DNA of 33,029 nucleotides from Treponema sp. (GTDB taxonomy: Bacteria; Spirochaetota; Spirochaetia; Treponematales; Breznakiellaceae), in the NCBI GenBank assembly GCA_031257675.1, contig JAIROG010000022.1, forward strand, positions 1 through 33,029. Direction: 5' to 3'. The notes under the pieces are model-generated. The model was not told the DNA's origin. It searched no databases and was given only the letters and a program-made list of their open reading frames with translations. This document shows positions 1 to 33,029 of the stretch, in pieces. The translations under genes and the position numbers were made by a program. Position 1 is the first letter of the stretch, and every line of letters starts with the position of its first letter.

Positions 1-87
1 ATTGACAAAATTGTATAAAAACAATAAACTTATTTGATAAAGAATATGTCAATCCATATTGGCTTATTTTGGATATAGGAGGAAAAA

Positions 88-252
88 ATGAAAAATATTA
101 TTGAATTATTAATAGGAAATTTAAGGGAAAAAGTAGAATATAAAGCCAATAGGAAATTATTGAAAGGCTTACCCAAAGATTATCAATATGTTTATAAGAC
201 AATAGCTATTTTGCATGATAGCGGCTGCCCATTTTTGACTATCGTGTTTTGA
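88..252 (+). CDS. Short DUF1048-like protein, probably truncated
   Basis: A 54-residue ORF starts at ATG 88 behind a strong AGGAGG (77-82, 5-base spacing). The first 38 or so residues, with LIGNLREKVEYKA and LPKDYQYVYKTI, resemble the N-terminus of DUF1048 proteins, which are usually about 100 residues or more and have no firmly assigned enzymatic role. After YKTI the sequence no longer looks like the family and stops at TGA 250-252, so this is probably a truncated copy. The first 340 bases are much more AT-rich than the rest of the window, which suggests transferred DNA. The family assignment is from memory of the motif and is moderate. Confidence 0.45.
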   Translation: MKNIIELLIGNLREKVEYKANRKLLKGLPKDYQYVYKTIAILHDSGCPFLTIVF

Positions 253-290
253 TAACCGCCGTTATTCATAAAAGCCTCACAATAGCCCAA

Positions 291-563
291 CTAATAGCTT
301 CTTATTGCATCCACTATACTTTTGCGTTCAATGGAATTTTTGGGATCACTTTTATAAGCATCAATCAGCCTCTTCTCGTCATCGTTGATTTCTATCTCTT
401 TACTAAGGCTAGGCAGTCCGTTCGCTTCCCACAAAACCGCCTCGAACAGGTCAACCAGCGTCCCGCTCAAGGCAATCGGCTCCTCCGGCTCATCGAATAA
501 ATCATCCGTGTCCGCGCCGCTGGTGCGGATAATGCTCTCGAACAGGTCGCTTTCCATGATCAT
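291..563 (-). CDS. Small acidic protein of unknown function, phage-associated
   Basis: This 90-residue ORF is rich in Asp and Glu (for example TDDLFDEPEEPIALSG near residues 19-34) and has no signal peptide or membrane segment. Its first ATG (563-561) overlaps the TGA stop (562-560) of the tail-fibre-like fragment upstream on the same strand in an ATGA arrangement, which suggests translational coupling and supports the start; a second in-frame ATG lies at 557. There is no good independent ribosome binding site. I do not recognise the family. Its position directly after a tail-fibre fragment suggests a tail-fibre assembly or accessory protein, but that is inference only. Confidence 0.5.
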   Translation of the reverse strand: MIMESDLFESIIRTSGADTDDLFDEPEEPIALSGTLVDLFEAVLWEANGLPSLSKEIEINDDEKRLIDAYKSDPKNSIERKSIVDAIRSY

Positions 564-872
564 TTACTAGCGACTTGATTCCAATATAAAGCGCCAGGCA
601 AAGTCCTTTCCGTCCAGTTGATGCCGTCCTCAGAATAGGCGGCTGCGACGGTGTTGTCAGCGACCGCTACGAACTTATCAATGGGAGGCGGTACATTCAA
701 GTAGGAGTAAACGCCGCCTGCAACAGGCGTCTCGCCTGTCGTCTTCCCAGTTATAGGAGTTTCCCAGTTCGTCCCATCATAAGCGGCGATCCTACTGAAG
801 TCGCCGCGCCTTTATCGCTGCTATTTGTCCAGCCGTAAGTCCGTTGAACTTAGATGTTATTTTGTAAGCCAT
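560..872 (-). pseudogene. Broken phage tail-fibre-like fragment
   Basis: Reading the minus strand, an open frame of roughly 80 codons ends at TGA 562-560 and encodes RIAAYDGTNWETPITG and, nearer the end, AAAYSEDGINWTERTLPG. These 'A-Y-x-x-D-G-x-x-W-T' units are typical of repeat regions in phage tail fibres and side-tail proteins. The likely start, ATG 872-870 (MAYKITSKFNGLTAG), lies in another frame and runs into a TAG, so at least one and probably two frameshifts separate start from body. The end overlaps the next minus-strand ORF by four bases. The fragment is evidence of an old prophage at this edge of the window. Confidence 0.5.
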
Positions 873-1150
873 AGTTAATTAGTACGAATTCGATGGGACA
901 GCGGTAGCGGGTGGTTCAGTTATACGTCCGGGGATAATTGCGATAATATAATGTGAGCGGTGAGTTGTTTTCTGTCTTTTTGCCTGCCGGCGTTGAACAT
1001 ACGAACAGTCTAATCATTACATAAAAAATGTCAAGAGATGTTGCTTTTGCTTCTAAAGTTCGCTTAAAGTTCGCTCCTCAAATTCCACGTGTAATTGTAA
1101 CATACCGCAAAAGCGTAAGCGTCCCGCGGTCTCTGCCTGACGGGCCATCA
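873..1150. other. Intergenic stretch, no gene seen
   Basis: No ORF with a ribosome binding site or recognisable product is visible between the tail-fibre remnant and the purL promoter. Short open frames here have no support. Confidence 0.5.
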
Positions 1151-1179
1151 TTGACTTCTTCCATGCTCTTTGCTATACT
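1151..1179 (+). promoter_or_regulatory. Sigma-70 type promoter for the purL operon
   Basis: TTGACT (1151-1156), a 17-base spacer and TATACT (1174-1179) form a near-consensus promoter. The predicted start is near 1186, which coincides with an ATG (1186) of a six-codon ORF ending in TGA 1204-1206. Confidence 0.75.
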
Positions 1180-1203
1180 TGCCCCATGCGAAGGGGCGGC
1201 GCA

Positions 1204-1217
1204 TGAAAATTGAAAAT
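1204..1217. repeat. 7-bp tandem duplication at a start codon
   Basis: TGAAAAT occurs twice in tandem (1204-1210 and 1211-1217). Removing one copy would put ATG 1203 in frame with the downstream 82-codon ORF, giving M-K-I-D-D-P; with both copies ATG 1203 reads only five codons to a stop. Confidence 0.8.
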
Positions 1218-1458
1218 TGACGATCCGGAATGGTGGAACGATGGGGACGAAAGATTGTCAAAAGACGAATTTTTTGAGGTGTACAACGCGATCTCTGAGC
1301 ATACCCTCATGGCGAAGCGGCTGGCTGATGATTTGATAATGGCAATAGACGACGGGAAAGTTGAGCTTGAGGAGACAAAAAGCATGACAGAGCGGCTTCT
1401 CAAGGCATACGGTCTTTTTGATCAGATCAAGGCGGCGCTCTCCGGCGGCGGCGTTTGA
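1210..1458 (+). CDS. Small helical protein of unknown function upstream of purL
   Basis: The ORF gives 82 residues if TTG 1210 is used. It is charged and predicted by eye to be mostly helical, with Trp pairs near the start (DDPEWWNDG) and a heptad-like segment from about residue 25 to 75; no signal peptide or membrane helix. I do not recognise it. The start is odd: a purine-rich AAGGGG (1191-1196) is spaced correctly for ATG 1203, not TTG 1210, and a 7-bp duplication has thrown ATG 1203 out of frame. The gene may therefore be poorly translated or depend on TTG. It ends 47 bases before purL and shares its promoter, so it probably belongs to the same transcript. Confidence 0.5.
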   Translation: MKIDDPEWWNDGDERLSKDEFFEVYNAISEHTLMAKRLADDLIMAIDDGKVELEETKSMTERLLKAYGLFDQIKAALSGGGV

Positions 1459-1505
1459 CGCTTGGCGGTTGCGCCGGCAAGCGGCGGAAATTCACAGGAG
1501 TATAC

Positions 1506-4500
1506 GTGTCTATTAATCGTGTTTATGTGGAAAAAAAACGGGGCGGTTTTGCCGTAGAAGCGGAGCGTTTGCGGGCGGATCTGATCTCTTTTCTGCGCGA
1601 TCGGCATCCCGGCGTCAATGACGTATCCGAGATTCGCATCCTGCGCCGTTACGATGTGGAAGGTTTGAATGACGAGCAGTTTAAGCGGGCTGTAACGTCT
1701 GTTTTTTCAGAGCCTCAATGCGATGTGGTTTTTGAGGGAAAAAAGCTTCCGGCCCGCAAAGGTGAGCGGCGCTTCGGCGTCGCATATCTGGCGGGACAGT
1801 ACGATCAGCGGTCGGACTCGGCTGAACAATGCGTGGAACTCATATTCGGAGTCCGCCCCATTGTGAAAACCGCGCTTGTATATGCTTTTCGGACAAAAAA
1901 CGCGGGTTCAACACGGCTTTCAGATGAAACCCTCGCCGCAATAAAAAAATATATCATCAACCCTGTTGATTCTGAAGAAATATCCTGCGACATGCCGGTT
2001 TCCTTGCAGGATCCCGCTATCCCCGTTAAAGAAGTCCCTATTCTGAGCGGATTTGTGGAAATGATCAGAGGCGAATCCAACCGCCAAGCGCTTCTAGCGT
2101 ACTTTGCGCGTTTAGCGAAACAACATTCCCTTGCCATGTCTCTTGATGATATGCTTTTCTGCGCGAATTATTTTTCTTCTATAGATAGAGACCCCACGTT
2201 GGCGGAACTCAAGGTGTTGGACACCTACTGGTCAGATCATTGCAGGCACACAACGTTTACCACAGAGATCGAAGGTTTTTTTAATTTTTTTAAAAACAGC
2301 GAAAACTTTCTTGAGACAAGCGTAAAGAGAGCGGTTGAACTATACAAAAAAGCGCGGCAGGAAGTCTACGGTGAAAATGCGCTGAAACAAGGCGCGGCGC
2401 GGTCGCCGACGCTCATGGATATTGCGACGATTGGCTTCAAGGCACTTAAGAAGCGAGGCTTGGCTTCCGATGTGGACGAATCGCCCGAAATAAACGCCTG
2501 TACCATTAAAGTACAAGCCGAATTTGACGATGGCGAAACTGAGCCGTACCTTTTGCTTTTCAAAAACGAGACCCACAACCACCCAACGGAGATTGAGCCG
2601 TTCGGCGGGGCGGCGACCTGTCTTGGCGGGGCGATACGTGATCCGCTTTCCGGCAGGGCGTTTGTGCATCAAGCCATGCGGATTACAGGTTCCGGGGATC
2701 CAAGATCGGACAAAACATTGCCGGGCAAGTTGCCGCAGATAAAGATTGCGCGGGAGTCCGCCGCCGGCTATTCATCGTACGGCAACCAGATAGGGCTTGC
2801 AACCGGACAGGTGTCTGAATTCTATCACCCCGGCTACACGGCGAAACATCTGGAATTGGGCGCGGTCATAGCGGCGGCGCCTGAGGCGTGGGTCAGACGC
2901 GAGGAGCCTGCTGCTGGCGATGTGGTGATTCTGGTTGGCGGCAGGACCGGGCGGGACGGCATTGGAGGCGCCACCGGTTCTTCAAAGGCGCATACTAGAG
3001 AATCCGTTGAAAAATCCGGCGCCGAAGTTCAGAAAGGCAACCCGGTTGAAGAGCGGAAGATGCAACGCCTGTTCCGCAATCCGGCTGTCACCAAACTCAT
3101 CAAACGGTGCAACGACTTTGGCGCGGGCGGCGTGTCTGTGGCGGTCGGGGAGCTTGCCGAAGGGTTGGACATACACCTTGACGCGTTGCCGAAAAAATAC
3201 GCCGGACTTGACGGCATTGAGCTTGCCATTTCAGAATCCCAGGAACGCATGGCGGTTGTGGTTGGCGCGCAAGATGCCGACGTCTTCATGACAGCCGCAA
3301 CAGCGGAGAATCTTGAGACGGTCGCCATCGCCGCAGTTACAAATGAACGCCGCGTCCGCATGTTCTGGCAGGGAACGCTCATTGTTGATCTTTCGCGGGA
3401 TTTTCTCAACTCAAACGGGGCGAGCCGTTCATTTGTTTTATCCGCTGACTCAGCGACCGCCGAATCAGCGGACACCGATGTACAAAGACTACAGACTAAG
3501 CAGCTAACTGAAGGAAAAAAAGAGGAAAAAGAACCGGTTGTCATCCTTGACAACCTTGAACGGGAATTGGCGTCTCTCCGTTCTGGCAGCAGGCGCGGGC
3601 TTCAGGAGCGGTTCGACGGATCCATCGGCGCCGCTTCCGTGTTGTTTCCTTTTGGCGGCGCGGAACAGGGTACAAGCGAGTGCGGCATGGCGGCGCTCCT
3701 TCCCGCCCTGGGAAAAGAAAGCCGCACCGCAAGCCTTATGGCGTTCGGCTTTAACCCTGACGCGATGTCCGCCAACGCCTACGAAGGCGCGAAAGGCGCG
3801 GTGCGGGAGGCGTTGGCAAAATGCGCGTGTATGGGCGGCGACCCGTGGAAGATGCGGCTCTCATTGCAGGAATATTTTGAGCGTCCCGCCAGCGCCGCCT
3901 CATGGATAAAGCCCATATCCGCCCTGCTCGGCGCCCTTGAAGCCCAGCTTGAACTCGGCGTACCGGCCATTGGCGGTAAGGATTCCATGTCCGGTTCCTA
4001 CGATGACGAAGAACACGACATCCACCTCGCCGTGCCGCCAACGTTGGCCGCTTTTGCCGCCGGCGTTGCGCCCGCCGCAAACGTGCGTTCCGGCGCGTTA
4101 AGCGGCAAAACAGGGAACGCCATTCTGCTTTTGTATCAAGACCCTTCCCGAGGTGAATGGGAGGTTTTCAAGGCGAATATGAACGCCCTCATGCGTCTAG
4201 GCGAGGCGGCTCTGGTATGCGCGGCCTATCCGGTGGGAGCCGGCGGCGTTGCGGCGGCGTTGGCTGTCATGGCGTTCGGCAACATGCAAGGCGTTGAAGC
4301 GGACGCGAAAACCCTTGAGTGTCGCAGTTGTCAAGGTTCCGTACTGCTTGAAGTGGGAGACATTGAAAAGGCGAAAACGTTGCTTGATGCGTCGGACGCC
4401 GACCCGCCTTCGTATCGCGTCATAGGCGCGACCATTGCGGGCAAGGTTTTCCGCGTCTCAAGCGCCGCGGGCGACGCGGACGAGCTTCCAGAAGTGTTTT

Positions 4501-5504
4501 TGGCTGAAACCCCTCTGGAGGAGCTTCGCCGCGCATACGAGTATCCGCTTGCGGACATATACCCGCAAACAACGGATGGGGCGGCGAAGAGGAAGAGTGG
4601 GGGTAATGGAGAAGGTTTCGCGCCAGCAAACCTTCAGAATGAGGGGGAGCGGCGTAAAGAAAGCCCTCTGATTTACCAGCGTCCGGCGTTCTTTGCCGCA
4701 AACGGCGCTCCCCCCCTTGTCCTTTTGCCTGTATTCCCCGGCACAAACTGCGAATGGGACATGGAGCGGAGTTTCCGCAAAGCCGGAGCGCGAGTCAAAT
4801 TTGTGGTTTTTAGAAATGTAACGCGGGAGGCTGTCGCGGACTCGATTGCCGAACTGGCGTCCGCTCTTGACGAGGCGCAGATTCTCGCGCTTTCAGGCGG
4901 ATTCAGTGCCGGAGACGAGCCGGATGGGTCTGGAAAATTCATCGCCAATGTATTCCGGGCGCCCCGCGTTATGGATGCGGTGAACAGGTTCCTTGACAGG
5001 GACGCTTTGATGCTGGGCATTTGCAATGGATTTCAGGCGCTTATCAAGCTGGGGCTGGTGCCGGACGGGCGAATATGCGACAGAACCGGGGACTCGCCGA
5101 CGTTGACCTTTAACAACATCGGGCGGCATGTTTCCAGAATGGTCAGAACGCGCGTCATGCCGAACGATTCGCCGTGGCTTGCGCTTGAGCGAGAAGGGAC
5201 GACGCATGTTGTGCCGGTGAGCCATGGCGAGGGCAAATTTGTCGTCAGCGACGAGGAAGGGAGGCGGCTTTTGCGCAATGGACAGGTCGCGTTCTGTTAC
5301 GTTGATTCTGGCGGGAATCCCGCTTTGGAGGAGCCTGACAACCCGAACGGCAGCCGTTTTGCGATTGAGGGCGTTACAAGCCCGGATGGGCGCATCCTCG
5401 GCAAGATGGGACACAGCGAGCGATCCGGAGATTATGTACACATCAACATACCGGGCGATAAACAACAGCGCATTTTCGAAGCCGGAGTGCGGCATTTTGC
5501 GTAA
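1506..5504 (+). CDS. purL: Phosphoribosylformylglycinamidine synthase, single-chain
   Basis: Catalyses the ATP- and glutamine-dependent conversion of FGAR to FGAM, the fourth step of de novo purine synthesis, in the cytoplasm. With GTG 1506 as start (AGGAG at 1496-1500, 5-base spacing) it has 1332 residues, the size of the long single-chain form. The synthetase part carries SDHCRHTTF near residue 241, THNHPTEIEPFGGAA near 356 and GGATGSSKAHT near 486. A hydrophilic linker precedes the class-I glutaminase domain, which begins at VFPGTNCEWD near 1075. The nucleophile is Cys1173 in GICNGFQ; His1303 and Glu1305 in GHSER complete the triad. The overall form resembles the clade II type known from clostridia and treponemes rather than the proteobacterial one. 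The open frame extends 17 codons further upstream to TTG 1455, but the ribosome binding site favours GTG 1506. Confidence 0.95.
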   Translation: MSINRVYVEKKRGGFAVEAERLRADLISFLRDRHPGVNDVSEIRILRRYDVEGLNDEQFKRAVTSVFSEPQCDVVFEGKKLPARKGERRFGVAYLAGQYDQRSDSAEQCVELIFGVRPIVKTALVYAFRTKNAGSTRLSDETLAAIKKYIINPVDSEEISCDMPVSLQDPAIPVKEVPILSGFVEMIRGESNRQALLAYFARLAKQHSLAMSLDDMLFCANYFSSIDRDPTLAELKVLDTYWSDHCRHTTFTTEIEGFFNFFKNSENFLETSVKRAVELYKKARQEVYGENALKQGAARSPTLMDIATIGFKALKKRGLASDVDESPEINACTIKVQAEFDDGETEPYLLLFKNETHNHPTEIEPFGGAATCLGGAIRDPLSGRAFVHQAMRITGSGDPRSDKTLPGKLPQIKIARESAAGYSSYGNQIGLATGQVSEFYHPGYTAKHLELGAVIAAAPEAWVRREEPAAGDVVILVGGRTGRDGIGGATGSSKAHTRESVEKSGAEVQKGNPVEERKMQRLFRNPAVTKLIKRCNDFGAGGVSVAVGELAEGLDIHLDALPKKYAGLDGIELAISESQERMAVVVGAQDADVFMTAATAENLETVAIAAVTNERRVRMFWQGTLIVDLSRDFLNSNGASRSFVLSADSATAESADTDVQRLQTKQLTEGKKEEKEPVVILDNLERELASLRSGSRRGLQERFDGSIGAASVLFPFGGAEQGTSECGMAALLPALGKESRTASLMAFGFNPDAMSANAYEGAKGAVREALAKCACMGGDPWKMRLSLQEYFERPASAASWIKPISALLGALEAQLELGVPAIGGKDSMSGSYDDEEHDIHLAVPPTLAAFAAGVAPAANVRSGALSGKTGNAILLLYQDPSRGEWEVFKANMNALMRLGEAALVCAAYPVGAGGVAAALAVMAFGNMQGVEADAKTLECRSCQGSVLLEVGDIEKAKTLLDASDADPPSYRVIGATIAGKVFRVSSAAGDADELPEVFLAETPLEELRRAYEYPLADIYPQTTDGAAKRKSGGNGEGFAPANLQNEGERRKESPLIYQRPAFFAANGAPPLVLLPVFPGTNCEWDMERSFRKAGARVKFVVFRNVTREAVADSIAELASALDEAQILALSGGFSAGDEPDGSGKFIANVFRAPRVMDAVNRFLDRDALMLGICNGFQALIKLGLVPDGRICDRTGDSPTLTFNNIGRHVSRMVRTRVMPNDSPWLALEREGTTHVVPVSHGEGKFVVSDEEGRRLLRNGQVAFCYVDSGGNPALEEPDNPNGSRFAIEGVTSPDGRILGKMGHSERSGDYVHINIPGDKQQRIFEAGVRHFA

Positions 5505-5746
5505 GCGAAGCCGCGAAGCCGCGCTCATTCATACTTTTTCGTAGTTTTCATCGAAGTTTATACATTTATGTATCTTGCAGACGATGAGAGTCCATGTACT
5601 GTTCCGCGGCAACGCCCGGCATTCCCTCCAATTTCACGAAAGACGCATGAAAAGCGTCTAATTATGGAGAAGCGGGGATACGAGAATACTACAAAACAGC
5701 GTCTTTTGCGGCGCTGTCAGACAGATTGCGCGTGAGCGGCATGCTA
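5505..5746. other. Region upstream of glnN with two short inverted repeats
   Basis: No gene is visible. AGACGC/GCGTCT (5641-5646 and 5654-5659, 7-base loop) and ACAGCG/CGCTGT (5696-5701 and 5712-5717, 10-base loop) are short inverted repeats. Neither has a T-run, so they are poor terminators. The second is centred about 67 bases upstream of the start predicted from the sigma-54 element and could be an activator site, but this is only a suggestion. Confidence 0.35.
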
Positions 5747-5763
5747 TTGGCATACTATTTGCT
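5747..5763 (+). promoter_or_regulatory. Candidate sigma-54 (-24/-12) promoter of glnN
   Basis: TTGGCATACTATTTGCT has the invariant GG (5749-5750) and GC (5761-5762) doublets separated by exactly 10 bases, within a TTGGCA...TTTGCT context close to the sigma-54 consensus. Transcription would start near 5774, 33 bases before the ATG. An overlapping sigma-70 reading is possible: TTGGCA (5747-5752), 16 bases, TATAAA (5769-5774). Glutamine synthetase is a classic sigma-54 target. Confidence 0.55.
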
Positions 5764-5806
5764 TATATTATAAAATAGTTTTTATGTATGACATAAGGAG
5801 TGTTTA

Positions 5807-7930
5807 ATGTCACAAGTCATTGACTTTACTAAAACCCCTATAGAGGAAATCTATGGGGTGAATTGTTTCTCCAACGCCGTTATGAAGGAACGGTTGCCGA
5901 AAAGTATTTATAAAGAAATCCTCGCGGTACAGGCGGGCGAAAAAGAGCTGACCCTGGAAACGGCTGAAGTAGTCGCCGCAACCATGAGGGAGTGGGCTAT
6001 TTCCAAAGGAGCTTCGCACTATACGCACTGGTTCCAGCCGCTTACCGGGCTTACCGCGGAAAAGCACGATTCTTTTATTTCACCTGTCGGCGACGGCGGG
6101 GTGTCGCTGGAATTTTCCGGCAAAGAGCTTATCAAGGGCGAGCCCGACGCTTCGAGCTTCCCGTCTGGCGGCTTGCGGGCGACCTTTGAGGCGCGCGGCT
6201 ACACAGCTTGGGACGTAACCAGCCCGGCGTTTCTGAAACAGGACAACAGCGGCACCACTTTGTGCATTCCGACCGCTTTTATCAGCTACTATGGGCAGGC
6301 GCTGGACAAGAAAGTGCCGCTTCTGCGCTCCATTGACGCGCTCGGCAAACAGGCGATCCGCGTGTTGCGGGCGCTTGGCAACGAAACCACCAAACACGTC
6401 TTTACTACTATGGGTCCCGAACAGGAATACTTCCTCATTGACAAAACCTATTACGACGCTCGTCCTGATTTAATGCTTACCGGGCGCACGGTGTTTGGCG
6501 CCCTGCCCGCGAAAGGACAGGAGCTTGAGGATCACTACTTCGGCGCGATAAAAGAGCGGGTCGCCGCGTTTATGCGGGAGTTGAATTATGAGTTGTGGAA
6601 AGTGGGCATCCCGGCGAAAACTCAGCATAATGAAGTCGCTCCGAATCAGTTTGAGATTGCGCCCGTTTACGCGACCACCGCATGGGCCACTGACGCGAAT
6701 CAGCTTGTTATGGAAACGCTCAAGACCGTGGCGCGCCGGCATGGCATGGAAGCCATTTTGCATGAAAAGCCTTTTGCCGGCGTAAACGGCTCCGGCAAGC
6801 ACAACAACTGGTCTATCAACACGGACGACGGACTCAACCTTCTGGATCCGGGCAAAAATCCCGAAACCAACGCCCGCTTCCTCCTGTTCGCTACGGCAGT
6901 TGTCGAAGCGGTTGACCGTTATGCGCTCCTTATCCGTTCCGCAGCCGCCACATCGGCGAATGATCACCGGCTGGGCGCGAATGAGGCGCCTCCGGCCATC
7001 ATCTCCATCTTTTTCGGCGGACCGCTCACAGAAATCCTCGAAAATATCGCTGATGGAAAACCCATCATCCACTGGGAAACCGGCGAACAGATCAAACTCG
7101 GCGTAACAAGCCTGCCCGCCCTTCCCAAAGACGTGTCCGACCGCAACCGCACGAGCCCGTTCGCCTTCACCGGCAACAAATTCGAGTTCCGCATGGTCGG
7201 TTCTTCTCAATCCATTGCCACACCCAACACGTACCTCAACATCGCGGTCGCCCAAATTTTGAGCGAATTCGCCGGCAAACTGGAAAAAGCGGCGGACAAG
7301 AACACGGCTATTCTGGAAATCATTAAGGAATCTTACGGCAAGCATCGCCGTGTGGTTTACAACGGCAACGGCTATTCGGAGGAATGGGTTAAGGAAGCGG
7401 AACGCCGCGAGCTTCCCAATGTGCGGAACACGCCCGATGCGCTCTCGATTCTTGTGCAGAAGGAAACATTCGCGCTTTTTGAAAAGCACAGCGTACTTAC
7501 CAGAGAGGAATTGGAGAGCCGCTATCACATCTACCTTGAGAAATACTCAAAACAGCTCAACATTGAAGCGGGCGTTACGGTTGACATTGCCAAACGCCAG
7601 ATTTTTCCGGCTGTCACCGCCTATGCGGGGCATCTTGCCAAAGAAGCGGCGCAACTTGCCGCTGTCGGCGCGACCAACATTCCGCAGGCGAAGCAGACGA
7701 AACGCATAGCGGAACTTGCCGCCGAGCTTTTCGACGAGATTGGGAAGCTGGAAATTGTCCTTGCCGAAGCGCAGGAAAAGGAAGAGCCGTTTATTCAGGC
7801 GAAAGCCTACTTCGAAAAGGTCAAGCCCGCAATGGACGCGGCGCGCTCCAAAGCGGACGCGCTTGAGAAGATTTCTCCCAAATCGATTTGGCCGCTCCCC
7901 GGTTATGAGGAAATGCTGTTTAAGCTGTAA
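5807..7930 (+). CDS. glnN: Glutamine synthetase type III
   Basis: Forms glutamine from glutamate, ammonia and ATP; the cytosolic entry point for ammonia assimilation. The 707-residue length is that of GSIII (about 700-730) and far above GSI or GSII. Motifs: [10 protein letters not shown] near residue 203, [16 protein letters not shown] near 273, [12 protein letters not shown] near 326, [20 protein letters not shown] near 380 and [17 protein letters not shown] near 447, which cover the metal, glutamate and nucleotide sites of the catalytic barrel. The start is ATG 5807 with AAGGAG at 5795-5800. A strong terminator follows at 7965-8002. The gene sits behind a candidate sigma-54 promoter, which suggests nitrogen control, and is followed by ald, so the two likely form a nitrogen-metabolism block. 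Confidence 0.96.
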
Positions 7931-7964
7931 ACGGGTTGTTTACGGGCCCGTTTGCCTTTTACAG

Positions 7965-8002
7965 AGGAGGCTGTTTCAATGTGAGATAGCCTCCTTTTTT
8001 TT
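7965..8002 (+). terminator. Rho-independent terminator after glnN
   Basis: AGGAGGCT (7965-7972) pairs with AGCCTCCT (7988-7995) around a 15-base loop, and the stem runs straight into eight T residues (7995-8002). It separates glnN from ald, so ald is transcribed by read-through or from an unrecognised promoter in the 50 bases that follow. Confidence 0.85.
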
Positions 8003-8054
8003 GAAATTGGCGCATGGCGCAACGGCGCAACAATGAACAGAGCAGGAGGTTTCT

Positions 8055-9167
8055 ATGAAAATCGGATGTCCCAAAGAAATTAAGAACAATGAATTCAGGG
8101 TCGGACTCACTCCAAACGCGGTACAAGCCTATGTATCGGCAGGCCACAGCGTTTGCATCGAAAAGGGCGCGGGACTCGGTTCCGCCATTACCGATGACGA
8201 GTACAAAGCGGCCGGAGCGGCCATTGTGGATACTGCCGACGAAGTATGGGACGATTCGGAGATGCTGATCAAGGTAAAAGAGCCGCTGAAACCGGAGTAC
8301 GATTTGATGCGGGAAAACCAATTGGTGTACACGTACTTTCACTTCGCGGCGGACAAACCTTTGCTTGATGCCTGCCTAAAGCGGAACATCATTGCCATGG
8401 CCTATGAGACGGTGCAGGAAGGGTCCGGACTGCCCTTGCTTAAACCGATGAGCGAGGTGGCCGGAAGAATGGCTTCCCTGATGGGCGGCTTCTATTCCGC
8501 AAAAACACAGGGCGGACGCGGCTTGTTGCCCATGGGCGTAACTGGCGTGGCGCCGGCCAATATTGTGATCCTCGGTGGCGGCACAGTCGGCGCGAATGCG
8601 GCGTGGACAGCGGCGGGTTTCGGCGCTCATGTTACCATCCTCGACATTAATCTGCAACGCCTTGAGTACCTTGGAGAAATCCTTCCTCCCAATGTCAAGG
8701 CAATCTATAACGACCAGATGACGATGGAAACCTACCTAAAGGATGCGGACATCGTGATTGGCGCGATCCTCATCCCCGGCGCCAAGTCTCCCAAGCTGAT
8801 ACGCCGCGAGCATCTCAAGATGATGAAAAGCGGCGCCGTGCTTGTGGATGTCGCCATTGACCAAGGCGGTTGCTTCGAGACTTCCCACCCCACCAGCCAT
8901 GCGGATCCGGTGTTCACCGTTGACGGCATCATCCACTACTGTGTGGCGAATATGCCCGGCGCGTATGCCCGCACCTCGACCTATGCGCTGAACAACGCCA
9001 CCATACGGTACGGGCTTCAACTTGCCAATAAGGGGGCGGAAAAAGCCTGCCGTGAAAATTCCGCTCTGCTTTCCGGTTTGAACGCCTATAAAGGAGAGGT
9101 AACCTTTCCAGGCGTCGCCGAGGCGTTCGGGCTTCCCTTGAAGAACGCCGCTGATGTGATAAACTAG
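8055..9167 (+). CDS. ald: Alanine dehydrogenase
   Basis: Interconverts L-alanine and pyruvate plus ammonia using NAD(H). The 370-residue length is standard. The N-terminal catalytic part has MKIGCPKEIKNNEFRVGLTP with Arg15, and the expected Lys75 (KVKEPL) and His96 (YTYFHF). The NAD-binding Rossmann fold carries VILGGGTVGANAA near residue 172 with acidic residue DIN about 25 residues later, and VDVAIDQGG holds the conserved Asp near 270. Start ATG 8055 follows AGGAGG (8044-8049). It lies downstream of glnN but behind its terminator. Together the two genes tie ammonia, glutamine and alanine pools. No lesions are seen. Confidence 0.95.
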   Translation: MKIGCPKEIKNNEFRVGLTPNAVQAYVSAGHSVCIEKGAGLGSAITDDEYKAAGAAIVDTADEVWDDSEMLIKVKEPLKPEYDLMRENQLVYTYFHFAADKPLLDACLKRNIIAMAYETVQEGSGLPLLKPMSEVAGRMASLMGGFYSAKTQGGRGLLPMGVTGVAPANIVILGGGTVGANAAWTAAGFGAHVTILDINLQRLEYLGEILPPNVKAIYNDQMTMETYLKDADIVIGAILIPGAKSPKLIRREHLKMMKSGAVLVDVAIDQGGCFETSHPTSHADPVFTVDGIIHYCVANMPGAYARTSTYALNNATIRYGLQLANKGAEKACRENSALLSGLNAYKGEVTFPGVAEAFGLPLKNAADVIN

Positions 9168-9248
9168 CCCTCTGGAAAAACAAGCGGTTCATCCGTTACC
9201 CCGCTCTAAGCCGGGCGGCGGACCCGCATTTCTATAAAGGAGAATTGC

Positions 9249-10285
9249 TTGGAAACATCCAGAAACGTTCTTGTCAAGCTCATTACATCGGTGCAGAAAA
9301 CGCTGGAAAACTCGCTTGCGACTATTGCATCAGTGAATACGGATATAAAGGTGTTGGCAATTAACGCCAAAATACAGGCGGCGCGGGCGGGAGCGGCAGG
9401 CGCCAGCTTTGGGGTTGTCGCCGATGAGATGGGCAAACTGGCCGCGCATACCGGGGACATACTAGCGGATATTCATACCGGTATGATGGGCGCGATACAT
9501 GGACTATCGAACTGGATGGAAAGTGACTCGCGGGGGCAACGGCTCGCGCAGATGGCCGCTCACAACATTGACATTATTGACCGCAACCTGTACGAACGGT
9601 CATGCGATGTCCGCTGGTGGGCTACGGACAGCGCGATAGTCAACGCCGCGGATGAACATTCCAAAGAAAAATCGCCTTTGCCTCCCACCGCATGGGGGTG
9701 ATTTTGGAGGCTTATACCGTCTATTTTGATCTCATTTTGTGTGATATGAATGGAATTATCCTCTGCAACGGCAGGCCGGACAGGTACCGTTGCGCCGGAC
9801 TCAACATGAGGCGGCATTCATGGTTTAATCAGGCGCTGGCAAGCCATAGGGGTTCGGAATACGGTTTTGAAGGTCCGCTTTCCTCCGATCTCGCGGATGG
9901 AAAGAACACGCTTGTTTACTCATGCGGCGTCCGCGAGCATGGACAGGCGGACGGCAAATTGCTGGGCGTATTGGAAGTGGTTTTCAACTGGGATGCGCTG
10001 GGACGGGAAGTCCTGCTTCAAGCGCGGTCCGTCCTTTCCGAGGAAACGGAAAACGCCGTCAAATGTTATATCTGCGTCCCGGACGGCGTAATTGTGTCAT
10101 CATCCGAAAAGACTGATCCCGGCGGAAAACTCACGTTTGGCAATCTTCCCGAAATCATCCAATCCAAATTCACGACGCAAAACGGCGTGTTAATCGGCGC
10201 CGCACTGTCACGCGGCTTTGAAACTTACAGAACAGGCTGGATATCTATCATTATGGAAGGCGACGCGGCAAACAGTCTTATTTGA
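9249..10285 (+). pseudogene. Chemoreceptor-like protein with Cache-type sensor, frameshifted
   Basis: Two frames together make one protein of about 345 residues. The first (TTG 9249, AAGGAG at 9237-9242) has the methyl-accepting chemotaxis signalling hairpin, with IKVLAINAKIQAARAG and FGVVADEMGKLA, and then RSCDVRWWATDSAIV before stopping at 9701. The second continues HRMGVILEAYTVYFDL and a Cache/PDC-like ligand domain (RHSWFNQAL; GVLEVVFNWDALG) to 10285. The join is at GAAAAAT (9666-9672): adding one A would restore a single frame. In this type of receptor the signalling part is N-terminal and short and the sensor C-terminal, with no membrane helix visible. Either a real one-base deletion, a sequencing error or a -1 slippage site. 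Follows ald by 81 bases. Confidence 0.75.
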
Positions 10286-10355
10286 AGGCTCTTATGTGGG
10301 CGGGAGGGCATTGCCCGTCCTGCGTGAAGCGGTTCAACCCGTATCAGGTCAGATT

Positions 10356-10371
10356 CTTGACATAAGTCAAG
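10356..10371. promoter_or_regulatory. Palindrome CTTGAC-ATAA-GTCAAG
   Basis: A perfect 6-bp inverted repeat with a 4-base centre, TTGAC-N4-GTCAA, has the spacing of operators bound by CRP/FNR-family dimers. It lies about 200 bases upstream of the secreted-peptide promoter, so a regulatory role is uncertain. Confidence 0.3.
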
Positions 10372-10406
10372 ACAAACTTTTAAGGGGGAGGTACAGGCCG
10401 CCAAAA

Positions 10407-10458
10407 CCGCCCGCGTCTTGTCTGTCTTAGCGTCATGAGAAGACGCGGTTCCGGGCGG
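10407..10458. other. Nested stem-loop in the gap before the peptide operon
   Basis: CCGCCC-GCGTCTT (10407-10419) can pair with AAGACGC (10440-10446) and GGGCGG (10453-10458), giving a 13-bp stem with a bulge of six bases on one side. There is no T-run after it. The rest of the 10286-10554 gap shows no gene. It may end the receptor transcript or be a structured leader of an unseen transcript. Confidence 0.4.
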
Positions 10459-10554
10459 GCTTACTACGCGCATCTTCTTGTCTTCGCTCGCAGAGGGACG
10501 GACGGCGGCGGGATCCCGGTCGTACAAATTCTTATAAAAAAAAGAAAAATAATA

Positions 10555-10582
10555 TTGACAAACTTAAAAACTTTTTTATAAA
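10555..10582 (+). promoter_or_regulatory. Promoter of the secreted-peptide operon
   Basis: TTGACA (10555-10560), 16 bases, TATAAA (10577-10582) in a very AT-rich stretch. Transcription would start near 10590, about 30 bases before the first ATG. Confidence 0.7.
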
Positions 10583-10618
10583 ATTAAGTGAACTCTATTA
10601 TTATTTGGAGGATGGCTT

Positions 10619-11014
10619 ATGAAAAAGGTCATTGCTTTGATAGTGATAATGGCGATCTTTTCTACGACAGCATTTGCCGCGCCGTTATCGGTTGCCGGTT
10701 CTTCGGACGCCCTGTCCGCGGAAACCTCTCTTTCTTCCCAATCAGACGTAGATTTGTTCGCCGATGTACATGTCGCCGCTTTAACGCCGGAACAAGCCCA
10801 AGCCGTCGAAGGCGCGGGTCCCTTTGGAGCCATTCTCGGTGGAATTGTAGGGCTTGTAACTACTGTTATCACCACGGTAAATTATGTGAACAACAACGCT
10901 ATAAATTATAAAACACCAGCGGGAATTTATGACATAACAATATGTGCATTATCCAATGCTCTTATTTGGGGCGGATTGTATACATCCGCAGGGGCAGGAC
11001 TTATACCATTCTGA
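10619..11014 (+). CDS. Secreted peptide precursor with a double-glycine-like motif
   Basis: 131 residues from ATG 10619, with GGAGG at 10607-10611. Residues 1-20 form a Sec signal peptide (MKKVIALIVIMAIF..., cleavage after AFA). A polar, acidic stretch follows to about residue 50, then ALTPEQAQAVEGA (54-66), which resembles the leaders that C39 peptidases cut after GG or GA in class II bacteriocins. The remaining 65 residues (GPFGAILGGIVGLV..., ending GLIPF) are hydrophobic with several GxxxG pairs (G70/G74/G78, and G118-G127), as in membrane-active peptides. It heads an operon with a paralogue and a C39-like peptidase. I do not know a named family for it; bacteriocin-like function is inference. 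Having both a Sec signal and a double-glycine-type motif is unusual. Confidence 0.75.
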   Translation: MKKVIALIVIMAIFSTTAFAAPLSVAGSSDALSAETSLSSQSDVDLFADVHVAALTPEQAQAVEGAGPFGAILGGIVGLVTTVITTVNYVNNNAINYKTPAGIYDITICALSNALIWGGLYTSAGAGLIPF

Positions 11015-11048
11015 AGTTCAGAACAAGCGATTTTTTAAGGAGTTTTTT

Positions 11049-11368
11049 ATGAAAAAGATTATATCTATAGCATTACTGTTGGTATTTCCATATAGTGTGT
11101 TTGCTGCACCTATAACGGCATTCGATTTGTTGGATTCCCCGGAAAATCATATTCAAATGAATCTCGAAGCGGATAGTCTTTTTGCTGATGTGGATAGAGT
11201 GGCAACACCTCTTACTTTGGAATTTTACAAACTATCAACTCAATAAATAATGGAGCGTTCAGTGTTTCAACTCCTAAAGATATTGTGAATACAGCAATTG
11301 CAGGAATATTGACCATAGGAGCATCTGCGGCGGGCGGGGCATATTTTGGTAGTTATCTTCCCTTCTAA
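11049..11368 (+). pseudogene. Second secreted peptide precursor, paralogue, frameshifted
   Basis: ATG 11049 gives MKKIISIALLLVFPYSVFA, a Sec signal peptide very like that of the preceding gene, followed by an acidic stretch and SLFADVDRVA, matching DLFADVHVAA in the first peptide. This frame stops at TAA 11244-11246. The -1 frame then continues with YFGILQTINSINNGAFSV and ends GGAYFGSYLPF at TAA 11366-11368, matching the end of the first peptide (NYVNNNAINY... and AGAGLIPF). A single shift near 11190-11215 would join them into about 105 residues. The LTPEQ...EGA segment of the first peptide is not evident. AAGGAG lies at 11037-11042. Confidence 0.65.
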
Positions 11369-11376
11369 GATAAAGT

Positions 11377-11820
11377 ATGATTATGAAGCGTATTAGTCTC
11401 TTTATTTTATTTTCTTTTTTTGTCTATTCTCTTAATGGACAGACAAATGAGAATCTAAATAATATTATATTAACAGAAAGAAATATGAGCGGCGCATCGT
11501 ATAAATTTGCAGGCGGCATGCCGCTGGGCTTCGCGGATATTTATAAAGCGACTGCGGGAATCGCTGATAATGACACCATTATTAAGAAAGCCAAAAGATG
11601 GCGCGCCGCTTCAATTGGGCTTGCGTCGTTTTCAGCGGTTGCAAGTGTCTTTGCGGCGGGTAGCTTGATACAGAGGGAAAAGAAACTGTCTGACGCAGGT
11701 TTGTATGCGGCAATCGGGTTATTTGTATCGGCGATTATAGCAGGGGACTTGTGTCAGCAAAATACGCAAAAAGCGGTGAATAATTATAATTTGTATATAA
11801 TGGGAATACCGGTTAAATGA
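11377..11820 (+). CDS. Small secreted or membrane protein of the peptide operon
   Basis: 147 residues from ATG 11377, or 145 from ATG 11383; neither has a good ribosome binding site. Residues 3-21 look like a signal peptide (KRISLFILFSFFVYSLNG). After a polar segment come a basic patch (KKAKRWR, 70-76) and two hydrophobic segments at about 77-98 and 107-124, rich in Ala and Gly. The stop overlaps the next start in ATGA (11817-11820), so the two are translationally coupled. I do not recognise the family. In a bacteriocin-like cluster a small two-helix protein could be an immunity or accessory protein, but nothing in the sequence proves that. Confidence 0.65.
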   Translation: MIMKRISLFILFSFFVYSLNGQTNENLNNIILTERNMSGASYKFAGGMPLGFADIYKATAGIADNDTIIKKAKRWRAASIGLASFSAVASVFAAGSLIQREKKLSDAGLYAAIGLFVSAIIAGDLCQQNTQKAVNNYNLYIMGIPVK

Positions 11821-12176
11821 GACATTTGCTGTTATTAGCATCGGCAATAATAATGCTTTCCTGTCAAAACGAAGGGCGATGGTATCCGTCTGCGAACGTG
11901 GAAGTGTTCAACTACTACGAATACACGACGCAGTCCGGCGGAAAAGCGCTGGCGGTAACGTTGACGGTTCACAACACGAGCGGCGCGTCAATAACAAGCG
12001 GCGCCATAACGGTCAAAGCGGTTACAGACAAACATGAGTACCTGCAAACAGCGGGGGTGTCCGGTAAAATAACACCGGGCGGGAAGATGGCGGCGAACGT
12101 TACGGTCGCGTATCTTGAAAGCGGCGAGCGGGTTCTTGACAACGAAATAAGCGTCTATGACGCCTATTTTGATTAG
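11817..12176 (+). CDS. Small lipoprotein with an immunoglobulin-like (FxLYD-type) domain
   Basis: 119 residues. MRHLLLLASAIIMLSCQ is a lipoprotein signal with the lipobox LSC and Cys16 as the lipidated residue. The mature part looks all-beta: ALAVTLTVHNTSGASITSG and, later, GKITPGGKMAANVTVAYLE, a pattern of FxLYD/DUF3426-like domains found in bacterial surface lipoproteins. Its ATG overlaps the preceding stop by four bases and it ends 9 bases before the C39 gene, so it belongs to the peptide operon. Likely anchored in the periplasmic face of a membrane, possibly binding the peptide or peptidase; this is inference. Confidence 0.7.
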   Translation: MRHLLLLASAIIMLSCQNEGRWYPSANVEVFNYYEYTTQSGGKALAVTLTVHNTSGASITSGAITVKAVTDKHEYLQTAGVSGKITPGGKMAANVTVAYLESGERVLDNEISVYDAYFD

Positions 12177-12185
12177 GACGGCGCC

Positions 12186-12773
12186 ATGACGGTATTTTTG
12201 TTCAGCCTTTTGACAACGGCGCTTCTTTCCGAAGAGGAGTTGCGGTTCGCGTACAACAGCAAGCAGGGCGCCGACACGTCTTGCGGAATAGCGGCGACCG
12301 CATCTTTGCTCAATCAGTACTGGAACATACCGGTTGCAGAATCGGATTTGTATCAGGAGATGATTTTCAATAACGTGCGGGAAGGGGATGTCAATTACAG
12401 CATAAGCTTCAAGACCATTATAGACAGCCTCTCGCAATACGAAGTGGCGGCGCGCGCGTATAAGATGGATTGGGATGTGTTGCAGGACGCGCTAACTAAA
12501 GGTTACGCGCCGATACTAATTCATTACGACAAACCGAATCCGCATTTCGCGCTGTTGATGCATATCGAAGGCGATTATTTGTTTGTAGCGGATCCGGCGC
12601 AGGGTTTCGGACTGGTACATAAAACGGTCTTCACGAAGAATTATTCCGAAAACGTGATGCTTACGGCGTTGCGGACTGCGGCAAAAAACAAGGATGCGAT
12701 AGAGAACGCTGTCGCCTCCGCGCGAGGGCGGTTGGACAAACTGCGCGGACTGGCGCGCCGGCGGCTGCGATGA
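12186..12773 (+). CDS. Secreted C39-type cysteine peptidase
   Basis: 195 residues. A short hydrophobic N-terminus (MTVFLFSLLTTALLS) looks like a signal peptide, which would place the enzyme in the periplasm. The C39 core follows: Gln27 and Cys33 in KQGADTSCGIAATASLL, His120 in PNPHFALLMH and Asp136 in FVADPAQGFG. These are the oxyanion Gln and the Cys-His-Asp triad in the family order. Unlike bacteriocin exporters it has no ABC transporter part, and the protein ends in a basic helical tail (LRGLARRRLR). C39 peptidases cut leader peptides after double-glycine motifs; the first gene of this operon carries such a motif, so it is the obvious candidate substrate. The ribosome binding site is weak; the stop overlaps the next ATG as ATGA (12770-12773). 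Confidence 0.8.
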   Translation: MTVFLFSLLTTALLSEEELRFAYNSKQGADTSCGIAATASLLNQYWNIPVAESDLYQEMIFNNVREGDVNYSISFKTIIDSLSQYEVAARAYKMDWDVLQDALTKGYAPILIHYDKPNPHFALLMHIEGDYLFVADPAQGFGLVHKTVFTKNYSENVMLTALRTAAKNKDAIENAVASARGRLDKLRGLARRRLR

Positions 12774-13531
12774 GTCAGGCGACGCGCAGACTGTTGGGCG
12801 CATTGCCGCTGGGAGCAGCCGGCGCGCTATGAGCGCAGGAAGGCGATTGCCAACGGTACGATCTCGTGAGAGGGGATGTGAGGGGGGAATATACATTCTT
12901 AACCAATCATACGGTGAGCGTACATGCGCCGTATACGTTTGGATGGCATAACTGGAGGGAGAGCCGGAATCCCGCGCTGTATTCTTTCGGGGACATGCGG
13001 GTATCCTACGAATATTTGAAACAATCGGGACATATCAACGTATTTTTCGGCCCGCACTTTACGGTTCCGCTGTATGAAGCGGACGAATACGCGGCGCGTG
13101 AAGGGGTGTATGCCGGCGGGGACGGACGGTATAAGGCGGGTTTTTCTGTGTCGGTAACTGGGATGCGCGATCCGGTGGTGTGGAACGCAGGATTGTCTTA
13201 TGATGTGGGGCTGCCAAAACGGGAGCGGTTCTATACGTCGGTCGCGCCGGGAAACATACAGGTTTCGGGCGGGTTTTCCGATTTATTGAACGAGCGTTTC
13301 GGGTTTTCTTTCGCTTTTGTACAAGCGGTCATTTTGCCGCCCGTTAAAGACGGGGCATGGAAAAGAGACGATACGACTGTTTCAACGGCGGGAACGGGAG
13401 AGTTTTTTATGCTATTTGAAAAAGATTATGTAAGGTTCTCGGTGGAAATACCGCTGTATCCGTGGGGCGGCGCGGTTGTGGCGGGAATTACGTATGGGCA
13501 CCGGTTTGACACAGGCAGGGGATCGCGATGA
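12770..13531 (+). pseudogene. Outer-membrane-barrel-like protein with an in-frame TGA
   Basis: One frame of 254 codons runs from ATG 12770 to TGA 13529-13531, broken by TGA at 12830-12832. Before the stop is a signal-peptide-like N-terminus (MSQATRRLLGALPLGAAGAL); after it come AQEGD and then about 220 residues of alternating polar and aromatic strands (GEYTFLTNHTVSVHAPYTFG; MRVSYEYLKQSGHINVFFG; VRFSVEIPLYPWGGAVVAG) as in small outer-membrane beta-barrels. The stop sits at the expected signal cleavage site, so a real, exported protein seems to have been inactivated recently. GTG 12866 could restart a 221-residue product, but without a signal peptide. Other genes here end in TGA, so TGA is not recoded. 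Confidence 0.65.
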
Positions 13532-13548
13532 GAGCGGCGACGATGTTA

Positions 13549-13566
13549 CCGCCTAAAAACAGGCGG
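13549..13566. other. Short hairpin after the peptide operon
   Basis: CCGCCT (13549-13554) and AGGCGG (13561-13566) flank AAAAAC. It follows the operon by 18 bases but has no T-run, so termination here is only possible. Confidence 0.3.
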
Positions 13567-13590
13567 CCGTGACGCCGCCGCCATGTTGTC

Positions 13591-13645
13591 TGACGTTGTA
13601 AATTCCAATCCCGGCGGCAAAATCACGCTTGACAATCCCGAATAA
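13591..13645 (+). pseudogene. Scrap of a second Cache-sensor gene
   Basis: The segment encodes DVVNSNPGGKITLDNPE then stops. Bases 13610-13642 match 10118-10153 in the frameshifted receptor at about 29 of 33 positions, apart from one three-base gap. It is therefore a remnant of a paralogue, not a gene. Confidence 0.6.
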
Positions 13646-13648
13646 ATT

Positions 13649-13677
13649 TTGACACAGCGTAAATGTAGGTGTATACT
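13649..13677 (+). promoter_or_regulatory. Consensus promoter of the chemoreceptor gene
   Basis: TTGACA (13649-13654), 17 bases, TATACT (13672-13677). Start predicted near 13684, leaving a leader of about 48 bases with AAGGAG at 13720-13725. Confidence 0.8.
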
Positions 13678-13731
13678 TGACGCAAGCGTGACGTTTCGCT
13701 GAAGCAATAAGCGAGTCCCAAGGAGACATAT

Positions 13732-15837
13732 ATGAGCGAACCTTCGTTGAGGCGAATTTCAGTCCGGCGGCAATTCCTTGTTTTTTCCATTCTTTTTTTT
13801 CTGTTTATCGTAGGGGCGGAAACAGGCGCGTTTTTCCTTTCCATGCGCCAAATAGTCCGCAAAAATCTGGCGCAGGAGTTGACCCGCCTTTTGGAAACGA
13901 GCAGACTCAAACTGGAGTCTTCGGTCAATTCGGAAATAGCCATCGCCCTTAAAATGGCGGGATCCCCCCTCATCCAGCGCTATTTTTTGTAGCCGGAAGA
14001 CCCAGAACTGGAACAGCTTGCCTTCGAAGAAATCGCCGGATACCGCGGCGCCTTTAAGGGGAACACGGTTTTTTGGATAAGCGACAAAGACAAGCGTTTC
14101 TACTCTGACGACGCCTATGTGTACACCTTGGATCCCAGCAATCCAGCTGAATACTGGTACAACATGACCCTCTATGAGACCGAGCGTTTCAACTTCAACA
14201 TTAACTACAATGATACGCTTAAAAAAACCATGCTTTGGATCAACGCGCCGGTGTTTTCTCAAGGGAAAGCTGCAGGTCTCGTGGGAACCGGCATAGAGCT
14301 TACCGAATTCATTAATTCCCTCTATGGGGATGTAAACGGCGACATAAGGCTCTACCTGTTCAACCGGCACGGAGAGATAACCGGCGCTCCGGACGACCAG
14401 TTGTTGATAGACAAAGTTTCCCTTGCGGAGTATTTGGGAACAGCGGGGGGCGCGATCCTCTCCCAGTCGGAAAAACTTTGAGACAAGCAGATTGCCACCT
14501 TTATTTCCGGCTCTCTGGAAACAGCGGTCGGCAGACTCCCGCTACTGGATTGGTACATCACCGCTTTCGAACCGATCACCTTCACACTCTACCTGCAATC
14601 CTCTATGACGCTGGTATTTCTTGTGATGGCGCTGGTCATCTTGCTGGTGTTTCTCATCATCAACCTATATATTCAGCGGATTTTTAAGCCTCTGGGAGCC
14701 ATGATGGAGATGCTGAATGCGATTGCGGAAAACTGGGATTTGACGCGGCGGATACAGGTCGACCGCCATGATGAAATCGGCAAGCTGGGGGAATTCTTGA
14801 ATATGACTTTTGATAGGATGAAATCCCTGATCAGCGTCATCAAGATGCAGGCGTCCCAGCTTTCAGATATGGGGATTGACCTTTCCGCCGAAATGAACAA
14901 AACTGCCGTTGAAATCCATGGGATAACCGGATATATTCAAAAGATTAAGGGGCGGTCGAAGCGTCAGTTTGAGGCGGCCAAGGAATTAGGAGCGTCCATG
15001 AACCGAATCATGTCGCGGGACGGCGCGCTTCACGACAACATCACGGTTCAGTCTGACAGCATTTCCCAGTCTTCCACGTCCATTGAACAGATGTTTAAGA
15101 ATATTCATGCGGTTACCGAAAGTCTGATAAAAAACACCGGAAACATGAAAGATCTGGCTGCGGCTTCTGATACTGGCAGGTCGAATTTACAAAAGGTTTC
15201 CGCAACGATCCAAAAAATAGAGCGGGACTCAGAGGGGCTTTTAGAAATTAACACGGTCATAAAGAACATTTCCGTCCAAACCAACCTTTTGTCTATGAAC
15301 GCCGCTATAGAAGCGGCTCACGCCGGAGAAGCGGGAAAAGGTTTTGCCGTAGTAGCCGATGAAATACGGAAACTGGCGGAGTCCGCGGCGGAACAGTCAA
15401 AGACCTCAGGCGACGTGCTTAAAAACATTAAAGGATCCATCAACTCCATAGCCCAATCAACCGGGGGCGTGATCAAGCAGTTTGAACTCATTGAACGGGA
15501 AGTTCAGACCGTGTCTGAGCAGGAAGCGGGGATCCGATCCGCTATGGTAGAACAGGAAATCGGCGGCAGAAGCGTTTTGGAAGCCATATCCCGCTTGCAT
15601 GAGGTTGCCGAAATGGTTTTCCAAGCCTCAGGAGGCATGACTGCGGAGTGTAAAGCGGCATTAACCCAAAGCGCCGGTCTGGAAGGGCTGACCCGAAGCG
15701 CTGACGAGGAGATCAATGAAATAGCCGCCAACTCGGATCATATCAACGGCACGGTTATACGCATTAATGAGATCAGCGAAAAGAACAAGTCCACTATCAA
15801 CACTCTGGTGGAGGAAGTGGCGAAGTTTAAGGTGTAG
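13732..15837 (+). pseudogene. Methyl-accepting chemotaxis protein with two in-frame stops
   Basis: A single frame of 702 codons from ATG 13732 is interrupted by TAG 13990-13992 and TGA 14479-14481. The decoded order is a complete transmembrane receptor: helix 1 (RRQFLVFSILFFLFIVGAE), an extracytoplasmic Cache sensor (GNTVFWISDKDKRFYSDD; LWINAPVFSQGKAAGLVGTG), helix 2 ([20 protein letters not shown] near residue 292), HAMP, and the signalling hairpin [20 protein letters not shown] with [13 protein letters not shown] near residue 525. The sequence between and after the stops is well conserved, so the stops are young or are read through. CAG to TAG and CGA to TGA are the simplest origins. A 410-residue restart from 14605 would keep helix 2, HAMP and the signalling part but lose the sensor. 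Confidence 0.85.
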
Positions 15838-16047
15838 GGCGTATGCGGAGAGCGGGGCGTTCCGCTCTATAATAGAGAAGCGTAGATCGGGCGCTGATAA
15901 AAACACCCGCCTTTCAGGGCGATTACATCCGCGCATTCCAATGAGATAATATAATAATGCCTCAGTCTGCCACGCAAAGGAACGCGCCCCGGCGCAACCA
16001 ACCCGGAGGGTTGCAGAACGGCATTTTACGGATATACTTCTAGCTCC
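15838..16047. other. Non-coding stretch with a 7-bp hairpin after the receptor
   Basis: AGAGCGG (15849-15855) and CCGCTCT (15862-15868) form a hairpin 12 bases after the receptor stop, but TATAATAG follows instead of a T-run, so it is a weak terminator candidate. No gene is seen in the rest. Confidence 0.4.
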
Positions 16048-16275
16048 ATGTTTTTTATTCTGATTACGCAGAGAGTGACGAGTTCCCAAATCAGAGAACA
16101 GATAAACGAAAAAATCAAGAAACTTTGAATGCGCAGGACTCAAAATTGAGAATGAATTGGCAAAATACGCGGATATGGAAACTTGCGCGATGGATCCCAT
16201 CGAAAACAGCGAAATGAAGCGGTTCATCATGCCCATGATAAATTCCAACGACAACACGGCGGGTGGCGGCGTCTA
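16048..16275 (+). pseudogene. Unrecognised broken gene fragment
   Basis: ATG 16048 starts a frame ending REQINEKIKKL at TGA 16125-16127. Skipping one T in CTTTGAA lets it continue as ECAGLKIENELAKYADMET and then MDPIENSEMKRFIMPMINS to TAG at 16273-16275. The N-terminal part is a charged helix. There is no clear ribosome binding site. I do not recognise the product; the consistent reading across one frameshift suggests a former C-terminal coding segment. Confidence 0.35.
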
Positions 16276-16353
16276 GTTTGAGCCGTACGGATTGTACCCT
16301 GACAGGATTCACTTCGGACCTTTACATATAAGCGGCTCTCCTTGAGTTAAACA

Positions 16354-17340
16354 TGTCAAGGGTAAGACAAAGGACGGATGGATACGCGCCGGATTATAAT
16401 ATGCCTCAATGTCCATGTAACGCCGGCCGCCTGACCTCCGGCGCGGAATGTCCGCCGTCCAGGGTTTTCAACTTCCGTCTCAGCGTTTTGAAAAACGCTT
16501 CCGCACACGCGTTGTCCCGGCAGCCGCCCTTCCGTCTCACGCTCCGGCGAATCGAAGGGCGGAGACTCTGAAGCGTCTCCCGAAATGGTTTTGCGCGGTA
16601 TAGGAGTCCGCGTCCGAAGTGAGAAGTCAACCCCGCCCGCTTCGGCGCGCGATTCCTGACCGCCATTTACAGGGCTGGCGGCGCGGCAAGCCTCCATATC
16701 GGCGCCCGCCCAACGGGCTTCCGGTCAAACAAATCAAGAATGACGGTCAGGCGCACCCCGCCTCCGAAGGCGCACGGGCGCGTGACGTCCGGCGCCTGTT
16801 TTTGACCGCCCGCTTCGGCGCGGAACGTCTATACGAGGATGTTTTCACATGCCGGAGTCCCGCGCCGTGAGTTGACCGCGGGGATGAATTTCCGCCCGAC
16901 GCGGGCGTTTAAGCCGTTTTTCCGCATCAATTGAACCGCTTTCTTCAGGCTCGCCCGTTTCCCGCTGTTGCGGCGAAGCTCTTCCCTCGCCCGCAGGCCG
17001 CCCGGCGCTTATGGCGCTTGCGCCGTATCTCACGGATAAGACGCGTCAACCCGGCGTCTTCCCCCCGCGAAGGCGACCGCCGCTTTTTTTAAGGTTTCAT
17101 CCGCCATCCTCAACTCCCTGTTTTTTTTCCGCAACCGGAACAATTCCTCCTTCCGTAGCCGTCCACGTCCGGCAAACGCCCGCCGCCGCCTTCCTTTGAC
17201 CGCTGTATCCGCCGGCTTTGCATTCCTTTGGGTAAACACGCCGTTCCTTCATCTTCTCTCCCATCTTTTTTCCCTACTGTTGTAGCGCTCTCTTATTCTT
17301 GTGTCTGTCAGATGAGGCATGGTCCATTATATTCTTGACG
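16354..17340 (-). mobile_element. Degenerate IS3-family insertion sequence
   Basis: Minus-strand pieces of both IS3 genes are present in order. OrfA: LRKKNRELRMADETLKKA (about 17150-17090), the leucine-zipper end. OrfB: LIREIRRKRHKRR, then LMRKNGLNARVGRKF (about 17045-16870), LTVILDLFDRKPVG (about 16730), and finally RKGGCRDNACAEAFFKTLRR (about 16500-16440), which contains the last catalytic Glu. The stretch that should hold the first catalytic Asp (W-x-x-D-I-T-Y) is missing and several frameshifts and stops separate the parts, so it is inactive. Possible terminal repeats are GTCAAGGGTA...GGAC at 16355 and its imperfect complement GGTCC...TATTCTTGAC ending at 17339; about 985 bp remain of a usual 1.2 kb or more. 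Confidence 0.75.
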
Positions 17341-17461
17341 TATGAGGCGAAATAAAAAAAATAAAAACAGAGGCATGAATAATAAAAAGTTTTCCGTATT
17401 TAGCGCCGCATATTGCATTGCCACGCTCATCTTGTTCCTCCTTCCACCTTCTCTAACATTG

Positions 17462-17470
17462 TGGTATACT
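17462..17470 (+). promoter_or_regulatory. Extended -10 promoter of ppk
   Basis: TGGTATACT is an extended -10 (TG, one base, TATACT). No good -35 is seen at the proper spacing. Transcription would start near 17477, 30 bases before ATG 17507. Confidence 0.55.
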
Positions 17471-17506
17471 GTTTCCAACCACTCAAGTGGCAAGGAAGTT
17501 ATAGTT

Positions 17507-19786
17507 ATGCGCAAAAACTATTTTAACCGTGAGCTTTCATGGATCGCTTTCAATGAACGGGTGCTGAACGAAGGCTTGCGAATCGATATGCCGCCACTGG
17601 AACGGTTTCGGTTCCTGTCCATTGTTTCTTCCAATTTTGACGAATTTTTTATGGTGCGGATCGCTTCGCTTAAAGCGGCGTTGCAGGCTGAACGGCGGGC
17701 TGGCGACACACCGGAAACGAAAACAGATGTTTCAGGAATGAAGTATGAGACTATTCTGGCGATGTGCGGAAAGAAAACGCGCTCCATACTTAAACGCCTC
17801 TATGACTGCCTGTTGAACGAGATTTTCCCTACGCTTGCCGCAAACGGACTTGAACTCTTGCATCCCAACAATTATTCCATTGATGACACCGCCTTTCTCG
17901 AAACCATGTTCAAGCGGGAAATCGCGTCCACGCTTACGCCCCTGCGCCTCGAAGACCGCCCGCTTATAGGGAACAAGTGGCTCTACGCAGCCTTCCTGCT
18001 TGCGCCCGCAAACAAGGCGGGAAAAACAGCTGTATGCGCTCCGCTTGACGTTCTTGATGATGGCGTTTCGGCGGACAGCCTTTCCCCCCGCATATCTGTG
18101 ATCAAAATTCCTCCTTCTTTTGATCGCATTGTGTGGCTTCCTGCGGATAAAACCGCTTCGCTGGAGCGTGAAGCGGACAATGCGCCAGAAAAAAACGAAA
18201 AGAAACGGTTCGCCTTGCTGGAAGATATGATCCTGTGTTTCGCCCACCACCTCTACCCGGGCTTTCAGGTTAAAGGGCGTATGCTTTTCCAGATAAACCG
18301 TGACGCGGACTTCTCTGTTGATGAAAAGCGGGACGAAGGGTTCATCGAAGCCATGAACGAAGTCCTTGAAAACCGGGAGACATCACGTCCCGTGCGCATG
18401 GTGTACACGCCGGGCAATGAGACGGTAAAGAAAAGAATCGCGGGTTTCCTGGGGTTTGAGGAGCATGATCTCTATGAAATGCCGGGTCCCCTTCAAGCGA
18501 GCGATTTGCTTAAATTGGCAAAAGTGGCGGGGTTTGACGCATTAAAAGAGAAAAGCTGGAAAATCTACCGGCATCCCGCGTTCATCGCCGACCGTCAGAG
18601 CGCCGATGTTCAGATCGCGGATCACAAGAAGGAAGTCTCGCCGCGCGCCGGACGACCGGAGTCCGTTTGGGACATTATTAAAGCGGGCGACGTACTGCTC
18701 CATCTGCCATACCAGTCTTTCGATCCGGTGGTGGAATTTTTCCAAGCCGCGGCGCGCGATCCCCAAGCGCTGGCTATAAAAACCACCCTGTACCGCACAA
18801 GCGGCGACTCTCCCGTGCTTCGCGCTTTGGAACAAGCCGCGCTGAACGGCAAACAGGTTGTGGCTGTGGTTGAGCTAAAAGCCCGTTTTGACGAAGAGCG
18901 GAACATATCGTGGGCGCGGCGGCTTGAAAAAGCGGGCGTCATCGTGGTGTACGGGCTGGCGAACCTCAAAGTTCACGCGAAGGCAACCATTGTGATGAGA
19001 AAAGAAAACGGGCGAATTGAGCGCTATACCCACCTTTCAACCGGCAACTACAACGATAAAACCGCCAAATTGTACGAAGACCTGAGCCTTTTCACCGTAA
19101 ACGAAGAAATCGCCTTTGACACAGGCATTCTTTTCAACATGCTCACCGGCTACTCAATGATTCAGCGTATGCGCCGCCTCTCAATAGCGCCTATTGATAT
19201 GAAACACCGGATTCTTTCCCTTATTGAGCGCGAAACCAGCCGCTCAAGCGAAGAGTATCCGGGCAAGATCATCGCAAAGATGAACGCGCTCGCCGACACC
19301 GATATTATACAAGCGCTGTACCGCGCATCCCAGTCCGGTGTCGTCGTCAAACTAAACGTGCGAGGCGTGTGCTTGCTTGTTCCCGGAGTCAAGGGCGTAT
19401 CGGAAAACATCAGCGTGATCAGCGTCATCGATCACTATCTGGAACATTCCCGCATCTTCTATTTCGCCAATGGGGGCGCGGAAGAGATTTTTCTTTCAAG
19501 CGCGGACTGGATGCCCCGCAACCTTGAGCGCCGGGTGGAACTCATGTTTCCGATCTTGCGGGAGGATGTGAAAATGGAGGTCTTTTCGATTCTGGAAACA
19601 TATTTCAAGGACAACACCCATGCCAGAAGCCTCAACCAAGACGGCTCATGGACGCAGGCGCGCGCGGGGTCTGGGGAACCTTTCCGCGCCCAAGCCGAGC
19701 TGCTCGAAAAGGCGCGGCGAGCGGCGAGCAAACCGCTCGTCAGGCGGGAGACGTTCACTGTGAGGAGAAGCCCGCCTGAGGTGTGA
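17507..19786 (+). CDS. ppk: Polyphosphate kinase 1
   Basis: Transfers the terminal phosphate of ATP to long-chain polyphosphate and back; a cytosolic or membrane-associated enzyme linked to stress and phosphate storage. From ATG 17507 it has 759 residues. The N-terminal domain begins with the usual YFNRELSWIAFNERVLNE and NFDEFFMVRIASLKA. In the C-terminal phospholipase-D-like part His490 (NLKVHAKATIV) is the expected autophosphorylated residue and His509 (YTHLSTGNYNDKTAK) the second catalytic His, 19 residues apart as in Escherichia coli. The last 40 or so residues are an Ala/Arg-rich tail beyond the usual end. AAGGAA at 17492-17497 supports this start; the frame is open back to 17342 but that part lies upstream of the promoter. 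Confidence 0.93.
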   Translation: MRKNYFNRELSWIAFNERVLNEGLRIDMPPLERFRFLSIVSSNFDEFFMVRIASLKAALQAERRAGDTPETKTDVSGMKYETILAMCGKKTRSILKRLYDCLLNEIFPTLAANGLELLHPNNYSIDDTAFLETMFKREIASTLTPLRLEDRPLIGNKWLYAAFLLAPANKAGKTAVCAPLDVLDDGVSADSLSPRISVIKIPPSFDRIVWLPADKTASLEREADNAPEKNEKKRFALLEDMILCFAHHLYPGFQVKGRMLFQINRDADFSVDEKRDEGFIEAMNEVLENRETSRPVRMVYTPGNETVKKRIAGFLGFEEHDLYEMPGPLQASDLLKLAKVAGFDALKEKSWKIYRHPAFIADRQSADVQIADHKKEVSPRAGRPESVWDIIKAGDVLLHLPYQSFDPVVEFFQAAARDPQALAIKTTLYRTSGDSPVLRALEQAALNGKQVVAVVELKARFDEERNISWARRLEKAGVIVVYGLANLKVHAKATIVMRKENGRIERYTHLSTGNYNDKTAKLYEDLSLFTVNEEIAFDTGILFNMLTGYSMIQRMRRLSIAPIDMKHRILSLIERETSRSSEEYPGKIIAKMNALADTDIIQALYRASQSGVVVKLNVRGVCLLVPGVKGVSENISVISVIDHYLEHSRIFYFANGGAEEIFLSSADWMPRNLERRVELMFPILREDVKMEVFSILETYFKDNTHARSLNQDGSWTQARAGSGEPFRAQAELLEKARRAASKPLVRRETFTVRRSPPEV

Positions 19787-19861
19787 TTTTGCCGAATTGC
19801 GGAGTATCCAGAGACACAGCCGATGAAGGCAGGCGGACGCATGGCGTTTCGCTTTTTGACC

Positions 19862-19890
19862 TTGCAAAATGATTCTTTTTTTAGTATACT
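19862..19890 (+). promoter_or_regulatory. Promoter abutting the PEGA/SUMF1 start codon
   Basis: TTGCAA (19862-19867), 17 bases, TATACT (19885-19890). Only six bases lie between the -10 element and ATG 19897, so the message should start at or next to the A of the ATG and lack a ribosome binding site. Confidence 0.6.
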
Positions 19891-19896
19891 TGCCGC

Positions 19897-21372
19897 ATGT
19901 TTAGAAAATTTGGACTCACAGGGGGGAAAAAAACCGAATGGTTGCCTGAAGATCGGGCGCATTTAAAACCCCTGTTCGGCGTACGCCCAGGTGTATACCT
20001 CGCGGGTTTATACGGGCTTGTCATTCTTATAGCGCTTTTTTTTGTTCTTCTCTATCCCGGTCTGAAAAATCCGGGTGGACTTCTAGTTGTGGCGACTGAA
20101 CCGGAAGGCGCCGCGATATGGATTGACGGCGTGTATCAGGCGGCGGCGCCCGCAACGGTCTTTGTCCCGCAGGGAAAGCGCCTCATATCCCTAAGCCTCC
20201 CCTCATTCACCGGGTGGCAAGACGAGATTGATGTTACGGGAAGGACATTCGCTTCCTTTCTCTTCCCCAAAAAGACGCTGATAACGGTGACGCTCGAAAC
20301 GCCCAATCCGGTTGCTGTTCTTCAACAGGGAGCCGCCGAGTACGCCGCATGGTCTTTTGCCGGAGAGCCGACCGCGATCTACCAGATGCCGCCTTCTCTT
20401 TCCGAAGCCGCCTACCGCGCCGCGTTCGCCGCGCGGGAAAATGCCGCCGCGTTATCCGCAATGAACGAAACGCTGGAAGCGGCTTCCCGCTTTGCGTCCG
20501 CCGCCGCCGGCGCGCGCGATCTTATTCGCTCAAAATACCTGATTGACAACGCGGGACTCTCTCCTTCTCCGCTTACGTTGATTTCTTCCGCCCATGATAT
20601 GCTTTCCTTCCTTTCCCAAAACCCCGGATCCGCAGCGGCGCTCGCATCTCTTATCCCGCCGGAACTGGCGTCTGTCATTGCTGGATCCGCATGGTATAAA
20701 AAACGGACGGCGGGCGGAAACGCCGCGCGGAACCCGTCCGCAGACGACCCTGGGACGGCGGAAAACGTTGCGGTCAATGGGACGCTTTTTTACGCGATTC
20801 CAAAAGGAACGTTGTCCCAGGCCAATCGCGTCTTTGCCATAGAAGAGTTCAGCGTTGCGGCGACAGAGGTTTCGCGGATGTCGTGGGAAGCGTTCCTTGC
20901 CGCGAATCCTGAGTGGAAAAAAGAAAACGCCGCCGGTCTCGTATCGCAGGGCTTTGCCACAGAAGACTACCTTGAAGAAGACGGCATGTCCGGCGATGCG
21001 CTTGCAACAACGCCCGTAACCGGCGTGTCGTGGTATGCGGCAAAGGCGTACTGCGCGTGGCTCTCCGCTTTTTTGGAAGACGCGGATTGCGAAGTGCGCC
21101 TGCCCTATGAGCGGGAGTGGGAATATGCCGCAGTCAATGGTTTGCTTCGCGCAACGCAGCCAGCGGCTGTATGGTGTGAGGATTATTTCGCGCCGCTTAA
21201 CGCGATTTCGGCGAAGAGCGAAAGCATCGCGGCTGTCGGCTCGCCCGAGCGGTCTGTGCGCGGCGGCAAATACATGAAGCTGGAAAGCCGGGGATCTTTG
21301 CCGCCTGATTTTTGCGTTCCATTTGTGTCTTTCAGACCGGTCATCGCCAAAAAAGAGACGAACTATGAGTGA
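19897..21372 (+). CDS. Membrane-anchored PEGA and SUMF1/FGE-sulfatase-like protein
   Basis: 491 residues. A cytosolic start of about 30 residues is followed by one membrane helix (YLAGLYGLVILIALFFVLLY, about 34-53), so the bulk is probably periplasmic. A PEGA-like domain follows (VATEPEGAAIWIDGVYQAA, about 65-110), then an Ala-rich helical region, and from about 290 a formylglycine-generating-enzyme-like fold with TTPVTGVSWYAAKAYCAWLS and LPYEREWEYAA. Such proteins in spirochaetes are seldom characterised; binding of carbohydrate or peptidoglycan rather than enzyme activity is possible, since the C-terminal part of the fold is short. There is no ribosome binding site and the -10 element ends six bases before the ATG, pointing to a leaderless message. 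The last eight bases overlap smpB. Confidence 0.8.
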   Translation: MFRKFGLTGGKKTEWLPEDRAHLKPLFGVRPGVYLAGLYGLVILIALFFVLLYPGLKNPGGLLVVATEPEGAAIWIDGVYQAAAPATVFVPQGKRLISLSLPSFTGWQDEIDVTGRTFASFLFPKKTLITVTLETPNPVAVLQQGAAEYAAWSFAGEPTAIYQMPPSLSEAAYRAAFAARENAAALSAMNETLEAASRFASAAAGARDLIRSKYLIDNAGLSPSPLTLISSAHDMLSFLSQNPGSAAALASLIPPELASVIAGSAWYKKRTAGGNAARNPSADDPGTAENVAVNGTLFYAIPKGTLSQANRVFAIEEFSVAATEVSRMSWEAFLAANPEWKKENAAGLVSQGFATEDYLEEDGMSGDALATTPVTGVSWYAAKAYCAWLSAFLEDADCEVRLPYEREWEYAAVNGLLRATQPAAVWCEDYFAPLNAISAKSESIAAVGSPERSVRGGKYMKLESRGSLPPDFCVPFVSFRPVIAKKETNYE

Positions 21373-21832
21373 GGGCGGCGCGGGCGCAAAAACTATCGCC
21401 GTAAACCGCAAGGCTTTTTACAATTATGCGATTGATGAACGCTACGAGTGCGGCATAGAACTGCTCGGCACTGAGGTAAAGTCATTTCGGGAAGGCAAAA
21501 TTTCCTTTCCTGACGCATGGGCTGAGGTTGTTGATCAAGAAATATGGCTTCGCTCGCTTATTGTCGCTGAAAACCCTTTTTCCTCGATATTTAACCACGA
21601 TCCGGCGCGAAAAAAAAGACTGCTTCTCCATAAGGCGGAAATAAAGCGCATACGCCGCAAGGTTGAAGAAAAAGGCTTCACCCTTATTCCGCTTTCGTTT
21701 TATTTCAAGAAAGGCAGGGTTAAAGTCGAGTTAGGATTATGCAAAGGCAAAAAAACCTTTGACAAGCGGGCGGATATACGGGATCGTGATGTCAAGCGGG
21801 ATATTGCAAGGGAATTCCGCGCAAACAACTAG
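21365..21832 (+). CDS. smpB: SsrA-binding protein SmpB
   Basis: Binds tmRNA and delivers it to stalled ribosomes for trans-translation. 155 residues from ATG 21365, the usual size. Motifs: VNRKAFYNYAIDERYECGIE, LLGTEVKSFREGKISFPDAW, the loop NPFSSIFNHDPARKKRLLLH and the basic tail KGKKTFDKRADIRDRDVKRD, which becomes a helix in the mRNA channel. It overlaps the upstream gene by eight bases and must share its transcript. The partner tmRNA gene is not in this window. The open frame continues upstream to 21323 but the SmpB homology begins after 21365. Confidence 0.96.
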   Translation: MSEGGAGAKTIAVNRKAFYNYAIDERYECGIELLGTEVKSFREGKISFPDAWAEVVDQEIWLRSLIVAENPFSSIFNHDPARKKRLLLHKAEIKRIRRKVEEKGFTLIPLSFYFKKGRVKVELGLCKGKKTFDKRADIRDRDVKRDIAREFRANN

Positions 21833-21894
21833 CAAGCTGTTCAGACTAAACTCCATAGTATAAAATATCCCTACCCACAGGAGGGGTATGAGAG

Positions 21895-21975
21895 ATGAGA
21901 ATGAAGCGGATAATCCAGAATAATCTTTTTACTTTTTATGTTGCGCTATATGTGGAAATATTCACGGGGCAATAG
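21895..21975 (+). CDS. Orphan 26-codon ORF beside the IS5 remnant
   Basis: MRMKRIIQNNLFTFYVALYV and six more residues, starting at ATG 21895 (alternatives at 21888 in another frame and 21901) behind an excellent AGGAGGGG (21879-21886). The basic start and hydrophobic middle look like a truncated signal peptide. It ends 8 bases before the left end of the IS5-family element, so it may be the start of a gene cut by insertion. No continuation is recognised on the other side. Confidence 0.35.
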   Translation: MRMKRIIQNNLFTFYVALYVEIFTGQ

Positions 21976-21982
21976 ACAGCTA

Positions 21983-22498
21983 AGGCGTGTTCACACAACG
22001 TGAAGAGATGACAATAATCGCCACATACATACACACGGCGAACAGTATGTCACGTTTGTCATAACCAGCGCAAACCCGGCGGCATCCCTTTATCCGTCGA
22101 AAAAAACGCTCGACTTCATTCCGCCCCTTGTAGATTTCCCGGTCGTAATCCCACGGATGCGCCCGGCCGTCCTTTGGCGGCGCCACAGGATTGAATCTCA
22201 ACCCCTACGCTGTCAACCGCGTCCGGCCGTCTTCATACGCCCGATCCTTTAATAACGCCGCGCTTTCTTCCACCGGCCCAACTGTTTCCAGCAAAAGACG
22301 ACTCTCCGCCGCGTCACTCGAGTTCCCGGCCGGCAACCCCTCCCTCTGCAACGCGATAAGAACCCGTTCCAAGCCCCGTTCTTCGCCCAACGGTTAAAGC
22401 GCGTATCGACCGACATCGGCAGGATGCCGCCTGTTTAAATTGGTCCAACTCAGTTCCATATCCTCTGCATATCATATTTTATTAGCGTGAACACGCCC
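21983..22498 (-). mobile_element. Internally deleted IS5-family element with both terminal repeats
   Basis: The ends AGGCGTGTTCAC (21983-21994) and GTGAACACGCCC (22487-22498) are inverted repeats with 11 matching positions, flanked by TA on both sides, a likely target duplication. Inside, on the minus strand, are transposase pieces in different frames: MELS at the start, DTRFNRWAKNGAWN, then AALLKDRAYEDGRTR (about 22250-22200) and YDREIYKGRNEVERFFRRIK (about 22140-22080) with RRVCAGYDKRDILFAV to 21990. The order is that of IS5-group transposases but about 40 per cent of the usual 850 bp is gone and frameshifts remain, so it cannot move by itself. Confidence 0.75.
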
Positions 22499-22514
22499 TA
22501 GCAGGGTTGCGAGG

Positions 22515-22550
22515 AAATTCTGCGGATTCCAAGCGGATTCCGCAGAATTT
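22515..22550. repeat. 16-bp imperfect palindrome
   Basis: AAATTCTGCGGATTCC (22515-22530) and GGATTCCGCAGAATTT (22535-22550) pair with one mismatch around AAGC. It lies just outside the IS5 remnant and 32 bases beyond the end of the minus-strand FtsB-like gene. It lacks a T-run; it may be a terminator needing a factor or a REP-like element. Confidence 0.5.
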
Positions 22551-22581
22551 CGCCGGACTTCCGCTTGCAAAGCCGATTTTT

Positions 22582-23133
22582 TCAGAAAAATTGCGCCCGA
22601 TGTTGAGTGGAGGTTTCTTCACGGAGATGGCGGCAGAAAGCCAGAATGTCAGGCAAGATAAAGCAAATCAACAAAGAAATGGCGGACATGATGGAAATGA
22701 TTTTGAGTATATGATCGGGCAAGCCTTTCACCTTGAAAGCATATTCTGGCGCGCCCGGATCGATATAGGTTTTCTCCACACGTTCAATGCCGTTGAAATG
22801 AATCGCGTTTTCACCGGCGAGCCCGTAGCCCATGCTTCGCGCCTCTATCAAAATAGCGTCGGAATCAGCGGGTATCGGACTCTTTGGATCGTTTTCATAA
22901 CTGCCGAATAAAATATTCTTGACGTTCAGCCGCTTGTTGATTTCACGTATGCCGGCGAAATTCGCTTTTAACCTGTCCCGTTCTTGGGTAAGAGCGTCAT
23001 AGGCAATCAGCCCTTTTCCTCCTATGGCAAATGCAAGTACGGCATAAACGAGGCTGCCAAACCAAATGGCGGCGAGCCATTTCAAGAAAAAGAAATACTG
23101 AGCTTTCTTTGCTTGCTTTGAAATCTCCATCAT
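22582..23133 (-). CDS. FtsB/DivIC-like septum formation initiator protein
   Basis: 183 residues from ATG 23133 (a second ATG is next to it). A basic start is followed by membrane helix 1 (YFFFLKWLAAIWFGSLVYAV), a coiled-coil start (YDALTQERDRLKANFAGIRE) and INKRLNVKNILFGSYENDP, the pattern of FtsB/DivIC division proteins. A central periplasmic segment and a second helix (ILKIISIMSAISLLICFILP) follow, as in some spirochaete members; most FtsB proteins are shorter with one helix. The product should act with FtsL and FtsQ in septal wall synthesis. The frame is open to 23244, but the promoter (-10 at 23141-23146) places the transcript start at about the ATG, so this message also appears leaderless. 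Confidence 0.7.
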   Translation of the reverse strand: MMEISKQAKKAQYFFFLKWLAAIWFGSLVYAVLAFAIGGKGLIAYDALTQERDRLKANFAGIREINKRLNVKNILFGSYENDPKSPIPADSDAILIEARSMGYGLAGENAIHFNGIERVEKTYIDPGAPEYAFKVKGLPDHILKIISIMSAISLLICFILPDILAFCRHLREETSTQHRAQFF

Positions 23134-23140
23134 ATTATGT

Positions 23141-23169
23141 ATGATAATAGTATAGATAAATATTGTCAA
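23141..23169 (-). promoter_or_regulatory. Promoter abutting the FtsB-like start codon
   Basis: On the minus strand TTGACA (23169-23164), 17 bases, TATCAT (23146-23141). Seven bases separate it from ATG 23133, so the transcript should begin at or one base before the ATG. Confidence 0.65.
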
Positions 23170-23301
23170 TAAGGAATCGCGGATTGAATGCGTCGAAAGC
23201 GAATGAATTTCGAACAAATAAATTTCCTTGACGCCGCACGGCATAGCCGCTTGATTTTTTTGCCCATTTACACGATCATATTCATTAGAAAAGGAATAAA
23301 G

Positions 23302-25239
23302 ATGATTGTTATTTTGTCAAAAGACATTTCACCTCATGATAAAGAAATGGCGCGCATATACCTTAAAGACAGGGGATTCAGCGTTAGGGAGCAGAATTTC
23401 GGAGATGACGCCATCATCGGCGCGATTGGCAAGGGCGTTGTGGATATTCGGGAGCTGGGACTTTTGCCCGGGGTTGAGCGGGTGGCGGCTACGTCAAAGC
23501 CCTACGAGCTTGCGTCCCGCGAAACTCAAAGCGAGGATACTATCGTTACCGTAGGTTCAGTAAAGATAGGCGGTTCGCGCATTACGGTGATCGCGGGTCC
23601 CTGTGCGGTTGAAAGCAGGGAGCAAATACGGGAAACTGCGGAACGGGTGCGGGAATCCGGCGCGGTTATTCTTCGAGGCGGAGCGTACAAGCCCCGGACA
23701 AGCCCCTATGCGTTTCAGGGACTTGGCATGAAGGGTTTGGAGTTTATGAAGGAAGCGGGCGAAGCTCTCAACATGCCCATTGTCACCGAGATCGTATCCA
23801 CAGAGCTGGCGGATCAGATAAAAGATTTAACAGATATGTTTCAGATCGGCGCTCGCAACATGCAGAATTTCGAACTTTTGAAAAAAGCCGGCTCTCTTGG
23901 CAAGCCCGTGCTTTTGAAACGAGGTCCATCCGCCACTATGGAAGAATGGCTCATGGCTGCGGAATACCTCCTCGCGTCCGGCACGAAAGATGTGGTTCTG
24001 TGCGAGCGCGGCATACGGACATTTGAAACATATACCCGCAATACGCTTGATATTTCCGCTATTCCGGTGGTGAAAGACCTCAGCCACTTGCCAGTCATCG
24101 TTGACCCAAGCCACGCGGTGGGCATACGCAACAAAGTGGCGCCAGCGGCTCTGGCGGCTATTGCGGCAGGCGCGGACGGCCTTACCGTAGAGGTGCATCC
24201 CAGGCCAGACACGGCTTTGTCCGATGGCATGCAGTCTTTATACCCGGAGCAGTTCGAGCGGCTCATGCGCGACATAGAGGCGCTGGCGCCAGTTGTCGGC
24301 AAAGAATTGCTGCGCACGCCAAAAACGGCTGTCACGGCGTCGGGACGATCCGCCGTTCCTAACGATCTAGATGCGCAAGGCAATCCAGACAATCTGCCCA
24401 TAGCCTTTTCCGGTGAAAGCGGCGCGTATGCGGAACAGGCGCTTATGCGGGTTTTTGGCGATGACGCGCAGCGCGTTTCCCTGCCTTCCTTCAAAGCCGT
24501 GTTTGACGCGGCGCTTGAGGGGTCTGTAAGCGCAGGCGTCATTCCCATTGAGAACAGCCTCGCGGGTTCCATCCACGAAAACTACGATCTTTTTCTCCGC
24601 TACCCTGACATCGCCATAGTGGGGGAAATGAAACTCCGCATTATGCACTGCCTCATCGCCGATGAGCGGGCGGCTATAGAGGGAATCAGCATTGTAAGAA
24701 GCCATCCGCAAGGTTTTGATCAATGCCGCGAATTTCTGAACAAGCATCCGGATTGGCAGTTGGAGCCGTACGCCAACACCGCAAGCGCCGTAGCATCCAT
24801 AGCGCGGGAAGGCGCGGTCAGAGTCGCCGCCATTGCCGGAGAAGCCGCCGCCAAGGCGTTCGGCTTAAAGGCGCTGAAGACCGGCATTGAGACCAACCCG
24901 CAAAACTACACCCGCTTCGCCGTCATAGCGCGGAAAACCGGTGACAAGGCGCCCGTGCCTCCAAGCCTCGGCTCAGACCCGCCGAACAAAGCGAGCCTCG
25001 TGTTTTCAGTCTCCGATGAGCCGGGATCTCTCTTCACCTGCCTAAAGATTCTGAGCGACAAGGGCATCAACCTCTCAAAGCTGGAATCCCGCCCCATTCA
25101 AGGGCGTCCGTGGGAATACCTTTTCTACATTGATGTGACTCTTCCCCAAAACACGGATGTTTTTAATTCGGCGATTGAAGAATTAAAGGCAAAGACCAAG
25201 GATTTTCACTTTCTTGGAACATACCGGGCGGCGCGGTAG
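23302..25239 (+). CDS. aroF-pheA: Fused DAHP synthase-prephenate dehydratase with ACT domain
   Basis: 645 residues from ATG 23302 (AAGGA at 23291-23295). Residues 1 to about 345 are a type I-beta DAHP synthase, the first step of the shikimate pathway, with an N-terminal ferredoxin-like domain, GPCAVES near 99, GGAYKPRTSPYAFQG, KRGPSATMEEW and HLPVIVDPSHAVG. From about 365 a prephenate dehydratase follows (IAFSGESGAYAEQAL; VIPIENSLAGSIHENYDLF; the catalytic TRF at 537-539), which makes phenylpyruvate for phenylalanine. Residues 565-645 are an ACT domain (DEPGSLFTCLKILSDKGINL; SKLESRPIQG), the usual phenylalanine sensor. So the first and last committed steps towards phenylalanine share one chain and one regulatory domain. 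DAHP synthase fusions with chorismate mutase are common; with dehydratase they are unusual to my knowledge. No break is seen at the domain junction. Confidence 0.93.
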   Translation: MIVILSKDISPHDKEMARIYLKDRGFSVREQNFGDDAIIGAIGKGVVDIRELGLLPGVERVAATSKPYELASRETQSEDTIVTVGSVKIGGSRITVIAGPCAVESREQIRETAERVRESGAVILRGGAYKPRTSPYAFQGLGMKGLEFMKEAGEALNMPIVTEIVSTELADQIKDLTDMFQIGARNMQNFELLKKAGSLGKPVLLKRGPSATMEEWLMAAEYLLASGTKDVVLCERGIRTFETYTRNTLDISAIPVVKDLSHLPVIVDPSHAVGIRNKVAPAALAAIAAGADGLTVEVHPRPDTALSDGMQSLYPEQFERLMRDIEALAPVVGKELLRTPKTAVTASGRSAVPNDLDAQGNPDNLPIAFSGESGAYAEQALMRVFGDDAQRVSLPSFKAVFDAALEGSVSAGVIPIENSLAGSIHENYDLFLRYPDIAIVGEMKLRIMHCLIADERAAIEGISIVRSHPQGFDQCREFLNKHPDWQLEPYANTASAVASIAREGAVRVAAIAGEAAAKAFGLKALKTGIETNPQNYTRFAVIARKTGDKAPVPPSLGSDPPNKASLVFSVSDEPGSLFTCLKILSDKGINLSKLESRPIQGRPWEYLFYIDVTLPQNTDVFNSAIEELKAKTKDFHFLGTYRAAR

Positions 25240-25247
25240 AAGAGTGG

Positions 25248-25287
25248 CGGCGACCATGCGGGCGCTTTTCCGTCCGCATGGTCGCCG
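25248..25287. terminator. 14-bp hairpin between convergent genes
   Basis: CGGCGACCATGCGG (25248-25261) pairs perfectly with CCGCATGGTCGCCG (25274-25287) around a 12-base loop. It lies between the ends of aroF-pheA and flhA and could terminate both, although neither side has a long T-run. Confidence 0.55.
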
Positions 25288-25379
25288 GATGCATTTCTCT
25301 AAGGGCTGATATGGCAAAATATGGGACTATTTTGAATTTGCCACATCTGGAACGCTCGCCGCCTTTCGTTAGATGTCCG

Positions 25380-27449
25380 TCATTCCAGCCGTATCGTACC
25401 TAATGATTCAAGGGTAACATCGGAAGAAATTTCCGGCACGGACAGCGCGACCAGTTCCGGCAGTTCCCGCTCGGTTGAGGACTTGACAAGGAACCGCGCC
25501 TGTTCCGCGCACACAATAACCGGCAGATACCCATGCTCCTGAATCGCGCTTACGGAGCGGGTCAACGCCTTTATCCAGGAACGTTGCGTCGAAGGCTCCA
25601 GCGCGGCCACAGCGCCGGAAGTCGTCTCGACTTTGCTGTCAACAATCTTCTGTTCAAGACTATGATCAAGGATCAGGACATGGAGAATCTTGTTCTCATC
25701 CGCGTACTTGTGGCAAATCTGCCGGCCCAGTCCCTGACGGGCCTTCTCCGTAAGAAAGCGGATGTCATGCGTGAGAGGCGCATAATCGGCAAGCGCCTCC
25801 AGAATCGTCACCATGTTGCGGATGGAAACCTGCTCTTTCAGGAGATTCTGCAACACCTTCTGGACTTCTCCAAGACTTAACGCCTTCGCGCCCATAGCTT
25901 CCTCGACAACTGCTGGATACTCCTTCTTTATCGTTTCAATAATGGACTGCGTTTCCTGCCGCCCCAGTATCTCCGGCGCGTTCCGTTTGATGATCTCGGT
26001 CAAATGGGTTGAAATAATGGTGGGCGGATCAACCACCGTGTATCCCAGCCGCTCGGCTTCATCCCTCTTTTCATCGCTTATCCACACAGCGGGCAATCCA
26101 AACGCCGGATCCCGCGTCTTCTCGCCGTACAACTCTTCTTTTACATAGCCCGGATTGATGCACATATAGTAGTTCATGCGTATCTTGCCTCTGCCCGCCT
26201 CAACGCCCCGTATTTTGAAGCAGTACTCCGAAGGCTCTAGCGCCATGTTGTCAATGATGCGTATCTTGGGAATCACCAACCCCAGATCAAGAGCGGACTG
26301 CCGCCTCACCCCCTGTATGCGCTCAAGCAATTCCGCGCCCTTGTCTTTATCGACAAGCGGAATAAGCCCGTAGCCCAATTCAAGGGAGAGCGCGTCAAGC
26401 GGCACAATGGAAGGCATCTCGCCCGTATCTTCCTTGGGCTTCATGGTTTTTCCCGCCGCAAGGGATTCGGCATGAGCTTTTTTCCGCTGTTTCAACGTGA
26501 TGGTATAGGCGTAATACCCGATGATCGCCGCCATGACAAACAGCACGGCATGAGGGAAACCGGGCAGCACGGCCAGTCCCAGCAGTATAAACGCGGCAAT
26601 CCAGTAAATGCGGGCGTCGCGGGAAAACTGTACGCCCACTTCCTGCCCCAAGTCCCCGGGCGTCGCGGCTCTCGACACCACAATGCCGACCGCAGTGGAC
26701 ACAAACAGGGCTGGAAACTGTGACAAAAGCCCGTCTCCTATGGTAAACCGTATGTAGTTGTTCGCTGCGGACCCAATCGGCTCGTCATGCATCACGGTAC
26801 CGACAATGACGCCGCCGATAACGTTCACCGCAGTGATAAAGATGCCGGCTTTCACATTGCCTGAAATAAACTTGCTTGCGCCGTCCATTGAACCGTAGTA
26901 ATCCGCTTCCTGTTGCACCTCGGCTTTGCGCTTGCGGGCTTCCTCGTCCGTGATGGCGCCGGAACTGTACTCCGAATCAATCGCCATGTACTTGTTCGGC
27001 ATGGCGTCCAGCGTGAACCGCGCCGCCACTTCCGAGGTGCGGGTGGCCCCCTTTGTTATCACTACCACCTGTACGACAATAATTATGACAAATATGATGG
27101 ATCCTACCACAAGTCCGTCCATTGAGTTGGACGAACCAACCACAAAGGAGGAAAACGCCCGTATCATGTTGCCGTCAAACGCCGCTCCCTTGGTCAATAT
27201 GAGCCGCGTTGATGAAACGTTCAGCGCCAGCCCAAACACTGTAACCGCAAGCAGTACCGCCGGAAACAGGCTGAAATCCGTCGCTTTTTTTGTGTACAGC
27301 ACGGTCAGCAGTATCAATATTGAAAGCACAAGATTCAACGCCATCAACGCGTCAAGTACAATCGTAGGGAGCGGGACAATAAACATTACTATCGCTAAAA
27401 CAACGCCCGCCGCAAGCGCAATATCAGAAGGTTTTCCCACATCCGCCAT
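25380..27449 (-). CDS. flhA: Flagellar export protein FlhA
   Basis: Inner-membrane component of the flagellar type III export gate; its cytosolic domain docks substrate-chaperone complexes. 689 residues from ATG 27449 (AAGGA at 27461-27457, 7-base spacing); the frame is open to TTG 27470 but that start has no binding site. Eight or so membrane helices occupy the first 320 residues, starting DIALAAGVVLAIVMFIVPLP. The cytosolic FHIPEP loop is present (GATRTSEVAARFTLDAMPNK; YMAIDSEYSSGAI). The C-terminal domain from about 340 has VPLDALSLELGYGLIPLV and ends TLESLGTIRLE. The gene starts 17 bases after flhB, so the pair is an operon, as in other bacteria. No lesion is seen. Confidence 0.96.
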   Translation of the reverse strand: MADVGKPSDIALAAGVVLAIVMFIVPLPTIVLDALMALNLVLSILILLTVLYTKKATDFSLFPAVLLAVTVFGLALNVSSTRLILTKGAAFDGNMIRAFSSFVVGSSNSMDGLVVGSIIFVIIIVVQVVVITKGATRTSEVAARFTLDAMPNKYMAIDSEYSSGAITDEEARKRKAEVQQEADYYGSMDGASKFISGNVKAGIFITAVNVIGGVIVGTVMHDEPIGSAANNYIRFTIGDGLLSQFPALFVSTAVGIVVSRAATPGDLGQEVGVQFSRDARIYWIAAFILLGLAVLPGFPHAVLFVMAAIIGYYAYTITLKQRKKAHAESLAAGKTMKPKEDTGEMPSIVPLDALSLELGYGLIPLVDKDKGAELLERIQGVRRQSALDLGLVIPKIRIIDNMALEPSEYCFKIRGVEAGRGKIRMNYYMCINPGYVKEELYGEKTRDPAFGLPAVWISDEKRDEAERLGYTVVDPPTIISTHLTEIIKRNAPEILGRQETQSIIETIKKEYPAVVEEAMGAKALSLGEVQKVLQNLLKEQVSIRNMVTILEALADYAPLTHDIRFLTEKARQGLGRQICHKYADENKILHVLILDHSLEQKIVDSKVETTSGAVAALEPSTQRSWIKALTRSVSAIQEHGYLPVIVCAEQARFLVKSSTERELPELVALSVPEISSDVTLESLGTIRLE

Positions 27450-27466
27450 ATTTTTTCCTTTTTGCC

Positions 27467-28636
27467 TCAATGGGCATGTTTTCGCCTTTCCTCGTTAATG
27501 GACCACACTTTTTGCAACACCAGAATAACCGCCTCCCAGTACTGCTCCGGCACTTCATCGCCAACTTCGGTGTCCATATACAAGGCGCGCGCCAGAGGCT
27601 TATTCTCCACAATAGGCGCCCCGTTGTCAAGCGCGATGCGCCTGATGCGGAACGCCATCTCGTCCTCGCCTTTCGCCGTTACGACAGGAGCGCCGCCCTC
27701 TCCCATGTGGTACTCCAGCGCCACCGCAAAGTGGGTCGGGTTTGTGATGACCACATCGGCTTTGGCCACATTGATCGCCATATTTTTGGTCAGAATCTGC
27801 CGCATACGCCGCCTGAGCCGCGCCTTTACATACGGATCGCCTTCGTACATTTTGCGCTCTTCCTCCGCTTCCTTCTTGGACATCTTGAGCGATTCCCGAT
27901 ATTGCCACCGCTGAAACATGTAGTCGGGAATGGATAAGAGGAGCAGAAACAGAGACGCCAGAATGAGCATCTGTATAGCCAAAGTCCCGACAATGCTCAC
28001 GCTTTTCCATAAATTCATGGCTTGCATGTTTGTCAGCACATTGATTTTCGATTTGATGAGCAAAAACGCCGTCAAGCCGATGACAAGCATTTTAACAATG
28101 GATTTAAAAAAATTAAAGACGCCTTCCATGGAAAAAAGCGTTCTTTGGAAGTATTTGCCAAAACGCGGCAATATCTTGGAGAAATTGGGCGTCAAAGGCT
28201 TTGTCGTGAACAGGAACCCCACCTGCGCCATGTTCGCAAAAATAGCCGATATCATAGCGACCACAATAATGGGCAGGCACAGTTTGATGAAATAGAGCAG
28301 CGCGACGCCGGCGATTCTCCTGTCCCTAACAGGATCCATCTCCGTCGCCATTGACAGAAAGAAATGGATCATCTCGACAAACGTTCTCAGCATGGAAGGC
28401 GCAAGAAACAACAGCGTTATACCCGGAATCAGCAACACCAACGCGCCGATAAGCTCTTGGCTTTTGGCGACCCGGCCTTCTTCCTCCCGCGCCTTGCGGA
28501 TCTTGTACTCAGACGGTTCCTCAGTGCGCCCCTCATCTTCCGCCGCGAACCATTGCAAGTGTATGCGGGGAAGCGCGGCGGGCGCGGTTAAAAAAAGCTC
28601 TCTATTATGCGCTTGCGACGCGCCGTTTGTAGGCAT
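27467..28636 (-). CDS. flhB: Flagellar export switch protein FlhB
   Basis: Switches flagellar export from rod/hook to filament substrates. 389 residues. After the start is the typical treponemal-looking IHLQWFAAEDEGRTEEPSEY, then KIRKAREEEGRVAKSQEL, four membrane helices (for example GALVLLIPGITLLFLAPSML and LAIQMLILASLFLLLLSIPD), a charged linker and the C-terminal domain with the self-cleaving NPTH motif at residues 299-302. The tail after NPTH (FAVALEYHMGEGGAPVVTAK) is well conserved. The start, ATG 28636, has GAGG about six bases upstream; a promoter lies at 28704-28676. The neighbouring export genes usually found upstream (fliR and others) are absent: pbpC is there instead. Confidence 0.95.
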   Translation of the reverse strand: MPTNGASQAHNRELFLTAPAALPRIHLQWFAAEDEGRTEEPSEYKIRKAREEEGRVAKSQELIGALVLLIPGITLLFLAPSMLRTFVEMIHFFLSMATEMDPVRDRRIAGVALLYFIKLCLPIIVVAMISAIFANMAQVGFLFTTKPLTPNFSKILPRFGKYFQRTLFSMEGVFNFFKSIVKMLVIGLTAFLLIKSKINVLTNMQAMNLWKSVSIVGTLAIQMLILASLFLLLLSIPDYMFQRWQYRESLKMSKKEAEEERKMYEGDPYVKARLRRRMRQILTKNMAINVAKADVVITNPTHFAVALEYHMGEGGAPVVTAKGEDEMAFRIRRIALDNGAPIVENKPLARALYMDTEVGDEVPEQYWEAVILVLQKVWSINEERRKHAH

Positions 28637-28675
28637 GGCACCTCTTCTCCGCTTTTTTCTTCTGATTTTCTGGTT

Positions 28676-28704
28676 ATAATAAGCATACTAAGCATATATT
28701 GTAA
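28676..28704 (-). promoter_or_regulatory. Promoter of flhB-flhA
   Basis: On the minus strand TTACAA (28704-28699), 17 bases, TATTAT (28681-28676), about 33 bases of leader to ATG 28636. No sigma-28 type element is seen, so the pair seems to use the housekeeping sigma factor. Confidence 0.55.
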
Positions 28705-28791
28705 CGCGATTTTTCGCAAGGGCTGCGCTCTGCGCGGCTATGTCAGGAAGCGGACGTCGTCGCAGGCGAATCCATACACTGATGGAAAAAA

Positions 28792-31089
28792 TCACCGTAC
28801 TTCAAATTCAACATGAGCGTAGCTCGCATCATCTTCGACAGAAACCGTCCGCTTTCCCCGTGAAACTGGCAGTATGAACACGCCCGCGCTGTCAAGGCTT
28901 CCTGCCAGAACGCCGTCAACAAACACAAGCGCGTCGTCTTCAAAACCGGCTGTCTCTATCCGAATCGCCTGGTCGTCGAGCGGCAATGATGGATCAGCAT
29001 AAAACACGGAGCCATGACGGGGCAGCCGTATGTTCCCGTCGCCCCGCCGCGCTTGCCCTATGCGAAGCCGTTCCGCAAGCCATGACCGGTACTCGCCGGG
29101 ATAGAGCGCGCTGTCCCCCTGATGCCAGTCGCAGAAGCCGGGCGTTCTATCGCGGAGCAACCATTCATGCAAGGTTCCGGCGCAGAACCGGGTCGCCCTC
29201 ATGCCGGAAAGCGCGCATATTTCCATATCAACCATATCGCCAACGCCGTCTAGCGCAACGCCGGACGGCGCGGCGTCAGGATCGGCCGCTTCCAGAGCGT
29301 TGAGAATATCCGCCGCAATACGCGCCGGAATGGAACTGCCTGTTTTGCCGACCACAGTCGCGCCGGAAAAATTGCCCATCCACACCCCAACAGTCCACCG
29401 TCTGGTCGCTCCCAACGCCCAGATGTTCTGGTACTGATTCGCGGTGCCTGTTTTAAACATGGACTGAAAGCGCGTTGAAAACATCGGCGCGGCGCCAAAA
29501 CCCATCCAGCGGCTCGCCTTGTCGGAAAGGATGTCGCGGATGACAAACGCCGCATACGGAGACAGGGCTTGCGCATTGCGCGCGCTCTGCGCGTTGAGAT
29601 CGTTGTCGCAGTCTTCTTCAACGAAACGCAGGTCAGCCAGTTTTCCTTCCCGTTGAAACACAGAGAACGCCCTCACCAACTCTTCCAGACTGACCTCCGC
29701 ATTGCCTAACGCGAGTCCTGTTCCGTACGCCCCTCGTTTTTCGGCCACAGACGCAAAGCCCAATGCCTCAAGGCTGTCTTCAAACCGGCTCACGCCGATC
29801 CGCTCCAGCAGCCACACTGCCGGAACATTCAGAGACGAGGCAAGCGCAATGCGCATACGCACGGGACCGTTGAACCTGCGGTTAAAATTCGCCGGTATAT
29901 ACGCTTCTCCCGCGCCGAAAACATTCGGAATGTCGGGCAGAATGGCGTTTGGACCAAAGCCGCTGTCCACGGCGAGCGCATAGAGAAACGGCTTTAAGCA
30001 TGAACCGGGCTGATTCCGCACTTGTACGCCATCTATCTTGCCGGAAACGGCGTCGTCAAACCACGAAGCCGATCCCACGTAGCACAACACGGCGCCGGTT
30101 GAATTTTCTATTGCCAATACGGATCCGTTGCTCACGCGATTAAGAGAGAGTTTTGCGAGTTCCGCGCCCAGTCGTTCTTCGGCGTAAAGCTGGAGATCAA
30201 GATCAAGCGTTGTTTTGACAGGACGCCGAATTTGACATCCAGAGCCGCCATCCGAAGACTTCGCGGGGTTTGAAAGCAGGGATCGCGTTCTATCCGTAAA
30301 ATGCGGCGCGTAGAAAGGGGTTTTGGCGTTCCGCGCCGGCGCATCCGCAATGTCCGGTGACGCGGCGGCTTCCGCAACAGCGGCGGTGACAGCCGCGTCA
30401 CCCGCATTGCAACGGACGGCAAGCTGTTTTGCCGCGACAAGCGAAGCCTCCGCATTGTAGACCGGGTCGTACAAACCCGGACGGCGCGGAACAACGGCAA
30501 GCGTCACGGCTTGCGCGTCATCCAATTCCGTCACCGCCACGCCAAAACGGGCGCGGCTGAAGGCGCCGAGTCCTTCAATATTGCTTCCAAAAGGAATCGC
30601 GTTGAGCCAAAGTTCCAGAATGGCGTCTTTTGAAAGCCGCGCCTCAAGCCGCAATGCGTCAACAGCCTCGTCTATTTTTCCGCCAATCCCCCGCGCGTGG
30701 GGCTTTATGAGCCGCGCAAGCTGCATAGTGATGGTGGACGCGCCGGACGCCACCCGCCTTGCGGATGCGTTGCGGATCGCGCTCGCTATAACCGCGACCG
30801 GATCGACGCCTATATGATGGTAAAACCGCTTGTCTTCCGCTTTGATAAACACGTTCCGTACGCTTTGAGGAACATCTTGTACATCCGTCCACTCCCGCCT
30901 GACGCCGTCTTGCGCCGGAAACACTCTCAGCGTCACGCCGTTTCTATCCGTGAGCACAAGACTGTAATCCCGTTTCTGGAACGCCGTCAATTCAGGATAG
31001 GGGAGAAAACGGCATGCAAGGTACGCCGCAAAAAAGAAAAGAGCGAATATGAAAAGAACTGTTGCAAAGGATTTCACGATTTTTTTCAT
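28792..31089 (-). CDS. pbpC: Penicillin-binding protein 1C, bifunctional
   Basis: Polymerises and cross-links peptidoglycan. 765 residues. An N-terminal membrane anchor (FATVLFIFALFFFAAYLACR, about 8-27) is followed by the glycosyltransferase domain with the catalytic Glu85 in KAEDKRFYHHIGVDP and ASTITMQLARLIKP. The transpeptidase has S363-C-L-K366 (QPGSCLKPF), SLN (ASSLNVPAVWLLE) and K546-T-G (MFKTGTANQ). The Cys-containing stretch CALSGMRATRFCAGT and the C-terminal beta domain (from about 680) are the PbpC-specific tail. All catalytic residues are present. The start has only a weak purine run (CGGAAAA). A promoter is visible at 31172-31144. It ends 155 bases before flhB. Confidence 0.93.
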   Translation of the reverse strand: MKKIVKSFATVLFIFALFFFAAYLACRFLPYPELTAFQKRDYSLVLTDRNGVTLRVFPAQDGVRREWTDVQDVPQSVRNVFIKAEDKRFYHHIGVDPVAVIASAIRNASARRVASGASTITMQLARLIKPHARGIGGKIDEAVDALRLEARLSKDAILELWLNAIPFGSNIEGLGAFSRARFGVAVTELDDAQAVTLAVVPRRPGLYDPVYNAEASLVAAKQLAVRCNAGDAAVTAAVAEAAASPDIADAPARNAKTPFYAPHFTDRTRSLLSNPAKSSDGGSGCQIRRPVKTTLDLDLQLYAEERLGAELAKLSLNRVSNGSVLAIENSTGAVLCYVGSASWFDDAVSGKIDGVQVRNQPGSCLKPFLYALAVDSGFGPNAILPDIPNVFGAGEAYIPANFNRRFNGPVRMRIALASSLNVPAVWLLERIGVSRFEDSLEALGFASVAEKRGAYGTGLALGNAEVSLEELVRAFSVFQREGKLADLRFVEEDCDNDLNAQSARNAQALSPYAAFVIRDILSDKASRWMGFGAAPMFSTRFQSMFKTGTANQYQNIWALGATRRWTVGVWMGNFSGATVVGKTGSSIPARIAADILNALEAADPDAAPSGVALDGVGDMVDMEICALSGMRATRFCAGTLHEWLLRDRTPGFCDWHQGDSALYPGEYRSWLAERLRIGQARRGDGNIRLPRHGSVFYADPSLPLDDQAIRIETAGFEDDALVFVDGVLAGSLDSAGVFILPVSRGKRTVSVEDDASYAHVEFEVR

Positions 31090-31143
31090 TTTTCCGGTAC
31101 GGCGCCGCGATACAGCCCGGCGTTTGTCTGTCTAGCGGGGTAC

Positions 31144-31172
31144 ATGGTATTCCGCATCGTCAGAATTGTCAA
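31144..31172 (-). promoter_or_regulatory. Promoter of pbpC
   Basis: On the minus strand TTGACA (31172-31167), 17 bases, TACCAT (31149-31144). Leader of about 48 bases to ATG 31089. Confidence 0.6.
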
Positions 31173-31179
31173 TATGACG

Positions 31180-31728
31180 AATTGCGCCGCGTCAAATCTA
31201 ACCATACGGGAAGCCCGGATGCGAGGGAGGAAGGGCGATATATGCCGCTGCCGAAACGCGGCGGGCATGAAGATTGCAATATTGTCCAAAACGCCTCTTG
31301 AAGGCAAAGAGTGCAACCGCTTCAGATTGTTCTTACCAGAGGGGAAACGTGGCGGCGAGGAGGGCGGACTACGCGCCACTCCCTATGGCTGTAAGTCCCG
31401 CCAATAGGCATGACAATACTTTCAATGCGTAATCATCAAATAGAATGCTCCGTATTATTATAGTAGTGTAAAGTTGCATAGAGAATGGGAATCCGGGGAG
31501 CGGCGTAGATTTGCGTTTAACTACATATAATATAAAAAATTAGTCCCGCCACACCGCCGAATCTCCATGATCATGAAACCTGCCACATTTGCCTGTTTTT
31601 GGGCAGTTTTTGGCTTAAAAAAGGCGTTTTTTAGGGATGCCGCCACATACCCCGCCACATTTTTGCACAGGCTTGAGAACCTCCTTAAACCCGTGCAAAA
31701 TAACCAATAAACAACCGATAAAGACCTA
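31180..31728. repeat. Prophage boundary region with four CCGCCACA-type repeats
   Basis: No convincing gene lies between the pbpC promoter and the prophage ORFs. Four same-direction copies of a C(C/T)GCCACA motif occur at 31545-31554, 31579-31590, 31639-31650 and 31651-31662, the last two adjacent. On the minus strand they read TGTGGCGG and fall after a good AAGGAGG (about 31690-31684), where only very short ORFs follow. Confidence 0.45.
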
Positions 31729-31938
31729 TTATAAATTAGAGTGGGAAGAGCAATAACTGAGCATGTCCGTCCGTTTTATCGCCCACTGTCCGTTTATGTC
31801 TTTTTTCGCTTTTAGCTCGCCTCTGTGGACAAGCCGTAGAATAGTAATGGGGTGTACACGAAAAAAGTTCGCCGTGTCCCGGATAGATAAAATACCGGGG
31901 AGGGTGTTTATATAGTCTTCGTACTCCTCGCTTATCAT
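31729..31938 (-). CDS. Small helix-turn-helix (excisionase-like) protein
   Basis: 69 residues from ATG 31938; the frame reaches TTG 31947. The central part, LSIRDTANFFRVHPITILRL followed by VHRGELKAKKDINGQWAIKR, is the MerR/Xis-type DNA-binding helix-turn-helix with wing. It overlaps the longer ORF described next almost completely but in another frame; by sequence quality this frame is the real one over 31729-31938. Probably an early phage regulator or excisionase-like protein; the exact role is unknown. Confidence 0.65.
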   Translation of the reverse strand: MISEEYEDYINTLPGILSIRDTANFFRVHPITILRLVHRGELKAKKDINGQWAIKRTDMLSYCSSHSNL

Positions 31939-32077
31939 AGTCTTCAATTCCTTCCGGGAATATCCTGTAGTCTTTTCCTACGGAGGTTCCCTCGATGGCG
32001 CCCATAAGCAGCAGGTACCGCACCTGATGACAAGCCAAGCTGAGGCGCTCCGCCGCCTCCTTAATGGTCATCAGCAT
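31736..32077 (-). CDS. Helix-turn-helix protein, real over its first 50 or so residues
   Basis: ATG 32077 has AAGGAGG (32090-32084) at proper spacing and encodes MTIKEAAERLSLACHQVRYL, then LMGAIEGTSVGKDYRIFPEG, a second MerR/Xis-type DNA-binding domain. After IEDYDKRG the frame runs on for 60 residues that look like an out-of-frame reading of the neighbouring small protein, so the original stop has probably been lost or a frameshift has fused the frames. Its start overlaps the end of gemA by 17 bases, as is usual in phage early operons. Confidence 0.5.
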   Translation of the reverse strand: MLMTIKEAAERLSLACHQVRYLLLMGAIEGTSVGKDYRIFPEGIEDYDKRGVRRLYKHPPRYFIYPGHGELFSCTPHYYSTACPQRRAKSEKRHKRTVGDKTDGHAQLLLFPL

Positions 32078-32555
32078 GGCGCGCCTCCTTTCCGTCCGGT
32101 CCGTCCGGGTCGAGTCCGGCTTTTTCAGCGATGTCGCGCAGGGCGAGTATGACTTTCCGGGCTTCCTCGCGCCCAAGGAAGCGGATGTCGTCAACGCCGC
32201 CTATGCGTCTTGTCATCGTCCGGAGGGAGCGGATGTCTTTTTTCCTGCTCGCCAAGTCCCACAAGCCCCTGATATAGTACTCCTGCCGGGCGGTGATCCA
32301 CGCCGGATCGCGCTTTGCCTCCGCGTCCGTTTCTTTCAAGGCGGGATCGCCCTTGGCTTTGAGGCGGAAGCCGAGCGCTTTGAAGGCGGAGAGGGCGTTG
32401 TTGTACTGCCTCCACGTCCGTATGGAGGCCGCCGATTCAACGCCGACCGCCCCCAGCAGCAGGGCGCGGTACGCCTCGTCGTCAAGGGAGCATTCACGTT
32501 TCGCCACATGAAGAATCTTCATCCATTTTTTTTGCGCGGGAGACATGTCCGCCAT
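32061..32555 (-). CDS. gemA: Mu-like gp16/GemA family protein (DUF1018)
   Basis: 164 residues from ATG 32555 with GGAGG about 8 bases upstream. The N-terminus (KKWMKILHVAKRECSLDDEA, YRALLLGAVGVESAAS) and the central segment GLWDLASRKKDIRSLRTMTR with GGVDDIRFLGREEARKVILA match the GemA/gp16 family of phage Mu, an early-region protein reported to affect host gyrase and supercoiling genes. Middle residues contain a charged linker (KETDAEAKRDPAW). No lesion is seen. The order DUF3164 then gemA is that of Mu-like prophages. Confidence 0.8.
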   Translation of the reverse strand: MADMSPAQKKWMKILHVAKRECSLDDEAYRALLLGAVGVESAASIRTWRQYNNALSAFKALGFRLKAKGDPALKETDAEAKRDPAWITARQEYYIRGLWDLASRKKDIRSLRTMTRRIGGVDDIRFLGREEARKVILALRDIAEKAGLDPDGPDGKEARHADDH

Positions 32556-32582
32556 TTGTCTTTCCTCCTTTGATTTAAGACA

Positions 32583-32600
32583 GCCGGGCTTGCGCCCGGC
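32583..32600 (-). terminator. Hairpin between DUF3164 gene and gemA
   Basis: GCCGGGC and GCCCGGC pair around a 4-base loop in the 54-base gap. On the minus strand TGTCTTAAATC follows, so it is a weak or partial terminator. Confidence 0.4.
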
Positions 32601-32609
32601 CGCGGTTTG

Positions 32610-33029
32610 CTAGATGGACGCGATGTCCAGGGGGATTTGCTCGTAAGAGCCGTCCTCCCGGCGCTCGTAGAAACGCAGATAGGTCTTGGTTGAGGCGACC
32701 TGGACGCTGTCGGATATCGCCCGCATGGCCTCGCGCCACTCGGCGTCCTCAATGGCGAGGCGGCGCAGGCCGAGTATGCGGTTTTTGTTGATGTTGCCCT
32801 GCTTGTCAACGTAGAAGGCGTCCTCGACGAGGAGCTTGATCTCCGAGCGGGAGCCGTCCGCCCACCTGCGGACGCGGTTGTCCACGAGCGTTTTCGCCAC
32901 CTGCAATTTCTCGTTGAATTGTATAGTGTCGTTGACCGCCGCTTGCAGCTTGTAGCGCCCGTCGTAGGTGGCGAGGGCGATGTTGCCCTTCTTTCCGCCC
33001 CATGAAACCTTGTGCTGCTCCGCGGAGAG
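32610..33029 (-). CDS. DUF3164 protein of a Mu-like prophage, partial
   Basis: The C-terminal 139 residues are in the window; the start lies beyond base 33029. GKKGNIALATYDGRYKLQAA, RRWADGSRSEIKLLVEDAFY, NRILGLRRLAIEDAEWREAM and SVQVASTKTYLRFYERRE are the conserved blocks of DUF3164, a family in the early region of Mu-like phages, whose function is not established. It precedes gemA on the same strand, so the transcript enters from outside the window. Confidence 0.8.
   Translation of the reverse strand, partial: LSAEQHKVSWGGKKGNIALATYDGRYKLQAAVNDTIQFNEKLQVAKTLVDNRVRRWADGSRSEIKLLVEDAFYVDKQGNINKNRILGLRRLAIEDAEWREAMRAISDSVQVASTKTYLRFYERREDGSYEQIPLDIASI

What the first reader, a model, noticed from the sequence alone, without database searches (positions are those of the whole stretch)
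10555..13531. Operon for Sec-exported double-glycine-like peptides with a stand-alone secreted C39 peptidase
The sequence shows one promoter followed by two paralogous peptide precursors, a small two-helix protein, a lipoprotein, a C39-type peptidase with a signal peptide and a barrel-like protein, with three ATGA overlaps. The first precursor has a Sec signal and, 45 residues later, LTPEQAQAVEGA, which looks like a double-glycine leader followed by a GxxxG-rich hydrophobic peptide. From family knowledge, C39 domains that cut such leaders normally sit on ABC exporters in the cytoplasm. Here export by Sec and maturation in the periplasm is inferred. That would be a new layout for bacteriocin-like or signalling peptides in a spirochaete.
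Basis: partly seen in the sequence, partly recalled or inferred. Interest (0 to 1): 0.75.

Follow-up and report, generated by a model that had tools for sequence, protein, structure and literature searches.

The report
Spirochaete toxin-peptide export operon (damaged copy)
This gene cluster in a termite-gut spirochaete is a partly broken copy of an export pathway found across spirochaetes, in which toxin-like proteins cross the inner membrane by the ordinary Sec route, are probably trimmed at a double-glycine site by a stand-alone peptidase outside the cytoplasm, and probably leave through an outer-membrane channel like the one that exports amyloid in Pseudomonas; it matters because it suggests what such free-standing peptidases cut.

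Summary
The operon is real. Precursor 1 has a Sec signal and then a double-glycine-type site (LTPEQAQAVEGA|GPFGAILGG). The C39 peptidase keeps Q, Cys, His and Asp. The last gene belongs to a family with a predicted 12-strand outer-membrane barrel, best matched by FapF, the Pseudomonas amyloid channel. Corrections: precursor 2 is frameshifted and lacks the site; the barrel gene has an in-frame TGA and a 27-residue deletion; there are two ATGA overlaps, not three; the peptidase N-terminus is only a short hydrophobic segment. This copy is probably decaying.

Relatives make the case. C39 sits beside a FapF-like barrel in 33 of 38 spirochaete loci. Sec-signal precursors carry L(-12)..E/D/Q(-8)..V/I(-4).G(-2) in 22 of 27 cases (1.15 expected). 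In seven of ten genomes checked, this peptidase is the only C39 found. The matured parts are polymorphic: GxxxG peptides, L,D-transpeptidase-like domains and two unnamed families, mostly beside a secreted or membrane companion that looks like immunity.

Best reading: Sec, C39 cleavage outside the cytoplasm, FapF-like export of antibacterial toxins. It is a relative of Fap and the Neisseria nap island with a new substrate signal and cargo. Function is inferred, not shown.

The parts
10555..10584 (+). sigma-70-like promoter TTGACA-18-TAAAAT
   Evidence: 11 of 12 matches; about 5 promoter-like sites expected by chance in the region
10619..11014 (+). Precursor 1 (131 aa): Sec signal peptide, FADV box, double-glycine-type site LTPEQAQAVEGA| after residue 66, then a 65-aa GxxxG-rich hydrophobic core ending LIPF
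   Evidence: leader conserved in L016, L017, L062, L115-L117, L120, L121
11049..11369 (+). Precursor 2, decayed paralogue: Sec signal and FADV box intact to about 11230, then frameshift; no recognisable GG/GA site; core ends GGAYFGSYLPF
   Evidence: three-frame translation
11377..11820 (+). 147-aa exported protein with two hydrophobic helices, ends NNYNLYIMGIPVK; conserved companion of the GxxxG precursors (candidate immunity protein, inferred)
   Evidence: homologues beside precursors in L062, L115, L119, L028; no confident Pfam hit
11817..12176 (+). Lipoprotein (119 aa; lipobox ..LSC), conserved in about 20 loci beside C39/barrel; role unknown
   Evidence: E 3e-17 to 8e-49 across loci; weak DUF4352
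12186..12773 (+). Stand-alone C39 peptidase, catalytic residues intact (Q27, C33, H120, D136), short hydrophobic N-terminus
   Evidence: (PF03412 1.7e-14; best NCBIfam FapD 1.4e-10, below its cut-off)
12770..13531 (+). FapF-like outer-membrane barrel gene, damaged: in-frame TGA at 12830-12832 and a 27-residue internal deletion against relatives
   Evidence: only convincing PDB sequence hits are FapF, E about 0.003; Foldseek of intact relative L062: FapF E about 1e-12, TM about 0.7

Best explanation
The operon is a decaying copy of a spirochaete export pathway for antibacterial toxins. The substrate is made with a two-part leader: a Sec signal peptide, then a spacer of about 20-50 residues that ends in a double-glycine-type site. 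Sec takes it across the inner membrane and signal peptidase removes the first part. A stand-alone FapD-like C39 peptidase outside the cytoplasm cuts at the double-glycine-type site. The freed core leaves through the adjacent 12-strand FapF-like barrel, helped in some way by the conserved lipoprotein. In this window the core is a glycine-zipper, pore-forming-type peptide and the 147-aa two-helix protein probably protects the producer. In relatives the core can instead be an L,D-transpeptidase-like or other enzyme-like domain with its own companion. Shown by sequence or model: the leader motif, C39 catalytic residues, C39-barrel coupling, barrel fold of an intact relative, cargo diversity and co-localised companions. 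Inferred: the location of C39, cleavage, export through the barrel, toxicity and immunity.
For: Motif L(-12) T/S(-11) E/D/Q(-8) A/M(-7) V/I(-4) G(-2) in 22 of 27 precursors against 1.15 expected. In the NlpC-like cargo family the GG and everything after it are near-invariant while the leader varies. C39 and barrel adjacent in 33 of 38 loci, including loci not used to build the profile (L067 7e-54, L090 1e-32, L072 4e-20). Barrel profile: top four PDB hits FapF; Foldseek top hits FapF, E about 1e-12. C39 is closest to FapD in NCBIfam and to PCAT peptidases in PDB. G003, G014, G047, G072, G056, G154 and G057 have this as the only C39 domain found. Leader and C39 co-occur in 200 family genomes: 9 of 9 C39+ genomes are leader+, P=1e-11, or P=0.002 without the genomes that built the profile. 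Cargo: YkuD E=1.7e-4 to 3e-4 with H..N..SxGC; Gly-zipper and class IIc bacteriocin weak hits; companions with signal peptides, lipoboxes or membrane spans, sometimes duplicated.
Against: No experiment exists. The window's own barrel and second precursor are broken. The C39 N-terminus is not a canonical signal peptide, and in L022 and L065 no hydrophobic segment was found at all. Several C39-barrel loci have no detected precursor nearby. The L,D-transpeptidase assignment is just below Pfam's cut-off, and the NlpC-like cargo has no database match and no usable model. Immunity roles rest on gene position only.
Confidence: 0.68

Rival explanations
1. Fap-like structural system: the cleaved cores build amyloid or surface fibres, with C39 and barrel as their secretion machine and no toxicity.
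For: C39 and barrel are closest to FapD and FapF. Glycine-zipper proteins such as Caulobacter CdzC aggregate on the surface (PMC5380434).
Against: No Asn/Gln-rich repeats were noticed in the precursors read; many cargos look globular, with conserved His/Cys motifs, and have cargo-specific companions.
Confidence: 0.12
2. Self-directed or signalling peptides, as proposed for the gonococcal nap peptides: processed cores act on the producer population (autolysis, stress) rather than on competitors.
For: Same module in the nap island: double-glycine peptides, stand-alone C39, FapF homologue; those peptides promoted autolysis and did not kill competitors (PMC11798529).
Against: The diversity of enzyme-like cargos, each with its own partner, is more typical of competition toxins; nap peptides are 16-36 aa, many cargos here 140-170 aa.
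Confidence: 0.15
3. Conventional double-glycine bacteriocins exported by a C39-ABC transporter elsewhere in the genome; the Sec-like N-terminus is incidental.
For: The own genome holds another C39 domain (C66, interrupted by TAG) and a remnant (C113); G365 has a 722-aa C39 frame.
Against: Seven of ten checked genomes have no other C39 domain at E up to 1e-5. Signal peptides of precursors are strongly conserved, and the GG site mostly lies 43-69 residues in, beyond a usual double-glycine leader.
Confidence: 0.04
4. In this particular genome the operon is an inert remnant: the function in relatives is real, but here the barrel is dead and the system no longer exports anything. This is compatible with the best explanation and is judged separately.
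For: TGA and deletion in the only barrel copy found in the genome; frameshifted precursor 2; second locus on C79 also broken; G002 of the same genus keeps only a fused remnant.
Against: C39, precursor 1, lipoprotein and the 147-aa gene are intact; the genome is an incomplete draft (83%), so errors or a missing barrel are possible.
Confidence: 0.6

Closest known systems
nap island of Neisseria gonorrhoeae (NapABC, NapP, NapF; PMC11798529, 2025)
   Same: Double-glycine peptides, stand-alone C39 peptidase, FapF-type outer-membrane channel, a candidate immunity gene; authors propose cleavage in the periplasm.
   Different: The paper's main text has no mention of a signal peptide and suggests a holin-like NapH for inner-membrane passage. 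Here the full-length leaders start with a Sec-like signal, cargos include 140-170-aa enzyme-like domains, and a lipoprotein is part of the core. nap peptides did not kill competitors in that study.
Fap functional amyloid system of Pseudomonas (FapD, FapF; PMC5557850)
   Same: Sec-exported substrates, C39 peptidase active in the periplasm, 12-strand FapF barrel; barrel fold match E about 1e-12.
   Different: No FapA, FapB, FapC or FapE-like proteins were recognised beside the loci inspected; substrates here have a clear double-glycine-type site, which Fap proteins lack in canonical form; the barrel here has a short N-terminus instead of the long coiled coil.
FapD-FapF pairs co-localised in five further phyla (PMC6173800)
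   Same: Probably the same broad pairing of C39 and barrel.
   Different: That paper reports co-localisation; in the passages read no substrates or leader are identified. Whether spirochaetes were among the five phyla is in a supplement I could not read.
Class II microcins / class IIb bacteriocins with C39-ABC exporters, and Caulobacter Cdz (PMC5380434)
   Same: Double-glycine-type leader logic, glycine-zipper hydrophobic cores, dedicated immunity proteins.
   Different: Those are cut in the cytoplasm by an ABC exporter and leave by type I secretion; here there is a Sec signal, no ABC exporter next to it, and a FapF-like barrel.
Tlde1 / L,D-transpeptidase-type effectors of type VI secretion (PMC9638812, title and abstract only)
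   Same: Several cargos carry a YkuD-like catalytic motif and a companion with a signal peptide or lipobox.
   Different: Delivery route; scores are just below family cut-offs.

Membership tests
Peptidase C39 family (PF03412) | Profile match and catalytic Cys, His, Asp with oxyanion Gln | tested here: met
   PF03412 E=1.7e-14 over cut-off; Q27, C33, H120 invariant and D136 nearly so in 12 relatives
C39-ABC exporter (PCAT) | C39 domain fused to an ABC exporter | tested here: not met
   Stand-alone 195-aa frame; barrel follows. This feature defines the exporter subtype, not the peptidase family
FapD equivalog (NF058616) | Score over the curated cut-off | tested here: not met
   40.9 bits against a cut-off of 330: related, not FapD itself
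Fap amyloid operon | FapB/FapC amyloid subunits with Asn/Gln repeats, FapA, FapE | tested here: not met
   None recognised in the window operon or in the 30-odd loci read, by inspection; no Fap HMMs were run
FapF-type polypeptide channel | 12-strand barrel of FapF fold | tested here: met
   Relative L062: pLDDT 85, 12 strands; Foldseek FapF E about 1e-12; profile hits FapF. The window copy itself is truncated, so met for the family, not shown for this copy
FapF-type polypeptide channel | Trimer, polypeptide export activity | not testable with these tools
   Needs experiment
Double-glycine leader substrates | L(-12) S/T(-11) x x E(-8) L/M/A(-7) x x I/V(-4) x G(-2) G/A(-1) | tested here: met
   Window site LTPEQAQAVEGA has L, T, Q, A, V, G, A at these positions; 22 of 27 relatives match a relaxed pattern. 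-1 is G in 13 of 22; the others have E, A, T, K, Q or D
Sec-exported precursor | Canonical signal peptide | tested here: inconclusive
   Textbook n, h and c regions by inspection and a simple script; no SignalP available
nap-type island | GG peptides + stand-alone C39 + FapF homologue in one locus | tested here: met
   All three element types present in the relatives; direct homology with NapP and NapF was not tested
Polymorphic toxin-immunity system | Constant leader or delivery part with variable toxic cores and adjacent specific immunity | tested here: inconclusive
   Variable cores with constant leader logic and co-varying companions seen; toxicity and immunity untested

The most novel reading that the evidence does not exclude
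A distinct protein-secretion route for polymorphic antibacterial toxins in spirochaetes: a two-part Sec plus double-glycine leader, maturation outside the cytoplasm by a FapD-like C39, and exit through a FapF-like barrel, with interchangeable toxin cores and matching immunity proteins. It would also give the substrate rule for the orphan FapD-FapF pairs reported in other phyla.
Probability: 0.5. Interest if true: 0.85.

Novelty: new variant of a known kind. Interest (0 to 1): 0.68.

Why it matters
The substrate of FapD was reported as unknown (PMC5557850, PMC6173800), and how the nap peptides cross the inner membrane was left open (PMC11798529). These spirochaete loci give many natural FapD-like peptidases beside precursors with a clear Sec signal and an obvious double-glycine-type site, so the rule can be tested directly in vitro. 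If the cargos are toxins, this is a little-noticed weapon system in spirochaetes, including members of dense gut communities, with several unnamed toxin and immunity families.

Tried and rejected
Genome-contig scan with the single peptidase found one locus only. Structure prediction of the NlpC-like cargo failed (pLDDT 43), so no fold claim is made; its PDB profile search gave nothing. The L,D-transpeptidase profile search in PDB gave only sub-threshold YkuD hits. Searching five genomes with the G059 leader found no extra precursors in G109 or others. I considered a C39-ABC exporter elsewhere and rejected it for most relatives. I considered that the third ATGA marks a short gene before the barrel and rejected it: it is the nonsense codon. 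The weak DUF4352, TDE1717, urea transporter and other sub-threshold hits were treated as noise. Literature searches for this combination in spirochaetes found nothing; the library lacks most subscription papers, so this is not proof of absence.
Full report
WHAT IS THERE. The window is one contig (C57) of an incomplete 2.37-Mb draft genome. Its nearest named relative is a Treponema sp. metagenome-assembled genome, 68% identical in the peptidase. The operon at 10555-13531 reads, in order: promoter-like site, precursor 1, precursor 2, a 147-aa two-helix protein, a lipoprotein, a C39 peptidase and a barrel gene. The peptidase hits Peptidase_C39 (E=1.7e-14). Its best NCBIfam match is FapD, the peptidase of the Pseudomonas amyloid operon (1.4e-10, far under that family's cut-off). 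The catalytic Cys and His and the oxyanion Gln are invariant in 12 relatives and the Asp is nearly so.

Precursor 2 changes frame near 11230 and shows no double-glycine-type site. The barrel frame has a TGA at codon 21 and misses 27 residues that L016, L017 and L062 have. The third ATGA 'overlap' is that TGA: the ATG inside it opens an unrelated frame. No other barrel of the family was found in this genome. A second locus on contig C79 holds two more precursors and a broken C39 at the contig end. So the copy here is probably decaying, although a draft genome can also carry errors.

RELATIVES. A profile of the peptidase hits 37 of 394 genomes of the order, about 30 of them as stand-alone frames, and reaches other families of the class and phylum (G645, G673, G437). 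I read gene maps of 38 peptidase-bearing loci. A FapF-like barrel lies next to the peptidase in 33 of them, including loci that were not used to build the barrel profile. A lipoprotein of one family is present in about 20. The gene order of the window is matched by L062/G365, a different genus: precursor, two-helix protein, lipoprotein, C39, barrel.

THE BARREL. The profile of 27 barrels finds FapF as its only convincing hit among 177,635 PDB sequences (E about 0.003). The intact barrel of L062 is predicted with pLDDT 85 and 12 strands. Foldseek returns FapF for nearly all of the top 20 (E about 1e-12, TM about 0.7), with the COG4313 channel 4rl8 among them. Other barrels follow only at E 1e-7 and worse.

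THE LEADER. Precursors beside these peptidases start with a Sec-like signal. After a spacer that often includes FADV they carry L(-12) T/S(-11) E/D/Q(-8) A/M(-7) V/I(-4) G(-2), with G at -1 in 13 of 22. The pattern is met in 22 of 27 precursors; shuffling the same residues gives 1.15. The pattern was drawn up from some of these same precursors, so the contrast is partly circular; the two tests that follow are less so. In the NlpC-like cargo family the GG and all that follows are close to invariant while the leader before it varies, which is what a processing boundary should look like. Across 200 family genomes all nine with the stand-alone C39 also have the leader (P=1e-11, or 0.002 when genomes used to build the profile are left out). 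These P values treat genomes as independent, which related genomes are not. Leader peptides also occur away from the peptidase, for example G003 C69 and G012. Seven of ten genomes checked have no other C39 domain at E up to 1e-5, among them G154, a single-contig genome. That argues against a conventional C39-ABC exporter as the processing enzyme.

THE CARGO. The mature parts fall into groups. (a) GxxxG-rich hydrophobic peptides of 32-69 residues and longer, as in this window, with membrane companions: the two-helix protein; LspA-like proteins in L016 and L017 (PF01252 E=4e-10 and 1e-15); a CPBP-like protein, so named by inspection, in L061 and L019. (b) L,D-transpeptidase-like domains with H..N..SxGC (YkuD E=1.7e-4 to 3e-4, slightly under cut-off; alignment) with a 250-300-aa exported companion (L022, L065, L069, L025, L026, L066); L071 has the domain but ends at the contig edge, and L089 is similar by inspection. 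In L025, L026 and L066 the boundary is YRGG|DVF, which does not meet the full motif. (c) An NlpC-like family (my label, from NDCDIW and HVAL motifs; no database match) with a 116-129-aa exported companion (L023, L059, L060, L067; duplicated in L067). (d) A family with HRNCNTTTSTI and a 205-aa lipoprotein companion (L068, L070; duplicated in L070). A constant delivery part, variable cores and matching, sometimes duplicated companions are typical of toxin-immunity systems. Toxicity and immunity were not tested.

MECHANISM. Because the Sec signal precedes the double-glycine-type site by 20-50 residues, cutting at that site in the cytoplasm would strip the export signal, so cleavage should follow translocation. 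This agrees with FapD, which works in the periplasm (PMC5557850). The weak point is the peptidase's own export. Most N-termini have a short hydrophobic stretch, a few have a canonical signal, and L022 and L065 show none. The proposed path is Sec, C39 cleavage outside the cytoplasm, exit through the FapF-like barrel. Only the sequence features, the barrel model and the gene coupling are shown; the rest is inference.

KNOWN OR NEW. Fap and the gonococcal nap island are the closest known systems, and FapD-FapF pairs were reported in five further phyla (PMC6173800). The general kind is therefore known. What I did not find described is the two-part Sec plus double-glycine leader as the substrate rule, and the polymorphic, enzyme-like cargo with companions in spirochaetes. 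I rate it a new variant of a known kind.

Noticed in passing
window 9249-10285 and 13732-15837: Chemoreceptor genes on both sides of the operon are broken into several frames (for example a TAG stop near 13990 and split frames up to 14605), which fits gene decay around the operon or assembly errors.
   Followed up: no
window 31736-33029 (minus strand): Phage-like genes at the contig end that look Mu-like from the reading frames; not checked with any library.
   Followed up: no
G000 C66:6807-7175 and C113:1322-1486: Two further C39 domains in the same genome, one interrupted by TAG and one with two TGA: apparently dead C39 exporters or fragments.
   Followed up: partly
L016:2294-3253, L017:9654-10490, L120:462-1316: LspA (signal peptidase II)-like membrane proteins sit beside double-glycine precursors (Pfam-supported in L016 and L017 only); whether they are immunity proteins or process something is unknown.
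   Followed up: partly
L073 and L074 (G130, G115): Distant versions: a separate ABC exporter gene, a C39 protein with a canonical signal peptide, and a barrel-like gene in a row, with CPBP/CAAX-like membrane proteins nearby (by inspection); no precursor found.
   Followed up: partly
L118:1607-2266 (G002): A precursor leader fused in frame to the two-helix protein, with C39 and barrel missing: a remnant in the same genus as the window.
   Followed up: partly
L022:7625-8176 and the L065 C39: Peptidases of this pair have no hydrophobic N-terminus from any start codon in their frames, unlike nearly all others; how they would reach the periplasm is unexplained.
   Followed up: partly
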